Positions 1 through 64,000 of a stretch of 64,000 bases of DNA are shown piece after piece (the stretch's first letter is position 1; each line of letters starts with the position of its first letter). A program made the translations under genes and the position numbers. The stretch comes from Brachybacterium saurashtrense. Its GTDB lineage: Bacteria; Actinomycetota; Actinomycetes; Actinomycetales; Dermabacteraceae. Below the pieces are notes generated by a model. The model worked only from the letters and a program-made list of their open reading frames with translations. It was not told the origin of the DNA and did not search any database. Location: positions 2,976,001-3,040,000 of the forward strand of contig NZ_CP031356.1 of the NCBI RefSeq assembly GCF_003355475.1, read 5' to 3'.

Positions 1-1008
1 GTCGACGGCGACGGGGATGTCGAAGCCGACGTCCGCGCCGAACGTCGAGAACATGGCATCGGAATGGTTGCGGGCCACGGCCGGGTGGATGGTCATGACC
101 AGCCCGTCCTCGGCCGCGAGCCGTGCCTGGTCGGCCAGCAGGTGGCGGCGCAGCGCCACGGCCTCGTCGGCGCCGATGGTGCCCTCGCGGGCGGCGGTGT
201 AGAAGCGGCGCGCCTCCTCGATCGCGAGCCGCGCGGTGCCGGGGTCGATGTGGGCGTGGTCGGAGGAGACCGCGCCGTGGTCGCGGAAGTACAGGCGGCG
301 CACGCGCATCGCCTCGAGGTGGCCGTCGTAGGTGCCGGTGTCCACACCGGCGGCCTCGCCGAGCGCGTCGGCGAGCTCGCGGAAGTCGGCGCGGGCGGGC
401 TCGAGGTACTTGTCCGGGCGGAAGGTCGGGATGACCTGCCCGGTGAAGGACTCGTCGGCGGCGAGGGCGTCGTGGGGGGCGAGGTCGTCGACCGGGTCGT
501 CGGTGGTCGCCATGACTTCGATGCCGAACTGGTCGAAGAGGGCGCGGGGGCGGAACTCGGGCTGGGCGAGCTTCTGCGCGATCTCGTCGTACATCGCATC
601 GGCGGTGCGAGGGTTCAGCACGGTCTCCAGGCCGAACACCTCGGAGAACTCGTGCTCCATCCAGTAGCGCGAGGGGGTGCCGGCGTAGGCGTGCCAGTGC
701 TCGGCCAGCAGGTGCCAGGCCTTGCGGGAGGCGGTCTCGTCGAGCGGGCCCTGGTTCACGCCGAGGTCGGCGAGGTCCACGCCGCGGGCGTGCATGAGGC
801 GGTTCACGTAGTGGTCGGGCGTGATGAACAGCGAGGTCGGGTCGCGGAACGGCTCGTCATCGAGCAGGAGGCGCGGGTCGACGTGCCCGTGCGGGGAGAC
901 GATCGGCTGATCCTTCTCCAGCTCGTAGAGGCTGCGGGCGATGTCGCGGACGGCCGGGTCCGCGGGGAGGAGGCGGTCGGGGTGCGGAACGAAGGCGTCG
1001 TTGCTCAT
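1..1008 (-). CDS. uxaC: Glucuronate isomerase (uronate isomerase), 3' end cut by the window edge
   Basis: Interconverts D-glucuronate/D-galacturonate with the 2-keto hexuronates, the entry step of cytoplasmic hexuronate catabolism. About 336 residues are visible from an ATG at 1006-1008; the family runs to about 470, so the C-terminus lies off the left edge. The protein opens with the typical LYELEKDQPIVSPHGHVDPR block, with the metal-binding His-x-His near residues 40-42, and later has LFITPDHYVNRLMHARGVD and VMATTDDPVDDL as in UxaC. It lies 243 bp downstream of a LacI regulator in the same orientation, which probably controls it. Family assignment is secure; substrate preference is not visible. 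Confidence 0.93.
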   Translation of the reverse strand, partial: MSNDAFVPHPDRLLPADPAVRDIARSLYELEKDQPIVSPHGHVDPRLLLDDEPFRDPTSLFITPDHYVNRLMHARGVDLADLGVNQGPLDETASRKAWHLLAEHWHAYAGTPSRYWMEHEFSEVFGLETVLNPRTADAMYDEIAQKLAQPEFRPRALFDQFGIEVMATTDDPVDDLAPHDALAADESFTGQVIPTFRPDKYLEPARADFRELADALGEAAGVDTGTYDGHLEAMRVRRLYFRDHGAVSSDHAHIDPGTARLAIEEARRFYTAAREGTIGADEAVALRRHLLADQARLAAEDGLVMTIHPAVARNHSDAMFSTFGADVGFDIPVAVD

Positions 1009-1110
1009 GGGCACATGCTCGCAAGCCCGTGCCGCCCGCGCCCGACGTTGTCATCGGTTGCCGGTGCGGCCCCGCGACCAGCAGACCCACGGCGACCGGA
1101 GGTCAGCGAC

Positions 1111-1270
1111 CCGGGCCACCGCGCCCGGGGCTCAGCGGCCCCGATCGCAGCGGCCCTGATCGCGGCGGCCGAGTTCGCGGGCGCCCAGGGGCCAGCGGCC
1201 CGGGTCGCGGGCGCCCGGGGCTCAGCGGCCCGGGTCGCGGGCGCCCGGGGCTCAGCGGCCCGGGTCGCGG
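1111..1270. repeat. 30-bp imperfect tandem repeat at the lacI 3' end
   Basis: A 30-bp unit ending in GGGGCTCAGCGGCC occurs as two exact adjacent copies (1201-1230 and 1231-1260) followed by a partial third (1261-1270). Degenerate copies precede them at 1111-1140 and 1171-1200. Each exact unit carries a TCA (TGA on the minus strand), and the functional stop of the LacI gene (1252-1254) lies inside one of them. The last residues of LacI (RDPGR) are therefore encoded by repeat DNA. Confidence 0.85.
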
Positions 1271-2256
1271 GGGCCGGTGGTGCCGCGCGGCACCAGCCGC
1301 ACCGGGAGGGAGCCCTCCACGGGGGTGCGGTGCGCGGAGGGGTTCTCGATGCGGCGCACCAGGCGCTCGATCGCGGCCCGGCCCTGGGCCCGCTTGGGGC
1401 TGACCACGGTGGTGAGCCCGCCGCCGACGAGCCGGGAGAGCTGGATGTCGTCGTGCCCCATCACCGACAGCTCCCCGGGCACCTTGATCCCGGCGCGCAG
1501 CGCGGAGATCAGGAACCCGAAGGCGACCAGGTCGTTGTAGCAGATCACGGCGTGCGGGAGGGAGTCGCGCAGCTCCTCGAAGGCCTGCTCGCCGCCGGCG
1601 GTGGTGGGGGCGAAGGGGCCGTGGCGCTGCACCTGCATGCCGTGCTGACGGGCGGCCACGCGGGCGGCGCGCCAGCGCTCCCCGTCGGACCACGAGTTCA
1701 CGGGCCCGGCCACGTAGGTGACGGTGCGGATCCCGTTCTCGGCGAGGTGGGTCATCGCCTGGCCCATGCCGTGCTCGAAATCCGGGGTGACGGAGTCGAG
1801 GCCGGCCACGCGCCGGTTCAGCACCACCACGGGGATGCGCTTGGTGAGGTGGTTGAGGGTGGCGTCGGAGAGGCGGGAGCCGGAGAGCACGATCCCGTCC
1901 ACCACGTTGACGGCGCTCTCCAGGCTGGAGCGCTCGCGGATCTCGTCCTCCACAGTGTCCAGCAGGAGCAGCAGGAAGTCCTGCTCGTGGGCGGCCTCCT
2001 GCATGCCGGAGACCAGCTCGGCGAAGTAGGGATTGGTGAGGTCCGGGACCTCGATCCCCAGGCGGTGATGGCGCTCCTCGCGCTCCTGGGCGGCGGGGGC
2101 GGCGGTGCGGTAGTCGAGCCGCTTGGCGGCTTCCATCACGGTGGCGTGGGTGGCGGCGCTGACCCGGCCGGGGCGGGAGAAGGCGCGGGAGACGGTGGAC
2201 GGCGCCACCCCGGCCTCCTTGGCGACGTCGTAGATCGTCACGCGCTTGTCCGCCAC
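1252..2256 (-). CDS. LacI-family transcriptional regulator
   Basis: Cytoplasmic repressor of 334 residues with a GTG start. Residues 7-33 form the LacI helix-turn-helix (VTIYDVAKEAGVAPSTVSRA), followed by a periplasmic-binding-protein-like effector domain (GIEVPDLTNPYFAELVSGMQ, VDGIVLSGSRLSD, CYNDLVAFGF, SVMGHDDIQ). It is the first gene of a leftward pair with uxaC, so a sugar-acid ligand and autoregulation with uxaC are likely, by inference. Its last codons and stop sit in a 30-bp tandem repeat, so the extreme C-terminus is probably strain-variable. Confidence 0.93.
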   Translation of the reverse strand: MADKRVTIYDVAKEAGVAPSTVSRAFSRPGRVSAATHATVMEAAKRLDYRTAAPAAQEREERHHRLGIEVPDLTNPYFAELVSGMQEAAHEQDFLLLLLDTVEDEIRERSSLESAVNVVDGIVLSGSRLSDATLNHLTKRIPVVVLNRRVAGLDSVTPDFEHGMGQAMTHLAENGIRTVTYVAGPVNSWSDGERWRAARVAARQHGMQVQRHGPFAPTTAGGEQAFEELRDSLPHAVICYNDLVAFGFLISALRAGIKVPGELSVMGHDDIQLSRLVGGGLTTVVSPKRAQGRAAIERLVRRIENPSAHRTPVEGSLPVRLVPRGTTGPRDPGR

Positions 2257-2462
2257 TCGGCCGGCTCCGTCCTCGCCTGTGCGGCGCTGCCTGTGCGCGG
2301 GCCGCCCGCGCCCGGCCCGGCGCCGGAGGGGGTCGTCATGCCCGCTGTTCTCGCGCGATCCTACCCCCGCCCGGAGGCAACCCGCGGCAACCGCCCGACG
2401 GGTGGGCGTGGTCGGCGGGCCGGCCGCGCAGGCCGACGGGTCGGGCGTGGCCGCCGGGCGGC

Positions 2463-3794
2463 TCAGTCCCGCAGGCCGTAGGCCTCGTCGAGAGTGGTGG
2501 TGACCAGGTAGCGCGTCTCCTCCACGTACACCGAGGTCGCCGCCTCCGCGGAGAACAGCTCCGGGACCGCGAGCGGGCCCTCGAGATCGACATCGTAGGG
2601 GTTCACCATCTGGCCGCGGGCGGTGTCCAGCACCACGAGGGTGCCTTCCTGGGGCCGCTGGGCGTAGGCGAGGCGCTCCCCGGCGCTGAGCAGCACCAGC
2701 GCTTCGGGGTCGCGGTGGCGCCAGATCTCGGCGCCCTCGGCGTCGAGGCCGCGCACGGTGCGGCCGGCGGCGACCACGGTGGTGCCGAGCGCCGGATCGT
2801 GCACGGTGGCGGTGACGTGCTCGGCGAGCAGCCGCCCGCGCAGCAGGTCCACGAGGAGCCCCTCCCCGGCCCCGTCCACCAGCACGGCGTGGTGGGTGAG
2901 GGTGTCGATCGCGCCTCTCACCTGCACCGACTCCCGGTCGATGCCGTCCGGGAGCGGCAGGCGCCAGAGCTCCTCGGCCCCGGCCGTGCGAGCCACCAGG
3001 TCACCGCCGTCGGTGTGCAGCGCGGTGCCGAGGTGCTCGGCGAGCAGGCGGCCGCCGTCGAGGGCGTCCTCGGCGAGGAGGGTCTCGCCGGTGCCGGCGT
3101 CGAGCACGGCGCGGTCCCCGCCGTCGGGCCCGGGCAGGAGCAGGCCGGGGCCGACGGGCGCTCCGGGCACGACCACGGGACCCCACAGCACCTCGCCGGT
3201 GCGCAGGCGCACTCCAGTGAGGGTCGCCTCCCCGGCGGCGGTGCGGCCGGGCAGCACCGCGACCGCGCGGGCGCCGGAGTCCCGGGAGAGCACGGCGTCC
3301 TGGCCGGAGGGCGCCTGCGCGGTCCACAGGGCGGTGCCGTCCTGGTCCACGGCGGTGAGGCGCCGCGCCCCGCCCGCGCCGGTCGCGTCGTCCGCGCCGT
3401 CGACGTCGTCCGCGCTGGCCGTGTCGCCCCCGTCGTCCGCGCCGCCCAGGAAGATCCCGTCGAGCTGGGCGGGCCGGGCGGTCCATCCCGGCTCCACCAC
3501 GATCATCACCAGCATCTCGAGCGGGAGGCGCAGCGTGTCGGGGTCGACCGCGGGGGCCTGCTCGCCGAGCGGCGTCGGCGTCGGCTCGATCGCGGGGCCG
3601 CCGGCGGCCGACGGGGCGGCCGGGCTCGCGCTCGGGTCGGCCGACGGGCCGGTGCCCGGCGCGTCCCGTGCGCCGACGCACCCGGCCAGGCCGAGGGCGC
3701 CGAGGCCCAGCGCCCCGGCGGGCAGCAGGCGCAGCAGGTCCCGGCGGGCCGGGCGCACGGGGCGGGGCGGACGGCCCCGGCGGGCGGCGGTCAT
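2463..3794 (-). CDS. Beta-propeller (PQQ-like) lipoprotein
   Basis: Predicted exported lipoprotein of 443 residues. The N-terminus has a basic stretch with RRDLLRLL, a hydrophobic helix and the lipobox GLAGC (Cys 39); the twin Arg hints at Tat export. The rest is a repeating Gly/Asp-rich beta pattern (GTALWTAQAP, GEVLWGPVVVPG, EIWRHRDPEALVL) like PQQ-type propellers. I chose the ATG at 3792-3794 because it overlaps the ccdA stop (ATGA) and begins a good signal peptide; an open frame extends further upstream but is low-complexity Arg/Ala/Gly. It is the last gene of the dsbA-ccdA run, so a role in extracytoplasmic redox folding or assembly is plausible but unproven. Confidence 0.72.
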   Translation of the reverse strand: MTAARRGRPPRPVRPARRDLLRLLPAGALGLGALGLAGCVGARDAPGTGPSADPSASPAAPSAAGGPAIEPTPTPLGEQAPAVDPDTLRLPLEMLVMIVVEPGWTARPAQLDGIFLGGADDGGDTASADDVDGADDATGAGGARRLTAVDQDGTALWTAQAPSGQDAVLSRDSGARAVAVLPGRTAAGEATLTGVRLRTGEVLWGPVVVPGAPVGPGLLLPGPDGGDRAVLDAGTGETLLAEDALDGGRLLAEHLGTALHTDGGDLVARTAGAEELWRLPLPDGIDRESVQVRGAIDTLTHHAVLVDGAGEGLLVDLLRGRLLAEHVTATVHDPALGTTVVAAGRTVRGLDAEGAEIWRHRDPEALVLLSAGERLAYAQRPQEGTLVVLDTARGQMVNPYDVDLEGPLAVPELFSAEAATSVYVEETRYLVTTTLDEAYGLRD

Positions 3795-4723
3795 CGCTCG
3801 CCCTCCCGGCGCTCGTCCTCCCGGCGCGCGTCCTCCGTGTGCGCGTCTTCCGTGTGCGCGTCTTCCCGGCCCGCGACCTCCCGGCCCGCATCGGCGCCGG
3901 GGCGGCGCTGGTCCGCCCGCCAACACAGGCCCAGCGCGACCAGACCGGCCGCGACCAGCAGCGCGATCTGCACTCCGGGACCGTTCAGCGCGCCCAGGCC
4001 CTCCTGCCAGCGGGCGAGCACCCGGGTGGGCACCGGGGAGGGCAGGCTCACCAGCCCGTTCGTGGCCCAGAACAGCACGCCGAGGCCCATGATCAGCACC
4101 CCGGTGGCGGCGGTGGTGGTGTGCAGGGTGCGGCCGGCGAGGGTGAACGGGCGGCCGCGCAGCAGGCGCAGCGAGCGCGGGCCCAGGCGATCCCAGGCGA
4201 GGGCGAGCAGCAGCAGCGGCACGACCATCCCGGCGCCGTAGGCGGCCAGCAGCACGGCGCCGCGCAGGATGCCGCCCTGCCCGGCGGCGAGGGTGAGCAC
4301 GGCGCCCAGGATCGGGCCGGCGCAGAATCCGGCCACCCCGCCCACGGCGCCCAGCAGCAGGGTGCGTGCCAGGCCGCGTCCACGGGCGGAGGCCTGGCGG
4401 AGCGCCTCCGCGCCGGGCAGGATCCGGGCCGGGTCGGCGCCGAGGCCGAGGGCCTGCAGCGCACCGAGCAGGACGAGCACCGCGGAGGTGACGGCGATCA
4501 GGGCGCTGCGGTGCCCGGCGAGCAGACCGCCCAGCGCGCCCGCGCCCACCCCGAGCGGGACCAGGGTGAGCACCAGGCCCAGGTAGAACACGGCGGCGTG
4601 CAGCAGCAGGCCGGCCCAGCGGGTGACGGCGGAGGCGAGGTAGCCGGGCAGCAGCAGGGCACCGCAGGGGCTGAGCAGCGCGAGGGTCTCGCCCAGGAAC
4701 GCCGGCAGCAGGCTGATCTCCAT
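3791..4723 (-). CDS. CcdA/DsbD-type transmembrane thiol-disulfide transporter
   Basis: Integral membrane protein of 310 residues with about six hydrophobic helices. It probably passes reducing equivalents from cytoplasmic thioredoxin to extracytoplasmic thiol proteins. The hallmark cysteines are in LLSPCGALLLPGYL (Cys 20, first helix) and GGVAGFCAGPILG (Cys 134, fourth helix). The gene starts 1 bp after the stop of the DsbA-like gene and overlaps the lipoprotein gene by 4 bp, so the three form one operon. The cytoplasmic C-terminal tail is odd: about 40 hydrophilic residues with repeated EDAHTEDAHTEDARREDE units encoded by short direct DNA repeats near 3815-3880, possibly metal-binding or simply slippage-derived. 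Confidence 0.85.
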   Translation of the reverse strand: MEISLLPAFLGETLALLSPCGALLLPGYLASAVTRWAGLLLHAAVFYLGLVLTLVPLGVGAGALGGLLAGHRSALIAVTSAVLVLLGALQALGLGADPARILPGAEALRQASARGRGLARTLLLGAVGGVAGFCAGPILGAVLTLAAGQGGILRGAVLLAAYGAGMVVPLLLLALAWDRLGPRSLRLLRGRPFTLAGRTLHTTTAATGVLIMGLGVLFWATNGLVSLPSPVPTRVLARWQEGLGALNGPGVQIALLVAAGLVALGLCWRADQRRPGADAGREVAGREDAHTEDAHTEDARREDERREGER

Positions 4724-4724
4724 C

Positions 4725-5543
4725 TCAGCCCTCCCCGTTGCCCGCCGCGGCGAGCGCCTCGTCGAACCGGGCCAGGAACGCGTCGGTGGGCTGGGCGCCC
4801 ACGATCGGCGTGCCGTCGAGCACGAACGAGGGGGTGGTGACCACGCCCAGCTCGCGGCCGGTCGTGGCGTGCTCGGCGATGGTGCGGGCGGTCTCCTCGG
4901 CGCGGAGGTCCGCGGTGAACTGCTCCACGTCCAGGCCCAGCTCGTCCGCGAGCGCGATCAGGGCCTCCTCGTCGAGCTCCGCGCCGGAGCGGATCTCGCC
5001 GCCCTCGAAGAGTGCGTTCTGGTAGTCCGCGTGCCGGTCCTGCCGGGCGGCTGCCAGCGCGGCGCGGGCGGCGCGCTCGGAGTCCTCGCCGTAGACGTTC
5101 ACGTCCCGCCACTCGATGCGGAGCCGGCCCGCCTCCACCTCCTCGCGCAGCGCGGGCAGGGTGTCGGCCGTCCAGCGGGCGCAGTAGGGGCACTGGTAGT
5201 CGGTGAACACCACCAGCACCACGGGGGCGTCGACCGGGCCCTCGGCGAGCAGGTCACCCGGGTCGCGGGTCTCCGCGGCGCTGAGATCCGGCACCGCCAC
5301 CCGGGAGGGGTGCGGGAGATCCTCGAGCGCGACGGGCTCCTGCGCCCCGAGGGTGTCGGTCGCGGCGCCGGGAGCGCCCTCGGGGGCGCCGGCGGGGCGC
5401 GTCCAGAGCACGACGGCGATGAGCAGGGCGGTGACGGCGAGGATCGCGGCCGGGACCCGCAGGCGCCGACGGGCGGGGGCGGTCGACCGCGACGACGCCG
5501 GGGGCGTCGGCGGGGTCGCCGGAGCGGGCGGGGCCGGGTCCAT
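4725..5543 (-). CDS. Membrane-anchored DsbA-like thiol-disulfide oxidoreductase
   Basis: Protein of 272 residues with a Pro/Ser-rich cytoplasmic tail, one membrane anchor (about residues 29-49) and an extracytoplasmic thioredoxin-fold domain. The active site is FTDYQCPYC (Cys 118 and 121) and the cis-Pro loop is VVTTPSFVLDG. This is the arrangement of actinobacterial DsbA-like (DsbF/MdbA-type) oxidoreductases that introduce or isomerise disulfides in exported proteins. It sits directly before the CcdA-like transporter, its likely redox partner, and 35 bp after an SMR gene. Direction of electron flow cannot be read from sequence. Confidence 0.87.
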   Translation of the reverse strand: MDPAPPAPATPPTPPASSRSTAPARRRLRVPAAILAVTALLIAVVLWTRPAGAPEGAPGAATDTLGAQEPVALEDLPHPSRVAVPDLSAAETRDPGDLLAEGPVDAPVVLVVFTDYQCPYCARWTADTLPALREEVEAGRLRIEWRDVNVYGEDSERAARAALAAARQDRHADYQNALFEGGEIRSGAELDEEALIALADELGLDVEQFTADLRAEETARTIAEHATTGRELGVVTTPSFVLDGTPIVGAQPTDAFLARFDEALAAAGNGEG

Positions 5544-5578
5544 GTCTCCTCCGTCCGGGCGTCGGGGCGGTGTCCTGC

Positions 5579-5899
5579 TCAGTGTGCGCCGCCGAGCTCG
5601 ACGAGGAGCACGCCGACAGCGATCAGGCCCATCCCGGCCAGCATCACCGGCGTGAGCGCCTCGCGGAACAGCAGGCGGGACAGCAGCGCGGTGGCGACGA
5701 TACCCACCGCGGCCCAGATCCCGTAGGCCACCCCGAGCGGCATCCCCGCCGCGAGGGCGGCGGAGAGCAGGGCGAAGGCCAGCAGGTACCCCACCGCGAC
5801 CGGGAGATACCAGCGGCGCCGGCCCGTGGCCGCGACGCGGAGGGACAGGGTCCCGGCCACCTCGGCGAGGATCGCGCCGCTCAGCAGCATCCAGCTCAT
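5579..5899 (-). CDS. Small multidrug resistance (SMR) efflux subunit, second of pair
   Basis: Four-helix proton-coupled efflux protein of 106 residues, the normal SMR length. The catalytic Glu is in the first helix (LSGAILAEVAGTLSLR, Glu 13) and the GVAYGIWAAVGIVATALLSRLLF block is diagnostic for EmrE/SugE-type proteins. It overlaps the preceding SMR gene by 4 bp. Paired SMR genes often encode obligate heterodimers (EbrAB/YkkCD type), and the two halves here probably work together under the adjacent TetR regulator. Substrate is unknown (quaternary cation, guanidinium or similar). Confidence 0.9.
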   Translation of the reverse strand: MSWMLLSGAILAEVAGTLSLRVAATGRRRWYLPVAVGYLLAFALLSAALAAGMPLGVAYGIWAAVGIVATALLSRLLFREALTPVMLAGMGLIAVGVLLVELGGAH

Positions 5900-6306
5900 C
5901 GCGCCTCCTCAGCAGCAGCGGTGGACGACGGCGAGGCGGCGAGCCAACTCTCCCGGGCCTGTGGGACGGGGTGGTCGCCGCGCCGCGCTCGCTGGGCGCC
6001 GAGCTCCACCACCACCACGCCGGCGGCGATGAGCACGAAGCCGGCGATCTTCAGCGTGGTCATCGCCTCCCCGAACAGCGCCGCGGAGGCGACGGCGGTG
6101 AGCACCACCCCGCTGGCGCCCCAGAGGCCGTAGGCGACGCCCAGGCCCATGCCGCGGCGCAGCACCTGGGCGAGCAGCACGAAGGAGAGCACGTACCCCG
6201 CCGCCACCACGACGTACAGCGCCGGGTCGTCGAGCGCGCCGCGCAGCGCGAGGGTGGCCGTGACCTCGGAGAGGATCGCGGCGGCGAGCAGCAGCCAGGT
6301 GGTCAT
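5896..6306 (-). CDS. SMR efflux subunit with long C-terminal tail, first of pair
   Basis: SMR protein of 136 residues. Four helices, with the essential Glu in LLAAAILSEVTATLALR (Glu 14) and GLGVAYGLWGASGVVLTAV in helix three. After the fourth helix it has about 28 extra cytoplasmic residues (RARRGDHPVPQARESWLA and onward) absent from its partner. Asymmetric tails are typical of heteromeric SMR pairs. It overlaps the tetR stop by 4 bp upstream and the partner gene by 4 bp downstream, forming a tetR-smr-smr operon. Confidence 0.9.
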   Translation of the reverse strand: MTTWLLLAAAILSEVTATLALRGALDDPALYVVVAAGYVLSFVLLAQVLRRGMGLGVAYGLWGASGVVLTAVASAALFGEAMTTLKIAGFVLIAAGVVVVELGAQRARRGDHPVPQARESWLAASPSSTAAAEEAR

Positions 6307-6911
6307 CGACGATCCCCCTCCAGCAGCGCCCCGGCGAACTCCCGGAGCTGCGCGGCCTCCTGCGCGACGTCGCCGAGCAGGCCGGCGGCGCGGTCGAACC
6401 AGAGCCCGTCGGCCATCAGCCGCACGGCCAGCAGTCGGGCCCGCTCCCCGGGGTCGAGGCCGACGGGGACGTGCAGCCAGGCCTCCACCTGCCGCATCCA
6501 GCTCTCGGTGAGCGCGACCCGCAGGTGCGGGTCGGCGACGAACACGAGGTCCGCCGCGGAGAGCTCGGCGGTGCAGGCCCAGTCGAGGTAGGCGAGGTGG
6601 CGGGCCGCAGCGGGCGCCTGGGCGAAGACGTCCGTCGACTCCCCGTACCGGGCGGTGACCAGCGTGAGCATCTCGCGCTCGTACCGTGCGGCGACCCGGT
6701 CGAGGATCGCTCCCAGCAGCTCCTCCTTGGTGGGGAAGTGGTACATCAGGCCGGGCTTGGTCACCCCTGCGGCGCGGGCGGCGGAGTCGAGGGTGAGCGT
6801 GCCGTCCTCGCCGAGGTGCGCCTCGGCGGCGTCGAGCATCGCCTCGCGGGCCGACGGGCGGTGCGCGGGGCGCGCGGGCGGAGTGGACGCCGAGCAGCGC
6901 GCGGATGCCAT
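6303..6911 (-). CDS. TetR-family regulator of the SMR pair
   Basis: Repressor of 202 residues. The N-terminal helix-turn-helix is ARAAGVTKPGLMYHFPTKEELLGAIL (about residues 45-70) and the C-terminal ligand domain is all-helical (TetR_C-like). It is the first gene of an operon with two SMR efflux genes, overlapping the first by 4 bp, so it almost certainly represses its own drug-efflux module. A candidate operator is the imperfect inverted repeat at 6940-6969, just upstream of its ATG. Confidence 0.9.
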   Translation of the reverse strand: MASARCSASTPPARPAHRPSAREAMLDAAEAHLGEDGTLTLDSAARAAGVTKPGLMYHFPTKEELLGAILDRVAARYEREMLTLVTARYGESTDVFAQAPAAARHLAYLDWACTAELSAADLVFVADPHLRVALTESWMRQVEAWLHVPVGLDPGERARLLAVRLMADGLWFDRAAGLLGDVAQEAAQLREFAGALLEGDRR

Positions 6912-6939
6912 GAGACCTCCGAATCCGTGAGGAACGGTG

Positions 6940-6969
6940 GTTACTTTACCTGCCGGATGGCCAAGTTAC
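6940..6969. promoter_or_regulatory. Candidate TetR operator upstream of the tetR-SMR operon
   Basis: GTTACTTTACC (6940-6950) and GGCCAAGTTAC (6959-6969) form an inverted repeat with an 8-bp spacer; 8 of 11 arm positions pair. It lies about 30 bp upstream of the tetR start, where a self-repressing TetR protein would bind. The symmetry is imperfect, so this is a suggestion. Confidence 0.4.
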
Positions 6970-7014
6970 ACAAGGGGGAGCTGCCGCCGGGGTGAGGCGG
7001 CTCTCCCCGCCCGC

Positions 7015-7776
7015 CTACTCCCCGGATTCAGGGGCCCAGCGGGCGATCTGGGCGGCGAGGTGGCCGGCACCGTAGCCGTTGTCGATGTTGACCACGCCGA
7101 TGCCGGGGGCGCAGGCGGAGAGCATCGTCGTGAGCGCGGCCTGACCGCCCGCAGCGACGCCGTAGCCCACGGAGGTGGGCAACGCGACCACGGGGGCGGA
7201 GATCTGCCCGGCGATCACGGTGGGCAGCGCCCCGTCCATCCCGGCGGCGACCACCACGCAGGCCGCCTCGCGCAGGGCGGGCAGGCGGGACTGGAGGCGG
7301 TGCAGGCCGGCGATGCCGATGTCGGCGAACAGGCGGGTGGGCCGTCCCAGGTAGTGAGCGGTGAGCTGCGCCTCGCGGGCCACGGGCAGGTCGCTGGTGC
7401 CGGCGCAGGCCACGATCACGAGGCCGCCGCTGGGTGCGGGCGGCGCCGCGGGCCAGGCCAGGAAGCGGGCCGACGGGTCGTGGTGGGCGTCCGGCAGGGC
7501 GGCGAGCACGGCCTCGGCGCGGGCGGCGTCGGCGCGGGTGAACAGCACCGGGCCGAGATCCTCGCGACCCGCCTCGTGCAGGCGCGCGTACTCGGCGGCG
7601 ATCGCCGCGACCTGCTCGACGCTCTTGGCGTCGCAGAGCACGGCCTCGGGGGCGCCGCGGCGAGAGGCGCGGTCGAGATCGAGGTCGAGGAAGCCCTCGA
7701 TGCGGCCCGTGGCACGGGTCGCGTCGGCGCCGTCGGCCGCGCCGGGCCCATCGGCCGTGCCCGCACCCTCAGCCAC
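7015..7776 (-). CDS. larB: LarB, nickel-pincer cofactor biosynthesis carboxylase
   Basis: LarB carboxylates and hydrolyses nicotinic acid adenine dinucleotide to pyridinium-3,5-biscarboxylic acid mononucleotide, the first step of NPN cofactor synthesis. The C-terminal half is the PurE-like domain seen in this family: VIVACAGTSDLPVAREA, ADIGIAGLHRLQSRLP, VVAAGMDGALPTVIAGQ and VVALPTSVGYGVAAGGQAAL. The start is a GTG (7774-7776) overlapping the larE stop by 8 bp, giving 253 residues. The N-terminal 20 residues are Ala/Gly/Asp-rich and probably unstructured. It is the last gene of the larA-larE-larB operon. Confidence 0.92.
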   Translation of the reverse strand: MAEGAGTADGPGAADGADATRATGRIEGFLDLDLDRASRRGAPEAVLCDAKSVEQVAAIAAEYARLHEAGREDLGPVLFTRADAARAEAVLAALPDAHHDPSARFLAWPAAPPAPSGGLVIVACAGTSDLPVAREAQLTAHYLGRPTRLFADIGIAGLHRLQSRLPALREAACVVVAAGMDGALPTVIAGQISAPVVALPTSVGYGVAAGGQAALTTMLSACAPGIGVVNIDNGYGAGHLAAQIARWAPESGE

Positions 7777-8725
7777 GGCCGCCCTTGCCCACGATCTGCA
7801 GGGAGAACAGGCCCGAGCGGATGCCGTCGAGGTCGAGGGTGACGTGCTGGAAGCCGGTCTCCTTGCCGGCGGCGACGAGGGCCTCGCGGATCGCGGGCTC
7901 CATCGCGCGGGGCAGCTCCTCGGTGGGCAGCTCGATGCGGCCCACGGCGCCGTGGTGGCGCACCCGGCAGTCGCTGAAGCCCTGCTCGTAGACGGCGTCC
8001 TCGAGGTCGTCGATCTGGCGCAGCTTCTCCGGGGTGACCTCCTGCCCGAAGGGGATGCGGGAGGCGAGACAGGGGGCGGCCGGCTTGTCCGCGACCGGCA
8101 GGGACAGCTGCCGGGCCACCTCGCGCACCTGCGACTTCGTCATGCCCGCGACGGACAGCGGTCGCAGCACGCGGTGCCGGGTGGCGGCGCCCGCCCCGGG
8201 GCGGTCGTGGCGGGTGGCGTCGTCGGCGTTCTCCCCGTAGGCGACGGCGTCGAGCTGCTGCTCGCGCGCGACGTCCTCGCCGATGCGGGTGAACAGCTCG
8301 TCCTTGCAGTGGAAGCACCGCGCGCCGTCGTTCTTCTGGTAGTCCGGGTTCTCGCCCTCGTGGGTGGGGACCTCGATCACCTCGGCGCCGATCACGCGCG
8401 CGACCTGGTGGGCGAGCCGCCGCTCGCGCCGGGCGAGGGACGGGGAGACCCCCAGCAGCGCGACGACGTTCTCGGCCCCGAGCGCGCGCACGGCGAGCGC
8501 GAGCAGGGTCGCGGAGTCGACGCCGCCGGAGTAGGCGACGCCCAGCCGGCGCGTGCCGGCGAGCTCGGCGGAGACCGCGTCGGCGAGAGTGAGCGCCTCG
8601 CCGGCCAGCGCGTCCGGGGTCATCGCCTCGGCCTCGAAGCCGGGATGGCCGGGCGCGAACAGCGAGGTGGGGGCCTGCGGGGCGGTGCCGAGGGTGAGCG
8701 GGACGGGCTGGCGGAGGCTGGTCAC
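7769..8725 (-). CDS. larE: LarE, ATP-dependent sulfur transferase for the NPN cofactor
   Basis: LarE adenylates the two carboxylates of P2CMN and installs sulfur to give the dithiolated pincer precursor. The PP-loop is LGVAYSGGVDSATLLAL near residues 50-66. Cysteines occur as a CxxC (GARCFHCKDELF) and a distal PCLASR; this three-Cys pattern is the one associated with iron-sulfur-cluster LarE proteins rather than the sacrificial single-Cys type (inference). A GTG start at 8723-8725 overlaps the larA stop as GTGA, giving 318 residues; the frame stays open upstream only as a shadow of larA. Confidence 0.9.
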   Translation of the reverse strand: MTSLRQPVPLTLGTAPQAPTSLFAPGHPGFEAEAMTPDALAGEALTLADAVSAELAGTRRLGVAYSGGVDSATLLALAVRALGAENVVALLGVSPSLARRERRLAHQVARVIGAEVIEVPTHEGENPDYQKNDGARCFHCKDELFTRIGEDVAREQQLDAVAYGENADDATRHDRPGAGAATRHRVLRPLSVAGMTKSQVREVARQLSLPVADKPAAPCLASRIPFGQEVTPEKLRQIDDLEDAVYEQGFSDCRVRHHGAVGRIELPTEELPRAMEPAIREALVAAGKETGFQHVTLDLDGIRSGLFSLQIVGKGGRG

Positions 8726-10074
8726 TGGGCCTGCTCCGCGGCGCCGTCGCGCTCGGAGGCGAGGCGGAAGAGCACCTCGCCGGCGTGGTCGATCACCAGG
8801 GTGTCCGGGTCGTCGCGCAGCGCCTCGATGTCGAGGGAGGCCGGATCCATGTACAGCACGTTGTGCGCCTCGGTCTCCTCCTTCGAGAGGGAGGTGGCGA
8901 AGTAGCGGTTCACGCGCTGGTGCTCCTCCCCCGTCTCCGGGTCGTAGGTGCCCAGGCCCGTGACGTGCGTGGAGTGGGCGAGCTCGCCCCAGGGGTGGTC
9001 CTTGAACCGGTCCCACTGTTTCGTGAAGTACTCGATGTTGTGATAGCCGATGTCGCGGATGCCGGGGTGCATCGCGGCGACCTCGGTGATGTGCGGGGCG
9101 TAGATGATCACGTCGCCGCCGTCGGCGCAGACGGGCTCGGACTTGTAGAAGCCCTTCGCGCCGGTCCACATGTCCTCGTACATCTCCGGCACCAGCGCGA
9201 CGATCCGCTTGTAGGGCTTCTCGACGTAGGTGATGTGGGTCTGGGCGGAGATCTTCGCGCACGCGGCCCAGGCGGCCTGCGGGTCGCCGAACGCGATCGC
9301 GCCGAGATCCTGGCCGCCCTCGGCGACGTCCATGGTGAACGCGAGCTTCTCGGAGGGGATGAGCTCGCTCGCGGCGTCGATCAGCTGTCGCACGGGGGTG
9401 ATGCCGAGGGTGCCGATGATGCGGCTGGCCGTGATGAGCGCGCCCACCCAGTGGGAGATGTCGATGACGTCATGCACCGAGCAGCCGGGGAAGAAGTACT
9501 TGTTGCCGCCGGAGAAGCCGACGACCTCGTGCGGGAAGACGGGGCCGACGATCAGGTTGACGTCCGAGTCGACGCACAGCCGGTTGATCTGCACGGTCAT
9601 CGGGACGTCGGTGAGCAGCCCGCCGGTGAGCTCGGCGATCTGCTCGGCGGGGATGACGCCGAGATCCGCGATCTGGGAGGGGTCGTCCCAGGCGTGGTTC
9701 AGCACCGTCCACTCCGGGTAGGTGGCCGTCGCGCCGCGCTCGGTGGCGCCGAGCAGCTGGTCGATCGCCTCCTCGCTCATCGCGGCGTGGGTGCCCAGCG
9801 CGATGAGCACGGTGACGGAGGAGGCGCGGCCGGCGAGCGCATCGTGGATCGCGGGCAGCACCTTAGGCAGGGGGACGGAGCGGGTGCCGTCGGGGATGAT
9901 CAGGCAGACGCTCTTGCCGTCGAGGTCGGTGCCGGCGAGCTGCTCGGCGACGAAGCCGGTGATCTGCTCGTCGGTGAGGGTGCCGCTCGGCCCGCCGAGA
10001 AGGGCGGCCCGTTCCGCGAGTCCCTCGGGGATCGGGTGGACCGTGGGCAGCTGCGTCGCCGTCGTCTCGCTCAT
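8722..10074 (-). CDS. larA: LarA-family nickel-pincer racemase/epimerase (lactate racemase type)
   Basis: Uses the NPN cofactor to racemise or epimerise a 2-hydroxyacid by hydride transfer. In 450 residues the family's landmarks are present: DGTRS (Arg 65), ALGTH (His 96), and HEVVGFSGGNKYFFPG, in which His 182, Lys 192 and His 208 have the same spacing as His174/Lys184/His200 of Lactobacillus LarA (cofactor-linking Lys and nickel or catalytic His). The family also acts on other hydroxyacids, so lactate is only the default substrate. First gene of the operon; the cofactor genes larE and larB follow, but larC and a lactate permease are absent here. Confidence 0.88.
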   Translation of the reverse strand: MSETTATQLPTVHPIPEGLAERAALLGGPSGTLTDEQITGFVAEQLAGTDLDGKSVCLIIPDGTRSVPLPKVLPAIHDALAGRASSVTVLIALGTHAAMSEEAIDQLLGATERGATATYPEWTVLNHAWDDPSQIADLGVIPAEQIAELTGGLLTDVPMTVQINRLCVDSDVNLIVGPVFPHEVVGFSGGNKYFFPGCSVHDVIDISHWVGALITASRIIGTLGITPVRQLIDAASELIPSEKLAFTMDVAEGGQDLGAIAFGDPQAAWAACAKISAQTHITYVEKPYKRIVALVPEMYEDMWTGAKGFYKSEPVCADGGDVIIYAPHITEVAAMHPGIRDIGYHNIEYFTKQWDRFKDHPWGELAHSTHVTGLGTYDPETGEEHQRVNRYFATSLSKEETEAHNVLYMDPASLDIEALRDDPDTLVIDHAGEVLFRLASERDGAAEQAQ

Positions 10075-10192
10075 GGAGCCATGATGCGCGCTCTGACCGG
10101 GGGCGACAAGGAGGGCCAGGCTGTTGCCACAAGGCGGGGCCGAAGGGGCGCGGTGGGCGAATACTCTCTCGACCGCTCCGCCGGACTGCGTC

Positions 10193-10198
10193 TACTTT
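10193..10198 (+). promoter_or_regulatory. -10 element (TACTTT) of a leaderless GNAT gene
   Basis: TACTTT ends 6 nt before the ATG at 10205 and there is no Shine-Dalgarno sequence between them, so transcription probably begins at or next to the start codon. This supports the 10205 start over an in-frame upstream codon at 10124. Confidence 0.5.
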
Positions 10199-10204
10199 GC
10201 CTGC

Positions 10205-10684
10205 ATGACTGCTCCCCCTTCCGCCACCGCTCCCACGATCCTCTCGGCGCGGGGCGAGGACTTCGCCCTCCTCGCCAGGCTGCTGCAGCTCTACCTCCAC
10301 GACTTCTCCGAGCACACGGGCTGGGACGTCGACGAGCACGGCCTCTTCCACTACGCCTGGCTCGACGCCTACCGCCACGAGGCCGGCCGTCACGCCTACG
10401 TGTTCCGCGTCGGAGGTCCGACTGCGGGTTTCGCCCTGGTGCGGGAGGCGGAACGGATCCACATGGCCGAGTTCTTCGTGCTGCGGAAGTATCGGCGCGC
10501 CGGCGTGGGCCTCGCCGCCGCACGGCTCCTGCTCGAGGCGCACGTCGGCCCCTGGTCGATCACGCAGCTGGCCACCAATCCCGAGGCCACCTCGTTCTGG
10601 CGCCGCGCCATCCCCGTGCCGTTCGAGGAGACGGTGCAGGCCGACGGGACGGTCGAGCAGCGGTTCACGATCGACCGGCACTGA
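10205..10684 (+). CDS. GNAT-family N-acetyltransferase
   Basis: Acetyl-CoA-dependent acyltransferase of 159 residues. The acetyl-CoA loop is in the stretch AEFFVLRKYRRAGVGLAAARLLLE (motif A, Arg-x-x-Gly-x-Gly), about residues 83-106, preceded by a beta meander and followed by ITQLATNPEATSFWRRAI (motif B). It is divergent from the lar operon and transcribed from its own promoter. Substrate unknown. The 130-bp intergenic region is shared with the larA promoter. Confidence 0.82.
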   Translation: MTAPPSATAPTILSARGEDFALLARLLQLYLHDFSEHTGWDVDEHGLFHYAWLDAYRHEAGRHAYVFRVGGPTAGFALVREAERIHMAEFFVLRKYRRAGVGLAAARLLLEAHVGPWSITQLATNPEATSFWRRAIPVPFEETVQADGTVEQRFTIDRH

Positions 10685-10689
10685 CCATG

Positions 10690-11142
10690 TCACCCCAGGT
10701 CGGAGAGCGTGTCCGGGATATAGATCGTGCCGTCCGCGGAGACCGGGAAGGTCGGGGCAAAGGCCGTCTCCCACAGATGCCCGTCGGGGTCGGCGAAGTA
10801 GCCGGAGTAACCGCCCCAGTCGGCGCGCGCGGCAGGCGTGATCAGGCGGGCCCCTGCGGCGACGGCCACCTCCAACGCATCATCGACCTCCGCTTCGGTG
10901 GCGAAGTTCAGCGCCAGCGTGATGCCGCGGTACTGCGTCGGCGGGGAGGCGGGGAGGCCGACGTCGGCCGCGAGCTCGTCGTGGCCGAACAGGCCGATCC
11001 AGGTCCCCGCGGTGCGGAACCAGGCGATTCCCGCCGAGACGTCGCCGCGCTGCTGCCATCCGAGGGCGCGGTAGAAGGCGATGCTGCGCGCGAGGTCTGC
11101 GACGCCGAGGGTGACGATCGAGAAGTTCGGTGCGATGCCCAT
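10690..11142 (-). CDS. VOC-family (glyoxalase-fold) protein
   Basis: Single vicinal-oxygen-chelate protein of 150 residues with two beta-alpha-beta-beta-beta modules: FSIVTLGVADLARSIAFYRALGW at the N-terminus and ARADWGGYSGYFADPDGHLWETAF at the C-terminus, the latter containing the usual metal-ligand Glu. Members are dioxygenases, lyases, isomerases or drug-binding resistance proteins; nothing here fixes which. Convergent with the upstream GNAT gene, 5 bp apart. Confidence 0.82.
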   Translation of the reverse strand: MGIAPNFSIVTLGVADLARSIAFYRALGWQQRGDVSAGIAWFRTAGTWIGLFGHDELAADVGLPASPPTQYRGITLALNFATEAEVDDALEVAVAAGARLITPAARADWGGYSGYFADPDGHLWETAFAPTFPVSADGTIYIPDTLSDLG

Positions 11143-11194
11143 GCGTCCAGCATGGCAGCACGGTCGCGGAGGACAGCGGCCGACCGCGCCGGGA

Positions 11195-11968
11195 TCAGAA
11201 GGCGCGGCGGATGCTCAGGCCCCCGTCGACCGGGAGCACGTGCCCGGTGATCCAGGAGGCGTCCGGCGAGCACAGGAACGCGATGGCCGCCGCGATGTCG
11301 GAGGGCTCGCCCACACGTCGCAGCGGATACTCCCCCGCCAGATGATCCGGCCCGCCCTGGGCCTCCCAGGCGCGGGTGCGGACGGTGCCCGGGGCAACCG
11401 CATTGATCCGGACGCCGCGCGGCCCGTACTCGTGCGCCAGATTCCGGATCAGCGGCACGAGGCCGGCCTTGGCCGAGGAGTACGGCTCGCTCCCGAGCGT
11501 GAGCGCGCCGTTCACGGAGCTCACGATGACGGCCGACGGAGTCCGGGTGCTGGTCGTCAGTGCAGGCAGCACCCGGCGCAGCATGCGCACCGGACCCAGG
11601 AGGTTCAGCTCGAGCATCGCCCGCCAGGTCTCGTCCTCCGTCTCCGCGAAGTCGCCGTGGTCGGTGTCCCCGCCCGCGACGTGCACCAGCGCATCGAGGG
11701 TGATGCCCTGTTCCGACAGCGCGCTGACGGCCGTGTCAACCGCATCGGCGTCCAGGACGTCGATCCCCAGGGCGAGGTGGCCCTCGCCGGGCAGGTCGCG
11801 GACGGCCCGCTCCGCCCCCTCGAGGTCCAGGTCGGCGACCAGCACCCTTCCGCGCTCTGCCGCCAGACGCTGCGCGCTCGCCAGGCCGATGCCGACGGAG
11901 CCGCCGACGACGAGGGTCGTGGTGCCCCGGAACCGGTGCTGTGCGTCCTGCGCCGCCGCTGGGTCCAT
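11195..11968 (-). CDS. SDR-family NAD(P)-dependent oxidoreductase
   Basis: Classical short-chain dehydrogenase of 257 residues. The Rossmann motif is VVGGSVGIGLASAQ near residue 21, the acidic residue after beta-2 (VADLDLEGAE) suggests NAD preference, and the catalytic Ser and Tyr-x-x-x-Lys are in IVSSVNGALTLGSEPYSSAKAGL. The C-terminal ITGHVLPVDGGLSI is the family end motif. Substrate unknown. Its start is about 34 bp from the remnant of a VOC gene on the other strand. Confidence 0.9.
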   Translation of the reverse strand: MDPAAAQDAQHRFRGTTTLVVGGSVGIGLASAQRLAAERGRVLVADLDLEGAERAVRDLPGEGHLALGIDVLDADAVDTAVSALSEQGITLDALVHVAGGDTDHGDFAETEDETWRAMLELNLLGPVRMLRRVLPALTTSTRTPSAVIVSSVNGALTLGSEPYSSAKAGLVPLIRNLAHEYGPRGVRINAVAPGTVRTRAWEAQGGPDHLAGEYPLRRVGEPSDIAAAIAFLCSPDASWITGHVLPVDGGLSIRRAF

Positions 11969-12001
11969 GGCCGAAGACTACGGCCCGGGATCAGCGGCCC
12001 G

Positions 12002-12289
12002 GTCGACCTCGCCCTGGCGGGAGGAGACATCCTGGCCGCGGATCTCGCCGTCGGCGGCATCGCCACCCCCGACGGCGAGGGCGAGATCGGCGGGCTGAAC
12101 CCTGGTGCCGCTCCGTCGGCCGAGGGACCCCTCGTACTGCTGTTCTCGGAGGACCTGGACGCGACGTTCACCGCTGTGAAGGACGCCGGTGGCACCGTCG
12201 TCGCAGGTCCTTACGGGTTCCCCGGCGGCCGACGCTTAGAGTTCACCGACCCCAGCGGGAACCGACTCGGGGTGTTCGCCGATTCCTGA
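12002..12289 (+). pseudogene. 5'-truncated VOC-domain remnant
   Basis: The frame encodes GGIATPDGEGEIGGLN, PLVLLFSEDLDATFTAVKDAGGTVVAGPYG and RLEFTDPSGNRLGVFADS, the second half of a glyoxalase-fold protein (metal-binding strand and C-terminal beta-alpha-beta). The first half, including the usual N-terminal strand-helix with a FY pair, is missing, and upstream DNA is antisense to the SDR gene. No convincing start codon is seen. I interpret this as a deletion relic rather than an expressed gene. Confidence 0.6.
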
Positions 12290-12327
12290 GGCGTCTCGGG
12301 GCGCGCACCCCGCGGTGCGCTGTTGAC

Positions 12328-12333
12328 TACCGT
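12328..12333 (+). promoter_or_regulatory. -10 element (TACCGT) of the DtxR/MntR-family gene
   Basis: TACCGT followed by 7 nt and the ATG at 12341. This favours the ATG start over the in-frame TTG at 12323, which lies upstream of the -10 element and so could not be on the message. Confidence 0.45.
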
Positions 12334-12340
12334 GTCCCCC

Positions 12341-13030
12341 ATGTCCGTCTCCGAGCTGTCGACCAGCGCCCAGAACTACCTCAAGGCCGTCTGGAGCCTC
12401 GGCGAGTGGTCCGAGGTGCCGGTGACGGTCTCGGCGATCGCGGAGCGGGTGGGGGTGCGGCTCTCTAGCGTGTCCGACGCGATGCGGAAGCTCGGCGAGC
12501 AGGGACTGGTCGAGCACACCCGCTACGGCGCGATCGCGCTGACCGCGCAGGGGCGCGAGCACGCGCTGGCGATGGTGCGTCGGCACCGCCTGATCGAGAC
12601 GTTCCTCGTGCGGGACCTCGGCTACGGCTGGGAGGAGGTCCATGACGAGGCGGAGCAGCTCGAGCACGCGGTCTCCGACCTGCTCGTCGAGCGGCTCGAC
12701 GCGCATCTGGGCCGGCCCTCGCGCGATCCGCACGGCGATCCGATCCCCGCGGCCGACGGGTCCGTCGACCAGCCCGACGCGCAGCTGCTCGCCGTCCTAC
12801 CGGCGGGGACGCGGGCCCGCGTGGAGCGGATCTCCGACGCCGACCCTCGGCTGCTCTCCTTCTGCGCCGCTCAGGGCATCGTGATCGGGGCGGAGCTCGA
12901 GATCCGCGAGGGCCCGGAATTCTCCGATGCGCTCGAGGTGTCGCTGGCCGGCTCGAGCACCGCGGTGCCGCTGGGCCGTTCGGCGACCGAGGCGATCTGG
13001 GCGTCGGCCACCCCCTCCCCCGAGGGCTGA
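12341..13030 (+). CDS. mntR: DtxR/MntR-family metal-dependent repressor
   Basis: Metalloregulator of about 229 residues. Winged helix-turn-helix at the N-terminus (SAIAERVGVRLSSVSDAMRKLGEQGLVEHTRYGAI), then the metal-sensing dimerisation domain (HALAMVRRHRLIETFLVRDLGYGWEEVHDEAEQLEHAVSD) with the conserved His/Glu/Cys-region ligands, and a C-terminal FeoA/SH3-like domain (TRARVERISDADPRLLSF). It lies tail to tail with the ABC metal importer and overlaps the permease gene by 160 bp. Mn is suggested by context, but iron or zinc sensing cannot be excluded. Confidence 0.88.
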   Translation: MSVSELSTSAQNYLKAVWSLGEWSEVPVTVSAIAERVGVRLSSVSDAMRKLGEQGLVEHTRYGAIALTAQGREHALAMVRRHRLIETFLVRDLGYGWEEVHDEAEQLEHAVSDLLVERLDAHLGRPSRDPHGDPIPAADGSVDQPDAQLLAVLPAGTRARVERISDADPRLLSFCAAQGIVIGAELEIREGPEFSDALEVSLAGSSTAVPLGRSATEAIWASATPSPEG

Positions 13031-13887
13031 GCCGGTTCGTCGCCTCGTCGCGTCCTGTGCCGGGCCAGCAATCCGTAGCGGGGTGCGAGCACATGGACGA
13101 GGGCGTAGAGGCTGCCCTGGACGAGCACGATCAGCCCGCCGGAGGCGGCGTCGAGCCAGTAGCTGAGCAGGATCCCGAGCGTGGAGGCGGCGACAGAGAG
13201 CGTCGGCGCGATCAGCAGCATGCGGCCGAAGCGGTCGGTGAGCAGGCGCGCCGTCGCCCCGGGGATGATCAGCATCGCGACCACCAGGATCACCCCCACC
13301 ACCTGCAGCGCGACCACCGCCGTGACGGCCAGCAGCCCCAGCAGCAGGGCGCCGAGACGGCGCGGCGACAGGCCGATCGCGCGGGCATGCGTGGGGTCGA
13401 AGGCGTAGAGGGTGAGGTCGCGGCGCCGCAGCAGGAGGAGGACGAGCACGAGCGCGGCGAGCACCGCGATCTGCGCGAGATCGCCCCGGGAGACGCCGAG
13501 CACGCTGCCGAAGAGGATGTGGCCGAGGTCGGTGTGGCTCGGGGTCACAGAGAGCAGCACCAGGCCGAGGGCGAACAGGGTCGTGAACACGATCCCGATC
13601 GCTGCGTCCTCCGCGACTCGTCGCGACTCGCGGACCGCGCCGATCAGCACCACGGCGAGGAGGCCGAAGACGATCGCGCCGAGCGCGAAGGGCAGGCCGA
13701 GGGCGTAGGAGAGGACCACGCCAGGCAGCACGGCGTGGGAGACCGCGTCACCCATCAGCGACCAACCGATGAGCACGAGCCAGCAGGACAGCAGGGCGCA
13801 GACCACCGCGGCGAGGGATGTGGCCGCGAGTGCGCGCAGCATGAAGTCGTACTGCAGCGGCTCGGTGAGCAGGTCGAGCGGGTTCAT
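12871..13887 (-). CDS. mntB: Metal ABC transporter permease (MntB/ZnuB type)
   Basis: Integral membrane subunit of a cluster A-I metal importer with about eight helices (ALLSCWLVLIGWSLMGDAVSHAVLPGVVLSY, GIVFTTLFALGLVLLSV, VVGVILVVAMLIIPGATARLL). Family members end near residue 285; here the frame runs on to 338. The extra 50 or so residues, Ser/Ala/Pro-rich, are encoded antisense to the last codons of mntR, which looks like loss of the original stop. Overlaps the ATPase gene by 4 bp. Confidence 0.9.
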   Translation of the reverse strand: MNPLDLLTEPLQYDFMLRALAATSLAAVVCALLSCWLVLIGWSLMGDAVSHAVLPGVVLSYALGLPFALGAIVFGLLAVVLIGAVRESRRVAEDAAIGIVFTTLFALGLVLLSVTPSHTDLGHILFGSVLGVSRGDLAQIAVLAALVLVLLLLRRRDLTLYAFDPTHARAIGLSPRRLGALLLGLLAVTAVVALQVVGVILVVAMLIIPGATARLLTDRFGRMLLIAPTLSVAASTLGILLSYWLDAASGGLIVLVQGSLYALVHVLAPRYGLLARHRTRRGDEPAQPSGEGVADAQIASVAERPSGTAVLEPASDTSSASENSGPSRISSSAPITMP

Positions 13888-14621
13888 CGGGCGACCTCCT
13901 GGCGGGCCAGCGGGTCCAGGCCGAAGGCGCGGGCGAGCATCGCGGGCTCGAGCGCCTCGGCGACAGGGCCGTGGTAGAGGAGCCGACGCCGCAGCAGCAC
14001 GGCGGAACGGGCGAGATCGGGCAGCGCGTGGAGGTCGTGGGTGGAGACCAGCACGGTGCAGCCGTCGGCCGCGAGCTCGCGGAGGACGGCCACGAGCAGG
14101 GCCTCGCTGCGCTTGTCGACGCCTGCGAAGGGTTCGTCGAGCAGGAGGGTGCGGGCGCCCTGGGCGAGGCCACGGGCCACGAAGGCGCGGCGCCTCTGCC
14201 CGCCGGAGAGCTGCCCGATGGGCCGGCGGGCGAGGTCCTCGAGCTCGACCCGTGCGAGCGCCTCGGCGACCGCGCGGCGGTCCGCGGCACGGGGCCGACG
14301 GGTCAGGCCCTGGTGACCGTAGCGCCCCATCATCACCACGTCCGCGACGCTGAGGGGGAAGGAGGCGTCGATCGCCTCGCCCTGGGGGACGTAGCCGATC
14401 GCGCCGCGGCGACGGGCCCGGGCGGGCTCCTCGTCGTCCACTTCGATCCGGCCGGATGCAACCGGGACGGTGCCCATGATCGCGCCGAACAGGGTGGACT
14501 TCCCGGCGCCGTTCATGCCGACCAGGCCCGTTACCTCCCCGGCGGCGATGTGCACGCTCAGGCCGTCCAGGGCGGTGACCTCGCCGTACCGGACCGTGAG
14601 GTCCTCGACGCGGATGCTCAT
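13884..14621 (-). CDS. mntA: Metal ABC transporter ATPase (MntA/ZnuC type)
   Basis: Cytoplasmic ATP-binding subunit of 245 residues. Walker A GMNGAGKSTLF, signature LSGGQRRRAF, Walker B RTLLLDEPFAG and the switch His in VSTHD are all intact. GYVPQGEAIDASFPLSVADVVMMGRYG is typical of Mn/Zn importer ATPases. Second gene of the mntC-A-B operon with 4-bp overlaps on both sides. Confidence 0.95.
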   Translation of the reverse strand: MSIRVEDLTVRYGEVTALDGLSVHIAAGEVTGLVGMNGAGKSTLFGAIMGTVPVASGRIEVDDEEPARARRRGAIGYVPQGEAIDASFPLSVADVVMMGRYGHQGLTRRPRAADRRAVAEALARVELEDLARRPIGQLSGGQRRRAFVARGLAQGARTLLLDEPFAGVDKRSEALLVAVLRELAADGCTVLVSTHDLHALPDLARSAVLLRRRLLYHGPVAEALEPAMLARAFGLDPLARQEVAR

Positions 14622-15565
14622 GCCGCCGCCTCCGTCCCGGTCAGGCCCTCGACGATCACGTCGGCGTCGTGGCGGAGGAGGTCGAGATAGGTGGGGACGG
14701 GGCCGCCCTCCTGCGAGAGCGAGTCGACGTAGAGGGTGCCGCCGAAGCGTGCGCCGGTCGCCTCGACGACCTGCTGCATGGGGGCGTCGGAGACGGTCGA
14801 CTCGCAGAACACCGCCGGTACGTCCTGGTCGCGGACGGTCTCGATGACCGCGGCGATCTGCTGCGGGGTGGCCTGCTGCTCGGCGTTGACGGGCCAGATG
14901 TAGTGCTCCTCGAGGCCCACGTCGCGGGCGAGATAGGAGAAGGCGCCCTCGCAGGTCACGAGTGCCCGCTCGTTCTCGGGGAGGGCGCCGACGGTCTGAA
15001 CGAGCTCGTCGTGGATCTGCTGGAGCTGCCGGGAGTAGGCCTCGCCGTTGCTCGCGAAGTCCTCCGCGTGCTCGGGATCGAGCTGGCTGAAGGCCGTGAC
15101 CATGTTGTCGACGTATACCTGCGCGGCCTCGGGGCTCATCCAGGCGTGGGGATTCGGGGTGCCCGGAGTCCCGGCGATGTCGAGCGCCTCGATGCCGTCG
15201 GAGACCACCGCGTGTGGGACGTCCGCGGTCTCGACGAACTGGCCGAACCAGGCCTCGAGGTGAAGGCCGTTGTCGAGGATCAGATCCGCCTCGGAGGCCC
15301 TGGCCACGTCACCGGGAGTGGGCTCGTAGCCGTGGATCTCCGCGCCGGGCTTGGTGATCGACTCGACGCGGAGGTGCTCTCCGGCGACATTCTGGGCGAT
15401 GTCCTGCAGGACGGTGAAGGTGGTCAGCACGACGAGCCTGTCCCCCTCCCCTGAGTCTCCCGCCCTCCCGCACCCGCTCAGCAGCATCACCAGCGCCGCG
15501 GCCATCGCTGAAGCCCTCGTCGCCAGTCGTCCTCCACACCTCACGCGCACACCTCTTCGCCTCAT
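14618..15565 (-). CDS. mntC: Metal-binding lipoprotein of the ABC importer (cluster A-I)
   Basis: Extracytoplasmic substrate-binding lipoprotein of 315 residues. Signal peptide with lipobox LLSGC (Cys near residue 30). The mature part has the cluster A-I features: VLTTFTVLQDIAQNVAGEHLRVESI, GYEPTPGD, NPHAWMSPEAAQVYVDN (His ligand), ALVTCEGAFSYLARDVGL and FCESTVSD. I chose the ATG at 15563-15565 (MRRRGVRVR, then the hydrophobic core); the much longer open frame upstream has no signal-peptide logic. A DtxR-like box lies 10 bp upstream. GYEP in place of the usual HxYEP loses one family His, so Mn versus Zn is open. Confidence 0.92.
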   Translation of the reverse strand: MRRRGVRVRCGGRLATRASAMAAALVMLLSGCGRAGDSGEGDRLVVLTTFTVLQDIAQNVAGEHLRVESITKPGAEIHGYEPTPGDVARASEADLILDNGLHLEAWFGQFVETADVPHAVVSDGIEALDIAGTPGTPNPHAWMSPEAAQVYVDNMVTAFSQLDPEHAEDFASNGEAYSRQLQQIHDELVQTVGALPENERALVTCEGAFSYLARDVGLEEHYIWPVNAEQQATPQQIAAVIETVRDQDVPAVFCESTVSDAPMQQVVEATGARFGGTLYVDSLSQEGGPVPTYLDLLRHDADVIVEGLTGTEAAA

Positions 15566-15574
15566 CCATCGAAC

Positions 15575-15592
15575 TATGTTCGCCTTGTCTAA
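15575..15592 (-). promoter_or_regulatory. DtxR/IdeR/MntR-like operator upstream of mntC
   Basis: Read on the minus strand, TTAGACAAGGCGAACATA matches the DtxR/IdeR box TTAGGTTAGGCTAACCTA at 13 of 18 positions, with the central AGGC and outer TTAG/TA kept. It sits 10 bp before the mntC start and a DtxR-family gene is encoded in the same locus, so metal-dependent repression of mntCAB is likely. Confidence 0.6.
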
Positions 15593-15697
15593 CTTGGTAG
15601 GTGGCACTGTCTCATACCGGCGTCCGGGAGTCACGCGGCCCGTCGGCCGGCCAGGAAATCCGACGACACCCCGCCACCGCGCGGGGAGGATGGAGGC

Positions 15698-16447
15698 ATG
15701 GACGAGGTCGAGGTGATCGTCGCGCACAGCGAGCGGGCGACGCTGCGAGTCGGCGAGGTGTTCGTGAAGGTCGACGGGCATCTCACGCGCCACGCGGCAG
15801 AGGTCCGGGCGATGGACCTCGCCTCGATCCCGACGCCCGAAGTGCTGTGGCACGAACCGCCCGCGCTCGCCCGCGCGGCAGTGCCCGGCACCGCGCTCGG
15901 CGTGCTCGGTGCCCCGTCGGAGGCGTCACCTGCGTCATGGTCCGCGGCCGGGCGGGTGATCCGCCGGCTCCACGAGGCGCCACTCCCGCCCATGCCCGGG
16001 CGACCGCTCGCGGGCGTCGAGGCGGAGCTCGAGCGGGAGAGCGAGTGGCTGCTAGCGCACTCCCCTCTTCCCGCCGAGGTCGTGCAACGCAACCGGGAGA
16101 TCGCCCGCGGGGCGCTGCGGCCGTGGCGTCCCGCCTTCATCCACGGTGACCTGCAGATCACCCACGTCTTCGTCGAGGACGACGAGGTCACCGGCATCAT
16201 CGACTGGTCCGAGGGCGCGCCGGGGGACGCGATGTTCGACCTCGCGATCCTCACCCTCGGCCAAGAGGAGCGGCTGGAGGACCTGCTCGCGGGCTACGGC
16301 ACGGACGTGGACCGGGAGGCGATCCGCGCCTGGTGGTCGCTGCGGTGCCTCACCGCAGCGCGCTGGCTGTTCGAGCACGGCTTCGACCCCGACGCCCCGG
16401 GCTGCGAGTACGCCGTGCTGCGGGCGCGGATGCGTGAGGAGGCGTGA
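15698..16447 (+). CDS. Aminoglycoside-phosphotransferase-like kinase
   Basis: Protein-kinase-fold small-molecule phosphotransferase of 249 residues. The catalytic loop is PAFIHGDLQITHVFVEDDEVTGIIDWSEGAPGD, combining the Brenner HGDL...H motif and the metal-binding IDW. The N-terminal lobe is short. ATG start with GGGGAGG 8 nt upstream. Homologues include macrolide and aminoglycoside kinases and housekeeping metabolite kinases; the substrate cannot be told. Divergent from mntC, with the metal box in the shared region. Confidence 0.8.
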   Translation: MDEVEVIVAHSERATLRVGEVFVKVDGHLTRHAAEVRAMDLASIPTPEVLWHEPPALARAAVPGTALGVLGAPSEASPASWSAAGRVIRRLHEAPLPPMPGRPLAGVEAELERESEWLLAHSPLPAEVVQRNREIARGALRPWRPAFIHGDLQITHVFVEDDEVTGIIDWSEGAPGDAMFDLAILTLGQEERLEDLLAGYGTDVDREAIRAWWSLRCLTAARWLFEHGFDPDAPGCEYAVLRARMREEA

Positions 16448-16497
16448 CGGCGACGGCCGCGTTCTGTTCCGGCGTCGCCATCGGCAGGGAGCAGCCC

Positions 16498-16548
16498 CTC
16501 ACTCGATCACTGAGGCGCTCACTCGATGGAGTGAGACAGCTACTCGAT
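16498..16548. repeat. Repeated CTCACTCGAT motif with embedded 7-bp hairpin
   Basis: CTCACTCGAT occurs at 16498-16507 and 16518-16527, and a variant CTACTCGAT at 16540-16548, spaced about two helical turns apart. The second copy begins a perfect inverted repeat CTCACTC-gatg-GAGTGAG (16518-16535). It lies in the 266-bp gap between two rightward genes and could be an operator array for the downstream reductase gene or a terminator of the upstream gene; there is no T-tract, which favours an operator. Confidence 0.5.
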
Positions 16549-16713
16549 CGGGTGTAGTCCCGGGCTCGACGACTCCCCAGGCGCGGCACCCCGTAACGAC
16601 CGGTAGTGCTTCCGGGTGCGCCCTCGCCCACGGCTGACTACTCTGCACACGACGGCCCCGGCGCATCGGCGCCCGGACGGGGACACCCGGGCCGCCCCAC
16701 CCCAGGAGAACTC

Positions 16714-17289
16714 ATGGCTCGAGAACTGATCTGGACCGGCTTCATGACGCTCGACGGCGTCGTCGACTCCCCCGGCGGGGTGGAGGAGGGGCATCCCCAG
16801 GGAGGCTGGGTGCTCAGCACGCCCTTCGACGAGGAGGCCTTCTCCCTCAAGGGCGAGGAGCTCGCCGAGACCTCCGCGCTGATGTTCGGCCGACGCAGCT
16901 ACGAGGCCTTCGCGCCCGTGTGGAACGGCTCCGCGGACCACGCCGCGTACCAGGACCTCCCGAAGATCGTCGTCTCCTCCTCGCTGGATGAGGCGGATCT
17001 GCACGAGGGCTGGGGCGAGACCCGGATCCTCCGCACCACCGAGGCGGTCGCCGCGGAGAAGGCCGGCGAGGGCGGCGCGATCTTCGTCCACGGCAGCGCC
17101 GAGCTCGGCCGCCGGCTCGGGGAGGCGGGCCTCATCGACCGCTACCACCTGCTGCTGTTCCCGGTGACGCTGGGGACAGGCAAGAGGGTCCTGCCCACCT
17201 CGGCGCACGAGAGGCAGGACCTTCGCCTGCGCGACTCCGCCGCCTACGCCAACGGCGTGGTGAAGCTGGTCTACGACGTGGTGCGCTGA
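16714..17289 (+). CDS. Dihydrofolate reductase-like (RibD C-terminal domain) protein
   Basis: Cytosolic reductase-fold protein of 191 residues in the RibD_C/YwjB family. It starts with LIWTGFMTLDGVVDSPGG, the nucleotide-binding opening of the family, followed by ALMFGRRSYEAFAPVW and GGAIFVHGSAELGRRLGEAGLIDRYHLLLFPVTLGTGKRV. ATG at 16714 is preceded by a clear ribosome-binding site (AGGAGAA, 16703-16709). True substrates of this family are mostly unknown. Probably co-transcribed with the small membrane protein 23 bp downstream. Confidence 0.88.
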   Translation: MARELIWTGFMTLDGVVDSPGGVEEGHPQGGWVLSTPFDEEAFSLKGEELAETSALMFGRRSYEAFAPVWNGSADHAAYQDLPKIVVSSSLDEADLHEGWGETRILRTTEAVAAEKAGEGGAIFVHGSAELGRRLGEAGLIDRYHLLLFPVTLGTGKRVLPTSAHERQDLRLRDSAAYANGVVKLVYDVVR

Positions 17290-17312
17290 GTTCACCCACC
17301 CGCAGAGACCCC

Positions 17313-17795
17313 ATGCCCACGTCCTCAGCGCGCTCCAGGTTCAGGTCCTGTGGGTCCTGTCTGGGCGCCGCAGTGATCGCGCTGCTGCTCCTCCTCGCAC
17401 TACCGATCTCCGTGCCGCTGGTCAACGATGCCGCCGCACGGGACATCGAGAAGGAATTGCTCGCGCTTCCCGTCCCGAAAGGTGCAGAGGTCGTCGAGTC
17501 CACGTCCCAGGCCGGGAAGATCGTGGGCAACGGGAACGGAATGCAGTACATCGGCGCTCTGCTGGTGCGCAGCGACCGGGGGATCGGCGCGGTCAGCGGG
17601 CACTACGCGACCGTCTCCGAGGACATCGCCCTCGGCGTCGCGGTCGTGGCCAGCGCGGGGATCGAGAGGCAGGGCTTTCACGGGGCCGACGGCTTCCTGT
17701 CACGACCGAGGTCGGGAGACGACCTCTACGTGGCCTACGCCTTCGGGGAGGGGCCTGGGGCGTTCTTCGAGAGCCTGGACCTGCGCGGTCGCTGA
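17313..17795 (+). CDS. Small membrane-anchored protein of unknown function
   Basis: I do not recognise the family. The 160-residue product has a basic N-terminus, a hydrophobic anchor (about residues 17-37, AAVIALLLLLALPISVPLV) and an extracytoplasmic domain with KELLALPVPKGAEVVESTSQAGKIVGNGNGMQYIGALLVRS. This pattern, a short amphipathic start followed by a KGAEVVES-like strand, recurs in uncharacterised exported proteins. Base composition is like its neighbours. Likely co-transcribed with the reductase gene before it. Confidence 0.6.
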   Translation: MPTSSARSRFRSCGSCLGAAVIALLLLLALPISVPLVNDAAARDIEKELLALPVPKGAEVVESTSQAGKIVGNGNGMQYIGALLVRSDRGIGAVSGHYATVSEDIALGVAVVASAGIERQGFHGADGFLSRPRSGDDLYVAYAFGEGPGAFFESLDLRGR

Positions 17796-17883
17796 ACCGC
17801 GCCGGTGCGTCGACGTGGCCGCTCTCTGGCCCCCCCGCCGGTCCCTGGGCTCCATCGTTCCCACCAGGATCGTCGGCGGTGCA

Positions 17884-18417
17884 TCAACCGATCGCTCGCG
17901 GCCAGCGGTCGGCTCGCCACGCATCCCAGTCCGCGAAGCCCTCTGGCGGCGCCGGGATCGGTTCGCTGCCGTCGACCTCCGCCGGGGTGGGGCGCTGGAA
18001 GACGCTCGCCCAGGAGACGAGCTCCGCCTCGGAGATCGGCCAGGTGGTGTGCGGATCCTCGGCGAGGCGCCGATCCAGGCGGCGTCTCTGCTCGCCGGGG
18101 TCGAGGTCGCAGAAGAGCATCTCGACCTCGGCGCCGCGATCCACGGCAGCCTGTCGGAGGCTGGAGCGCTCGTCCTTGCCCCAGAGTCCGAAGTCGAGGA
18201 CAACGCTCACTCCGAGCTCGAGGGCGCGCAGCGCGATCCCCACGAGCCGCCCCTCGATGACGTCCGAGGCCTGCTCGGGGTTCTCGCTGCCGTAGAGCGC
18301 CTTCATCCACTCGTCCTTGGTGAGCCGCAGCGCGCCGTGCTCGGCCTCGAGACGGCGGGCGGCGGTGGTCTTGCCCGTGCCGGGCAGGCCCACGGTGAGG
18401 AACAAGGTCGGGGCCAT
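17884..18417 (-). CDS. P-loop AAA-type kinase (zeta-toxin/polynucleotide-kinase-like)
   Basis: ATP-binding protein of 177 residues. Walker A is TVGLPGTGKTTAARRLEAE at residues 8-26, followed by LRLTKDEWM and VSVVLDFGLWGKDERSSLR, where the Asp probably acts in catalysis, and an Arg-rich lid RRRLDRRLAEDP. Related to single-domain kinases annotated as AAA-domain or chloramphenicol-phosphotransferase-like. It starts 3 bp after the stop of the frameshifted methyltransferase and appears co-transcribed with it. Substrate unknown. Confidence 0.78.
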   Translation of the reverse strand: MAPTLFLTVGLPGTGKTTAARRLEAEHGALRLTKDEWMKALYGSENPEQASDVIEGRLVGIALRALELGVSVVLDFGLWGKDERSSLRQAAVDRGAEVEMLFCDLDPGEQRRRLDRRLAEDPHTTWPISEAELVSWASVFQRPTPAEVDGSEPIPAPPEGFADWDAWRADRWPRAIG

Positions 18418-18420
18418 CTC

Positions 18421-19205
18421 TCAGTCCTTCTCATTCAGACGCCGTGCGGCGACTACGTAGGCGGCCCGCACGGGGAAGCTCAGATGGCCGTCGGCGTCCG
18501 CGAGGTCGCCTGTCCGCGCGGCGAAGGCCTCCCGGATCCGGTCACGGACTCGCGGCGTCTGAGCGCGGACGACCGCCCCGGGGTGGCGATCCCCGCGTCG
18601 ATCCCTGCCCACAGGTCCTCGGGGCGGATCCGCCAGTCCCAATGCAGTTCACAGGCTCTCAGAACCTCGAGCCGGGACTCGCGGGCGAGTCCGGCGAGCC
18701 CGTCGGGGCTGCGCGTGAAGTCCTCGCCGGCCGGGAGTCGCTCCGGCGGTGGGAGCACGGCGCCCGCCTCCTCGAACAGCTCGCCGAGCAGTGCGCTCCA
18801 GCTCGCGCCGCCCGCAGGCCAGATGGTCATCGCGAGGCGGCCGTCGGGCCGCAGGACGCGGCGCAGCTCGGCGAGCGCCGCGCGGGGGCGGCCGACGTGG
18901 TTGATCACGAAGTTCGCCGTCATCGCGCTCGCGCTCGAACCTGCAAGAGGGAGGTCGGGCAGGGCCGCGCGGAGCACGGTCCTACGCAGGCGCCTCCGCG
19001 CGGCCTCGACCATGGACTCGTCGGCGTCCAGCGCCGTCACGGTGCGGCCAGACTGCTCGGCCTGCAGAGCGAGTCGTCCGGTGCCGCAGCCGACATCGAG
19101 CAGCTGCCCGTCCGGCAGATCGGCGAGCAGCCGGGCGGCGGTGCCGTCGCAGAGGGTCGCGAAGGAGCGGTCGTAGGCCTCGGCTGTGGCGGTCCAGTCC
19201 CTCAT
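18421..19205 (-). pseudogene. SAM-dependent methyltransferase, single frameshift
   Basis: The 5' part encodes a class I methyltransferase: MRDWTATAEAYDRSFATLCDG, the SAM motif LLDVGCGTGRLALQAEQ and VLRPDGRLAMTIWPAGG. Near 18577-18584 (CCCCGGGG) the frame changes: upstream reads WAGIDAGIATPG, and the expected continuation AVVRAQTPRVRDRIREAFAARTGDLADADGHLSFPVRAAYVVAARR lies in another frame and ends at 18421. One missing G restores the whole protein of about 260 residues. It is a sequencing or assembly error in a G-run or a recent inactivation. Within-operon position after the ABC exporter is otherwise normal. Confidence 0.8.
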
Positions 19206-19248
19206 GGCTCCAGTGAACCGTATGTCGGCCGACGGGATGATCGGCCCC

Positions 19249-21186
19249 TCAGGGTCTGCGCAGCATCTCCGGCCGCAGCCTCGCACCGAGGCCCAACGAG
19301 CTGACCGCGACGATCACGCCCGCCCCGATCGCGGCGCCGAGCACGGGGACCACCTGGTACCCCTGCGCGAGACGGACGGCGGTCTCGGCATCCGCGCCGC
19401 GGTTCCCGAGGGTCACGTATCCGTCGGCGATCAGGCTGCCCACCGCCACGGCGAGCAGCACGCCGAGCAGGAGCGGCAGGGCGATCTCGAGCGCCTGCGC
19501 GCGGCGGAGCGTGCTCACCGGCGTTCCCAGCAGGCGCAGGTGCGCGAGCTCGGTGCGGCGTTCGAGCATCCGGTCTGTGAGGGAGAGGAGGAATCCTCCG
19601 AGCCCCAGGGCGAGCACCACGAGGGTGAGCAGGCGGGTCATCGCGATCACGTGCTCCCAGCGCTCGAACTCGGCGGCGTCGTAGCCTGCGTGGGCCGTGA
19701 ACCCTGCAGCCCGGAGCTCTCCGACGAGGTCGTCGCGCGGGTCGGCGACCACGGTCGCGCGCACGGAGTCGAGGGCTCCGACCTCCGCCTCGGTGAGCAG
19801 GCCGCGGGGGACGTACAGGCGCCCGGCCAGGTCCGGGTTCTGCCAGGGGCCGGCGAGCGGCCCGATGGTCGCCGTGGTCTCGTCGACGTGCACCGTCGCG
19901 ATGTGCGGCCCGATCTCGCCGCTGTCGTCGAACGTGCCGCGCAGCTCGGCCTCTCCCTCCTGGGGGACGCTCATGTCGGGGATCGGTGGGTAGAGGATCC
20001 ACTGCGGCACGTCGTCCCGGCAGCCCTCCAGGCTGGGCTGGATGATCAGCAGCTCGGCGCAGGTGGAGACGACCACGCTCGTGCCCTCCTCCGGGAACGG
20101 CTCGGGGCCGGGGAGGCCGGGAGCCAGCGCCTCCTGGACGACGGCGATCTCCCGGATCCCCTCGACCTCCGCGAGCTCGCTGCGGAGCGACGCGGCCGTG
20201 GTCCCGGCGGGGACAGCGAAGCTCTCCGCCCGCGCCTCGACCTCCCGGGCATGCTCGACGGCACGGTACTGAGGAAGCTGCTCGACGACGGCGATGAGAC
20301 CCTGCGCGGCGGTCGCGACGACGAGGCCGATCATGAGCGCGCCGATGATGCGGGTCTGCACGGCGGGCTGCGCCTGCAGACGGCGCGCCGCGATCGTGGC
20401 CGACGGCGGCTCCCGCCGCACGAGCGTCCAGGACAGCGCGCGGACCAGCAGCGGGGTCAGCAGCACGGTGCCGAGCGCGGCGAGAGCGGCACCGCCCAGG
20501 AACGCGGGGATCACCGCTCCGTTGCCGAGCTGCTCCTGGCGTGCCACGAGCAGCAGCGCGATCCCGGCGAGCAGAGGCAGCACGCGGAGCGGGGACGGCG
20601 AGGCGTCGACGCCGGTCCGGGCTCGAACACGGTGGGCGCGGGCACGCAGGAGTCCGGGACCGAGCGCGCCGAGCTCGATCATCATCGGCACGGCGAGTCC
20701 CGCCGCGAGCAGGAACGCCGACCCCGCCTGCGAGACCCCATCGGCTCCCGGCAGGCGGGAGAGCGCCGGCCCCAGCACCGCCGCGAGGAGCATGCCCGCC
20801 GCCCATCCGCCCAGCGCCCAAGGGGCGGTCTCGCCGAGACCGACGAGGGCGAGGGAGCGTCGGCTCATCCCGAGCAGGCGCAGCCGTTCGAGCCGGCGCG
20901 CCCGCAGCGCCGCCGACATCCGACCGGCCGCGAAGGCGGTGACCAGGACGGGCAGCACCACCGCCAGCAGGACGCCGCCGGTCAGTGCCCGGGAGTAGAC
21001 CAGGGACTCCCCGCCGAGCATGACGGACGCGTCGGAGGTGTCAGCCGTCGCGAGGACCAGGCGGCCGAGCGCGAGGACGGCGAGGGTGCCCGCCGCGGCG
21101 ACGAGCGCCATGATCGCCGAGCGGAGGCGCCCGTGACCGGTGGCCCGGGTGGCGAGCTGCCAGCCGAGCTGGAGTGCTGTGCCCAT
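19249..21186 (-). CDS. ABC exporter permease (FtsX/MacB-type)
   Basis: Membrane protein of 645 residues with two FtsX-like permease domains. Each has long helices separated by a large extracytoplasmic domain (about residues 310-490 between the helices). Landmarks are ALRARRLERLRLLGMSRRSLALVG and, in the second half, LERRTELAHLRLLGTPVSTLRRAQ, the duplicated coupling segments that contact the ATPase. Starts 2 bp upstream-side from the ATPase stop. Likely exports a lipophilic compound or peptide, or acts as a mechanotransducer, under PadR control. Confidence 0.88.
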   Translation of the reverse strand: MGTALQLGWQLATRATGHGRLRSAIMALVAAAGTLAVLALGRLVLATADTSDASVMLGGESLVYSRALTGGVLLAVVLPVLVTAFAAGRMSAALRARRLERLRLLGMSRRSLALVGLGETAPWALGGWAAGMLLAAVLGPALSRLPGADGVSQAGSAFLLAAGLAVPMMIELGALGPGLLRARAHRVRARTGVDASPSPLRVLPLLAGIALLLVARQEQLGNGAVIPAFLGGAALAALGTVLLTPLLVRALSWTLVRREPPSATIAARRLQAQPAVQTRIIGALMIGLVVATAAQGLIAVVEQLPQYRAVEHAREVEARAESFAVPAGTTAASLRSELAEVEGIREIAVVQEALAPGLPGPEPFPEEGTSVVVSTCAELLIIQPSLEGCRDDVPQWILYPPIPDMSVPQEGEAELRGTFDDSGEIGPHIATVHVDETTATIGPLAGPWQNPDLAGRLYVPRGLLTEAEVGALDSVRATVVADPRDDLVGELRAAGFTAHAGYDAAEFERWEHVIAMTRLLTLVVLALGLGGFLLSLTDRMLERRTELAHLRLLGTPVSTLRRAQALEIALPLLLGVLLAVAVGSLIADGYVTLGNRGADAETAVRLAQGYQVVPVLGAAIGAGVIVAVSSLGLGARLRPEMLRRP

Positions 21187-21187
21187 T

Positions 21188-21904
21188 TCAGCCCGCCACC
21201 CGTCCATCGCGCATCGTGACGAGCCGGTCGAGATGTGCGGCGACGCGGTGGTCGTGGGTGACCACGACGACCGTCTGCCCGAGCTCCCGGACGGTCTCGG
21301 TGAACGCCTCCATGACGGCGTCCGCGGCGGCGGTGTCGAGGGAGCCGGTGGGCTCGTCGGCCAGGACGAGCGGCGGGCGTGGTGCGAGGGCGCGGGCGAC
21401 GGCGGCACGCTGGGCCTGGCCGCCGGAGACCTCGCCCGCGCGCCGATGGGCGACATCGGCGATCCCGAGCCGTTCGGCCACCTCGTGCGCGAGGGTCCCA
21501 CTCTCGGCCCGGCTCCGACCCTGCAGACGCAGGGGCAGGGCGATGTTCTCGTGGAGGGTGAGCTCCTCGATGAGGTCACCGAACTGGAAGACCATGCCGA
21601 TGCGCTCCAGACGGAGGCGTTCGCGGCGGCGCTCGGTGAGCGCGGCGAGGTCCTCGCCGAGCACCTCCACGGTGCCGGCGTCGGCCCGGAGCACCCCGGC
21701 GAGGATGTGGAGCAGCGTGGACTTGCCGCAGCCGGAGGGGCCCATGATCGCCGCACGCTCCCCGGGTGTGAGGGTGAGATCGACGCCGCGCAGCGCCGGT
21801 TCCGCGCCATAGGCGAAGGCGACCTCGTGCAGCGCGGCGACGGGGCCGGACCCGCTCTCCCGCGGAGCGCCGGTCGGGGCGGTCGCGCTGTGTGCGGCGC
21901 TCAT
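21188..21904 (-). CDS. ABC exporter ATPase (LolD/MacB type)
   Basis: ATPase of 238 residues. Walker A MGPSGCGKSTLLHIL, Q-loop VFQFGDLIEELT, signature VSGGQAQRAAVARAL, Walker B LVLADEPTGSLD and switch His VVVTHDHRV are all present. The order and spacing match MacB/LolD ATPases that pair with FtsX-type permeases. It overlaps the padR stop by 4 bp and is followed by the permease after 1 bp. Confidence 0.94.
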   Translation of the reverse strand: MSAAHSATAPTGAPRESGSGPVAALHEVAFAYGAEPALRGVDLTLTPGERAAIMGPSGCGKSTLLHILAGVLRADAGTVEVLGEDLAALTERRRERLRLERIGMVFQFGDLIEELTLHENIALPLRLQGRSRAESGTLAHEVAERLGIADVAHRRAGEVSGGQAQRAAVARALAPRPPLVLADEPTGSLDTAAADAVMEAFTETVRELGQTVVVVTHDHRVAAHLDRLVTMRDGRVAG

Positions 21905-22443
21905 GCCGTGCCTCCCGCTCCGCGGGTGAGTCGTTCCCGCATCGCGGCGAGTCGCTCGCCGGCGTCGAGGATCCAGCGCAGGTCGGCATCGAGGTGGGCG
22001 AGCTCGTAGTCGAGGGCGAGCATCAGTGCGGGGTCCGCGTCGCGCCGGCGCGCGGTGAGGGAGCGCATGCGCTCCATGTGGCTGGTGCGCTGCCGATCGA
22101 GGACGTCGTGGGCGTCGCGGCCGGAGAGCAGCGCGACCGAGACGCGCGCGAAGAGGGTGGAGCTGGAGAACGCGCCGGCCTCCTGGGGGGTGAACAGCCA
22201 GTCGTCGAGGACGTGCACGCCGTCGGCAGTGATGCGGTAGAGCTTCCGCTCGGGCCCGCTGCCGGACTCGACGGTGGTCTGCTCAGCCCAGCCCTGCCGC
22301 TCGAAGCGGGAGAGGCTCGCGTAGACCTGGCCGAAGGCGAGGGGCTTGCCCGGGGAGAGCAGCGTGTCGTAGTCGTGCTTGAGGGTGTAGCCGTGCGCCG
22401 GAGCCCGGTCGAGGAGGCCCAGCAGGGCGTGCGAGGTGCTCAT
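21901..22443 (-). CDS. PadR-family transcriptional regulator
   Basis: Regulator of 180 residues. The winged helix (LLGLLDRAPAHGYTLKHDYD, FGQVYASLSRFERQGW, KLYRITADG) is followed by a helical dimerisation domain with coiled-coil character (HMERMRSLTARRRDADPALMLALDYELAHLDADLRWI), as in PadR/Vir_act_alpha_C proteins. I chose the ATG at 22441-22443 because a TATAGT -10 element ends 7 nt before it; a start at 22461 would lie inside the operator. First gene of the ABC exporter operon. Confidence 0.9.
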   Translation of the reverse strand: MSTSHALLGLLDRAPAHGYTLKHDYDTLLSPGKPLAFGQVYASLSRFERQGWAEQTTVESGSGPERKLYRITADGVHVLDDWLFTPQEAGAFSSSTLFARVSVALLSGRDAHDVLDRQRTSHMERMRSLTARRRDADPALMLALDYELAHLDADLRWILDAGERLAAMRERLTRGAGGTA

Positions 22444-22450
22444 GGACCAC

Positions 22451-22469
22451 ACTATAAACATTGTGTATA
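22451..22469 (-). promoter_or_regulatory. padR promoter overlapped by a 17-bp palindromic operator
   Basis: TATAAACATTGTGTATA (22453-22469) is self-complementary at 14 of 17 positions and contains the ACAT/ATGT-type half sites typical of PadR operators. On the minus strand TATAGT (22451-22456) is a -10 element ending 7 nt before the padR ATG. Operator and -10 overlap, so autorepression is expected and the mRNA is probably leaderless. Confidence 0.65.
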
Positions 22470-22533
22470 CGCACCGTGAGTGGTGCGACGCGATCCGCCC
22501 CGCCGCCCGTGACCGACAGGCGGGCGGCTAGCT

Positions 22534-22560
22534 TGCATCCATTGATGCATGCATTACTCT
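22534..22560 (+). promoter_or_regulatory. gntR operator (TGCATC-N4-GATGCA) and -10 element
   Basis: TGCATC (22534-22539) and GATGCA (22544-22549) form a perfect inverted repeat; TGCATGCA (22546-22553) overlaps it. TACTCT (22555-22560) is a -10 element ending 7 nt before the ATG at 22568. A GntR protein encoded immediately downstream would block its own promoter here. The -35 position coincides with the repeat. Confidence 0.65.
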
Positions 22561-22567
22561 GTGGCGC

Positions 22568-23242
22568 ATGCCCGCTCCCACCCTCCCCTGGCTCGATTCC
22601 CTCGAGAACCGCCCGATCGCCACGCAGATCGCCGCCGCGACCGCGCACCGCATCACCACCGGCACGATCGAGCCGGGCGAGCTGCTGCGCGAGGTGGAGG
22701 TCGCCGCCCGGCACGGTGCGAGCCGCACCCCCGCCCGCGAGGCGATGCTGCAGCTGGAGACCTGGGGCCTGGTGCGCCTGATCCCGAAGAAGGGCGCGCT
22801 GGTCACCACGCCCACGGCGCGCGAGCGCGAGGAGCTGCTCTCGGTGCGCGCGATGCTCGAGGGGCACGCGGTGGCCCGGATCGTGCCCGACGAGTCCCGG
22901 CGCGAGGGGCTGCTCCAGGCTCTCGCCCCGGTGCTCGAGGCGCAGCGGACCACCGTGGAGCGGCCGGAGGAGTTCGCCGTCCACGACTACGCCTTCCACC
23001 TCACCCTCGCCTCCCACGAGGGGAACCGGGTGGTCGAGGAGGTGCTGCGCTCCCTGGGCCCGCGCCTGTTCCGCCTCACCCATCTCGCGGTGCTCTCCCC
23101 CGCCGCGCACCTTCCCGACCTGCACCGCGAGCACGTCGAGCTCACCGACACCGTGCGCCACGGGGATGTGACCGGGTTCCGCGCGATGATCGAGGAGCAC
23201 CTGCGCACCGGTCACGACGCCTACCAGGTGGTGGCCGAGTGA
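22568..23242 (+). CDS. GntR-family regulator (FCD domain)
   Basis: Regulator of 224 residues. N-terminal winged helix: QIAAATAHRITTGTIEPGELLREVEVAARHGASRTPAREAMLQLETWGLVRLIPKKGALV. The C-terminal all-helical FCD domain has the metal/ligand His set (VHDYAFHLTLASHEGNRVVEE, FRLTHLA, LHREHVELTDTVRHGD). Stop overlaps the MFS start (GTGA), so it controls that transporter. Effector probably a small carboxylate, as for most FCD members, but not determinable. Confidence 0.92.
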   Translation: MPAPTLPWLDSLENRPIATQIAAATAHRITTGTIEPGELLREVEVAARHGASRTPAREAMLQLETWGLVRLIPKKGALVTTPTAREREELLSVRAMLEGHAVARIVPDESRREGLLQALAPVLEAQRTTVERPEEFAVHDYAFHLTLASHEGNRVVEEVLRSLGPRLFRLTHLAVLSPAAHLPDLHREHVELTDTVRHGDVTGFRAMIEEHLRTGHDAYQVVAE

Positions 23243-24516
23243 GCCGCGCACGGGTCCCCGCCTGGCTGGCCGTCGCCCCCACCGGCTTCGTCCTCGCCTG
23301 GGGCGGGAACCACTTCACGCCGCTGCTGCACGTGTACGAGACCGTGGGCGGATACGCCCCGTGGCAGGCGAACCTGCTGCTGGGGATGTACGTGGTGGGC
23401 CTGATCCCGGGGATGCTGCTGGCCGCGGGACTCTCGGACCGTCACGGCCGCCGACCGGTCGCGATCGCGGGCCTGTTCGCCGCCGCGCTCGGCAGCATCC
23501 TGCTGGCGGCGAGCATGACGAGCTTCGTGCTGCTGTGCACCGGGCGCGTGCTCGCCGGGATCGGGGTGGGCGTGGGCATGTCGGTGGGCTCGAGCTGGAT
23601 CAAGGAGCTCTCCTCCCCGCCGCACGATCACCGCGCGAGCGCGGCCGTCGGCGCGCGCCGCTCCTCGATGACCCTCACCCTGGGCTTCGCGCTCGGTGCG
23701 GGCGTGACCGGCTCGCTCGCCCAGTGGGCGCCGCTGCCCGGGCAGCTGCCCTTCCTCGCCCACCTCGCCCTGTGCCTGCTCGCCGCGCTCGCCCTGCTGG
23801 GCGCCCCGGAGAGCCTGCCGCGGGAGCTGCGGGCCCGGGGCTCGCTGCGGGAGGACCTGCGGGTCCCGGCCGCCGGGCACCCCACCTTCGTGCGCCTGGT
23901 GCTGCCGGCGGCGCCGTGGGTGTTCGCCGCGGCCGGGGTCGCCTACGCGATCCTGCCCACCACCGTCGAGGCGCAGATCGGGGACGCCGCGACGATCTAC
24001 GCGACCGGGCTGACCGTGCTCACCCTGGGCATCGGCGCCCTCGCACAGGGCACGGTGGGCCTCCTGGACCGCCTCACCCGCGGCCGCGCTCTCGTGGTGG
24101 GCATGGCCGGGATGAGCGCCGGCATGATCCTCGCCGCCGTCGCCGCCGAGCTGCGCCACCCCGTGATGGTGGTGGCCGTGGCCGCGCTGCTGGGCGCCTC
24201 CTACGGGGTGTGCGTGGTGGCGGGCCTGGTGATCGCGCAGTCGCTCGCCACACCGCGGGATCTCGCCGGGATCACCGGGGTCTACTACTCGCTGGCCTAC
24301 ACCGGGTTCCTGCTGCCCACGGTGCTCGCGGCGCTCACGCCCGTCCTCCCCTACACCGGGGGCCTCGTGATCGTCGCGGCGGTGTGCGTGCTGTGCCTGA
24401 CGGCCGTGACCTGGGGGCTGCGCCGCCCGCTCCCCCGACCGTCGGAGGGCATCCGCACGGATGACGTCGAGGAGGAGGCACTCGAGCCCGAGGTGGCGGC
24501 GATCGGCGCGTCCTGA
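23239..24516 (+). CDS. MFS transporter under GntR control
   Basis: Twelve-helix major facilitator protein of 425 residues with GTG start at 23239 overlapping the gntR stop. Loop 2-3 has the MFS signature in GLSDRHGRRPVAIAGLFAA, and helices five to twelve are clear. The C-terminal cytoplasmic tail is acidic (TDDVEEEALEPEVA). In an operon with a GntR/FCD regulator it probably imports or exports a metabolite rather than a broad drug set; nothing fixes the substrate. Confidence 0.9.
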   Translation: MSRARVPAWLAVAPTGFVLAWGGNHFTPLLHVYETVGGYAPWQANLLLGMYVVGLIPGMLLAAGLSDRHGRRPVAIAGLFAAALGSILLAASMTSFVLLCTGRVLAGIGVGVGMSVGSSWIKELSSPPHDHRASAAVGARRSSMTLTLGFALGAGVTGSLAQWAPLPGQLPFLAHLALCLLAALALLGAPESLPRELRARGSLREDLRVPAAGHPTFVRLVLPAAPWVFAAAGVAYAILPTTVEAQIGDAATIYATGLTVLTLGIGALAQGTVGLLDRLTRGRALVVGMAGMSAGMILAAVAAELRHPVMVVAVAALLGASYGVCVVAGLVIAQSLATPRDLAGITGVYYSLAYTGFLLPTVLAALTPVLPYTGGLVIVAAVCVLCLTAVTWGLRRPLPRPSEGIRTDDVEEEALEPEVAAIGAS

Positions 24517-24526
24517 CGCCCCGCCC

Positions 24527-25060
24527 TCACCGCATGGTCGCGGCGAGCTCCGCCTCGCTCAGCACCCGGTCCGCGAGGACCAGGCGCACGGCCGACGGGT
24601 CGGGGTTGCCGGCGTCGGGACCGCGGTGGCGCAGCGCCAGTCCGACCTTCTCGGCGACCGCGGCGGAGCCGGGGTTGTTCTCGAGCAGGTAGGCGACTAC
24701 CGGCAGCTCGGGACGACGCTCCCGGGCGGCGTCGACCGCGGCGGCAGCCAGCTCGGTCGCGAGCCCGCGGCCCTGCGCCTCGGGGGCGAAGCGGTAGCCG
24801 AGGTTCCAGAACGCGCCCTGCCGCACCGCGCAGCCGCCGTGCCCCACCACCGTGCCGTCCTCCCGTGCCACCCAGGCGCCGAGCCCGTGCTCGTGCCAGT
24901 CGGCGAGCCAGCCCGCCAGAGCCTCCCGCGTGGTGGCGAGGTCGGCGAAGCGGCCGCTGGGCAGGTGGGTCCAGGTGCGGGCGTCGGAGTAGATCCGGTG
25001 GAGATCCTCCAGGTCGGCGTCGCCGGGAGGGTCGAGCTGCAGCCGGGCGGTGGTGATCAT
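24527..25060 (-). CDS. GNAT N-acetyltransferase (RimJ/RimL type)
   Basis: Acyltransferase of 177 residues, Acetyltransf_3 type: ITTARLQLDPPGDADLEDLHRIYSD at the N-terminus, then LGYRFAPEAQGRGLATELAAAAVDAARE (acetyl-CoA loop QGRGLA) and VAYLLENNPGSAAVAEKVGLALR. ATG at 25058-25060. Convergent with the MFS gene (10 bp apart) and divergent from the phosphotransferase gene. Substrate unknown. Confidence 0.87.
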   Translation of the reverse strand: MITTARLQLDPPGDADLEDLHRIYSDARTWTHLPSGRFADLATTREALAGWLADWHEHGLGAWVAREDGTVVGHGGCAVRQGAFWNLGYRFAPEAQGRGLATELAAAAVDAARERRPELPVVAYLLENNPGSAAVAEKVGLALRHRGPDAGNPDPSAVRLVLADRVLSEAELAATMR

Positions 25061-25193
25061 GGGGTCCTCCTCCGGGCCGTCGACGGTGAGCGGAACGGCC
25101 ACTGCGTGGACGGTAGCCTCTCGCCACGACGGACGAGACCGCACCGAGTCACCGCCCGCCCTCGAGCCCCGGATCCGATGAAGGGACCCTGAC

Positions 25194-26156
25194 ATGGCCG
25201 TTTCAGCCTCTTCCTCACTGCCGCCCGGGCTGTCCCTGCTGTGGGAGAGCGCCGACGAGCGGGCGGCGCTGCGCGACCGCTTCGGCTTCGCGGATGCCGG
25301 TGAGGCGACCGACTGGCTCGTCGCCACGCTCCACGAGCACTGGGGCCTCACGGTCCGCTCCTGCCGTCGCCTCACCATCAGCGACCACAATGCGATCGCG
25401 TGGGTAAGCACCGACCGCGGTGAGCTGGTGGCGAAGTGGTCCCGCGAGGAGCGCCTGTTCCCTCGCCTCGAGGCGACCACCGGGCTGATCACGACGCTCG
25501 AGGAGCAGGGGATCCCGGTCGCCTCCCCGCTCCCCTCACAGGACGGCGCCGTGCGCGTGGTCGCGGATGGGCCCATCGGGCCGCTTTCCGTCGCGGTGCT
25601 CCCCGAGATCGCGGGGACCTGGCTGGACGTGGCGGACCTCGACGCGGTGCGCACCGTCGGCGCCTGCCTCGCGCGGATGCACGAGGCCCTCCGCGAGCTC
25701 GACCTCCCCACGCTCGAGGGACGGCCGCCGCGCCCGGCGCGCGAGCGGATGCAGACCTGGCTCGAGGGACGCGACCACGGCCGCGCCCCGTCGGCCTCGG
25801 CCCGACTCGCCGCGCTGGTCGCGGACCTTCCGGACCTCGCGGATGCCCCGCAGCTCGTCCACGGGGACGTACGCGCCGCGAACCTGCTGATGCAGGGCGG
25901 GGAGGTCGCCGCGGTGCTGGACCTCGACGAGGTGCGCACCGATCACCGGGTCGCGGAGCTCGCGCAGACGAGCGTGCTGCTGGGGACCCTGTTTCGCGAC
26001 TGGCGGCCGACGCCCGCCCCTGCGCGACGGGCGCTGCGCGAGGGCTACGAGCGGATCCGCCCGCTCGGCGACGCGGAACGCGCCTGGCTCGAGGCTCTGA
26101 CCCTGTGGATCGCGCTCGCCACGTTCCCCGACGCCGAGCACCCCGCCCCCGCATGA
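25194..26156 (+). CDS. Phosphotransferase-family kinase (APH fold)
   Basis: Protein of 320 residues with the aminoglycoside-phosphotransferase fold. The N-lobe contains GELVAKWSREERLFPRLEATTGLITTL (ATP Lys), and the catalytic loop is DAPQLVHGDVRAANLLMQGGEVAAVLDLDEVRTDHRVAELA, with HGD...N and DLD motifs. ATG at 25194 preceded by GAAGGGA. Such genes may inactivate drugs or phosphorylate homoserine, choline or sugars; context gives no hint. Confidence 0.82.
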   Translation: MAVSASSSLPPGLSLLWESADERAALRDRFGFADAGEATDWLVATLHEHWGLTVRSCRRLTISDHNAIAWVSTDRGELVAKWSREERLFPRLEATTGLITTLEEQGIPVASPLPSQDGAVRVVADGPIGPLSVAVLPEIAGTWLDVADLDAVRTVGACLARMHEALRELDLPTLEGRPPRPARERMQTWLEGRDHGRAPSASARLAALVADLPDLADAPQLVHGDVRAANLLMQGGEVAAVLDLDEVRTDHRVAELAQTSVLLGTLFRDWRPTPAPARRALREGYERIRPLGDAERAWLEALTLWIALATFPDAEHPAPA

Positions 26157-26208
26157 GCCCGCTCTCCCCCGCGCGCCCGTCGGCCCCGCGGTGGGGCACA
26201 CTGGCGCC

Positions 26209-26613
26209 ATGGAGGAGACGAGCGGGGGGCGCCCGCTGCTGCACATCGGCGCGGTCGCGGAGCGCACGGAGCTCAGCCTGCGCACCCTGCGGCACTACGA
26301 CGAGATCGGGCTGGTGCATCCCTCCGAGCGCAGCGAGGGCGGGTTCCGCCTGTACTCCGAGCAGGACGTCGAGCGGATCCTGCTGATCCGGCGCATGAAG
26401 CCGCTGGACTTCTCGCTGGAGCAGATGCGGGAGCTGCTGGACATCACCCATGACGTCGCCAAGCCGGATCCGCCGCCGGAGGCGCGCGAGAAGCTGCGCG
26501 AGCTGGAGGCGATCGCGCTCGAGCGACGCACCGCCCTGGAGCGGAAGGTCGCGATGGCCGACGAGTTCCTCGACCGCCTGCGCGCACTGTCCTCCGCCCG
26601 CCCGACGGACTGA
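26209..26613 (+). CDS. MerR-family transcriptional regulator
   Basis: Regulator of 134 residues. The MerR winged helix is HIGAVAERTELSLRTLRHYDEIGLVHPSERSEGGFRLYSEQDVERILLIRRMKPLDFSLEQM and is followed by a dimerisation helix (KLRELEAIALERRTALERKVAMADEFLDRLRAL). There is no C-terminal ligand domain and no metal-binding Cys. I prefer the ATG at 26209 to an in-frame GTG at 26191. The SoxR-like palindrome at 26657-26673, before the SulP gene, is a good candidate target. Confidence 0.88.
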   Translation: MEETSGGRPLLHIGAVAERTELSLRTLRHYDEIGLVHPSERSEGGFRLYSEQDVERILLIRRMKPLDFSLEQMRELLDITHDVAKPDPPPEAREKLRELEAIALERRTALERKVAMADEFLDRLRALSSARPTD

Positions 26614-26656
26614 GCCGCGTGCGATCCGGGTCACGGCCCGTATCGCCCCCGCCGAA

Positions 26657-26673
26657 CCTCACGTAACGTGAGG
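26657..26673. promoter_or_regulatory. Perfect palindrome CCTCACGT-A-ACGTGAGG, candidate MerR site
   Basis: Arms of 8 bp around a single A, located between the MerR gene (ends 26613) and the SulP gene (starts 26749). The layout resembles the SoxR/MerR-type operator CCTCAAG...CTTGAGG, which lies in an overlong promoter spacer. Binding by the neighbouring MerR protein is inferred from position and symmetry. Confidence 0.55.
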
Positions 26674-26748
26674 GTTGCACCGCGGTCCTCACGGAGACGT
26701 TCCGTGCCTCCGGGCCGCCCTCCCCACCCCACACGTCAGGATCCCCCC

Positions 26749-28299
26749 GTGACCTCCTCCCCCACGGCGCCCGCTGACAGCGCGCCCCAGCACTCGCAGT
26801 CCCGGCCCGCCACGGTCCGCGCCGCCCTGAGCGATCCCCGACAGCTGAGGACCGAGATCCTCGGCGGCCTGGTGGTCGCCCTCGCCCTGATCCCCGAGGC
26901 GATCTCCTTCTCGATCCTCGCCGGCGTCCCGCCCCAGGTGGGCCTGTTCGCCTCGTTCACGATGGCGGTCACGATCGCCGTGGTGGGCGGCCGGCCCGCC
27001 ATGATCTCCGCCGCCACCGGCGCGGTGGCCCTGGTGGTCGCGCCGGTGGTGGTCGAGCACGGGCTCGACTATCTCCTCGCCACCGTGATCCTCGCCGGCG
27101 TGCTGCAGGTCGTGCTCGCCGTGCTGGGCGTGGCGAAGCTGATGCGCTTCATCCCCCGCTCGGTGATGACCGGGTTCGTCAACGCCCTGGCGATCCTCAT
27201 CTTCACCGCCCAGCTGCCGCACCTGTTCGGCGAGGACATCCCCTGGATCGTCTACCCGCTGGTGGCGGCGGGCCTGGCGATCATGGTGCTGATGCCCCGG
27301 TTCACCACCGTGGTCCCGGCGCCGCTGATCGCGATCATCGTCCTCACGATCGCGGTGGTCGCGTCCGGCTGGACCATGCCGAACGTCTCCGACCAGGGCG
27401 AGCTGCCCGAGTCGCTGCCCGCGCTGCTGATCCCGGAGGTCCCGCTCACCGTCGAGACGCTGCGGATCATCGCGCCGTACGCGCTGGCGATGGCGGTGGT
27501 GGGGATCATGGAGTCCCTGATGACGGCCAAGCTGGTCGACGACATCACCGACACCCACTCGAACAAGACCCGCGAGACCTGGGGCCAGGGCGTCGCGAAC
27601 CTCGTCACCGGCTTCTTCGGCGGCATGGGCGGCTGCGCCATGATCGGCCAGACCATGATCAACGTGAAGCAGTCCGGGTCCCGCACCCGGCTCTCCACCT
27701 TCCTGGCCGGGGTGTTCCTGCTGATCCTGGTGGTGGTGCTGGGGGACATCGTGGGGCTGATCCCGATGGCCGCCCTGGTCGCGGTGATGATCATGGTCTC
27801 GGTGGGCACCTTCGACTGGCACAGCATCCGCCCCTCCACGCTGCGCCTGATGCCGTGGTCGGAGACGGCGGTCATGCTGGTCACGGTGATCGCCACGGTG
27901 ATCACCCACAACCTCGCCATCGGCGTGGTGCTCGGCGTGCTCGCCGCGATGGTGCTGTTCGCCCGGCGGGTGGCCCACCTGGTGCGGATCGACGCGGTGT
28001 GGGAGTCCGACGTGGACGACGACGGCGCGATCGACATCCGCCGCTACGCCGTCACCGGCGAGCTGTTCTGGGCCTCCAGCAACGACCTCGTCTACCAGTT
28101 CGACTACGCCGGCGACCCGGCCGTGGTGATCATCGACCTCACCGCCGCGGACGTCTGGGACGCCTCCACCGTGGCGAGCCTCGACGCCGTGCAGTCCAAG
28201 TACGCCGAGCGCGGCAAGGAGGCCCGGATCATCGGGCTGGACGGCGCCAGCCTCGAGCGGCTCGAGAAGCTCTCGGGCAATCTCGGCGCGGGGCACTGA
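26749..28299 (+). CDS. SulP-family anion transporter with STAS domain
   Basis: Membrane transporter of 516 residues. Ten to twelve helices with SulP landmarks (TEILGGLVVALALIPEAISFSILAGVPPQVGLFASF, GGRPAMISAATGAVALVVAP, GGMGGCAMIGQTMINVKQSG) and a C-terminal cytoplasmic STAS domain from about residue 425 (VTGELFWASSNDLVYQFDY, VVIIDLTAADVWDASTVASLDAV). Transports sulfate, bicarbonate or another anion; bacterial relatives with this GCAMIGQT motif include BicA-like bicarbonate carriers. GTG start at 26749. Followed after 2 bp by the amino-acid permease gene. Confidence 0.9.
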   Translation: MTSSPTAPADSAPQHSQSRPATVRAALSDPRQLRTEILGGLVVALALIPEAISFSILAGVPPQVGLFASFTMAVTIAVVGGRPAMISAATGAVALVVAPVVVEHGLDYLLATVILAGVLQVVLAVLGVAKLMRFIPRSVMTGFVNALAILIFTAQLPHLFGEDIPWIVYPLVAAGLAIMVLMPRFTTVVPAPLIAIIVLTIAVVASGWTMPNVSDQGELPESLPALLIPEVPLTVETLRIIAPYALAMAVVGIMESLMTAKLVDDITDTHSNKTRETWGQGVANLVTGFFGGMGGCAMIGQTMINVKQSGSRTRLSTFLAGVFLLILVVVLGDIVGLIPMAALVAVMIMVSVGTFDWHSIRPSTLRLMPWSETAVMLVTVIATVITHNLAIGVVLGVLAAMVLFARRVAHLVRIDAVWESDVDDDGAIDIRRYAVTGELFWASSNDLVYQFDYAGDPAVVIIDLTAADVWDASTVASLDAVQSKYAERGKEARIIGLDGASLERLEKLSGNLGAGH

Positions 28300-28301
28300 C
28301 G

Positions 28302-29693
28302 GTGAGCACCACCGCCACGCAGCCCGCCGACGCCCCCGCCCCGGCCCGTCGGCGGCCCGGGCTCACCTCCCGCCACCTCCACTTCATCGCGCTCGGCTCC
28401 GCGATCGGGACGGGCCTGTTCTACGGCTCGGCCGGCGCGATCCAGGCCGCGGGCCCCTCGGTGCTGCTGGTGTACCTGCTGGGCGGCGCGGTCGTGTACT
28501 TCATGCTGCGGGCGCTGGGCGAGATGGCGGTGCGGATGCCGATCCCCGGCTCTTTCGCCGAGTACACGCGCCGCTTCCTGGGCCCCTGGGCCGGGTACCT
28601 CACGGGCTGGATGTTCGCCTTCGAGATGCTGATCGTGTGCCTGGCGGACCTCACCGCGATCGCGATCTACATGCGCTTCTGGTTCCCGGACACCGCCCAG
28701 TGGCTCTGGGTGGCGCTCACGCTGCTGATCGTGGGCGCGGCGAACCTGGCCAGCGTGCGCTGGTTCGGCGAGCTCGAGTTCGCCTTCACGATCGTGAAGG
28801 TGGGGGCGGTGATCGCGATGATCGCGGGCGGCGCGGCGATCCTCGCGTTCGGCCTGGGCGATCCCTCGACGCCGACGGGCCTGGAGAACCTCACGGCCGA
28901 CGGGGGCTTCCTCCCGCACGGCCCCGGTGGGATGATCAGCGCGTTCATCCTGGTGCTGTTCGCCTTCGGCGGCACCGAGATCATCGGCGTGGCCGGCACC
29001 GAGGCGGAGGACCCCGCCCGGGCCGTCCCCAAGGCCGTGAACACGGTGCCGGTGCGGATCCTGCTGTTCTACGTCCTCGCGATCGGGGTGATCCTGCTGA
29101 TCACGCCGTGGCCGCAGATCACCGGGGAGCAGTCCCCGTTCGTGCAGATCTTCGACACGCTCGGCGTGAACTGGGCGGCGGCGCTGCTCAACGTCGTGGT
29201 GATCACCGCGGCGCTCTCCGCGATCAACGCGGACCTCTTCGGCGCCGGCCGCGTCGTCGCCGGGATGGCGCGGCAGCGTCTGGCCCCCGCGGCCCTGTCC
29301 CGCACGGTGCGCGGGGTGCCGGTGGTGACCACCCTGGCGATGCTCGGCGTGCTGGTCGTCGGCGTGGTGCTGAACTGGGCGCTGCCGGAGAGGGTGTTCA
29401 CGATCGTCGCCTCGCTCGCCACCTTCGCCACCGTGTTCGTGTGGCTGATGATCCTGCTCGCCCAGGTCGCCTCCCGGCGCGGCATGAGCCGCGCCGAGCG
29501 GGACGCGCTGCAGTTCCCGGTGCCTCTGTGGCCCTACGGCCAGGTGTTCGCGATCGTGTTCATCCTGTTCACCTTCGGGATCATGGTGTGGATCAGCGAG
29601 TACCACCTGGCGCTGCTGACGGGCGTGGCCTTCGTGGCGCTCATGAGCATGATCTATGTGGTCACCGGTCGGCGGCCCCTCCCACAGGGCTGA
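28302..29693 (+). CDS. Amino-acid permease (APC superfamily)
   Basis: Twelve-helix permease of 463 residues of the amino acid transporter family (AnsP/CycA/GabP type). It has SRHLHFIALGSAIGTGLFYGSAGAIQAAGPSVLL at the first helix, ALGEMAVRMPIPGSFAEYTRRFLGPWAGYLTGW and AFGGTEIIGVAGTEAEDPARAVPKAVN. GTG start 2 bp after the SulP stop, so co-transcribed with it; the pairing of an anion transporter and amino-acid carrier is unusual and suggests a shared pH or stress stimulus (inference). Confidence 0.92.
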   Translation: MSTTATQPADAPAPARRRPGLTSRHLHFIALGSAIGTGLFYGSAGAIQAAGPSVLLVYLLGGAVVYFMLRALGEMAVRMPIPGSFAEYTRRFLGPWAGYLTGWMFAFEMLIVCLADLTAIAIYMRFWFPDTAQWLWVALTLLIVGAANLASVRWFGELEFAFTIVKVGAVIAMIAGGAAILAFGLGDPSTPTGLENLTADGGFLPHGPGGMISAFILVLFAFGGTEIIGVAGTEAEDPARAVPKAVNTVPVRILLFYVLAIGVILLITPWPQITGEQSPFVQIFDTLGVNWAAALLNVVVITAALSAINADLFGAGRVVAGMARQRLAPAALSRTVRGVPVVTTLAMLGVLVVGVVLNWALPERVFTIVASLATFATVFVWLMILLAQVASRRGMSRAERDALQFPVPLWPYGQVFAIVFILFTFGIMVWISEYHLALLTGVAFVALMSMIYVVTGRRPLPQG

Positions 29694-29785
29694 CCCGCCG
29701 GGCCCGGGGACATCTCCTGTCCGCGCAGAGCGGTTCGCTGGCGACAGACCGGCTGGCGGCCCCGACAGAGACCTGACCCCAGGGT

Positions 29786-31033
29786 TCAGCCGTCGCAGAG
29801 CGAGGCGTCAGCCGTGCGGGTGGTCGCGCCGTCCACCGAGGGGGAGTGCGAGCTGGTCGCGGTCGGCGTCTCGGCGCGCGGCGTGATGTTGCCCGCGGCA
29901 TCGGACCCGGTGAGCTCGCCCTGCTCCTCGTCGTCATGACCCGCCTCGTCGGCCGGGACAGCCGGCTCGTCGGCCGCGAGAGCCTCGAACACCAGGCCGG
30001 TCGACGCCGAGGGCACGACGCGATTGCGGTCCGTGGGCGCCGGCTCCCAGGGCATCGTGAGGAAGGTGATGTGTTCGGGGTCCACCCGGTTGACCCGCTT
30101 GCCGAGCCCGGCGAGGTCCGAGGCCCGGCTCAGCCCAGGATCCACCGTCAGTGAGGATGTGGTCGCGTCGAGAAAGTCGTAGAGCCGGTCGGGGCGGGCG
30201 AGAATCCGCAAACTGCTCACCTCCTGCACCACCGCGGACATCACCTTCTGCTGGTGGCCCAGACGCGCGATGTCGCTGCCGTCGCCGATTGCATGGCGGG
30301 TGCGGGCCAGGGCCAGGGCGTCCTTCCCGTGGACGATCTGCTCCCCCGCGGGGAGGTCGAGATCGGCGCGCGAGTCCTGGAGCTCATCGGGCAGGCAGAT
30401 GTGCAGCCCGCCTAGCGCGTCGACCATCTCGATGAACCCCTCGAAGTCCAGCTCCACGAAGTGATCGACGTGCACGCCGGTCAGCTCCTCCACGGCGGCG
30501 ACTGAGCAGGCCGGGCCGAAGTTCAGGGCGGAGTTGAGCATGCCGCGTCCGCCGGCGAAGCCGCCGCTGCCGGTGTCGGCGCAGGCGGGTAGGTCCATGA
30601 GGGTGTCGCGCGGCAGCTGCAGCGCGTCAATCCGGTCGTCGTCGGCGGAGAGGTGCGCGAGCACCATCGCGTCGCTGCGCCGGGAGCCGTCGCCCGGCCC
30701 GAAGTCGTCCCCCGCCAGATCGCGGCTGTCCGAGCCGAGCAGCAGGATGTTGAGCGCACCGTCGCTCTCGTGCGAGGCCGATTCCTCCCCTGGCCGCAGC
30801 GGCGCGGTGGCGATGTTCTTCTCAAGATGGCCCACGGTCCCCGCCAGTCCGAGGGTCACTGCGACCACGACGGCCATGGCCAGCGCCGCGAGAGCAGCAA
30901 GGACCCTCCCGCGCCGGTACTGCAGCCTCGGCCGCTCCCGGCGGTGCGACCTCGGGGCGGATCGGCGCAGCGGTCGGCGTCCTCTCGGGGCGTGCTCCAC
31001 GGTCGCTGACACCTCCTTCTGCTCGTCGTGCAT
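29786..31033 (-). CDS. LytR-CpsA-Psr (LCP) family cell-wall glycopolymer ligase
   Basis: Attaches glycopolymers to peptidoglycan on the outer face of the membrane. The 415-residue protein has an Arg-rich cytoplasmic tail, one membrane helix (about residues 44-67) and the LCP domain: ALNILLLGSDSRDLAGDD, RRSDAMVLAHLSADDDRIDALQLPRDTLMDLP (catalytic Arg/Asp set), GVHVDHFVELDFEGFIEMVDALGG and KDALALARTRHAIGDGSDIARLGHQQ. The C-terminal 80 residues are acidic and Thr/Ser-rich, probably disordered. Convergent with the amino-acid permease. Confidence 0.92.
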   Translation of the reverse strand: MHDEQKEVSATVEHAPRGRRPLRRSAPRSHRRERPRLQYRRGRVLAALAALAMAVVVAVTLGLAGTVGHLEKNIATAPLRPGEESASHESDGALNILLLGSDSRDLAGDDFGPGDGSRRSDAMVLAHLSADDDRIDALQLPRDTLMDLPACADTGSGGFAGGRGMLNSALNFGPACSVAAVEELTGVHVDHFVELDFEGFIEMVDALGGLHICLPDELQDSRADLDLPAGEQIVHGKDALALARTRHAIGDGSDIARLGHQQKVMSAVVQEVSSLRILARPDRLYDFLDATTSSLTVDPGLSRASDLAGLGKRVNRVDPEHITFLTMPWEPAPTDRNRVVPSASTGLVFEALAADEPAVPADEAGHDDEEQGELTGSDAAGNITPRAETPTATSSHSPSVDGATTRTADASLCDG

Positions 31034-31106
31034 GGTCAGCCGACCAGGTGATCATGGGCGGGCCCGGAACTCCAATAGCTTCGGCGGGAGGATCCATGCA
31101 GTGTCC

Positions 31107-32084
31107 CTATGCGTCTCCTCCCGGGCCAGGCCAGGTGCCCGCTCCCTGCTCGACGAGCGCGAGGAACTCGTGCAGCGCCGGGTTCGGGAGCTCGTCGGGA
31201 CGGTGGATGATGCCGAGGGAGCGGTGCACCGGAGGATCCAGGGCGACCGCGACCCCGCCGAAGGCGGTCGCGGTGCGGGCGAGCGCAGTGGGCACGACGG
31301 TGAGGCCGTCGGCCGCGAGTGCCAGGGGGACCAGGCTGTCACGCTGGGTGGTGGTGATCCTGTGCGCGGGGAGGGCGCCGAGACCGCGTATTGCGGTGTC
31401 GGCGAGCTGACGGATCGAGGTCCCCCGCGGGAGGGTGATCAGGGCCCTCGAGGTGACGTCCCGAGGGGTCAGCGGGCCTCCTGCACCGCCGGGGCGCGCC
31501 CCAGCGGGGAGTACGGCCGCAAACTCCTGGGCGGGCAGCGGGATCGCGGCGAGATCGCCCGGCACCCGGTCGGCCACGCCGATGGCGGCGTCGGCCCGCC
31601 CTACCCGGACCGCTTCGACCAGCTCCTGCGCATCGTCGACCGTGGAGACCTCGATCCGCACCCCGGGGTGCGCCCGGTGGAAGCGCCCGAGGTGGTCGGG
31701 TAGCTCGGTCGCGACGAGTGAGGGCAGCCCGGTCACGCGCAGCGAGCCCGCGGTGAGCATCCGGGCCGCGCCCGCCATCGCCTCGATGGAGCTCAGCTCC
31801 GCCAGGGCGCGGCGTCCGGCGGTGACGACCCCGCGCCCTGCATCGGTGAGCTCCATCCGCCGGCCGACGGGGACGAACATCCGGGTGTCGAGCACCTTCT
31901 CGAGGGCGTGGATGCGGCGGGAGAGCGAGGGCTGGGAGATCCGCAGGACGTCCGCGGCGGCGGTGAAGGACCCGTGGTCGATCACCGCGATCAGCGCCTC
32001 CACCTGTCCGAGGCTCGGGCCTCCCCGCGGCGTCGCAGGAACGTCCCCCTTGCCGGGGGCTGCGTGGGGGCGCGTCGGCGCCAT
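31107..32084 (-). CDS. LysR-family transcriptional regulator
   Basis: Regulator of 325 residues. HTH: LGQVEALIAVIDHGSFTAAADVLRISQPSLSRRIHALEKVLDTRMFVPVGRRMELTDAG; effector domain with RVTGLPSLVATELPDHLGRFHRAHPGVRIEVSTVDDAQELVEAVRVGRADAAIG. I chose the ATG at 32082-32084, preceded by a GGAAGGGG-type ribosome-binding site; the open frame upstream reads into the Asp23 gene antisense. Divergent from the Asp23 island, so it may regulate it, but LysR targets here are not proven. Confidence 0.9.
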   Translation of the reverse strand: MAPTRPHAAPGKGDVPATPRGGPSLGQVEALIAVIDHGSFTAAADVLRISQPSLSRRIHALEKVLDTRMFVPVGRRMELTDAGRGVVTAGRRALAELSSIEAMAGAARMLTAGSLRVTGLPSLVATELPDHLGRFHRAHPGVRIEVSTVDDAQELVEAVRVGRADAAIGVADRVPGDLAAIPLPAQEFAAVLPAGARPGGAGGPLTPRDVTSRALITLPRGTSIRQLADTAIRGLGALPAHRITTTQRDSLVPLALAADGLTVVPTALARTATAFGGVAVALDPPVHRSLGIIHRPDELPNPALHEFLALVEQGAGTWPGPGGDA

Positions 32085-32307
32085 CTCGGCCCCTTCCTTC
32101 CGTCCCGGCCGTGCGCCCGGATCGCTGCGCAGAGGATATCGAGGCGCCACCGATCGCAGCGGGCGCGGCGAGGTGCGCCCAGACGACACTCTTATAGATG
32201 TGACGCCTATCACTCTCGGCGGCCGTGAGGATCTGCCCGGTCGCGACGTCTTCCCTATGTCAGCATTCGCAGGCCCGTACGCACGGGCCGTCAGGAAGGA
32301 GACTCCC

Positions 32308-32817
32308 ATGTCCGAGGCATCGATCCCCCAGACCGGCAAGCAGAAGCAGCGCGAGGCCGAGCTGGCCGCGCAGCAGGAGAACGGCGAGCAGCAGGACACC
32401 GTCCCGCGCGGCCCGCTGCAGACCGACCGCGGTGTGACCACCCTGGACGAGACCGTCGTCGCGAAGATCGCCGGCATGGCGGCCCGCGAGGTCCCCGGCG
32501 TGCACGACATGGGCAACGCCGTGCGCCGCGCCTTCTCCGCCGTCACCGACCGCTTCCCCAACGGCCAGACCAGCGTCACCGGCGGCATCGCGGTGGAGAA
32601 GGGCGACACCCAGGCCGCCATCGACGTGACCGTGGTCGTCGAGTACGGCGCCTCGATCGTCGAGGTCGGCAACGCGATCCGCCGCAACGTCATCGACCAG
32701 GTCGAGGGCACGACCGGCCTCGAGGTCATCGAGGTCAACGTCAACGTGGTCGACGTCCACCTGCCCGGCCAGGACGACGAGCCGGCCGCCGAGCAACGCA
32801 GCACCGACCTGAAGTGA
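32308..32817 (+). CDS. Asp23/Gls24 family envelope stress protein
   Basis: Membrane-associated cytoplasmic protein of 169 residues of the alkaline-shock-protein family. The N-terminal third is charged and Gln-rich; the Asp23 domain runs from TDRGVTTLDETVVAKIAGMAAREVPGVHDMGNA to VVVEYGASIVEVGNAIRRNVIDQVEGTTGLEVIEVNVNVVDVHLP. It is the best-conserved member of the island and probably the filament-forming or scaffold subunit held at the membrane by the anchors encoded next. ATG with AGGAAGGAG just upstream. Confidence 0.92.
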   Translation: MSEASIPQTGKQKQREAELAAQQENGEQQDTVPRGPLQTDRGVTTLDETVVAKIAGMAAREVPGVHDMGNAVRRAFSAVTDRFPNGQTSVTGGIAVEKGDTQAAIDVTVVVEYGASIVEVGNAIRRNVIDQVEGTTGLEVIEVNVNVVDVHLPGQDDEPAAEQRSTDLK

Positions 32818-32881
32818 TCCGCCGGGTGCGGGGACGGGCCGAGCGCCCGCCCCGCACCCGCCCCACGCTCGAGGAGCACGC

Positions 32882-33058
32882 ATGAAGACATCACAGTTCG
32901 CCCTGCTCATCGGTCTGATGCTCGGTGCCGTCCTGGCCTTCGGCAGCGTCGGCCAGTTCTCCCTCGTCCTGCTGCTGTCGGCGATCGGCCTCGCCGTCGG
33001 CATGACGATCGAGGGACGCATCGAGGTGCGAGGACTGACCGATCGCTGGAGGCGGTGA
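32882..33058 (+). CDS. Small membrane protein (DUF2273-like), 58 residues
   Basis: Short ORF of 58 residues with two hydrophobic helices (FALLIGLMLGAVLAFGSVG and FSLVLLLSAIGLAVGMTI) and the basic C-terminus EGRIEVRGLTDRWRR. In Firmicutes and Actinobacteria, small two-helix DUF2273 proteins lie next to Asp23 genes and help tether Asp23 to the membrane. It starts 64 bp after the first Asp23 gene and its stop is 1 bp before the next start. Confidence 0.8.
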   Translation: MKTSQFALLIGLMLGAVLAFGSVGQFSLVLLLSAIGLAVGMTIEGRIEVRGLTDRWRR

Positions 33059-33059
33059 C

Positions 33060-33476
33060 ATGTCCACCGCCATCGCCCTCGACCCCGCCGCCGTCGAGAG
33101 CCCGTCACCGACCGTGACGCCCGCCGAGGATCGCGGCGTGACCAGCATCCCCGCACAGGTCGTCGCCCGGGTCGCCGAGCAGGTCGCCTCCGAGGCGGCG
33201 CTCGTCGGCTCCGGCGCGGGCGGGGTCCTCGGCGTCGGCGCGCGCCGTGACTTCGACTCCCGCCCCTCGGCCCGGTGCGAGCTCTACGGCCGCACCGCCG
33301 TGCTGAGCCTCGACGTCGGCGTGGAGTTCCCGACGCCGCTCGCCCCCGCCTTGACCGCCCTGCGCGACCTGGTCCGCGAGCGGGTCCAGCACCTGACCGG
33401 TCTCGAGGTGGGGCGTCTGGACGTCTCGATCTCCTGGCTCCGCCCCACCAGCACCGGGAGGAGGACCCTGCGATGA
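33060..33476 (+). CDS. Second Asp23-family protein
   Basis: Protein of 138 residues with a divergent Asp23 domain: TSIPAQVVARVAEQVASEAALVGSGAGGVLGVGAR, SARCELYGRTAVLSLDVGVEFPTPLAPALTALRDLVRERVQHLTGLEVGRLDVSISWL. It is the usual partner of DUF2273 and DUF6286 genes in actinobacteria. ATG overlaps nothing upstream (1 bp gap) and shares 4 bp (ATGA) with the next gene. Confidence 0.85.
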   Translation: MSTAIALDPAAVESPSPTVTPAEDRGVTSIPAQVVARVAEQVASEAALVGSGAGGVLGVGARRDFDSRPSARCELYGRTAVLSLDVGVEFPTPLAPALTALRDLVRERVQHLTGLEVGRLDVSISWLRPTSTGRRTLR

Positions 33477-34027
33477 GCAGCGCCCCGCCTCGCCTGGTCC
33501 GCCGTCCCGCGCGCAGCGTCCCCGCAGCGCTGCTCGGCGTCCTGCTGCTGACCGGGGGCCTCGTCGGCGTCTGGCTGCTGGGCAGCCTGCTGCTGGACGG
33601 CTCCTGGCCCGCCTCCGCCCAGGGCGCGCTCGCCGACATCGGCGCGCGTCGCCTGGACTCCACGCCCGTGCTCATCGCGGCCGGAGTCCTCGCGGCGCTC
33701 GGCCTCGTCCTGCTGCTCGCGGCAGCGATCCCCGGCCGCCCCTCGCGACGCCTCGTGCTGGGCGGCGAGGTGCCCGGCGCGAGCGCCGTCCCGCACCGCG
33801 ACCTCGGCCGACGCATCACCCGACGGGTGGAGACCGTGGACGGGGTGCACAGCGCCCGCGCCACCCTCCGCGGGCGGCGACTGGACGTGCTGGCCCGCAC
33901 CGTCGTCGACGACTCCGAGGCCGTGCTGCGCGGAGCCCGCGCGGCCGCCGAGCAGGCCGTCGACGAGCTCCGCCCCGAGACCCCGCTCCGCACCCGTGTC
34001 CGGGTCCAGCGGATCAGGAAGGACTGA
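33473..34027 (+). CDS. Membrane-anchored Asp23-associated protein (DUF6286-like)
   Basis: Protein of 184 residues with two membrane helices (about residues 16-40 and 64-87) and a cytoplasmic domain RRLVLGGEVPGASAVPHRDLGRRITRRVETVDGVHSARATLRGRRLDVLARTVVDDSEAV. The C-terminal fold, a strand-helix-strand with AVDELRPETPLRTRVRVQRI, resembles the Asp23/AmaP C-terminal domain. Probably an envelope anchor of the Asp23 complex. Overlaps the previous gene by 4 bp and lies 3 bp before the next. Confidence 0.8.
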   Translation: MSSAPPRLVRRPARSVPAALLGVLLLTGGLVGVWLLGSLLLDGSWPASAQGALADIGARRLDSTPVLIAAGVLAALGLVLLLAAAIPGRPSRRLVLGGEVPGASAVPHRDLGRRITRRVETVDGVHSARATLRGRRLDVLARTVVDDSEAVLRGARAAAEQAVDELRPETPLRTRVRVQRIRKD

Positions 34028-34030
34028 CCC

Positions 34031-34693
34031 ATGCGCTCCGTCTCCGGTCCCCGCAACCGGCTCGTCCTCGTGGCGGCCGCCGTGCTCGCCCTGCTGGCCG
34101 CCGCCTGGACGGCCTCGGCCGCTCTCGGCCTCGCCGAGCGTTGGCCGCGCGCCGAGGCGGTCCTCCCCCACGGGGACTCGACGCCCGCCTCGCTCGCCGC
34201 CGCGCATCAGCAGTGGCTGCTCCCCGTCGCCGCGGCGGCGAGCGTCCTGGTGGTGCTGCTCGGGCTCTGGCTGCTCCTGGCCCAGGTCCCCTCCCGGGTC
34301 CGCACGCCGACGCTGCGTCTGCGCGACGCGGACGGCGGCCTCCTGGGGTCCCTCGAGCCGGCTGTGCTCGAGCGCGCCCTCACCGAGCACGTCGAGCAGG
34401 TCGCCGGGGTCGTGGACGCGACCGTCCAGCTCAGCGGCGCGGTCTCTGCTCCGGCGGTGCAGGCCTCGGTGACGATCGCCGAGGACGCGGAGACGGCCTG
34501 GGCCGTCGAGGCGGTCCGGGGCCTGCTCGCGGACGACATCCGCACCGTCCTCGGCGCCGAGGCGCGGACCGTGGACCTGCTGGTCCACCTGCGCTCCGCC
34601 TCAGCGCCCTCGCGCGCCGTGCTCGGCGGGCATGCCGAGTCGTCGGCCGCCCCGTCGGCCTCCCCCGCGGGTCGGGCGACGCATCCCGCATGA
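34031..34693 (+). CDS. AmaP-like alkaline shock membrane anchor
   Basis: Protein of 220 residues with a membrane hairpin at the N-terminus (helices about 10-32 and 63-84, the topology of AmaP, the Asp23 membrane anchor) and a cytoplasmic domain (LEPAVLERALTEHVEQVAGVVDATVQLSGAVSAPAVQASVTIAED). The tail is Ala/Ser/Pro-rich. Stop overlaps the ECF sigma start (ATGA), so all are co-translated. The name is by analogy with Staphylococcus AmaP. Confidence 0.75.
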   Translation: MRSVSGPRNRLVLVAAAVLALLAAAWTASAALGLAERWPRAEAVLPHGDSTPASLAAAHQQWLLPVAAAASVLVVLLGLWLLLAQVPSRVRTPTLRLRDADGGLLGSLEPAVLERALTEHVEQVAGVVDATVQLSGAVSAPAVQASVTIAEDAETAWAVEAVRGLLADDIRTVLGAEARTVDLLVHLRSASAPSRAVLGGHAESSAAPSASPAGRATHPA

Positions 34694-35283
34694 GCCCCGA
34701 TCCCGGACAGGAGGAGCGCGCGCTGGTCCTGCGCGCGCAGGACGGCGAGACGGCCGCGTTCGAGCGGCTGGTCGACCGCCACCAGGGACGCCTGTTCAGG
34801 ATCGCGTTCATGGTGGTCGGCGACCGCCAGGAGGCCGAGGACCTGGTCCAGGAGACCCTGGTGCTGGCCTGGCGCCGGCTGCACCTCCTCGAGGAGCCGG
34901 CCGCCTTCCGCGGATGGGTCGCTCAGATCTGCTCCCGCTCCGCGACCGACGTGGTGCGGCGGCGTGCCCGTCGGGCCACCGCTCCCGCCGCCGCGGAGGA
35001 CCTCGAGCCCGCGCTCGAGAGCTCCCCGGACACCGGGCGGACCAGCCCCGGCGCAGCGGCCGACCCAGCGCGCAGCGCCCTGGTCAACGCCCAGATGAGC
35101 GCCCTGGCCCGGGTGCTGTCGACGCTCGACCCCGCGCTGCGCCTGTGCTGGGTGCTGAGGGAGGTCGACGGCATGTCGTATCGCGAGATCTGCGCCGCCG
35201 TCGACGCCTCGGAGCCCACGGTCCGAGGCCGGATCGCCCGTGCCCGCGCCCGCATCGTCGACGAGATGGAGGAATGGAGGTGA
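34690..35283 (+). CDS. ECF-type RNA polymerase sigma factor
   Basis: Sigma-70 family factor of 197 residues with sigma-2 (AFERLVDRHQGRLFRIAFMVVGDRQEAEDLVQETLVLAWRRLHLL) and sigma-4 (LSTLDPALRLCWVLREVDGMSYREICAAVDASEPTVRGRIARARARI) domains. An Ala/Glu/Asp-rich linker of about 45 residues joins them. It is embedded in the Asp23 operon and followed by two Asp23-like genes in place of a recognisable zinc-type anti-sigma gene. It probably directs transcription of the island or of other envelope-stress genes. Confidence 0.9.
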   Translation: MSPDPGQEERALVLRAQDGETAAFERLVDRHQGRLFRIAFMVVGDRQEAEDLVQETLVLAWRRLHLLEEPAAFRGWVAQICSRSATDVVRRRARRATAPAAAEDLEPALESSPDTGRTSPGAAADPARSALVNAQMSALARVLSTLDPALRLCWVLREVDGMSYREICAAVDASEPTVRGRIARARARIVDEMEEWR

Positions 35284-35288
35284 CCGAG

Positions 35289-35798
35289 ATGCCGCACCAC
35301 GACGCCGCCCGCGAGGACCCCGCCGCGACCCGACGGTACCTGGACCTGATCCGCTCGGTGCACGAGGAGTGGGACCGCCTTGAGGAGGCCGGGGACACCT
35401 CGGTCCAGCTCTCCGGCTCCGCCCTCGCCACGATCAAGGAATCGGTGCGCGCCGACGCCCGCCACGGCGCGCACGTGCACATGCCGCCGACCCCGGCCGG
35501 CCCGTTCACCGTGTCCGAGCTGACCCTGCGCACGCTGGTGCGCCGCGAGATCGACGCGATCCCCGGCGCCCGGGCTCTGCGCACCGCCTTCGAGCACGAC
35601 GAGGACTCCGCTGCGGAGCGCCGCACCCTCGGCCTGCCCACCCGGGCGCGCTGCCGCGTCTCCGCACACCTGGGGACCCCGGACCTGCCCGGCCTCGCCG
35701 AGCGGATCCGCGAGGCGGTGCGCAGCGCCGCCGAGACCGAGCTGGGGCTGACCGGCCTCACCGTCGACGTCCACATCGAGGACCTCCATGAACACTGA
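35289..35798 (+). CDS. Asp23-like protein downstream of the ECF sigma gene
   Basis: Protein of 169 residues. The N-terminal half is charged and helical (ATRRYLDLIRSVHEEWDRLEEAG, SALATIKESVRADARHGAHVHMPP) and the C-terminal half has the Asp23-type strand-helix arrangement (TLRTLVRREIDAIPGARALRTAFEH, RCRVSAHLGTPDLPGLAERIREAVRSAAETELGLTGLTVDVHIEDL). I chose the ATG at 35289, which has GGAGG at 35276-35280; an earlier ATG at 35274 and GTG at 35280 are alternatives. It takes the place of an anti-sigma gene. Confidence 0.72.
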   Translation: MPHHDAAREDPAATRRYLDLIRSVHEEWDRLEEAGDTSVQLSGSALATIKESVRADARHGAHVHMPPTPAGPFTVSELTLRTLVRREIDAIPGARALRTAFEHDEDSAAERRTLGLPTRARCRVSAHLGTPDLPGLAERIREAVRSAAETELGLTGLTVDVHIEDLHEH

Positions 35799-36135
35799 GC
35801 CCGTGCCCACCGGCCCTGCGCCCTGCTCCCGTCTCGACGTCGCCGACCTCGTCGGCGCAGTCACGGCCGTGCCGGGAGTGAGCGGGCTCGAGCCCGGCAT
35901 CGCGACGACACTGCGCACCCTCGATGCGCGATTGCGCCGCAGCGGCGCCTCCTCCGCACGCTACGGGCTGGTCGTCGACCGCGTCAGCGGCGAGGTGACC
36001 GTCGAGATCGGCGTGGCGGGGCCGCTGCCCGTGCGCCGCATCGTCGAGGACGTCCAGCGCACCGTCCAGAGGGCGGCCATCGGGTCCGCCGTCCCGCGAG
36101 TTCTCGTGCGGGTGCAGTCGCTCTCGATGCCATGA
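35788..36135 (+). CDS. Short Asp23-like protein ending the island
   Basis: Protein of 115 residues: LDVADLVGAVTAVPGVSGLEPGIATTLRTLDARLRRSG, then YGLVVDRVSGEVTVEIGVAGPLPVRRIVEDVQRTVQRAAIGSAVPRVLVRVQSL. The VP-GV-GL start and the strand-helix end are those of the Asp23 fold. It overlaps the previous gene by 11 bp and is the last gene of the operon; 76 bp separate it from the thiolase. Confidence 0.72.
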   Translation: MNTEPVPTGPAPCSRLDVADLVGAVTAVPGVSGLEPGIATTLRTLDARLRRSGASSARYGLVVDRVSGEVTVEIGVAGPLPVRRIVEDVQRTVQRAAIGSAVPRVLVRVQSLSMP

Positions 36136-36211
36136 GACCGCATTCCGAGGCCGCCTCGGCGCGTCCGGCACAATGGCGGCAGACACCGTCGTCGCCTCCG
36201 GGAGGGCCCCT

Positions 36212-37381
36212 ATGTCCGAGATCGTCATCGTCGCCGCGGCACGCACCGCGCAGGGCCGGCTCCAGGGGGCGCTGTCCTCCTTCTCCGCCCCGCAGCTGGG
36301 AGCGTTCGCGATCCAGGGCGTGCTCGCGCGGGGCGGGATCGACGCCGCCGCGGTGGACGCCGTGATCATGGGCCAGGTGCTGCCGGCCGGCTCCGGCCAG
36401 AATCCGGCGCGCCAGGCCGCGCTCGGCGCCGGGATCGGCTGGGCCACCCCCGCGCACAGCGTGAACAAGGTGTGCCTCTCGGGCCTGACCGCCGTGATCG
36501 ACGCGTCGCGCATGATCGCCTCCGGGGACGCGGAGGTGGTGGTCGCCGGCGGCATGGAGTCGATGTCCCAGGCGCCGCACCTGCTGATGGGCTCCCGCGG
36601 GGGCTGGAAGTACGGGGCGGTGGAGGCGCTGGACCACATGGCGCACGACGGCCTCACCGATGCCCACGACAGCGTGAGCATGGGCGAGTCCACCGAGCGG
36701 CACAATCCCCGCTTCGAGGTCACCCGCGAGGATCAGGACCGGGTCGCCGCCCTGTCCCATCAGCGCGCCGCCGCGGCGGGCCTGCTCGCCGAGGAGATCG
36801 TGCCGGTCTCCGTGCCGCAGCGGCGCGGTGAGCCGCTCGAGGTCACGGCCGACGAGGGCATCCGCCCCGACACCACCGAGGAGTCCCTGGGCCGCCTGCG
36901 CCCCGCCTTCGCCGAGGGCGGCACGATCACCGCCGGGAACTCCTCGCAGATCTCCGACGGCGCGGCCGCGCTGGTGCTCACCACCTCCGCCCGCGCCGAC
37001 GCGGAGGGCTGGCCGGTGATGGCCCGCCTGGGGGCGAACGGGCAGACCGCCGGGCCGGACAGCTCCCTGCAGGCCCAGCCCGCCGACGCGATCGCCCGCG
37101 CCCTGCAGAAGCAGGGCATCACCGCCGCGGAGCTCGACCTCGTCGAGATCAACGAGGCCTTCGGCGCCGTCGTCGCGCACTCGCAGCGGGCGCTGGGCGT
37201 TCCCGAGGAGATCGTCAACGTGCACGGCGGCGGGATCGCGCTCGGCCACCCGATCGGCGCCTCCGGCGCCCGGCTCGTGGTGCACGTGGCGCACGAGCTG
37301 GCCCGCCGAGGCAGCGGCACCGCCGCGGTGGGGCTGTGCGGCGGGGGCGGCCAGGGCGAGGCGCTCGTGCTGCGGCGGTGA
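36212..37381 (+). CDS. Acetyl-CoA C-acetyltransferase (thiolase)
   Basis: Type II thiolase of 389 residues that condenses two acetyl-CoA or cleaves 3-ketoacyl-CoA. Active-site Cys in AHSVNKVCLSGLTAV, the His in HGGGIALGHPIGASGAR and the second Cys in AVGLCGGGGQGEALVL are all present, as is EINEAFG. ATG at 36212 preceded by GGGAGGG. Its stop overlaps the GTG of the phosphotransferase downstream. Not obviously part of the Asp23 operon. Confidence 0.95.
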   Translation: MSEIVIVAAARTAQGRLQGALSSFSAPQLGAFAIQGVLARGGIDAAAVDAVIMGQVLPAGSGQNPARQAALGAGIGWATPAHSVNKVCLSGLTAVIDASRMIASGDAEVVVAGGMESMSQAPHLLMGSRGGWKYGAVEALDHMAHDGLTDAHDSVSMGESTERHNPRFEVTREDQDRVAALSHQRAAAAGLLAEEIVPVSVPQRRGEPLEVTADEGIRPDTTEESLGRLRPAFAEGGTITAGNSSQISDGAAALVLTTSARADAEGWPVMARLGANGQTAGPDSSLQAQPADAIARALQKQGITAAELDLVEINEAFGAVVAHSQRALGVPEEIVNVHGGGIALGHPIGASGARLVVHVAHELARRGSGTAAVGLCGGGGQGEALVLRR

Positions 37382-38295
37382 CCGGGCCGATGCACCCCGA
37401 CCAGCTCGTGCTCACCGAGCAGGTCGCGACCCGGCTGATCACCGACCTGCTGCCCGGCACGGACCCGGCGACCGTGCGGCTTCTGGAGACCTCGGCGACG
37501 ACGAGCACCGTGGTGCGGATCGGGGAGGATCTCGCGGCGCGCTTCCCGCTCGAGCCCGCGGACCCGGACATCGCCCGGGCGGCCCTCGCGGCCGAGCACG
37601 AGGCGATGGGCGAGTTCGCGGCCGTCAGCCCGCTGCCGGCCCCGGAGCCGGTCGCGCTCGGGGAGCCCTCGGCCGCGTTCCCGATGCCCTGGTCAGTGCA
37701 GACCTGGGTCCCGGGCGAGGTCGCGGACCCCGTCGTCCTCGAGGGCTCCGACGCCGCGGCCGACGACCTCGCCGCCCTGCTCCTCGCGCTGCGCGCCGTC
37801 CCGACCGGGGGCCGGCGCTTCCGGGGTCCCGGCCGCGGCGGCGACCTCACCGCCCACGAGGACTGGGTGCGCGAGTGCCTCGAACGTTCCCGCGGCCTGC
37901 TGCCCGCCGACCAGCTCGCCGCCAGCTGGGAGCGGTGGCGCACCCTCGAGCGGCGGGATCCGGACGTGATGAGCCACCGCGACCTGATCCCCGCGAACCT
38001 GCTCACCGCGGGCGGGCGGCTCGTCGGCGTGCTCGATGCCGGCGGGTACTCCCCCGCCGATCCGGCGCTGGATCTCGTCGGCGCCTGGCACCTGCTGGAC
38101 GCGGAGCGGCGCGACCGACTGCGGCAGAGCCTGGGCTGCCCAGACCTCGAGTGGGAGCGCGGGGCGGCCTGGGCGTTCGTGCAGTCCATCGGGCTCGTCT
38201 GGTACTACGAGGACTCGAACCCGACGATGGCTCAGCTCGGCCGCTCGACCTGTCAGCGGCTGCTGGAGGAGCCGCCGCCCGCGGGCGGGGCCTGA
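37378..38295 (+). CDS. Phosphotransferase-family kinase (APH fold)
   Basis: Protein of 305 residues of the aminoglycoside-phosphotransferase superfamily. The N-lobe has VRIGEDLAARFPLEPADPDIARAALAAEHEAMGEF, and the catalytic region is RDPDVMSHRDLIPANLLTAGGRLVGVLDAGGYSPADPALDLVGAWHLLD, where HRD replaces the usual HGD and DAG stands for the metal DxG. The GTG start overlaps the thiolase stop (GTGA); an ATG at 37390 is an alternative. The 3' end overlaps the convergent GNAT by 43 bp. Confidence 0.8.
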   Translation: MTGPMHPDQLVLTEQVATRLITDLLPGTDPATVRLLETSATTSTVVRIGEDLAARFPLEPADPDIARAALAAEHEAMGEFAAVSPLPAPEPVALGEPSAAFPMPWSVQTWVPGEVADPVVLEGSDAAADDLAALLLALRAVPTGGRRFRGPGRGGDLTAHEDWVRECLERSRGLLPADQLAASWERWRTLERRDPDVMSHRDLIPANLLTAGGRLVGVLDAGGYSPADPALDLVGAWHLLDAERRDRLRQSLGCPDLEWERGAAWAFVQSIGLVWYYEDSNPTMAQLGRSTCQRLLEEPPPAGGA

Positions 38296-38786
38296 TCGAG
38301 CACCAGCTGGAGGAAGGCGAGGTCGAGCCAGCGACCGAACTTCGTGCCCACCTGCGGCAGGACGCCCACGCGGGTGAAGCCGAACCGCTCGTGCAGGCGC
38401 ACGGACCCCTCGTTGCTCGCGTCGATCCCGGCGACCATCACGTGGATCCCCTGTGCGCGGGCGCGCTCGAGCAGGGCGGTGAGCAGTGCCGAGCCGGTGC
38501 CGCGGCCGCGCAGTCCCTCGCGCACGTAGAGGGAGTGCTCGACGGTGTGGCGGTAGCCGTCGTGCGGCCGCCAGGGGCCGTAGGTCGCGTACCCGAGCAC
38601 GGTGCCGTCGTCCTCGAGGGCGACCAGCACCGGGAAGCCGCTCCCCTGCCGCTCGGCGAGCCAGGCGGCGCGATCGGCGGCGTCGACGAGGCGCTCGTTC
38701 CAGATCGCGGTGGTGTGCTCGACGGCGTGGTTGTAGATCGCGGCGATGCCGCCGGCGTGCTGCGCGGTCGCGTCGAGGATCTGCAT
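38253..38786 (-). CDS. GNAT N-acetyltransferase (PAT/Bar-like)
   Basis: Acyltransferase of 177 residues closely resembling the phosphinothricin acetyltransferase group: ATAQHAGGIAAIYNHAVEHTTAIWNERLVDAADRAAWLAER, YATYGPWRPHDGYRHTVEHSLYVREGLRGRGTGSALLTALLERA (acetyl-CoA loop GRGTGS) and IDASNEGSVRLHERFGFTRVGVLPQVG. Probably acetylates methionine derivatives or glufosinate-like compounds, by family knowledge. ATG at 38784-38786. Its 3' end overlaps the phosphotransferase gene antisense. Confidence 0.87.
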   Translation of the reverse strand: MQILDATAQHAGGIAAIYNHAVEHTTAIWNERLVDAADRAAWLAERQGSGFPVLVALEDDGTVLGYATYGPWRPHDGYRHTVEHSLYVREGLRGRGTGSALLTALLERARAQGIHVMVAGIDASNEGSVRLHERFGFTRVGVLPQVGTKFGRWLDLAFLQLVLDQAPPAGGGSSSSR

Positions 38787-38880
38787 CAGGGGCCTCCCGG
38801 GGCGTGGGGAACGCGCAGAGACTACGCCGCCGCACGGGCTCCCGGACGGGGTGCCCGCGCTCCGCGGCCGGAGGGTCCGC

Positions 38881-38900
38881 CCCGGGACTCCTGTCCCGGG
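38881..38900. promoter_or_regulatory. Perfect 8-bp inverted repeat next to the cueP CsoR box
   Basis: CCCGGGAC-tcct-GTCCCGGG. It lies in the divergent region between a leftward GNAT gene and rightward cueP, 7 bp before the CsoR-type palindrome, and has no T-tract, so it is not a terminator of either gene. A second regulator site or an mRNA hairpin is possible. Confidence 0.4.
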
Positions 38901-38907
38901 CCCTGCA

Positions 38908-38922
38908 TACCCCGCTGGGGTA
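38908..38922. promoter_or_regulatory. CsoR-type copper operator upstream of cueP
   Basis: TACCCC-GCT-GGGGTA is a perfect palindrome with 6-bp arms, the C4-x3-G4 core recognised by copper-sensing CsoR repressors. It ends 38 bp before the cueP ATG. The related site at 41708-41726 guards the copB gene, so the two genes probably share one repressor. Confidence 0.7.
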
Positions 38923-38960
38923 CGGTCGGGGCGGCCCCGCCGTCGTCCCGAAGGATCCTC

Positions 38961-39533
38961 ATGCCCTCCGCCCTTCCGCGCCGCGCCCTGCTCGCCGCGC
39001 TCGCCGCGACCCCGCTGGTCCTCGCCGGCTGCTCCGCGTCCCCCTCGGCCGCGGAGGAGTTGCTGGCCGCTCACGGCCAGCCCGCCGGCTCGGCCCGCGA
39101 GGTGATCGACGCGCTCGAGGCGCTGCCGCTCGCGAAGCGGCCCCCGGAGCTCCTCGCCTCCGTGGGCACCGACGTGCTCACCCTCTCCGACGCCTCCGGG
39201 CGCGAGGCGAGCCTCGAGCTGCCCGCGGAGGAGCTGTACGTCTCGGTCGCGCCCTTCGTGACCGGCACCCACGAGTGCTTCTTCCACAGCCTCACCACGT
39301 GTCGGGGCGAGCTGGCGGAGGAGGAGCTCGACGTGCGGGTCGAGGACGCCTCCGGCGCCGTGCTGATCGACGAGACCCGCACCACCGCCCCGAACGGGTT
39401 CCTGGGCCTGTGGCTGCCGCGGGACGAGGAGCTCACGCTCCGCCTGGCCGGTGCGGCGGGCGAGGCGACCACGACCCTGCGCACCGACGCCGAGGCCCCC
39501 ACCTGCCTCACCACGATGCAGCTGGGGGCCTGA
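38961..39533 (+). CDS. CueP-family copper-binding lipoprotein
   Basis: Exported lipoprotein of 190 residues: Arg-containing signal with lipobox VLAGCS (Cys 24), then the CueP domain. Diagnostic motifs are AREVIDALEALPLAKRPPELLASVGTDVLTLSD, VTGTHECFFHSLTTCRGEL (two copper-binding Cys) and TCLTTMQL (third Cys). CueP sequesters Cu(I) in the envelope and helps protect exported enzymes. Placed beside the CopB-type ATPase, with a CsoR-type box in its promoter. Confidence 0.88.
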   Translation: MPSALPRRALLAALAATPLVLAGCSASPSAAEELLAAHGQPAGSAREVIDALEALPLAKRPPELLASVGTDVLTLSDASGREASLELPAEELYVSVAPFVTGTHECFFHSLTTCRGELAEEELDVRVEDASGAVLIDETRTTAPNGFLGLWLPRDEELTLRLAGAAGEATTTLRTDAEAPTCLTTMQLGA

Positions 39534-39546
39534 GCGCACCGAGGGC

Positions 39547-41697
39547 TCAGCGCCGGTCGCCGCTTGCCTCCGGCCGCAGGTCCAGACGGCGCAGCAGCTG
39601 CGCGTTCAGCGCCACCACCACGGTGGAGGCGCTCATCAGCAGCGCCCCCACGCTCATCGGCATCACGAACCCGATCGGGGCGAGCACGCCCGCCGCGAGC
39701 GGGACGGAGAGCAGGTTGTAGCCGGCCGCCCACCCCAGGTTCTGCCGCATCTTGCGGTACGCGGCGTGGGAGAGGTCGATCACCGAGAGCACGGAGCGGG
39801 GGTCCGAGGAAGCGAGCACCACTCCGGCGGAGCCGATCGCGACGTCGGTGCCGGCGCCGATCGCGAGGCCCACGTCGGCCTGGGCGAGGGCGGGGGCGTC
39901 GTTGACGCCGTCACCCACCATCGCGACCCGTCGGCCCTCCTGCTGCAGATCGGCCACCCGGGCGGACTTGTCCTCGGGACGGACCTGCGCGAAGACCCGG
40001 TCGATGCCGAGCTCGGCGGCGACGTGGTCGGCGACGTTCTGCGCGTCGCCGGTGATCATGACGACCTGGAGGTCGCGCGCGTGCATCGCGTCGATCGCCT
40101 CGCGGGACTCCTCGCGCACGGCGTCGGCCAGCTTCAGCACGCCGACGGCCTCGCCGTCGCGCAGCACGTGCAGCACGATCGCGCCCTCGTCGCGCCAGGT
40201 CGCGGCCTGCTCGAGCTCGCCCGCCCCGGTCTCCTCGAGCAGGCGGGGCCCGCCCACGCGGATCTCGCGGCCGTCCACCCGGGCGCTGACGCCGAGCGCC
40301 GGGGAGGAGGAGACCTCGGAGGCGCCGGGCACGTCCGCGCCGTCGGCCTCCGCGCGCCGACGGATCGCGCCAGCCAGAGGGTGCTCGCTCTCGGACTCCG
40401 CGGCAGCGGCGAGGCCCAGCAGCTCCTGCTCCTCGAGCCCGGCGCCCGGGGCGACCTCGAGCTGCGAGAGCTCCGGCTCGCCGCGGGTGAGGGTGCCGGT
40501 CTTGTCCAGCAGTACGGTGTCCACGGTGCGCATGCCCTCGAGCGCGAGCCGGTCGGTGACCAGCACCCCGGCCCGGGCGGCGCGCTCGGTCGCGATCGAG
40601 ACGACCAGCGGGATCGCCAGCCCCAGTGCGTGGGGGCAGGCGATGACCAGCACGGTCACGGTGCGGACCACGGCCTGGTCGGGCATGCCCAGCAGCGTCC
40701 AGACCAGCGCGGTGAGCACCGCGGCGCCGAGCGCGAACCAGAACAGCCAGGCGGCGGCGCGGTCGGCGATCCGCTGAGCGCGGGAGGAGGAGCTCTGGGC
40801 GTCCGAGACCAGGCGCTGGATACCGGCGAGCGCGGTCTCCTCCCCCGTGGCGGTGACCTCGACGCGCAGGCTCGAATCGGTCGCGACGGTGCCGGCGACC
40901 ACGCGGTCATCCGCGCTGCGGGTCACGGGGCGGGACTCGCCGGTGATCATCGACTCGTCGACGTCCGCGCTGCCCTCCACGATGGTGCCGTCGGCGGGGA
41001 CGGAGGCACCGGGGCGCACCAGCACGAGGTCCCCGGCGCGCAGGTCCGCGGGGGCGACGGTGACCAGCTGGTCCCCCTCGATCCGCTCGGCCTCATCGGG
41101 CAGCAGCGCGGCCAGCGAGTCCAGCGCGGAGGAGGTCTGCGCGAGTGAACGCATCTCGATCCAGTGCCCCAGCAGCATGATCACGATCAGCAGCGCGAGC
41201 TCCCACCAGAACTCGAGCTCGCGGTCGAGCAGTCCCAGCCGGGAGCCCCAGGAGGCGAGGAACGCGACGGTGATGCCGAGGCTGATCAGCAGCATCATCC
41301 CCGGGGCGCGGGAGCGGATCTCGGAGAGCCCGCCGGTGAGGAACGGCCGCCCGCCCCAGACGTACATGAGAGTGCCGAGCACCGGGGCGACCCAGGCGAG
41401 GCCGGGCACGTCCGGGATCGTGTAACCGATCAGGTGCGCGAACATCGGGGAGAGGCCGACGACGGGCACGGCGAGCACCAGCATGATCCAGAACAGCCGG
41501 CGGAACTGGGCGACGTGATCCCCGTGGCCGCCGTGGCCGCCGTGGCCGCCGTGGCCGCCGTGGCCGCCGTGGCCGCTGTGGCCGCTGTGGCCATGCTCGT
41601 GGTGTTCGTCCTGGGCTTGGCGCTCGTACCGGCCGTGGTGTTCGTCCTGGCCGTGATGATCCCGGTGGTCGACGTGGCCGTCATGATGGGTGCTCAT
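39547..41697 (-). CDS. copB: CopB-type copper-exporting P1B ATPase
   Basis: Heavy-metal P-type ATPase of 716 residues that pumps copper (Cu(II)/Cu(I)) outward. Metal-site motif is VIACPHALGL (CPH, the CopB or P1B-3 class, not the CPC of CopA). Other landmarks: MITGESRPV, phosphorylation DKTGTLTRGE, SEHPLAGAI and GDGVNDAPALAQAD. The N-terminus has no CxxC metal domain but a His-rich stretch of about 60 residues (HGHSGHSGHGGHGGHGGHGG). ATG at 41695-41697 just inside a CsoR-type palindrome upstream. Convergent with cueP, 13 bp apart. Confidence 0.93.
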   Translation of the reverse strand: MSTHHDGHVDHRDHHGQDEHHGRYERQAQDEHHEHGHSGHSGHGGHGGHGGHGGHGGHGDHVAQFRRLFWIMLVLAVPVVGLSPMFAHLIGYTIPDVPGLAWVAPVLGTLMYVWGGRPFLTGGLSEIRSRAPGMMLLISLGITVAFLASWGSRLGLLDRELEFWWELALLIVIMLLGHWIEMRSLAQTSSALDSLAALLPDEAERIEGDQLVTVAPADLRAGDLVLVRPGASVPADGTIVEGSADVDESMITGESRPVTRSADDRVVAGTVATDSSLRVEVTATGEETALAGIQRLVSDAQSSSSRAQRIADRAAAWLFWFALGAAVLTALVWTLLGMPDQAVVRTVTVLVIACPHALGLAIPLVVSIATERAARAGVLVTDRLALEGMRTVDTVLLDKTGTLTRGEPELSQLEVAPGAGLEEQELLGLAAAAESESEHPLAGAIRRRAEADGADVPGASEVSSSPALGVSARVDGREIRVGGPRLLEETGAGELEQAATWRDEGAIVLHVLRDGEAVGVLKLADAVREESREAIDAMHARDLQVVMITGDAQNVADHVAAELGIDRVFAQVRPEDKSARVADLQQEGRRVAMVGDGVNDAPALAQADVGLAIGAGTDVAIGSAGVVLASSDPRSVLSVIDLSHAAYRKMRQNLGWAAGYNLLSVPLAAGVLAPIGFVMPMSVGALLMSASTVVVALNAQLLRRLDLRPEASGDRR
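41524..41586. repeat. 9-bp tandem repeat (GTGGCCGCC) encoding HGG units in CopB
   Basis: Five exact GTGGCCGCC units (41524-41568) followed by two GTGGCCGCT variants. Read on the minus strand they encode HSG-HSG-HGG x5 in the His-rich metal-binding N-terminus of CopB. Length is a multiple of 3, so slippage changes the number of His residues without changing the frame. Confidence 0.9.
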
Positions 41698-41707
41698 GCC
41701 CCGACCG

Positions 41708-41726
41708 TATACCCCTAGGGGGTATA
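41708..41726. promoter_or_regulatory. CsoR-type copper operator upstream of copB
   Basis: TATACCCC-TAG-GGGGTATA, a perfect 19-bp palindrome with 8-bp arms, 10 bp upstream of the copB ATG. This is the classic CsoR site. No csoR gene is seen in the window. Confidence 0.85.
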
Positions 41727-41778
41727 AGGGAAGGGGTGTGCGCCGCGCGTCTCCACCGCCACCCCGCCCCTCCCCTTC

Positions 41779-41799
41779 ATCGCCAGACGGCGATATGAT
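41779..41799 (+). promoter_or_regulatory. arsR operator and -10 element (TATGAT)
   Basis: ATCGCC (41779-41784) and GGCGAT (41789-41794) form a perfect inverted repeat with a 4-nt spacer. The -10 TATGAT (41794-41799) adjoins it and ends 6 nt before the ATG at 41806, so the message is probably leaderless. Autoregulation by the ArsR protein is the natural reading. Confidence 0.6.
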
Positions 41800-41805
41800 C
41801 GTCAC

Positions 41806-42234
41806 ATGGCGATGCAGATGGATTCCGCTCCCCCGCTCTTCGAGGTGGACGAGTCGCAGGCCGCGCTCTTCCACGCCCTCGCCGAGCCCACCCGGCTCGC
41901 GCTCCTGCAGCACCTCTCCACCGGGGAGCACCGGGTGCGGGACCTCGTGGACCACCTGCACCTGGCCCAGTCCACCGTGAGCAAGCACCTCGCCTGCCTG
42001 CGCGACTGCGGCCTGATCAGCATGCGCAGCGAGGGCCGCGCCTCGTGGTTCTCGCTCACCGACCCGGGGCGCCTGCACTCCCTGCTCGCCCTCGCGAGCG
42101 CGATGCTCTCCGGCGCGGGCGCGGCGCCGACGGTCCACGAGCTCCTGCACGATCCGCGCGTCGGCGGCGGCCCCGCCGGCACGGACCGCACGCCCGACGG
42201 GGGCGGCGCGCTCGACGAGGACGGCCCGCGATGA
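41806..42234 (+). CDS. ArsR/SmtB-family metal-sensing repressor
   Basis: Repressor of 142 residues. HTH: LFHALAEPTRLALLQHLSTGEHRVRDLVDHLHLAQSTVSKHLACLRDCGLISMRSEGRASWFSL. Cys residues in HLACLRDCGL (alpha-4 region) are consistent with Zn/Cd/Pb-type sensors of the CmtR/CadC kind. Acidic/Gly-rich C-terminal tail. Stop overlaps the CDF exporter start (ATGA); it probably controls that exporter. Divergent from copB. Confidence 0.9.
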   Translation: MAMQMDSAPPLFEVDESQAALFHALAEPTRLALLQHLSTGEHRVRDLVDHLHLAQSTVSKHLACLRDCGLISMRSEGRASWFSLTDPGRLHSLLALASAMLSGAGAAPTVHELLHDPRVGGGPAGTDRTPDGGGALDEDGPR

Positions 42235-43169
42235 CCGCCTCGCACACCCACGGTCACGGCCACAGCCACGCCTCCCCGAGCACGGCCCGCACGCGCCTCG
42301 CGATCGCGTTCGGCCTCACCGCCCTGATCGTGCTCGCCCAGGCCGTGGGCAGCGTGCTCACCGGCAGCCTCGCCCTGCTCACCGACACTGCGCACGCCCT
42401 CGTGGACGCCTCCGGCCTGCTCGTCGCGCTGATCGCCGCGACGGTGCTGCTGCGCCCCGCGAGCCCCACCCGCACCTGGGGCTTCGCCCGCATCGAGGTG
42501 CTCGCGGCACTGGCCCAGGCGACGCTGCTGATCGTCGTCGGCACCTACACGGCGATCGAGGGCGTGCGGCGGCTCGCCGCGCCGCCGGAGATCGCCTCGA
42601 CGGAGCTGCTGGTCTTCGGCGCGGTGGGCCTCGCAGTCAACCTCGTGGCGATCCTCGTGCTCGCCGGCGGCAAGGACGCGAGCCTGAACATGAAGGCCGC
42701 CTTCCTCGAGGTCGCCAACGACGCGCTGGGTTCGGTGGGTGTGATCGTCGCGGCGCTCGTCATCCGCTTCACCGGCTTCCAGCAGGCAGATGCGCTCGCG
42801 GGACTGTTCATCGCGGCGCTGATCGTGCCGCGCGCGGTGCGGATCCTGCGCGACACCCTGCGGATCCTCATGGAGTACACGCCCGAGGGCGTGGACCTCG
42901 ACGAGGTGCGCGAGCACCTGCTCGCCCTCGAGCACGTCCAGGACGTGCACGACCTGCACGCCTCGAACGTCGGCAGCAGCCTGCCGATCCTCTCCGCGCA
43001 CGTGGTGGTGGCCGAGGAGTGCTTCGGCTCCGCGCACGCGATGGAGATCCTCGAGGAGGTCCACGAGTGCGTGCGCACCCACTTCCCCGTCGCCTTCGAG
43101 CACGCCACCATCCAGATGGAGAGCCCCGCCGTGCAGGCCCGCGAGGCGGCGCGGACCCTGCACACCTGA
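42231..43169 (+). CDS. Cation diffusion facilitator (CzcD-type Zn/Co/Cd exporter)
   Basis: Proton-antiporting metal exporter of 312 residues, six helices and a C-terminal cytoplasmic domain. The N-terminus is His-rich (HTHGHGHSH), and the metal sites are in LLTDTAHALVDASGLLVALIAA (HxxxD pattern, helix II) and EVANDALGSVGVIVAALVI (helix V). The C-terminal domain starts at EGVDLDEVREHLLALEHVQDVHDLHASNV. Translationally coupled to the ArsR gene. Confidence 0.92.
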   Translation: MTASHTHGHGHSHASPSTARTRLAIAFGLTALIVLAQAVGSVLTGSLALLTDTAHALVDASGLLVALIAATVLLRPASPTRTWGFARIEVLAALAQATLLIVVGTYTAIEGVRRLAAPPEIASTELLVFGAVGLAVNLVAILVLAGGKDASLNMKAAFLEVANDALGSVGVIVAALVIRFTGFQQADALAGLFIAALIVPRAVRILRDTLRILMEYTPEGVDLDEVREHLLALEHVQDVHDLHASNVGSSLPILSAHVVVAEECFGSAHAMEILEEVHECVRTHFPVAFEHATIQMESPAVQAREAARTLHT

Positions 43170-43198
43170 GCGCGGCGACGGACCTCGACGAGGCGCGC

Positions 43199-44023
43199 TC
43201 AGGCGAGGACGCGGCGGACGACCCCCTGCATCTGTGCGAGGCGCCCCCACTCGTCGTCGTCGCTGCCCGCGTAGACGAGGGAGAGCCGGCCGGCGTACCC
43301 GGCCTCGGCGAGCGCCCTCAGGGACTGCTCGAGGTCCTCCTCGTCGAGCACGCCGGGGGCGGACTCCCGCGCCTTGACCTGGGAGCACTCGGCCTGGCCG
43401 GCGACCGCCGCGATCTGGCGGTACCTGTCCTCCCCGTCCCAGTTGCCGGTGTCGATGAGCAGCCCCACCTCGCCCTCGAGCAGGTCCAGCAGGCGCGTGG
43501 TCGCGACCTCGTCCACGAGCAGGCCGCGCCAGTTCTCGGTGAGCACGCGCAGGGCCGGGTGCGCGGCGGCGAGCTCCCGCAGCCGCCCGGCGCTCAGGGC
43601 CAGGGTGTCCGCGCTCGGGGGCTGGTCCCCGGCGGGCACCCGCACCCGCGGGGCGCCGAGCTGCTCGGCGACGTCGAGCCAGGTGGCCAGCCAGCGCTGC
43701 TGCTCGCGGCCGTGCTCGGGGTGGACCACGTCCCCGTCGTCCACCAGCAGCACCTCGAGGTCGACGCTCGCCGTCTCGAAGGCCGCGCGCAGCTCGGCGA
43801 GATAGGAGGCCTCCGTGGTGGGGAGGTAGAAGTGGCACAGCTGGGCGCTCGTGAACCCGTGGGAGGCGAGCTGCGCGGGCAGCTCGAGCAGGCCCAGGCC
43901 CCCTCCGTCGGTGTTCTCCGCGAGCGCTCCCGAGGGCGCCGAGCCGGGGGCGACGTAGCGGCCCATCGTGCGGAACAGCGACCAGGTGTGCAGGGCCTGC
44001 GTGGGATCGAGGGCGAGGGTCAT
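43199..44023 (-). CDS. TIM-barrel (AP-endonuclease-2-like) sugar isomerase/epimerase
   Basis: Protein of 274 residues with the xylose-isomerase-like TIM barrel: LGLLELPAQLASHGFTSAQLCHFYLPTTEASYLAELRAAFE, VDLEVLLVDDGDV, RVLTENWRGLLVD, VGLLIDTGNWDGEDRYRQIAAVAGQAECSQVKA, and GRLSLVYAGSDDDEWGRLAQM. Metal-ligand Glu, Asp and Glu/His positions are recognisable. Lies 53 bp downstream of a DeoR regulator, so it probably acts in catabolism of a sugar or polyol. Exact substrate not readable. Confidence 0.8.
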   Translation of the reverse strand: MTLALDPTQALHTWSLFRTMGRYVAPGSAPSGALAENTDGGGLGLLELPAQLASHGFTSAQLCHFYLPTTEASYLAELRAAFETASVDLEVLLVDDGDVVHPEHGREQQRWLATWLDVAEQLGAPRVRVPAGDQPPSADTLALSAGRLRELAAAHPALRVLTENWRGLLVDEVATTRLLDLLEGEVGLLIDTGNWDGEDRYRQIAAVAGQAECSQVKARESAPGVLDEEDLEQSLRALAEAGYAGRLSLVYAGSDDDEWGRLAQMQGVVRRVLA

Positions 44024-44076
44024 GGGATCTCCAGTGCTCGGGGAGGCGGGGGCGGAATGGTTCCGCGGAGACAGGG

Positions 44077-44847
44077 TCAGGCCGTCACCACCTGGACGCC
44101 CGCGTCCCGGAACGGCTCCAGGAGGGGTGGCGGGACATCGGCGGTGGTCACGAGGTGGGTGAGGTCCTCGAACGCTCCGAAGCGGAAGCTCGAGGAGCGG
44201 GAGAGCTTGTCGGCCGTGACGAGCAGGACGCGCCGGGTGGAGCTCTCGATCGCTGCGGCCTTGAGGGTGGCGTCCTCCGGGAGGTCCGCGAGCAGTCCGC
44301 GCCGCGGGGAGACCGAGCAGGAACCGAGCAGCAGGACGTCCGCGGAGACGGCGCGCAGGTAGTCCGTCGCCTGCGCGCTCATCATCGCCAGGGTGTCGGT
44401 CATGACCGGGCCGCCGGGGATCGTCACGCGGGCCCCCGGGGCCGACCCCAGCGCCATCGCGCTGTGCAAGGAGAGGCAGACGGCGGTGATCGGTCGCCCG
44501 ACCAGCTCGGTCGCGGCCGCATGGCAGGTGGTGCCGTTGTCGATGATCACCGTGTCGGCATCCTCGACCAGGGCGCTCGCGGCACGGGCCAGTGCTGTCT
44601 TCCGCTCCATGTCGTCGGTCAGCCGCAGCGCGTAAGGGAGCTCCTCGTCGGAGCGCACGGCGCGCTCCGCTCCGCCGGGGATCCGCCGGAGGGCACCATG
44701 GGCCTCCAGCGCGGTGAGATCGCGACGGATGGTGACGGCCGAGGCGCCCGTCAGCTCGGCGAGCTGCTCGACGGTGAGCCTCCCGGATCTCCGCAAGGAT
44801 TCGATGATCAACTTCGCCCTCAATGATCGCTGCACATGATCATCCAA
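44077..44847 (-). CDS. DeoR-family transcriptional regulator
   Basis: Repressor of 256 residues. HTH: AKLIIESLRRSGRLTVEQLAELTGASAVTIRRDLTALEAHGALRRIPGGAERA; sugar-phosphate sensor domain: DADTVIIDNGTTCHAAATELVG, VLLLGSCSVSPRRGLLADLPEDATLKAAAIESSTRRVLLVTADKLSR. The start is uncertain: TTG at 44845-44847 is used here and a GTG four codons later is an alternative. Lies upstream of the TIM-barrel gene and divergent from an MFS transporter, both likely targets. The intergenic ATGATCAT (44836-44843) may be an operator. Confidence 0.88.
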   Translation of the reverse strand: MDDHVQRSLRAKLIIESLRRSGRLTVEQLAELTGASAVTIRRDLTALEAHGALRRIPGGAERAVRSDEELPYALRLTDDMERKTALARAASALVEDADTVIIDNGTTCHAAATELVGRPITAVCLSLHSAMALGSAPGARVTIPGGPVMTDTLAMMSAQATDYLRAVSADVLLLGSCSVSPRRGLLADLPEDATLKAAAIESSTRRVLLVTADKLSRSSSFRFGAFEDLTHLVTTADVPPPLLEPFRDAGVQVVTA

Positions 44848-44904
44848 TCACATACCGTGAGCCTCCGTCCGCTCTGCCGTCTCCCCCTCCGAGGTCCGAT
44901 CGTC

Positions 44905-46152
44905 ATGCCCCCTGCTGCGCCCCCGCCCCTCCGCCGCGCCCGGGCGGCCGTCTTCGCAACGTTCTTCGCGTGCGGACTGGCCATGGGGATCTGGCTCGTG
45001 AGCATCCCCGCGGTGCAGGCGAGCACCGGGATCTCCCATGCCGTGCTCGGAGGGCTGATCCTCCTGCTCGGACTGGGCGGTGTTCTGGGCATGCAGGCCT
45101 CCGGTGCGCTCTCGCAGCGGGTCGGCTCCCGCCCGGTGACCGTCGTCTTCCTGGTCCTCCTGGGGCTGGCCATCGTCCTCCCGCTCCAGGCCGGCGGTGC
45201 GGCGACGCTGGGCGCGGCGCTGGTCGTCTTCGGGCTCATGAACGGGGCGGTCGACGTCGCCATGAACGACCAGGCCGTGCTCGTGGAGCGCGAGTACGGA
45301 CGCCCCATCATGTCGGCCTTCCACGCCCTGTGGTCGGTGGGCGGCGCCGTCGGCGCGCTGCTGGGAGCCGGGGCGCAGCGTCTGCAGCTGCCCCTCTCGC
45401 TCGCCGCGGCCGTCGGGACGCTCGTCGCCGTGGTCAGCGCCGTGGCCGTGGCGCGCCACCTCATCGGGCGGCACCCTGCCGAGGCCGCTCCGCAGGCGGG
45501 GGCCGACGGGCGGACTCCCGCGGAGGCCGCACCCGCCCCGCGCCTGTCCGGGGCGATGCGTCGTCGGGTGTTCGGCTTCGCCGCGCTCGCGTTCCTGCTG
45601 ATGCTCTCGGAGGGCGTCGCCAACGACTGGGCGGCCCTCCACGCCGTCGAGCACCTGGGGCTGCAGGCCTCGACCGCCGGCCTGAGCTACGCCGTCTTCG
45701 CGGTGTCGATGACGCTGGGCCGGCTGACAGTGGACCGCGTGGCCGGCCGATTCGGCCCGGCGTTCGTGGTGCGCTACGGCTCGGCGCTCGCCGCCACGGG
45801 ACTGGTGCTGGTGATGCTCTCCCCGGTCTTCGTGCTCACCGCCGCAGGGTGGTGCCTGTTCGGGCTCGGCCTGGCCGGAGTGGTGCCGCAGCTGTTCACC
45901 GCCGCGGGAGCGGTCAGCCCCGCCCGACAGAGCATCATCATGTCCCGGGTGGTCGGCGCCGGCTACGTGGGCCAGCTGGCCGGCCCCGCGATCGTCGGCG
46001 CCGCGGCGGGCGTGGTGGGTCTGAACCTGGCGCTCCTGCTCCCGTTCCTCTTCTGCCTGCTCGGTATCGCGATCGCCCGCATCGTCACGCCGGACCGGAG
46101 CTCCGAGGACGATGCGGGGCAGGATGTCGGGAGCGCGTCGAGGGAGCGCTGA
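44905..46152 (+). CDS. MFS transporter (YbjJ/FucP-like)
   Basis: Twelve-helix transporter of 415 residues. It belongs to the same subfamily as the gene at 57733-58962: both have a NGAVDVAMN (or EVAMN) segment after helix 4 and an EGVANDWAALHAVEHLG (EGTANDWLPLIMVDGHG) block. ATG at 44905 preceded by GAGG; the frame stays open to 44836 without a good start. Located divergently from a DeoR regulator, so a sugar or sugar derivative is the likely cargo. Confidence 0.88.
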   Translation: MPPAAPPPLRRARAAVFATFFACGLAMGIWLVSIPAVQASTGISHAVLGGLILLLGLGGVLGMQASGALSQRVGSRPVTVVFLVLLGLAIVLPLQAGGAATLGAALVVFGLMNGAVDVAMNDQAVLVEREYGRPIMSAFHALWSVGGAVGALLGAGAQRLQLPLSLAAAVGTLVAVVSAVAVARHLIGRHPAEAAPQAGADGRTPAEAAPAPRLSGAMRRRVFGFAALAFLLMLSEGVANDWAALHAVEHLGLQASTAGLSYAVFAVSMTLGRLTVDRVAGRFGPAFVVRYGSALAATGLVLVMLSPVFVLTAAGWCLFGLGLAGVVPQLFTAAGAVSPARQSIIMSRVVGAGYVGQLAGPAIVGAAAGVVGLNLALLLPFLFCLLGIAIARIVTPDRSSEDDAGQDVGSASRER

Positions 46153-46209
46153 CCCCGTCCCGGAGGGCGTGTGAAGGCGCGGCGAGCGCCCTCGTGGGAG
46201 GCTGAGTCC

Positions 46210-47226
46210 GTGTCCGCTCCTGCCGCTCGTCTCCTCACCCGCCCCGCCACCTCGGCCGATGCCGAGGGCCCGGCCTTCTCGGATCTGCTGCCGGATCGCT
46301 GGCGCGACGGTGACAACCGCCGCTCCGTGGTCGCGACCGACGCCGATGGGGCCGTGCTCGGGCACTGCCGCGGGATCGACAACGTCTTCCATCCGCGCTC
46401 CCGCACCCTGGTGCTCGAGGCGCGCGAGGGAGCGCCCTGGGCGGAGGTCGCCGACGCGCTGGTCACCGCCCAGATCGCCGTGTCCACGCTGCCGCTGCAC
46501 GTGAAGCCCTCCGCGCACGATGCGGAGCTCGCGGCGCTGTGCGCGCGGCACGGCGGCGTGCTCGTGCAGCTCATGCCGCCCTGGCGCTACGTGGTCGATC
46601 AAGCGCTGCGCTCCTGGGCACGGGAGCACCGCACCACGCACGACGGACTGACCGCAGCGGGGCTGGATGAGGTCGCCGTCGGCCTCGACGCTGACGAGAG
46701 CGCGCTCCGGGAGCAGATGCTGGATCTCTACGTCGAGCACTACACCGCCCAGCACGCAGCCTGGTCCCCCGCCGCGGCCGCCGAGCGGCTGCGCGCCGAG
46801 AACGCCGCGGACTTCGTCCCCGGCGGCGAGGGCTCCTTCGACCCGGGGCGGACCCGGCTCCTGCTCCGCGACGGGCGGATCGTCGCCCAGGCCCTGGCCT
46901 GGCCGGCGGAGCCCGACGGCGGCACCGAGATCACCGTGCAGTCGCGCCCCCACGAGGGGCCGACCGCGCGGAAGGACATGGAGGCCTGCCTCGCGACGGT
47001 CGTCGAGTGCAGCACCGACGGCGACGTGCTGCTGATCGACTCCCACGCCACCGAGGAGCTCGAGTCCGCGATGATGCGCGAGGTGCCCGGCCCTCCCCCG
47101 CACCCGGAGGACACCTGGACCGCGATCGTCGCGATCCCCGTCCCGGACGGGCCCGCGCCCCGGCCGCTGCCCGCGCAGCGGATCCCGGAGGGCGCCGCGC
47201 CCCTGGTCGAGCGGCTGCGGGGCTGA
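46210..47226 (+). CDS. Probable GNAT-fold protein, function unknown
   Basis: Protein of 338 residues that looks like two acetyltransferase-like halves. First half: LLTRPATSADAEGPAFSDLLPDRWRDGDNRRSVVATDADGAVLGHCRGIDNVFHPRSRTLVLEA. Second half: LRDGRIVAQALAWPAEPDGGTEITVQSRPHEGPTARKDMEACLATVVECSTDGDVLLIDSHATEEL. A canonical acetyl-CoA RxxGxG/A loop is not obvious. GTG at 46210 chosen over 46171 because a purine-rich GGGAGG lies upstream. Confidence in function is low. Confidence 0.6.
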   Translation: MSAPAARLLTRPATSADAEGPAFSDLLPDRWRDGDNRRSVVATDADGAVLGHCRGIDNVFHPRSRTLVLEAREGAPWAEVADALVTAQIAVSTLPLHVKPSAHDAELAALCARHGGVLVQLMPPWRYVVDQALRSWAREHRTTHDGLTAAGLDEVAVGLDADESALREQMLDLYVEHYTAQHAAWSPAAAAERLRAENAADFVPGGEGSFDPGRTRLLLRDGRIVAQALAWPAEPDGGTEITVQSRPHEGPTARKDMEACLATVVECSTDGDVLLIDSHATEELESAMMREVPGPPPHPEDTWTAIVAIPVPDGPAPRPLPAQRIPEGAAPLVERLRG

Positions 47227-47402
47227 GCACGCGGTCGTGCAGGGCCTGGGCGACGAGACCTGGAGGGTGCGGGAGATGTGCGCGAAGGTCACTGCCCGCC
47301 ATGAGCTGGGGGCGGCCGCCCCGGGGGAGCGCCCGACTCGCCCAGGCGGACGTGGTGCCTCGGGTGCGGGTCGCGCTCCTGCGTGCTCTTCGCGCCCGAG
47401 CG
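47227..47402. other. Gap without a recognisable gene
   Basis: GC-rich DNA with overlapping short frames on both strands and none with protein-like content. If the following GNAT really begins at 47529, this gap reaches about 300 bp. No promoter, terminator or repeat is convincing. Confidence 0.5.
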
Positions 47403-48059
47403 ATGAGGACCGGGCGGACTCCCTGCCGGACGGGGAGCGGCGGGGCGTCGCCTGGCTGGACCAGGTGCCCGCGCTCGTGGCTCGGCGCCCCCTCCCGCTC
47501 CGCACAACCGATCCTCTGCGACGATGCCGTGCGCCTGCGGCCCTGGGTCGAGGCGGATGCCCCATCCGTCGTCACCGCCTATCAGGAGCCCGGGATCCAG
47601 CGCTGGCACGCCCGCTCCATGACGACCGGCGAGGCGAAGGAGTGGATCACCGCCGCTCATTCATCCTGGACGGCGGAGGCGGCATCGAGCTGGGCCGTCG
47701 ATCTCGACGGCGTGCTCGCGGGGCGGATGACGCTGAAGCTCGACCCCGGCGAGGGGACCGCGGTGGCGGCATACTGGACACGGGACCGAGTCAGCGGCCG
47801 CGGAGTGGCATCCCGCGCTCTGCGCCTGGCCACACGGTGGGCCTTCTCCATCGGCGTGCACCGCGTCGAACTCGAACACTCGACGCTCAACCCCGCCTCG
47901 TGCCGCGTGGCCGACAAGGCCGGCTTCTCCCTGGAGGGCACCCGTCGGGAGAGCGCCCCGCACGCCGACGGCCGCCACGACATGCACCTGCACCTGCACC
48001 TGCACCTGCACCTGCACCTGCACGCGAGGATCGACACGATGGGCACCCACGACACCTGA
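47403..48059 (+). CDS. GNAT acetyltransferase with HL-repeat tail (start uncertain)
   Basis: RimJ/RimL-type acyltransferase. The domain begins at AVRLRPWVEADAPSVVTAYQEPGIQRWHARSMTTGEAKEWI and contains YWTRDRVSGRGVASRALRLATRWAF (acetyl-CoA loop SGRGVA) and LEHSTLNPASCRVADKAGFSLEGTRRESAPHADG. The start is unclear: ATG at 47403 adds an Arg/Pro-rich extension, while a GTG at 47529 begins at the domain itself (MRLRPW). The C-terminus carries six His-Leu pairs from a CACCTG repeat before the usual HARID end. Confidence 0.75.
   Translation: MRTGRTPCRTGSGGASPGWTRCPRSWLGAPSRSAQPILCDDAVRLRPWVEADAPSVVTAYQEPGIQRWHARSMTTGEAKEWITAAHSSWTAEAASSWAVDLDGVLAGRMTLKLDPGEGTAVAAYWTRDRVSGRGVASRALRLATRWAFSIGVHRVELEHSTLNPASCRVADKAGFSLEGTRRESAPHADGRHDMHLHLHLHLHLHLHARIDTMGTHDT
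47985..48020. repeat. CACCTG hexanucleotide repeat, six copies
   Basis: Six exact CACCTG units encode (His-Leu)6 in the GNAT C-terminus, where homologues have one HL. Hexamer slippage keeps the frame and varies the tail length. Confidence 0.9.
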
Positions 48060-48153
48060 GGTTGCCGAAGGTACCCCGCCCGTTCTTCTCGACGTGTGAT
48101 CGAGCGAGCGCTCCCGGGGCTCTCGGGGTGCCCTGGGTCCGCCGACCCAGCTC

Positions 48154-48159
48154 TAAGCT
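48154..48159 (+). promoter_or_regulatory. -10 element (TAAGCT) of the kinase/lyase fusion gene
   Basis: TAAGCT is followed by 6 nt and the ATG at 48166; no ribosome-binding site lies between, consistent with a leaderless message. Confidence 0.45.
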
Positions 48160-48165
48160 GACGCG

Positions 48166-49542
48166 ATGGATGCCGCGCAGATTCTCGATCTGGTCACGTC
48201 CCGACGACGCACCACCACCGGCCCCCTGGTCGTCGGGATATCCGGATTCTGCGGAGCCGGGAAGTCCACTCTCGCACGCCACCTGGTCGAGGCGCTGCCC
48301 GGTGCCGTACGGATGCGCGGTGATGACTTCCTGGATCCCACCCGTTCGCACCGGCGCTCCACGGACTGGGACGGAGTCGATCGCGATCGACTCGTCGCCG
48401 AGGTCCTGGACCCGTTCCGTCACGGGCGGACCGGCACCTTCCGACGGTTCAACTGGGCGACGCGGTCGCTGGGCGACCCCGAACCCCTCCCACGCACCGA
48501 CCTCCTCATCATCGATCTGATCGGCCTGTTCCACCCGGAGGCGCTCCCGAGCATCGACCTCACCGTCTGGTGCGACGTCGAACTCGACGTCGCCGCGCAC
48601 CGGGGCATCGAGCGCGACCGACGGCTGGGGCGTGACCACGAAGGGCTGTGGCATGACATCTGGATCCCCAACGATCGTGACTTCGCCGCACGCTTCGTCC
48701 CTCGCGAGCGGGCCGACGTGCTGTACGAGCCGTCGCTGCCCCTTGACCCACTGCACCGCGTGGAGTGTCCTGACCCCATGACATCGTTGAGCGCACGCGC
48801 CGAGACCCTCCTCGCCCTCCACCACCGCGCCACCCCGGTGGTGCTCCCCACCGTGTGGGACGCCTGGTCCGCCCGCGCCGCCGTCGAGAGCGGCTTCGAG
48901 GCGCTGACGATCGGCAGTCACCCGCTCGCCGACTCCCTCGGCTCCGGCGACGGCGAGCAGATGAGCCTCGACGAGGCCCTCGCCGGCATCGCCCGCATCA
49001 CCGCGGCCGTGGACGTCCCCGTCTCGGCCGACATGGAGTCCGGCTACGACACCGCCCCGGCCGAGCTGGTCGAGCGGGTGCTGGAGGCGGGTGCCGTCGG
49101 CGTCAACATCGAGGACACGGTGCATTCCCAGGGCCGGCTGCGCGGCGCGCAGGAGCACGCCGACTACATCGCCGGGCTCCGAGCGGCGGCCGACGGGGCC
49201 GGTGTGCACCTGGTGATCAACGGCCGCACCGACGTGTTCAAGACCGAGCAGCAGATCCCGGACCGGCTCGCCGAGGCGATCACCCGCCTGAACCTGCTCG
49301 AGGCGGCCGGGGCGGACTCCCTGTACCCGGTGGGCGTGCCGGACACTGCGACGCTCGAGGCGCTGCTGGCCGCGGTGAGCACCCCGATGAACGTCACCGC
49401 CCATCCCGTCGAGGGCGCGATCCCCGACGGCCTGGACCTCGCACGGCTCGCCGAGCTCGGCGTGCGCCGCGTCAGCTTCGGGCCGCTGCTCCAGGCCGCA
49501 CTGGGCAACCACCTCGCCGAGGTCACGAACGCCTGGCGCTGA
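48166..49542 (+). CDS. Uridine-kinase-like / PEP-mutase-like fusion protein
   Basis: One 458-residue frame joins two unrelated modules. Residues 1-203: P-loop kinase of the uridine-kinase-like family (VVGISGFCGAGKSTLARHL, VRMRGDDFLDPTRSHRRSTDWDGVDRDRL, RADVLYEPSLPL). Residues 205-458: isocitrate lyase/phosphoenolpyruvate mutase superfamily (VVLPTVWDAWSARAAVESGFEALTIGS, VPVSADMESGYDTAPAELVERVLEAGAVGVNIEDT, VHLVINGRTDVF). The join PDPMTSLSARAET contains an ATG at 48778 that looks like the original start of the lyase, so this is probably two ancestral genes fused by loss of the first stop. Confidence 0.8.
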   Translation: MDAAQILDLVTSRRRTTTGPLVVGISGFCGAGKSTLARHLVEALPGAVRMRGDDFLDPTRSHRRSTDWDGVDRDRLVAEVLDPFRHGRTGTFRRFNWATRSLGDPEPLPRTDLLIIDLIGLFHPEALPSIDLTVWCDVELDVAAHRGIERDRRLGRDHEGLWHDIWIPNDRDFAARFVPRERADVLYEPSLPLDPLHRVECPDPMTSLSARAETLLALHHRATPVVLPTVWDAWSARAAVESGFEALTIGSHPLADSLGSGDGEQMSLDEALAGIARITAAVDVPVSADMESGYDTAPAELVERVLEAGAVGVNIEDTVHSQGRLRGAQEHADYIAGLRAAADGAGVHLVINGRTDVFKTEQQIPDRLAEAITRLNLLEAAGADSLYPVGVPDTATLEALLAAVSTPMNVTAHPVEGAIPDGLDLARLAELGVRRVSFGPLLQAALGNHLAEVTNAWR

Positions 49543-49660
49543 CCGGCTCCTCACGGACCGGGCGGCACTGGCCCGCGAGCATGCCCCGGGAATAGGGTTT
49601 CCCTCGGCGGACCCCGCTCGCGAGGTCGCGACGCCGCCCACCCTCGAGGAGTGATCAGCG

Positions 49661-50623
49661 ATGCAGTACGCACAGCTCGGACGCACCGGAGCGACCGTCT
49701 CCCGGCTCGTCCTCGGCACCATGAACTTCGGCCCGCACACCTCGGAGGAGGACTCCTTCGCGATCATGGATCGCGCCCTCGAGCAGGGCGTGACCTTCGT
49801 CGACACCGCCAACGTGTACGGCGGGAAGGACCACAGGGGCCGCACCGAGGAGATCGTGGGGCGCTGGCTGGCGCGCACGGGGAAGCGCGACGAGATCGTG
49901 CTGGCCACCAAGGTGTTCGGCGAGATGGGGCCCGGGAAGAACGATCGCGGGCTCTCCGCCCTGAACATCCGCCGCGCGGTCGATGCGTCCCTGCGCCGCC
50001 TGCAGACGGACCACATCGACCTCTACCAGATGCACCACGTGGACCGCTCCGCACCCTGGGAGGAGATCTGGCAGGCGATGGACCTGCTGGTCGCGCAGGG
50101 GAAGATCAGCTACGTCGGCTCCTCGAACTTCGCTGGCTGGCACATCGCCCAGGCGAACGAGACCGCCTCCCGCCGCGGCTCGCTGCGGCTCGTCTCCGAG
50201 CAGTCGCTGTACAACCTCCTCTCCCGCTCGATCGAGCTCGAGGTGCTGCCGGCGGCCGAGCACTACGGGCTCGGCGTGATCCCCTGGTCCCCGCTGTCCG
50301 GCGGGAAGCTCGGCGGGCGGCGGGAGGACGGCGTGCGCCGCCGCGCCGCCGACCGCCGCCACGACCCCGCCGATCTCACCGAGCAGCTGGAGCGGTGGGA
50401 GACGTTCTGCGAGGAGCGCGACCTCACCCCCGGGCAGGCGGCGCTCGCCTGGCTGCTGCACCGCCCGGGCGTGCTGGGGCCGATCATTGGCCCGCGCACC
50501 ATGGAGCAGCTGGACTCCGCGATCGAGGCGGTCGACATCGTGCTCTCCGAGGAGGACCTCGCCGCGCTCGACGAGATCTTCCCCGGCCCGGGCGGCCCGG
50601 CCCCGGAGGCGTACGCCTGGTGA
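49661..50623 (+). CDS. Aldo-keto reductase
   Basis: NADPH-dependent reductase of 320 residues (YajO/YccK-type AKR). Catalytic tetrad residues are in FVDTANVYGG (Asp, Tyr), VLATKVFG (Lys) and IDLYQMHHVDR (His). QGKISYVGSSNFAGWHIAQAN and the C-terminal cofactor block GPIIGPRTMEQLDSAIEAV are standard. ATG with a GGAG-rich region upstream. The fusion gene ends 118 bp upstream; convergent with a VOC gene. Confidence 0.93.
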   Translation: MQYAQLGRTGATVSRLVLGTMNFGPHTSEEDSFAIMDRALEQGVTFVDTANVYGGKDHRGRTEEIVGRWLARTGKRDEIVLATKVFGEMGPGKNDRGLSALNIRRAVDASLRRLQTDHIDLYQMHHVDRSAPWEEIWQAMDLLVAQGKISYVGSSNFAGWHIAQANETASRRGSLRLVSEQSLYNLLSRSIELEVLPAAEHYGLGVIPWSPLSGGKLGGRREDGVRRRAADRRHDPADLTEQLERWETFCEERDLTPGQAALAWLLHRPGVLGPIIGPRTMEQLDSAIEAVDIVLSEEDLAALDEIFPGPGGPAPEAYAW

Positions 50624-50630
50624 CGACCCC

Positions 50631-51041
50631 TCACCCCACCAGCAGGCAGAAGGGGTGGCCCTCGGGGTCGGCGAGGACGCAGAGCGGCTCGTCGGGCACC
50701 TGGGTGCGGTCCATGAGCACCCGGGCGCCGAGCGCCTCGGCGCGCTCGCGCTGCAGCTCCAGCTCGGCGGCGTCCGGAACCCGGAAGTCCATGTGCAGCT
50801 GCATCGGCACCTCCTCGCTGGGCCAGGTCGAGGGGCGCAGGTCGGCTTTTCCCTGGATCGCGAGGACGCGCTGGTCGCGGGAGTCCAGGAGCACGAGCCA
50901 GTCCTCGTCGTCGGGCGCGGGCGGGGCGGGAGGCTCGTCCCCGGGCCGGTAGTGCAGCCCCAGCAGCTCGCGGTAGAACTCGGCGAGGGCGCGCGGGTCA
51001 CGGGCGTCGATCGCGGTGTGGAGCAGCTCGGGGTGGGTCAT
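50631..51041 (-). CDS. VOC-family protein
   Basis: Glyoxalase-fold protein of 136 residues: HTAIDARDPRALAEFYRELLGLHYRPGDEPP, then LHMDFRVPDAAELELQRERAEALGARVLMDRTQVPDEPLCVLADPEGHPFCLLVG. This is the glyoxalase_6-type layout of many actinobacterial VOC proteins with an LH(M/L)DFxV centre. Function not known. ATG at 51039-51041; the open frame further upstream is unrelated. Ends 7 bp from the aldo-keto reductase stop on the other strand. Confidence 0.83.
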   Translation of the reverse strand: MTHPELLHTAIDARDPRALAEFYRELLGLHYRPGDEPPAPPAPDDEDWLVLLDSRDQRVLAIQGKADLRPSTWPSEEVPMQLHMDFRVPDAAELELQRERAEALGARVLMDRTQVPDEPLCVLADPEGHPFCLLVG

Positions 51042-51226
51042 CACGGCCTCCTGGTCGGTGCCGTCACGGTAGACCTCCTGCGTCGGGGCCGCCAGAGTCA
51101 CATGATCGGGGCACGAGCGTCTCGACGACCTTGCGTCGTCCCCATGAGGACCAGGCCGAGAGGGGCAGGGCGCGTGCGACAGCAAGCACGTCCGCTCGGG
51201 CGGGACCCGACCAGGGGACGACCTAC

Positions 51227-52087
51227 TCACCCACGCTGAGCGCTCTGGTCCGCAAGTTGCTCGGCAATGCTGCGCGGCTCTCTGCCGAGCAGTCGCGAGA
51301 GCGACGGATCGGGGTGCGAGAAGTGACCGCTGCGCGTCGCCTGGAACATCGAGAGGGTGAAGCGGGCGACCTGCTCGGGGACTCCGTTCGCGATCTCGCC
51401 GGCAATCCATCCGTTGTCGTCGACGGCGACGCGTTCGACGGGGCGCCCGGACAGGTCGGACGCCGCGGCGGCGAAGTCGGCGAGGGTGATCGGCGTCGTC
51501 AGGGTCAGGTCCACCGGGCCATCGGGCTGCGCATCGCTGGTGAGGATCGCAGCTGCAGCTTCCGCGGCGTCCCGACGATCGACCCAGGAGAACGGCCCGT
51601 CGGCGGGTTTGGCGATCACCCCCGTCTCCCGCCATGGCCCGAGCAGCTGATCGAGGTCACCGTAGAAGCCGTTGCGCAGAGCGGTCCACGCAGCGCCGGA
51701 TGCCGCGAGGTGCTGCTCCGTGGCGGCATGGATCGCCAGCGGCGGATAGGGAGTGTCGACACCGGCACCGTGCGAGCTCGTGTAGAGGATCCTCTTCGTC
51801 CCGACATCGATCCCTGCATCGATCGCGGCACGGTGCTGCGCGACGACATCGGCGCTGAGGTCGCTCGAGGAGACGAGCAGCACCTGCTCTGCGTCCGCGA
51901 AGGAATCACGGAGGGCGTCGGGATCGTCGTAGCTCCCCTGCCGCACACGGACTCCCCGATCCGCCAGATGCTGGGCGCGGCGAGGGTCTCGCACACTGAC
52001 TCCGATGTCGCTCGGGGAGACACGCTGGAGAAGCTGTTCGACAGTGGCTCCGTTGAGCACACCTGTCGCTCCGGTCACGATGATCAC
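51227..52087 (-). CDS. NmrA-like NAD(P)-binding protein
   Basis: Rossmann-fold protein of 286 residues of the NmrA/QorB family: IIVTGATGVLNGATVEQLL, VSVRDPRRAQHLADRGVRVRQGSYDDPDALRDSFADAEQVLLVSS, RILYTSSHGAGVDTP, GPFSWVDRRDAAEAAAAILTS. The glycine motif is GATGVLNG, one residue longer than the usual GATGxLG. GTG at 52085-52087 begins the domain precisely; earlier starts add an unrelated segment. Divergent from a TetR gene whose operator lies between. Confidence 0.85.
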   Translation of the reverse strand: MIIVTGATGVLNGATVEQLLQRVSPSDIGVSVRDPRRAQHLADRGVRVRQGSYDDPDALRDSFADAEQVLLVSSSDLSADVVAQHRAAIDAGIDVGTKRILYTSSHGAGVDTPYPPLAIHAATEQHLAASGAAWTALRNGFYGDLDQLLGPWRETGVIAKPADGPFSWVDRRDAAEAAAAILTSDAQPDGPVDLTLTTPITLADFAAAASDLSGRPVERVAVDDNGWIAGEIANGVPEQVARFTLSMFQATRSGHFSHPDPSLSRLLGREPRSIAEQLADQSAQRG

Positions 52088-52184
52088 GATGATGCCCTTT
52101 CGTCGAGGTGGCGACAGCGAGTGCCGGCGGACCATAACTTGACCATGCGAGTCACTTTTCTGTCAGCTAGCCTCGTGCAGGATC

Positions 52185-52209
52185 TTGACCCCCTTGGTCA
52201 ACTTATCGT
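52185..52209 (+). promoter_or_regulatory. TetR operator (TTGACC-N5-GGTCAA) and -10 element
   Basis: TTGACC (52185-52190) and GGTCAA (52196-52201) form a perfect inverted repeat with a 5-nt spacer, followed by the -10 TATCGT (52204-52209) that ends 6 nt before the GTG at 52216. A second half-site TTGACC lies about 50 bp upstream, before the NmrA-like gene, so the regulator may bind both promoters. Confidence 0.7.
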
Positions 52210-52215
52210 GCCCCC

Positions 52216-52824
52216 GTGAAAGGTGCTGCTGAGATGCCCGCTTCGTCGAACCTCCGCGCGGACGCACGTCGGAACGTCGAGCTGATCCGCGCCGCTGCGG
52301 TGGAGGTGTTCCGCGAGCGCGGCCTCTCGGCGCCGCTCGAGGATGTCGCGTCCGCCGCCCGCGTGAGCAAGGCCACCATCTTCAATCGTTTCGGCGGCAG
52401 GCTCGGCCTGATCGACTCGGTCATCGACGCGGTCGTGGCGGCCGAGCTGCTCAGCACCATCGACGACGCCCGATCGATCGGGGGCATCGGCATGCGAGTC
52501 CGCGCTTACGTCCGAGCACTTCGAGACCTGCAGTACTCGCTGCCCGCGGTCAACGATGTCCTGCTGCAGGAGTTCCCGGAGTCGGAACCGCTCATGGCGC
52601 TCTGCCGCGCGGGGGACGCCTTCCATGCCGAGCTCGTCACGGAAGGCCACGCCGCCGGCATCCTGGCCCCCGGAATGACGGCCGGTGACTTCCAGGCACT
52701 GGCGATGGACAACGCGACCGCCCTGAAGCACGGCCGTTTCCGACCCTCGCGCGAGGAGTACGACCGCAGGACGGGCTTCGTCCTCGGCGGGATCTGCAGG
52801 TCGCCGAACTCCGACGCGCAGTGA
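52216..52824 (+). CDS. TetR-family regulator
   Basis: Repressor of 202 residues. HTH: RNVELIRAAAVEVFRERGLSAPLEDVASAARVSKATIFNRFGGRLGLIDSVI; the C-terminal half is helical with an unknown ligand (DVLLQEFPESEPLMALCRAGDAFHAEL). GTG start supported by the leaderless -10 element. Divergent from the NmrA-like gene, its probable target, and convergent with another TetR gene 12 bp away. Confidence 0.88.
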   Translation: MKGAAEMPASSNLRADARRNVELIRAAAVEVFRERGLSAPLEDVASAARVSKATIFNRFGGRLGLIDSVIDAVVAAELLSTIDDARSIGGIGMRVRAYVRALRDLQYSLPAVNDVLLQEFPESEPLMALCRAGDAFHAELVTEGHAAGILAPGMTAGDFQALAMDNATALKHGRFRPSREEYDRRTGFVLGGICRSPNSDAQ

Positions 52825-52836
52825 CGGCCTCGCCGC

Positions 52837-53508
52837 TCAGGGACGACGATGCGTGATGCCCTCCAGAAGGGTGTCGAGCGCCCAGCGGTGGCGCTCCTCG
52901 GGAGTTCCCTGCGTGAACGTCGCCGTGCCGAACGCAGCGAGCGTCGAATGCCGCTCGGGGTCCGCCGAAGCGAGAGCCGCGGCGAGCTCACCGATCTCCT
53001 GGCCAGTGCCTGAGGAGCGCGCAGCCCACTCCGCTGCCGTGATGCTCGCGTGCTGGAGCAGGAGGTCGATGCCCCATGCCGCGGACTTCTCGTCGAGGCC
53101 GGCGGTGCGGAGCAGTCGCAGGAGCACGTCGATGAGGCTGAGGTAGTGAGGGCCTTCGGGCCACACGAACATCGCAGAACGGGCGAGGTTCCCGTGCACG
53201 GTGAGGAGGCCGATGTAGTCCGCGATCAGTCGATGGAGACGCTCGCGCCAGGGCTCGTCGCCGTCCCACGTGAGGTCGAGGTCTGCAAGCAGTCCGTCGA
53301 CGAGGAGGGCGTGCAGCACAGTCACGTTCTTCACGTAGACGTAGAGCGATGCGGGCCCCGTGTCGAGCTCGTCGGCGACGCGCCGAATCGTCAACTTCTC
53401 CGCGCCATCGCGTTCGAGAACCCGCAGCGCCGCCTCGACGATCGCCTCCCGTGAGAGCGCTGGCTTCGCAGGGCGCTCCCGCCTGCTGGTGGGTGCACGA
53501 GTCGCCAT
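52837..53508 (-). CDS. TetR/AcrR-family regulator (TetR_C type) of a drug exporter
   Basis: Repressor of 223 residues. HTH: LSREAIVEAALRVLERDGAEKLTIRRVADELDTGPASLYVYVKNVTVLHALLVDGLL, the GPASLYVYV recognition helix typical of TetR class regulators; the C-terminal domain resembles TetR_C (RLIADYIGLLTVHGNLARSAM). ATG at 53506-53508 has a TAGAGT -10 element 7 nt upstream. Divergent from an MFS drug exporter with a palindrome between, so a classical TetR-efflux pair. Confidence 0.9.
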   Translation of the reverse strand: MATRAPTSRRERPAKPALSREAIVEAALRVLERDGAEKLTIRRVADELDTGPASLYVYVKNVTVLHALLVDGLLADLDLTWDGDEPWRERLHRLIADYIGLLTVHGNLARSAMFVWPEGPHYLSLIDVLLRLLRTAGLDEKSAAWGIDLLLQHASITAAEWAARSSGTGQEIGELAAALASADPERHSTLAAFGTATFTQGTPEERHRWALDTLLEGITHRRP

Positions 53509-53515
53509 GCCTCCG

Positions 53516-53561
53516 ACTCTACCAAACGACGATCTTGATCGTTACGAACGTGTTCGTTACG
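53516..53561. promoter_or_regulatory. Divergent tetR/MFS control region with palindrome
   Basis: CGTTACGAAC (53540-53549) and GTTCGTTACG (53552-53561) flank a 2-nt centre; 9 of 10 arm positions pair. TAGAGT (minus strand, 53516-53521) is the -10 of the tetR gene, 7 nt before its ATG. Additional GTTCGTT half sites continue downstream. TetR binding here would control both divergent genes. Confidence 0.7.
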
Positions 53562-53593
53562 ATCGCGTTCGTTCTCATTCGACAGGAGGCCCT

Positions 53594-55003
53594 ATGTCCA
53601 CGCATACCGAAGCACCACCACTGTCCGCACGAGCCGTCTGGATCACCCTGGTCGTCGTCGTCCTCGCCGATGCGATGGACCTGATGGACGCCACGATCGC
53701 CAACGTCGCCGCCCCCTCGATCGTGAGAGAGCTCGGCGTGAACGAGAACGTGATCCCGTGGCTCGGCGCGTCCTACGCGCTCGCACTGGGCTCACTGCTC
53801 GTCCTGGGCGGGCGCATCGGCGACAGGTTCGGTCAGCGCCACACATTTCTCGTGGGGATGATCGGCTTCATCATCGCCTCCGCACTCGCGGGGTTCGCAC
53901 CCTCTGCCGGCGTTCTGATCGCCGCTCGAGTCGTGCAGGGAGCATTCGGCGCTCTGCTCATCCCGCAGGGCATGGCGATCATGGCGGCCACGTTCCCGAA
54001 GCCCATGCTGCAGAAGGCATTCGCGGTGTTCGCGCCGATGCTCGGGGTCTTCGCGGTCGCCGGACCGGTCCTCGGCGGCATCATCATCGACGCGGACCTG
54101 TTCGGGTTGGGGTGGCGACCGATCTTCCTCCTCAACATCGTCCTCGGCGGGGTCGCCCTGGTCCTCGCCCTCAGATACCTGCCGACGGTTCCCGCGCACC
54201 GATCGACCCGTATCGATCTGCTCGGCAGCGTGCTGCTCGCCCTCGCCTTGTTCGGGCTGATGTTCGGGCTCGTGACCGGATCCTCCGACGGATGGAACGG
54301 GCTCACGATCGGCAGTGCGGTGGTCGGGGTGGCGCTCCTGGCGCTCTTCGGGTGGCGGCAGGCTCGCGCCGACGAGCCGCTCCTCCCGCGCAGCCTGCTC
54401 GTCAACCGGGGCTTCACCTCCGGCCTCGTCGTGGGTCTGTGCGTCTTCGCGAGCTTCAGCGGTCTGATGTATGTCATCAGCCTCTTCTTCCAGCTCGGCC
54501 TCGGCTACACCCCGACGGAAGCCTCACTGAACCTGATCCCGCTCACCATCGGCATCATGATCGGCTCAGGCATCGCGAATGCCCTGATCCTGACGCTCGG
54601 TCGGCGGCTCGTACTCATCGGTATGCTCACCACCATCCTCGGGACGGGCGCGCTGCTCCTCGTCGTCCTCGGCTCCGGGGTTCAGGTGCCCTGGTGGCAG
54701 AACCTCATCGCCACCAGCATCATCGGGATCGCCGCAGGAATCAGCTTCAACTCCGTCTTCAACACCGCCCTCGGCAATCTGAAGCCCGAGGAAGCCGGCT
54801 CGGCCAGCGGCTCCCTCAGCGCGATCCAGCAGGTCGCGAACGGCATCGGCTCGGCACTCGTCACCACCATCTTCATCGGCACTCTCGCGGGCGGAGCCGT
54901 CACCGCGATGACGACCACGCTCGTCGTCATCCTCGCCGTCGCCGTACTGTGCCTCCTCGCCGTGCCGCTCCTCCCGCGCCGGGCGGTGGCCATGGAGGGC
55001 TAG
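53594..55003 (+). CDS. DHA2-family MFS drug exporter (EmrB/QacA type)
   Basis: Fourteen-helix antiporter of 469 residues. Motif A in LGGRIGDRFGQRHTFLVGM, motif C-like GVFAVAGPVLGGIIIDADLFGLGWRPIFLLN, and a first helix with ADAMDLMDATIANVAAPSI, all characteristic of DHA2 multidrug exporters. ATG with AGGAGG 8 nt upstream. Divergent from the TetR regulator; palindrome between. Substrate spectrum unknown. Confidence 0.93.
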   Translation: MSTHTEAPPLSARAVWITLVVVVLADAMDLMDATIANVAAPSIVRELGVNENVIPWLGASYALALGSLLVLGGRIGDRFGQRHTFLVGMIGFIIASALAGFAPSAGVLIAARVVQGAFGALLIPQGMAIMAATFPKPMLQKAFAVFAPMLGVFAVAGPVLGGIIIDADLFGLGWRPIFLLNIVLGGVALVLALRYLPTVPAHRSTRIDLLGSVLLALALFGLMFGLVTGSSDGWNGLTIGSAVVGVALLALFGWRQARADEPLLPRSLLVNRGFTSGLVVGLCVFASFSGLMYVISLFFQLGLGYTPTEASLNLIPLTIGIMIGSGIANALILTLGRRLVLIGMLTTILGTGALLLVVLGSGVQVPWWQNLIATSIIGIAAGISFNSVFNTALGNLKPEEAGSASGSLSAIQQVANGIGSALVTTIFIGTLAGGAVTAMTTTLVVILAVAVLCLLAVPLLPRRAVAMEG

Positions 55004-55265
55004 CGTTCCCGCCGGACGATGTCGTACGAGGGTCCGGTCGATACCGCGAGTGCCGGCCATTCGCGGCGAAGGATCGGCCTTCTGGCTCCGTACCCGATCG
55101 CGCTTGATCGTCGAGTGGAAGACCTGTGGCCGCACAACTGCGCGGAACGCTCCCGACCGTCGCAGTGCCAATGTCCGGCCGGCGCATCGCCGTCGCCCTC
55201 CTCCGGGCCGACATCCACCGCACGGCTCGCATCGGGCGGTCCGGGCGCGTCATGACGTCTCCCGG
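55004..55265. other. Gap without gene downstream of the DHA2 exporter
   Basis: No credible coding frame. It lies between an exporter stop and the 3' end of the decayed amidohydrolase and shows no hairpin with T-tract. Confidence 0.5.
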
Positions 55266-56160
55266 TCAGCCGCGCTCGACGATCCGCCCGCCCTTGGGGA
55301 TGGTCGTGAACGCCTCTTCGGGCCGGGCGATCAGCGACAGGTCGGCGAGCGGGTCGCCGTCGGCGAGGATCAGGTCCGCGATGGCGCCCTGCCGCGTGGC
55401 GAGCCGCGCGTCGAAGACGCGTGTCGGTCCCGAACGCGACCTTGACACCGTGGGAGGGGGCGAGCTCGTCGGCGCGGTCCGTGCCGGCGACCATGGCCAG
55501 CTGCTTGTCCCTGTTCGGACCGGTCATCGGCACGGCGTCCTCGTCGTCCAGGAACGGCTGCAGGCACCACCACACGTCGTGCTCGGCGAGCAGCTCGGCG
55601 GTCGCCCGGTCGATCAGCTGGCCGTGCTCGATGCAGCGCACCCCCGCCTCGACGGCCATCCGGATCGCCCGCGGGGTGTACGCGTTGACCGTGACGTAGG
55701 TGCCCCAGTTCTCCGCGGCCGAGACCGCCGCCTGCATCTCGGCGACCGCGTACTGGGAGACGTCCCGCGGATCATAGTGGGACGCGACCCCTCCTCCGGC
55801 CATGAGCTTCAGCTGCGACGCTCCCTGCCGGAGCACCTCCCGGGAGGCGCGCAGCACCTCGGCCTCGGCGTCGGCGATCGTCGCGACACCGAGCAGCTCG
55901 ATGTGACTGAGGTGGCCCGCCGCGCCGCGGGGGACCTCGTGCGGCAGCCGGAAGTCGCCATGCCCGCCGCGGTGGGAGTGATCGCAGTGATGGCGGTATG
56001 CCAGTGGGCATCGATCAGACCGGGGATCAGCGTCTTCCCGGTCCCGTCGAGCACCGTCTCGGTGGCGGGCGCCGATGACGGCGCACCACCCGACGGGAGG
56101 ATCGAGCGGATCGTGCCCTTTGCGATCTCGACGTCGTACGGCCCGGACGCTGGATCCTCG
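55266..56160 (-). pseudogene. Amidohydrolase, inactivated by frameshifts and internal deletions
   Basis: Pieces of one metal-dependent amidohydrolase (imidazolonepropionase-like) lie in three frames. N-terminal: DVEIAKGTIRSILPSGG and GTGKTLIPGLIDAHWHTAITA (HxH metal site). Middle: GGHGDFRLPHEVPRGAAGHLSHIELLGV, LKLMAGGGVASHYDPRDVSQY, YVTVNAYTPRAIRMAVEAGVRCIEHGQLID. C-terminal: FDARLATRQG directly joined to AIADLILADGDPLADLSLIARP. Frame changes are near 55970-55985 and 55418-55425, each with or near missing coding sequence, and the ATRQG/AIADL join near 55385 lacks about 45 residues found in intact homologues. No functional start remains. Confidence 0.85.
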
Positions 56161-56237
56161 GGGGTGTCCTCCTGCTCGCCGCCGGGGCGGGATGGGCGAT
56201 CTGGGAGGTGGGCCTCGGCGCGCTGTTCGGGGACTGA
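56142..56237 (+). pseudogene. C-terminal fragment of a membrane protein
   Basis: The frame WILGGVLLLAAGAGWAIWEVGLGALFGD ends in TGA at 56235-56237 and reads as one hydrophobic helix with the Trp/Gly pattern of a transmembrane terminus. It abuts, on the opposite strand, the 5' end of the broken amidohydrolase. The rest of the gene is absent, so it looks like a rearrangement scar. A chance hydrophobic frame is not excluded. Confidence 0.35.
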
Positions 56238-56313
56238 GCCGGGCGAGCGGCACCCGCCGAGGCTGCGCCAGAATCCGCTCGCCCTGCTCGAGCAGATGCC
56301 CGAGGATGCACTC

Positions 56314-56826
56314 ATGCCTCTCCCCGTCGTGCACCTCCGCCCCTGCCGCGCCGACGACCTCCAGCTCCTCGAGGCATGGGCGCCGACGGGGAACTCCCGC
56401 ACCCATGCCGCACGCTTCGCGCGACAGCAGGCCGGGACCAGCACCTACTACCTCGCCCACGCGCCGGGGCTCGCGGACGGGTTCGTGGGCTCGGCAGAGA
56501 TCCGCTGGGACGGGAACGCGAACCCCGAGGTGCCGCGCTGTCCGGAGGTGAACGGGCTGCAGGTGTGGCCGCAGGAGCTGCAGTCCCGCGGCATCGGCAG
56601 CGCGATGCTGGCTCTGCTCGAGCAGGAGGCGCGTGCCCGCGGCCACGCCGAGCTGGGCCTGGGTGTGGATTCCGACGGACCGCTGCCGCTCTACCTGCGG
56701 CTCGGCTACGTGGACACCGGCGTTCAGTACCTCGACCGCTACACGTGGATCGACGAGGACCATCACGAGCACCACGTCGCCGAGCCGTGCCGCTGGCTGA
56801 CCAATGACCTCGAGGCCCGGCGATGA
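56314..56826 (+). CDS. GNAT N-acetyltransferase
   Basis: Acyltransferase of 170 residues: VVHLRPCRADDLQLLEAWAPTGNSRTHAARFARQQAGTSTYYLAH, the acetyl-CoA region VWPQELQSRGIGSAMLALLEQEARARGHAELGLGVDSDG (QSRGIGS) and YLRLGYVDTGVQYLDRYTWIDEDHHEHHV. I chose the ATG at 56314, which has GAGGA 8 nt upstream, over one at 56296. Stop overlaps the kinase gene start (ATGA). The pair may form a drug-modifying operon. Confidence 0.85.
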   Translation: MPLPVVHLRPCRADDLQLLEAWAPTGNSRTHAARFARQQAGTSTYYLAHAPGLADGFVGSAEIRWDGNANPEVPRCPEVNGLQVWPQELQSRGIGSAMLALLEQEARARGHAELGLGVDSDGPLPLYLRLGYVDTGVQYLDRYTWIDEDHHEHHVAEPCRWLTNDLEARR

Positions 56827-57707
56827 TCACCGTCCCCGCCTCGTTCCGCGAGATGCCGCGCTGGTGGCACGACGCGGACGGCCGCACCTGGCTTGACCGC
56901 CTGCCCGCTCTGGCCGCGGCGCACGCCGCACGCTGGATCCTCACTCTCGATGGCCCGCCGCGTCACGGCTCGAACGCTCTGGTGGTGCCGGCGCGTCAGA
57001 GAGCACAGGCGGCGGTGCTCCGCCTCGCCCCGCCTGGCGATGACCTCAGCACCGAGGCCGCGGCGCTCCGCCACTGGGCCGGGCACGGCGTGGTCGAGCT
57101 GCTGGAGGTCGACGCGGACTCGGGCGCGATGCTGCTGGCGCGCCTCGATGCCGAGCGGTCCCTCCATGCGCTGCCGCCGCTCGAGGCGGCCGCGGTGCTC
57201 GGCCGGATCGCCCGCGACCTCGCGATCCCCGCGCCGCGCGATGCCCGTTCCACCCGCGACATCGCCGCCGAGGAGGCGGACGGCTTCGCCTCGCGTTGGT
57301 CCGCGCTCGGCGAGCCCGTGCCGCCCCGTCTGCTCGAGGCGGCGACCGCAGCGGCGCAGCGCCTCGCCGCTCGCGACCCGGGCGATCTCTCCGTCGACGG
57401 GGATCTGCACCACGGCCAGGTCCTCGCCGGCGGCCGACGGGACTGGACCGTCGTGGACCCGGTCCTGCTGCGCGGCGATCGGGAGTACGACCTCGGCCGG
57501 GTGCCGTAGACCCGCCTGAACGAGCTGCCCGCCGACGCCGACGTCCTCGCCGCGCTGGACGCCTTCGCCGCCGCCTGCGAGGTCCCGACCGACCGCGCCC
57601 GTGACTGGGTGCTGGTGCGGTCGATGTCCTACCTGCTGTGGGGCCTCGAGCAGGGCCTCACGATCGATCCGCCCCGGTGCCGTCGGCTGCTGGAGCTGCT
57701 GGGCTGA
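56823..57707 (+). pseudogene. Streptomycin/hydroxyurea kinase family gene, amber codon inside
   Basis: APH(6)/Hur-type kinase: MPRWWHDADGRTWLDRLPALAAAHAARW, DGPPRHGSNALVVPARQRAQAAVLRLAPPGDD, catalytic SVDGDLHHGQVLAGGRRDWTVVDPVLLRGDREYDLGRVP. At 57507-57509 a TAG follows GRVP where homologues have Trp, and the same frame continues to 57707 with TRLNELPADADVLAAL and SYLLWGLEQGLTIDPPRCRRLLELL, the expected C-terminus. The 228-residue product lacks the last 66 residues. The core catalytic motifs precede the stop, so residual function cannot be excluded; a sequencing error (TGG to TAG) is also possible. Confidence 0.8.
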
Positions 57708-57732
57708 ACGGCAGCGCCTCAGCGCGCCCCCG

Positions 57733-58962
57733 TCAGCAGGTCTCGGCCGCGCCCACCTCCGCCGGCTGCTCCTGGACCGTCGGCCGGCGCGTCCCGGTGG
57801 CGGGGCTGAGCGCGGCCGCGAGCAGCGCGACCGCGAGCGGCACCACCAGGGCGCCGCGCAGCCCGATCTCCTCGCCGAGGAACCCGAGCGTCGGCGGGCC
57901 CACGAGGAAGGCGAGATAGCCGATCACCGAGGCGAGGGCGACGCGCGCGGCGGGGTTCGGGCCGGAGTCCCCGGCGGCGGAGAGCGCGAGCGGGAAGCCG
58001 AGGGAGGCGCCGAGCCCCCACAGCACGACCGCGGCGACGGCCACGACCTGGCTGTCGACGTAGGCGATGAGCGCGAGGCCGGTCGCGGCGAACAGGGCGC
58101 TGACCAGGAGCACGCGGGAGCGGCCCACGCGCTCCACGATCGGCCCGCCGGCGAAGCGACCCACGGTCATCGAGGTCGCGAACAGCGTGAACACGAGCGA
58201 GCCCATCGTCGCGCCGAAGCCGTGCCCGTCGACCATGATCAGCGGCAGCCAGTCGTTGGCGGTGCCCTCCGCGAGCGCCATCGCGAGCACGACCCCGCCG
58301 ATGCACACGAGCCGCGCGTCCTTCCAGAGCGCCGGTCGGGGCGTCGCGGCCTGGGCGGTGCGCTCCGCGGCGGCGACCTTCCCGGTCCCCGCGGGGATCC
58401 CTCCCATCGCCCAGGCCAGCAGCGCCGCACCGACGGCTGCGGTGACCACGAGATGGGGCACCACAGGGAAGCCGGCGGCGTTGGCGAGGATGCCGAGACC
58501 CGCACCGATCACGGTGCCGAGGCTGAAGCAGCCGTGCAGGGCCGGGAGGAAGGAGCGCCCGCCGAGCCTCTCGACGTCGGCCCCCTCGACGTTCATGGCG
58601 ACCTCGCCGCTCCCCATCCCGGCGCCGAACAGGGCCAGGCCGATGGCGGTCACGAGCGGCTGCCCCGTCGAGGCGCCGAGCGCGATGGTGGGCAGCGCGA
58701 CGACTACGAGCGCCGAGCCGGCGAGCACGACGGGCCGGGTGCCGAGCCGGATGACGAGAGGCCCGGAGGAGAGGATCCCCGCCATCGACCCGACCGAGAG
58801 GCCGAACAGCACCAGCCCCATCTGCGCGGTGGAGGCCTCCAGCAGATCCCTCACCGCAGGGGTGCGGGTGACCCAGGCGGACATGCTCAGGCCCGGCAGC
58901 AGGAACAGGGCGTAGAGCGCGACGCGGCGTCTGCGCAGGGAGATCGCGGGCGAGGAGGTCAC
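57733..58962 (-). CDS. MFS transporter (YbjJ-like)
   Basis: Twelve-helix transporter of 409 residues, paralogous to the one at 44905-46152. Landmarks: LPGLSMSAWVTRTPAVRDLLEASTAQMGLVLFGLSVGSM, GAGMGSGEVAMNVEGADVERLGGRSFLPALHGCFSLGTVIG, and EGTANDWLPLIMVDGHGFGATMGSLVFTLFATSMTVGRF. GTG start at 58960-58962 with a TACGCT -10 element 7 nt upstream (58970-58975 on the minus strand). Cargo unknown. Confidence 0.9.
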   Translation of the reverse strand: MTSSPAISLRRRRVALYALFLLPGLSMSAWVTRTPAVRDLLEASTAQMGLVLFGLSVGSMAGILSSGPLVIRLGTRPVVLAGSALVVVALPTIALGASTGQPLVTAIGLALFGAGMGSGEVAMNVEGADVERLGGRSFLPALHGCFSLGTVIGAGLGILANAAGFPVVPHLVVTAAVGAALLAWAMGGIPAGTGKVAAAERTAQAATPRPALWKDARLVCIGGVVLAMALAEGTANDWLPLIMVDGHGFGATMGSLVFTLFATSMTVGRFAGGPIVERVGRSRVLLVSALFAATGLALIAYVDSQVVAVAAVVLWGLGASLGFPLALSAAGDSGPNPAARVALASVIGYLAFLVGPPTLGFLGEEIGLRGALVVPLAVALLAAALSPATGTRRPTVQEQPAEVGAAETC

Positions 58963-58969
58963 GTGGACG

Positions 58970-58975
58970 AGCGTA
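58970..58975 (-). promoter_or_regulatory. -10 element (TACGCT) of the MFS gene
   Basis: TACGCT on the minus strand ends 7 nt before the GTG start at 58962, as in the other leaderless promoters of the window. Confidence 0.45.
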
Positions 58976-59118
58976 CGCAGTGAGCGGCCGGTCGCCCACC
59001 ATTGCCCGTACCGGCGCCGGAACCCCTCGGCCCCCTGGTGGACCGTCGGCCCCGCGGCCTACGCTCTCCCCGAGCGCCCGGCACCGCGCCGGCGCCGACG
59101 CCGAGGAGGTCGTCCGCC

Positions 59119-59541
59119 ATGCCCGCAGCCCTGCACCCCTACCTCAACTTCGACGGCAACGCCCGGGAGGCGTTCGAGTTCTACGGCGAGGCCCTCGGGG
59201 CCACGCCCCAGTTCTCCACCTTCGGCGAGTTCCAGGCCGTGCCCGCCGACCACCCCGCGGCGGACAAGATCATGCACGGCTCCCTCGAGGTCACCGACCT
59301 GATCCGCCTGTACGTCTCGGACGTCATGGAGGGCATGGCCCCCTACGTCCCCGGCACCAACGTCACCCTCTCCCTGATGGGCGACGACGAGGCGGTGCTG
59401 CGCAGCGCCTACGAGAAGCTCTCCGTGGGCGGGGAGATCGCGATGCCGCTCGAGAAGCAGATGTGGGGCGACGTCTACGGCTCCTTCACCGACCGCTTCG
59501 GCATCGTGTGGCAGGTGAACATCTCCGGCGGCGAGGGCTGA
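59119..59541 (+). CDS. PhnB-like VOC protein
   Basis: Glyoxalase-fold protein of 140 residues of the PhnB/YjdN type: HPYLNFDGNAREAFEFYGEALGATPQFSTFGEF, DKIMHGSLEVTDLIRLYVSD, GGEIAMPLEKQMWGDVYGSFTDRFGIVWQVNI, where the MxLEKQxWGDxYGxxxDxFG signature is diagnostic. Cellular role unknown. ATG with GAGGAGG upstream. Confidence 0.93.
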   Translation: MPAALHPYLNFDGNAREAFEFYGEALGATPQFSTFGEFQAVPADHPAADKIMHGSLEVTDLIRLYVSDVMEGMAPYVPGTNVTLSLMGDDEAVLRSAYEKLSVGGEIAMPLEKQMWGDVYGSFTDRFGIVWQVNISGGEG

Positions 59542-59619
59542 GACGTCTGCGACGACCTCCGCGCCCGGCTCGAGGTGCGGCCCACGGCGCGGACCTGCGT
59601 GGACCACGCCGCCTGACCG

Positions 59620-59625
59620 TAGGCT
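59620..59625 (+). promoter_or_regulatory. -10 element (TAGGCT) of the ribokinase gene
   Basis: TAGGCT is followed by 7 nt and the ATG at 59633, with no ribosome-binding site between. Confidence 0.45.
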
Positions 59626-59632
59626 TCGCCGT

Positions 59633-60574
59633 ATGAACGCCTCGACCCCACCCCCGGCCGACGGCTCGATCGTCGTCGTCGGCTCCGTGAACGTCGACCT
59701 GCTCGCGCAGGTGCGGCGCCATCCCGCACCCGGGGAGACCCTGCACGGCACGGGCGGGCAGATGCTGCCCGGCGGGAAGGGCGCGAACCAGGCCGTCGCG
59801 GCCGCGCGGCTCGGCGCGCGCGTCACGATGGTGGGCGCCGTCGGGACCGATGCGCAGGCCGAGGTGGCGCTGTCCGCGCTGCGCGAGGCCGGGGTGGACC
59901 TCACCCGTCTCGCCGAGGTCGAGGGGCCGACGGGCCTCGCGATCGTCACGGTCGCGGAAGACGGCGAGAACTCCATCGTCGTCATCGCGGGCGCGAACGA
60001 CGCGATGGACGCCGAGCGGGTGCGCGCGGCGCGCGAGGCGATCGCCGCGGCGCGCATCGTGGTGTGCCAGGGCGAGATCCCGCGGGACGGCATCGAGGCG
60101 CTGCCCGCCCTGGTCACAGGCCGTTTCCTCCACAATCCCGCCCCGGTCATGGAACTGGACCCCGCGGTGCTGCGTGCGTCGGACCCGCTGGTCGTGAACC
60201 AGCACGAGGCCGGGCTCGTCCTCGCCCAGCTCGCCCCGGACCTCTCCGCGCCGACGGACCCGGGCGCGATGGTCCGCGCCCTGCAGACGCAGGGGATCGC
60301 CTCCGTGGTCCTCACCCTCGGCGCGGACGGCGCCCGGGTCGCCGACGCGGACGGCATTCAACCCATCCCGCCCGCCCCCGTCGACGCGGTCGACACCACC
60401 GGCGCAGGCGACGCCTTCATCGGCGCGCTCGCCCTGGGCCTCGCGCGCGGCGACGACCTCGCCACGGCGGCCCGACTCGCCTCGCGCGTCGGCGCGTTCG
60501 CGGCGACCGGGGAAGGCGCCCAGCCGAGCTATCCCTCCGCGGACGACACCCTCCCTGCGCTCCAGGAGACGTGA
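59633..60574 (+). CDS. rbsK: Ribokinase (PfkB family)
   Basis: Phosphorylates D-ribose (or a related sugar) with ATP in the cytoplasm. The 313-residue protein carries the PfkB signatures: VVVGSVNVDLLAQVRRHPAPGETLHGTG, GGKGANQAVAAARLGARVTMVGAVGTD, and DAVDTTGAGDAFIGALALGLARG with the catalytic Asp. FLHNPAP and VVNQHEAG are ribokinase-specific. No ribose transporter is adjacent. Substrate specificity beyond ribose-type sugar is inferred. Confidence 0.93.
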   Translation: MNASTPPPADGSIVVVGSVNVDLLAQVRRHPAPGETLHGTGGQMLPGGKGANQAVAAARLGARVTMVGAVGTDAQAEVALSALREAGVDLTRLAEVEGPTGLAIVTVAEDGENSIVVIAGANDAMDAERVRAAREAIAAARIVVCQGEIPRDGIEALPALVTGRFLHNPAPVMELDPAVLRASDPLVVNQHEAGLVLAQLAPDLSAPTDPGAMVRALQTQGIASVVLTLGADGARVADADGIQPIPPAPVDAVDTTGAGDAFIGALALGLARGDDLATAARLASRVGAFAATGEGAQPSYPSADDTLPALQET

Positions 60575-60750
60575 ACCACCCGCGCTCGGATCACGAATGT
60601 ACAGGTCAGCACAGCCCTCGCCGGACTGTCGCGGACGTCGCCTCCTCGCACCGGACCCAGGAGTATCCTGCGGCGGGGCGTGACCCCACGAGGCCGCGTC
60701 CCCGCGCCGAGCGGTCCCGCTCGGCGGTCCCCGCACGATTGGATCCCCTC

Positions 60751-61413
60751 ATGAGCAACCCCCGCGTCACCCCCCAGCAGGCCTGGGACGCCCTCGCCGA
60801 GGGGAACGAGCGATTCATGGCGGGGACGCTGAACCACCCCCAGCAGAGCGCGGCCCGGCGCAGCGAGCTGAGCACCTTCCAGGCGCCGAACGCGGCGTTC
60901 CTGGGCTGCTCCGATTCGCGCGTCGCGGCGGAGATCCTCTTCGACTGCGGCCTGGGGGACCTCTTCGTGGTGCGCAACATCGGCCAGATCGCCAACGAGA
61001 ACACGGTCGCGACGATGGAGTTCGCGGTCTCGGCGCTGGGCGTGTCCGTGATCGTGGTGCTCGCCCACGGCTCCTGCGGTGCGGTGAAGGCCGCGATCGA
61101 CCAGACCACCGCCGATCCGAGCCCCGTCACGCCGGCGATCCGCAAGGAGCTGGAGGAGATCCGCCCCGCCGTGCAGCAGGAGTGGTTCGCGACCCAGCAG
61201 GTCAGCCCGTACGTCGACACGGACCTCATCGAGGCCGACGCCGTGGGCCGCCGCCACCTCGCCGAGACCGTCAACGCGCTCATGCGCCAGTCCACCGTCA
61301 TCTCCGACGCGGTCGCCGCGGGCGAGCTCGGGATCGTCGGTTGCCAGTACCAGCTCGAGGAGGGGCGCGTCGCCCCGATCTCCTGGGTGGGGAAGCTCGA
61401 CGTCACGCGCTGA
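60751..61413 (+). CDS. Beta-class carbonic anhydrase
   Basis: Zinc enzyme of 220 residues interconverting CO2 and bicarbonate. Zn ligands in AFLGCSDSRV (Cys, with the Asp-Arg dyad) and LAHGSCGAVKAAI (His and Cys); RNIGQIANENTVATMEFAVSALGVSVIVV is typical. ATG at 60751; the open frame upstream is a shadow of the ribokinase. Supplies bicarbonate for carboxylases. Confidence 0.94.
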   Translation: MSNPRVTPQQAWDALAEGNERFMAGTLNHPQQSAARRSELSTFQAPNAAFLGCSDSRVAAEILFDCGLGDLFVVRNIGQIANENTVATMEFAVSALGVSVIVVLAHGSCGAVKAAIDQTTADPSPVTPAIRKELEEIRPAVQQEWFATQQVSPYVDTDLIEADAVGRRHLAETVNALMRQSTVISDAVAAGELGIVGCQYQLEEGRVAPISWVGKLDVTR

Positions 61414-61436
61414 GCGGGCGCACCCCACCGCCAGAC

Positions 61437-61458
61437 AGTACATCGCTCGCTGTACTAT
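61437..61458 (+). promoter_or_regulatory. arsR operator (AGTACA-N8-TGTACT) overlapping the -10 element
   Basis: AGTACA (61437-61442) and TGTACT (61451-61456) form a perfect inverted repeat with an 8-nt spacer. The -10 TACTAT (61453-61458) overlaps the right arm and ends 6 nt before the ATG at 61465, so the ArsR protein would block its own promoter. Confidence 0.7.
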
Positions 61459-61464
61459 CGGGGC

Positions 61465-61800
61465 ATGCACGAGACCGTCACCCTGAGCCATACCGCGTCG
61501 CTGGCCCGGCTGGGCCATGCGCTCTCCGATGCGACGCGGGCGCGCGCCCTGCTCGCACTGCGGGAGGCCCCCGGGCTCCCCTCGGATCTTGCCGACGCCC
61601 TCGGCGTCTCCCGGCAGACGATGTCGAACCATCTCGCCTGCCTGCGCGGCTGCGGGCTGGTCGAGGGAGTGCGGGAGGGGCGGCACACCTGGTACCGGCT
61701 CGCCGACCCGCAGGTGGCCGATGCCCTCTCGGGCCTCGTGGAGCTCGCGCTCGTGGTCGACCCCGACTGCTGCACCGGCGCGGAGTGCCGCTGCGCATGA
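61465..61800 (+). CDS. ArsR-family metal-sensing repressor (CmtR-like)
   Basis: Repressor of 111 residues. HTH: LARLGHALSDATRARALLALREAPGLPSDLADALGVSRQTMSNHLACLRGCGLVEGVREGRHTWYRL. Cysteines in LACLRGCG (recognition helix region) and in the C-terminal DCCTGAECRCA match Cd/Pb-sensing CmtR-type proteins that use Cys from both sites. Stop overlaps the CDF exporter start (ATGA). Confidence 0.9.
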   Translation: MHETVTLSHTASLARLGHALSDATRARALLALREAPGLPSDLADALGVSRQTMSNHLACLRGCGLVEGVREGRHTWYRLADPQVADALSGLVELALVVDPDCCTGAECRCA

Positions 61801-62474
61801 GCACGTCCCACACCGCCCTCACGCCTGCCCGTCGGCACATCCTGCAGCGCCGGATCCGCTGGGTGGTCGCCGCGACCATCACCTACAACGTCATCGAAGC
61901 GGTGATCGCGCTGGCCGCAGGGCGTGCAGCGTCTTCCTCCGCGCTGATCGGCTTCGGTCTGGACTCGATCGTGGAGGTGCTCTCCGCCGCGGCGGTGGCC
62001 TGGCAGTTCGCCGGGCCCGACCCGCAGCGGCGCGAGCGGATCGCCCTGCCGGTGATCGCGGTGGCCTTCTTCGCCCTCGCCCTCGTCGTCACGGTCGATG
62101 CGCTGCGCTCCCTTCTCGGCACCGGCGCGGCGGAGCATTCTTCCGTGGGCATCGCCCTGGCGGCCGTGAGCGTGGTGCTGATGCCCGCCTTCTCGCTGTT
62201 CGAGCGGCGCACCGGCCGCGAGCTCGGCTCCGCGAGCGCGGTCGCCGACTCGAAGCAGACGCTGATCTGCGCGTACCTCTCCGCCGCGGTGCTGATGGGG
62301 CTGGTGGCCAACAGCCTGCTGGGCTGGTCCTGGGCAGATCCGGTCGCTGCCCTGATCATCGCCGTCTTCGCGGTGCGCGAGGGAGTGGAGGCCTGGCGCG
62401 GGGAGGCGTGCGCGCAGCCGGTCTCCGCGCTCGTGCAGGAAGGCAGCGGGAAGGAGGGCGGTGGGTGCTGCTGA
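61797..62474 (+). CDS. Cation diffusion facilitator-type exporter
   Basis: Six-helix exporter of 225 residues of the cation efflux family, shorter than the CzcD-type protein at 42231 and lacking its cytoplasmic C-terminal domain. Features: WVVAATITYNVIEAVIALAAGRAASSSALIGFGLDSIVEVLSAAAVAW (metal Asp site in helix II) and ASAVADSKQTLICAYLSAAVLMGLVAN (Asp in helix V). The end is Cys-rich (GGGCC). Coupled to the Cd/Pb-type ArsR gene, so exports Cd, Zn or Pb by inference. Confidence 0.85.
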   Translation: MSTSHTALTPARRHILQRRIRWVVAATITYNVIEAVIALAAGRAASSSALIGFGLDSIVEVLSAAAVAWQFAGPDPQRRERIALPVIAVAFFALALVVTVDALRSLLGTGAAEHSSVGIALAAVSVVLMPAFSLFERRTGRELGSASAVADSKQTLICAYLSAAVLMGLVANSLLGWSWADPVAALIIAVFAVREGVEAWRGEACAQPVSALVQEGSGKEGGGCC

Positions 62475-62540
62475 GCAGGCGTACCCGCCCGTATGCCGCG
62501 GCCTACCGGCAGCGGTCCCTGCTCCGGACCGCGGCCTGAT

Positions 62541-64000
62541 CTAGTCCGCCGCGAGCACGGCCCGTCGCCACCCGCGGGCGGAGCTGAGCAGCGCGATCTC
62601 CTCGGCCCGGTGCAGGTCCGCCACGGTGAGCTCTCGCTCCACGAGCGTCCCGTCCTCGCGCGCGAGTCGTCGCCCCACCCCGTCCAGGCAGCCGTCGGCC
62701 AGCGGCGGCGTGCACCAGGTGCCGTCCAGGCGCAGAGCCAGGGACGCGATGGTGGTCTCCACCAGCCGCCCGTGGACGCCGCGGAGGATCACGTCGTCGG
62801 CCTGCGGGTGGCGGGCGCGCGCCGCGTCGAAGTGGTCGCGCACGGTGGTCTTGTGCGCGCTGAGCTCGGTGGGGATGTCGGTGAGCTGGTCGTCGACGGC
62901 GAGGAGCACCGGCTCCGGCGCGGCGGTGAGCGGGCGCGGCTCCGCGGCGCAGCTGCCGTCCCGGCGCAGTCGCAGCCGCACGAGCTGGGCACCGTCCAGG
63001 GAGGCGAGATCTGCCAGCGCCGCGGTGAGCGACTCCTCGTCCACCACGATCCGGAAGTGCGCGGCCGAGGCCCGCAGCCGGCGCAGGTGGTGCTCGAGGT
63101 GCCGGGCGTGCCCCTCATGCACGGCGATCGTCTCCAGCAGCGCGAAGGGCTCGCGCTCCCCCACCGGCAGCACGGCGGCCTTCGCGAGGAGCTCGTCGTA
63201 CTCACCGTCGGCCGTGGACCCCCAGGTGATGCCGCCTCCGGCACCGTAGACGGCGGTGCCGTCGGCCCGATCCAGCACCACGGTGCGGATCGCGACGGAG
63301 AAGCGCGCCCGGGGCCTGTCACCGGGGGCCACCACACCGATCGCGCCGCAGTACACGCCGCGCGGGGAGTCCTCGAGGCGGGTGATCAGCTCCATCGTGG
63401 ACAGCTTCGGGGCGCCGGTGATGGACCCGCACGGGAACATCGCCGCGAGCACATCCACCAGCCCGGTGCCGGGCCGGGTGCGGGCGCGCAGGCGCGAGAC
63501 CAGCTGGAGCACGGTCGGGTACTCCTCCACACCGAGCAGCTCGGTGACCTGGACGCTGCCTGGCTCGCTGATGCGGGCGAGGTCGTTGCGCAGCAGGTCC
63601 ACGATCATGACGTTCTCGGCGCGGTCCTTCTCCCCGCCCACCAGCGCCTCCCGGGCGGCGCGGTCGCGGGCGGGGTCGCCGGTGCGCACGGCGGTGCCCT
63701 TCATGGGGGCGGTGGTGACCTCTTCGCCGTCCCAGGTCAGGAAGGTCTCGGGGCTCGCGCTGACGATCACGGCGTCGCCCAGGTCGAGGTAGGCGTGGTG
63801 GGCGCCGCGCTGGCGGCGGGCGAGGTCCCCGTACAGCCCGTACGGATCGCCGGTGAGCTGCGAGCGCAGGCGGGTGGTGAGGTTCGTCTGGTAAGTGTTC
63901 CCCTCGGCGATCGCGGCGCGGACGGCGGCGATGCGGTCGGCGTGCTCGGCGCGGGCCCAGTCGGGGAGCCAGGGCTCGAGCGCGTAGCCGCCGGCGGGGG
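62541..64000 (-). CDS. pabBC: Aminodeoxychorismate synthase I / aminodeoxychorismate lyase fusion (5' end off window)
   Basis: About 486 residues of a two-domain folate-pathway enzyme are visible; the N-terminus lies beyond 64000. The first domain is the chorismate-binding PabB: NTYQTNLTTRL, VIVSASPETFLTWDG, MKGTAVRTGD, ENVMIVDLLRNDLARI and MFPCGSITGAPKLSTMELITRLE. The second, from about 220 residues before the stop, is a PabC-like PLP-fold lyase (HKTTVRDHFDAARARHPQADDVILRGVHGRLVETTIASLAL, with the PLP Lys in HKT). It makes p-aminobenzoate from chorismate with a separate glutaminase. Confidence 0.92.
   Translation of the reverse strand, partial: PAGGYALEPWLPDWARAEHADRIAAVRAAIAEGNTYQTNLTTRLRSQLTGDPYGLYGDLARRQRGAHHAYLDLGDAVIVSASPETFLTWDGEEVTTAPMKGTAVRTGDPARDRAAREALVGGEKDRAENVMIVDLLRNDLARISEPGSVQVTELLGVEEYPTVLQLVSRLRARTRPGTGLVDVLAAMFPCGSITGAPKLSTMELITRLEDSPRGVYCGAIGVVAPGDRPRARFSVAIRTVVLDRADGTAVYGAGGGITWGSTADGEYDELLAKAAVLPVGEREPFALLETIAVHEGHARHLEHHLRRLRASAAHFRIVVDEESLTAALADLASLDGAQLVRLRLRRDGSCAAEPRPLTAAPEPVLLAVDDQLTDIPTELSAHKTTVRDHFDAARARHPQADDVILRGVHGRLVETTIASLALRLDGTWCTPPLADGCLDGVGRRLAREDGTLVERELTVADLHRAEEIALLSSARGWRRAVLAAD

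Follow-up and report, generated by a model that had tools for sequence, protein, structure and literature searches.

An ECF sigma factor and its putative soluble anti-sigma partner with an Asp23-like domain in an Asp23 gene island of Brachybacterium saurashtrense

In Staphylococcus aureus, the Asp23-AmaP cluster encodes an Asp23 protein together with small and AmaP-type membrane proteins, a set which recurs in the island described here, and its genes depend on SigB. For the groups ECF286 and ECF292, one published passage reports an ECF sigma factor adjoining a soluble protein of the Asp23 family, predicted to be its anti-sigma factor, with experimental data lacking (PMC8999054). Expression of an Asp23/Gls24 gene of Streptomyces venezuelae was down after ethanol shock, and the passages concerned do not tie this gene to an adjacent sigma factor (PMC9769785). 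In a further article (PMC6767563), the term 'Asp23' is absent and 'alkaline shock' appears only within a reference. The literature searched, which covers few subscription journals, yielded no experiments on an ECF/Asp23 pair from actinobacteria among the entries listed.

Here we analysed a window of 64,000 nucleotides of the Brachybacterium saurashtrense genome (contig NZ_CP031356.1, positions 2,976,001 to 3,040,000), which carries an island of eight genes, g1 to g8 (Table 1). We propose, with a probability of slightly under two in three, that these genes form an envelope module which drives its own transcription and in which g7 is the soluble cognate anti-sigma factor of the ECF sigma factor g6 and carries an Asp23-like regulatory domain.

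Table 1. Predicted promoter elements and genes of the island (window coordinates; bp and aa as indicated)
Feature	Coordinates	Strand	Description
Predicted sigma-dependent promoter	32225..32250	+	-35 GTGAGG (32225-32230), 14 bp, GACGTC (32245-32250; -10 core CGTC)
Palindrome TGTGACGCCTATCACT, presumably CRP/GlxR-like	32199..32214	+	10 bp before the -35 element
g1	32308..32817	+	Asp23 protein, 169 aa; PF03780 E 1.8e-27
g2	32882..33058	+	small membrane protein of 58 aa with two hydrophobic segments, DUF2273-like
g3	33060..33476	+	second Asp23-like protein, 138 aa
g4	33473..34027	+	DUF6286 membrane protein, 184 aa; PF19803 70.9 bits; two hydrophobic segments
g5	34031..34693	+	AmaP-like membrane protein, 220 aa; two hydrophobic segments
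g6	34690..35283	+	ECF sigma factor, 197 aa; Sigma70_r2 E 1.6e-14, Sigma70_r4_2 E 1.3e-10
g7	35289..35798	+	proposed soluble anti-sigma factor; alternative GTG start 35280
g8	35788..36135	+	small protein of 115 aa, probably Asp23-like; forms the sigma module as its third gene, after g6 and g7

A preliminary description of this DNA had listed eight genes on one strand with overlapping neighbours. All of them were recovered, and overlaps were observed between g3 and g4 (4 bp, 33473-33476), g5 and g6 (4 bp, 34690-34693) and g7 and g8 (11 bp, 35788-35798). An overlap of g6 and g7 by 4 bp arises only when g7 starts at GTG 35280; in five relatives (L054, L057, L106, L108, L109; L numbers designate compared loci) the called g7 start is located 5 bp past the sigma stop, as is ATG 35289. 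Among the window proteins, matches above the cut-off were obtained for g1 (Asp23), g4 (DUF6286, 71 bits) and g6, which was assigned as an ECF sigma factor on the presence of sigma70 regions 2 and 4 without another large domain. The curated PF03780 cut-off of 28 bits was passed by g1 alone (96.3 bits), the scores of g3 (17.4), g8 (13.9) and g7 (12.2) being lower. Nevertheless, profile alignment of g3 with g1 gave an hhalign value of 98.8% (E 6e-17), while the g8 profile reached 8.6% with g1 and 37.0% with g3, its weak Asp23 matches being spread along its length. Four Asp23-like proteins had been claimed for the island; this assignment is firm for two of them (g1 and g3), good for the C-terminal half of g7 and only probable for g8. 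The g5 protein scored 38.8 bits (E 7.7e-10) with the AmaP model NF033218, below the cut-off of 55 bits, and is AmaP-like but by score not a member. The window g2 had no match to PF10031 (DUF2273); five of six g2 orthologues tried scored 15-22.7 bits, all below the cut-off of 25.4 bits, and the sixth gave no match.

The pairing of g6 with g7 recurs in other genomes. A class-wide profile search with g7, blind to the sigma factor, matched 52 of 394 genomes. For the 29 loci derived from the g7 search, the own genome aside, a relative of the sigma factor was detected directly upstream by script in 25 and by inspection in three more (L082, L088, L099); it was absent in L102. Among loci found mainly by the sigma factor, the next gene was labelled as g7 or Asp23 for 105 of 107 sigma factors with a same-strand neighbour, the two exceptions being the second sigma factors of L140 and L154. 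Three of 110 sigma-labelled genes had been dropped as they had no same-strand next gene (the second, different sigma factor of L057; L134; L174 at a contig end). Within the genus, g1, the sigma factor and g7 were present together in the same 9 of 36 genomes, which, like the upstream regions compared below, are related and not independent samples. Three of these nine carriers harbour the island parts at two unlinked places, and in all three g7 and g8 stay with the sigma factor; another genome of the genus shows a deletion scar of the island (L073). The order g1 to g8 is not a chance assembly, since it is found again in Enemella, Knoellia and Nocardiopsis coralli, and two plasmids of Dietzia carry it as well. 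Scaffold islands having neither the sigma factor nor g7 alongside were also found, with both flanks seen (L067, L069, L072). Co-occurrence, recurrent gene order and a common promoter motif indicate that the Asp23-type cluster of the earlier description, its own ECF sigma factor and the Asp23-domain partner of the latter behave as one unit.

Two parts were delimited in g7, putative degenerate helices of a zinc-binding anti-sigma (ZAS) domain at about residues 11-59 and an Asp23-like domain at about residues 62-167. The latter was deduced from hhalign comparisons of the C-terminal half, which matched g1 with 62.9% for window-type and 97.1% for zinc-type g7 proteins, the two types matching each other with 99.1% (E 4e-19). 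An Asp23-domain partner with a charged helical N-terminus directly after the sigma factor, as first described, is thereby borne out at the profile level. No hydrophobic segments were counted in the window g7. AlphaFold2 models contained two long N-terminal helices for the window protein and four for a Nocardia orthologue. Structure searches with g7 (Foldseek, VIA-align) returned matches mostly to the C-terminal domain, including the MamM C-terminal domain, EscJ, the MS ring, acyl-CoA synthetases and ZnT3; a function was not derived from these matches, which reflect a common alpha/beta arrangement. The Asp23-like domain filled these searches, and an anti-sigma chain was absent among the matches listed.

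A probable origin of the N-terminus is suggested by the orthologues. In many of them, from Nocardia, Pseudonocardia, Streptomyces and others, a ZAS domain is followed by the Asp23-like domain, and the H-C-C motif was found in g7 of 48 of 98 sigma-g7 pairs. The zinc-type N-terminus (46 sequences) matched a set of 19 ZAS-motif proteins, each encoded directly after an ECF sigma factor, with 92.1% (hhalign, E 6e-7, 66 columns), a value to be read beside column shuffles of the zinc-type profile, which also scored fairly high against ZAS anti-sigma factors (best of 60: 78.8%, E 1.7e-5). Control comparisons with g1, g2 and the sigma factor yielded 0.1-0.5%. A PDB search with a zinc-type N-terminal profile of 11 sequences returned RsiW (5wuq) as top match (E 0.0063). 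Pfam zf-HC2 matched none of 10 g7 orthologues at E values up to 10, zinc types included, and the relationship to anti-sigma factors is instead drawn from comparing profiles with each other and with PDB sequences.

In the window clade, the zinc ligands C-xn-H-x3-C-x2-C are lost and two helices are left: the ligands are missing from the window g7 and from all 12 window-type g7 proteins, in which the first cysteine never occurs before residue 116 and the N-terminus is shorter than in the zinc type. The window-type N-terminus matched the zinc type with 25.9% (E 7e-4; 60 column shuffles gave at most 1.3%) and, with the sister rows L092 and L100 included, with 92.6%. When it was compared directly with ZAS anti-sigma factors, no signal was obtained (0.4%, or 0.7% with these sister rows). 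Zinc-free N-termini of the Rhodococcus/Cellulomonas type reached 25.5% with the zinc type, 2.3% with ZAS anti-sigma factors and 4.4% with the window type. The helix IKESVRADARHG of the window g7 aligns with the last ZAS-type helix and is among the best-conserved N-terminal stretches. In a tree of the sigma factors (98 rows, quick method, midpoint root, eight duplicate loci and the second sigma factor of L140 left out, long branches at L092/L100 and L080/L091), the window clade is located inside a branch of 62 rows, to which the 48 zinc-type rows are confined. Two changes of the zinc state are required on this tree, compared with a mean of about 33 after shuffling, with L092 scored as zinc-less (CxxC kept, His missing); nesting of the window clade among zinc types is not firm, because the well-supported branches force only one change. 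We conclude that the N-terminal helices of g7 are probably a degenerate ZAS anti-sigma domain, linked to this family through the orthologues. The preliminary description had seen no classical anti-sigma factor here; as the g7 N-terminus is best read in this way, an anti-sigma factor is probably encoded at the usual position after the sigma gene.

The loss of the cysteines, the shortened N-terminus and the absent direct match to ZAS anti-sigma factors would also suit a g7 which in the window clade is no longer an anti-sigma factor and acts as a scaffold, adaptor or sigma co-activator. The sigma factor would then be controlled transcriptionally, for example through the palindrome which we take to be CRP/GlxR-like: with up to two mismatches it is conserved 10-11 bp before the -35 element in 13 of 17 upstream regions, compared with 7 of 169 control regions when any position is allowed. 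We consider this rather unlikely, as the helix equivalent to the last ZAS-type helix is well conserved and g7 is still directly behind the sigma factor, from which it is not separated even in the split genomes; moreover, class I anti-sigma domains without zinc are common. Even less likely is the model of the preliminary description taken strictly, in which the sigma factor would be held at the membrane directly by a scaffold protein (g1, g3 or g8) and g7 would be a lattice subunit only. The shared presence of g1, sigma factor and g7 in the nine genomes of the genus, where they are mostly encoded together, would fit such an arrangement; however, scaffold islands free of sigma factor and g7 are known, the gene following the sigma factor is almost invariably g7- or Asp23-labelled, and a relationship to anti-sigma factors was seen for g7 only.

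Returning to g7 as the anti-sigma factor of a self-transcribing module, we consider the promoter. With up to one mismatch, the motif GTGASG-N14-GACGTC was found upstream of g1 in all 14 islands examined and upstream of the sigma gene in all three split genomes, where the spacers are unlike those before g1. At fixed spacing, 14 of the 17 target upstream regions contained it without mismatch and three with one mismatch. The motif was first spotted by eye in an alignment and controls were run later; zero or one mismatch was observed in 2 of 169 control upstream regions, belonging to a gene outside the island (L054) and a gene beside the sigma factor (L060). Because the motif precedes g1 and, in split genomes, the sigma gene, g6 probably drives g1 to g8, including its own gene, from the predicted promoter.

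Genome-wide, the strict pattern matched 28 times in the 9 genomes with the sigma factor and 22 times in the 27 genomes without it, whereas a reversed-pattern control matched twice in all 36 genomes; the forward pattern is thus enriched even where the sigma factor is absent. One of three strict matches in this genome (32225) is at promoter position and the other two are in DNA called coding, one of them judged only from an identical match in another genome. In the genome with the deletion scar, GACGTC is kept and the -35 element is changed at two bases, as expected if the sigma factor is gone. A looser pattern, GTGAS-N14..17-CGTC, was present upstream of the sigma gene in the window-type loci L112 (B. 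halotolerans) and L113 (B. subflavum), both from strains with split loci. In forward orientation it also occurred in other families at eight loci (L132, L149, L150, L152, L153, L155, L159, L166), of which six are Rhodococcus sequences that hardly differ from one another and have a spacer 1-2 bp shorter, and on the reverse strand at L100, L152, L153, L156 and L182. The strict N14-GACGTC form was absent from sigma upstream regions outside the window clade, only the reverse match of L182 ending in GACGTC. The looser matches in other families were rejected as support for the promoter and are read as a different promoter specificity. That the conserved promoter is read by another sigma factor while g6 drives an unrelated regulon is the least probable of the explanations weighed, for although 16 of the 27 genomes without a g6-type sigma factor contain strict matches, so that the pattern alone is not diagnostic, a single match in this genome is suitably placed, the scar genome has an altered -35 element beside an intact GACGTC, and the motif precedes the sigma gene itself in split genomes.

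We therefore retain the module with g7 as cognate anti-sigma factor and suggest how it may operate. The sigma factor g6 would recognise GTGAGG-N16-CGTC and transcribe g1 to g8, its own gene included. The two helices of g7, presumably derived from a ZAS (class I, zinc-binding) domain and retaining its function, would hold and inhibit the sigma factor, and the Asp23-like C-terminal domain would be the regulatory part. The g1 and g3 proteins are presumed building blocks of a scaffold, with g2, g4 and g5 as membrane anchors. Since the C-terminal domain of g7 is related to g1 and g3, docking of g7 on this scaffold would be the likeliest input, so that the scaffold may sense the state of the envelope, as the preliminary description proposed, and control g7 and hence the sigma factor. 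Disturbance of the scaffold or of the underlying membrane would alter the contact between g7 and the sigma factor, which, if the sign of the response is as we infer, would be freed and lead to more scaffold. A more far-reaching version, possible but doubtful, has g7 docked in a membrane Asp23 lattice whose integrity or occupancy is read out directly as free sigma factor, which would rebuild the lattice in a homeostatic loop gauging an intracellular membrane coat, the whole being a mobile cassette across actinobacterial families. If true, the zinc loss in the clade would mark the point at which a redox or zinc input, if there was one, gave way to sensing of the scaffold alone.

Asp23 proteins are widespread, and g7 offers a direct and testable link to gene regulation, as anti-sigma-type and Asp23-like domains are combined in one protein whose gene adjoins that of a sigma factor apparently driving the Asp23 genes. 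The printed prediction of Asp23-family anti-sigma factors is thereby turned into specific claims on sigma-binding helices, a responsive promoter and genomes in which the two halves are apart.

In comparison with known systems, the island resembles ECF286 and ECF292 in that g6 is directly adjoined by the soluble Asp23-like g7 (below the Pfam cut-off), a likeness seen in gene context. Beyond what the passage in PMC8999054 says of these groups, we describe the ZAS-Asp23 architecture of orthologues, the promoter motif, the co-occurrence, the wider island and the carriage on Dietzia plasmids. Like ZAS/class I anti-sigma factors (RsiW, 5wuq; 3hug chain B; RsrA-type), g7 is encoded directly downstream of an ECF sigma factor and its zinc-type orthologues match them in the N-terminal domain; unlike these, it has no counted hydrophobic segment, ends in an Asp23-like domain and has lost the zinc ligands in the window clade. 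In the sigma-less actinobacterial islands L067, L069 and L072, g1 is likewise followed by DUF2273-like, g3-like, DUF6286-like and finally AmaP-like genes, with neither the sigma factor nor g7 alongside. Compared with the S. aureus Asp23-AmaP cluster, finally, the island comprises several Asp23-like paralogues, a DUF6286 protein and a dedicated ECF sigma factor with its partner.

Our main reading of the island (genes g1 to g8) is that the ECF sigma factor encoded by g6, here called sigma, transcribes the island together with its own gene, and that g7 is its soluble anti-sigma factor, in which a reduced zinc-binding anti-sigma (ZAS, class I) domain is joined to an Asp23-like domain. We give it a probability of about 0.64, tempered because the well-supported branches of the sigma tree and the genus-wide matches of the promoter pattern lend weaker support. 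The eight-gene content agreed with the preliminary description. Profile searches of the window's own proteins clearly assigned g1 to Asp23, g4 to DUF6286 and g6 to the ECF sigma factors; g3, g7 and g8 scored under the Asp23 cut-off, g5 under that of AmaP, and g2 had no match. Four Asp23-like proteins had been proposed. Profile-profile comparison with g1 supports this label for g3 (98.8%) and for the C-terminal half of g7; the latter scored 62.9% itself and 97.1% in its zinc-type orthologues, which carry an H-C-C motif. The remaining protein, g8 (8.6% against g1, 37.0% against g3), is only probably Asp23-like. No match to g1 came from the C-terminal regions of g4 (1.0%) and g5 (0.3%). The host genome, a single 3.72 Mb contig that groups with Brachybacterium by the named relatives of its sigma, holds one close copy of sigma and no Asp23 match beyond the island at E values up to 1.

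A class-wide, sigma-blind search with a g7 profile gave matches in 52 of 394 genomes. A sigma relative was located directly upstream of g7 in 25 of 29 fetched loci by script and in three more by inspection (own genome excluded), locus L102 being the sole exception. The next gene was labelled g7 or Asp23 for 105 of the 107 sigmas having a same-strand next gene, these sigmas coming from loci found mainly through sigma. The search for the island covered 58 genomes, 22 from the order and 36 from the genus (own genome included, several assemblies incomplete). Within the genus, the same nine genomes held g1, sigma and g7; g7 was counted at E < 1e-30, weaker matches being a remnant in genome G007 and rows near E 0.01. 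Six of the nine carry the island in a single place, five of them, including the window, with colinear g1 to g8; in the sixth, G001, genes are cut by contig ends, yet the window's flanks are present. Because g1 to g5 occupy one locus and sigma-g7-g8 another in G017, G025 and G029, the latter three genes form a separable module which still co-occurs with the scaffold genes g1 to g5. At the same lytR-lysR site of G007, the first g1 codons run into remnants of g7 and g8, and this arrangement is a scar left by deletion. Loci of other families often show sigma-g7 running divergently from the g1 island (e.g. L066, L071) or, in Nocardia, preceding it; the islands of L067, L069 and L072 have no adjoining sigma or g7.

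The motif H-x(2-4)-C-x2-C was found in the g7 protein of 48 of 98 sigma-g7 pairs. The N-terminus of these zinc-type proteins typically reads LxCGRD...HExxCPHC, followed by a helix like DLLGRIMSAVRAxxRRG and the Asp23-like domain. Using hhalign, it matched 19 ZAS-motif proteins of the order, each encoded directly after an ECF sigma, at 92.1% (E 6e-7, 66 columns), the controls g1, g2 and sigma giving 0.1-0.5%; none of 60 column shuffles reached the real score (best 78.8%, E 1.7e-5). Among PDB sequences, the zinc-type profile ranked RsiW first (E 0.0063), followed by RAD50 (0.022) and 3hug chain B (0.025), and a mixed profile of zinc-type and window-type sequences ranked 3hug chain B first (0.12) and RsiW second (0.48). 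We take 3hug to be an M. tuberculosis anti-sigma factor with its sigma. Pfam zf-HC2 matched none of ten g7 orthologues.

The window's g7 has no zinc ligands, and a cysteine before residue 116 is absent from all 12 window-type proteins. Compared directly with ZAS anti-sigma factors, their N-terminus gave no signal (0.4%). The part of the zinc-type region to which it aligned was the second half, at 25.9% (E 7e-4), where 60 shuffles did not exceed 1.3%; with the sister sequences L092 and L100 added, the match was 92.6% (E 4.5e-7). L092 keeps CxxC and has no His, L100 has lost the zinc motif and is still ZAS-like, and jointly they reached 98.3% against the zinc type and 80.8% against ZAS anti-sigma factors; a degeneration series is plausible. 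The C-terminal halves of both types are surely homologous, judged by profile-profile comparison (99.1%, E 4e-19). AF2 modelled the window g7 as two long helices (11-33, 37-59) and an alpha/beta domain (pLDDT 87.6), and a Nocardia orthologue as four helices and the same domain (pLDDT 86.5). A quick, midpoint-rooted sigma tree of 98 rows placed the window clade inside a 62-row branch (SH-aLRT 99) that includes every one of the 48 zinc-type rows. On this tree two changes are required for the zinc state, compared to a shuffled mean of about 33, but well-supported branches alone force just one. Zinc was likely lost in the window's lineage. The earlier claim that no classical anti-sigma factor follows sigma is probably wrong: a degenerate ZAS-type protein, linked through its zinc-type orthologues, most likely stands there and resolves the apparent absence.

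The motif GTGASG-N14-GACGTC, at exact spacing, precedes g1 in all 14 members examined (nine genus loci including the window, Enemella, Knoellia, Nocardiopsis coralli and two Dietzia plasmids) and sigma in the three split genomes. These 17 upstreams contain no mismatch in 14 cases and one in three; among 169 control upstreams, two stay within that limit of one mismatch. Several of the 17 are near copies, yet within one genome the spacer before g1 is unlike that before sigma. A stricter pattern (YT behind) has three matches in the host genome, one in promoter position; because the other two fall in DNA called as coding, its predicted regulon is the island alone. Genus-wide, the pattern occurs 28 times in the nine genomes with sigma and 22 times in the 27 without, at least once in 16 of these, and is thus not diagnostic by itself; the reversed pattern occurs twice in all 36. 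In the scar genome the -35 is changed in two bases (GTAAAG) and GACGTC is kept. Beyond the clade, the search yielded no more than a looser form of the motif, present in eight loci. Rhodococcus loci L149, L150, L152, L153, L155 and L159 share a near-identical GTGASCTACGTCATA(A)GATTACGTC ahead of sigma, possibly this lineage's own promoter version with a shorter spacer. In 13 of the 17 upstreams, the -35 is preceded at 10-11 bp by a palindrome, presumably CRP/GlxR-like; this site is poor in L056 (three mismatches) and absent from that place in L106 and both Dietzia plasmids, where an A-rich tract replaces it. That the palindrome keeps almost the same distance to the predicted ECF promoter suggests joint control by a cAMP-type regulator.

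Colinear g1 to g8 are carried by two different plasmids of Dietzia kunjamensis strain 313, one of them mobilizable with a MobF relaxase, and each with a YoeB/antitoxin pair near the island. In the 98-row tree, the sigmas of Enemella, Knoellia and Nocardiopsis coralli fall in among those of Brachybacterium. The simplest reading is horizontal transfer.

Among neighbouring genes, lytR and lysR flank the island in G001 and the scar in G007. Nocardia loci L116, L117, L118, L122, L123, L124 and L125 have an extra gene of 108-109 aa before g1, without profile label, its product carrying VVTELD near the end, a stretch with some resemblance to the final strand of Asp23-like proteins. In some other actinobacteria, Asp23 islands (13 of 60 loci examined) encode a small basic protein with a REHHPDIGGDPARYMAELAEVDRRF-like stretch, which we take to be reminiscent of the J-domain HPD region; Pfam gave no DnaJ match in the two such proteins tested.

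Coordinates of features in the window and in related loci
Feature	Location	Strand	Basis or remark
LytR-CpsA-Psr family protein gene	window 29786-31033	-	near island
CRP/GlxR-like palindrome	window 32199-32214	+	sequence match before -35
Predicted sigma-dependent promoter	window 32225-32250	+	motif match
APH-family phosphotransferase gene	window 37390-38295	+	near island
Island deletion scar (G007)	L073:7223-7716		
Dietzia plasmid island	L191:4959-8787		
Dietzia plasmid island	L192:3498-7350		
Small basic REHHPDIGGDPARYMAELAEVDRRF-like protein	L069:6278-6541	-	
Small basic REHHPDIGGDPARYMAELAEVDRRF-like protein	L071:8160-8522	+	
Small basic REHHPDIGGDPARYMAELAEVDRRF-like protein, further loci	L143, L149, L150, L152, L153, L155, L156, L158, L159, L160, L165		

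The Asp23-like domain of g7 would most likely be the input which contacts an Asp23 scaffold; we infer that g7 inhibits sigma, that the host has such a scaffold and that g7 docks on it, and likewise the sign of the response. The system is real and recurrent, and its kind was partly predicted in print: according to a passage of the review PMC8999054, ECF286 and ECF292 adjoin soluble Asp23-family proteins predicted as anti-sigma factors, for which data are lacking. Beyond the prediction as given in that passage, our analysis adds the relationship of g7 to ZAS anti-sigma factors, a promoter motif common to the members, the split loci and the carriage on plasmids. The likeness lies in the arrangement, an ECF sigma factor beside a soluble Asp23-family predicted anti-sigma factor, as for g6 and g7.
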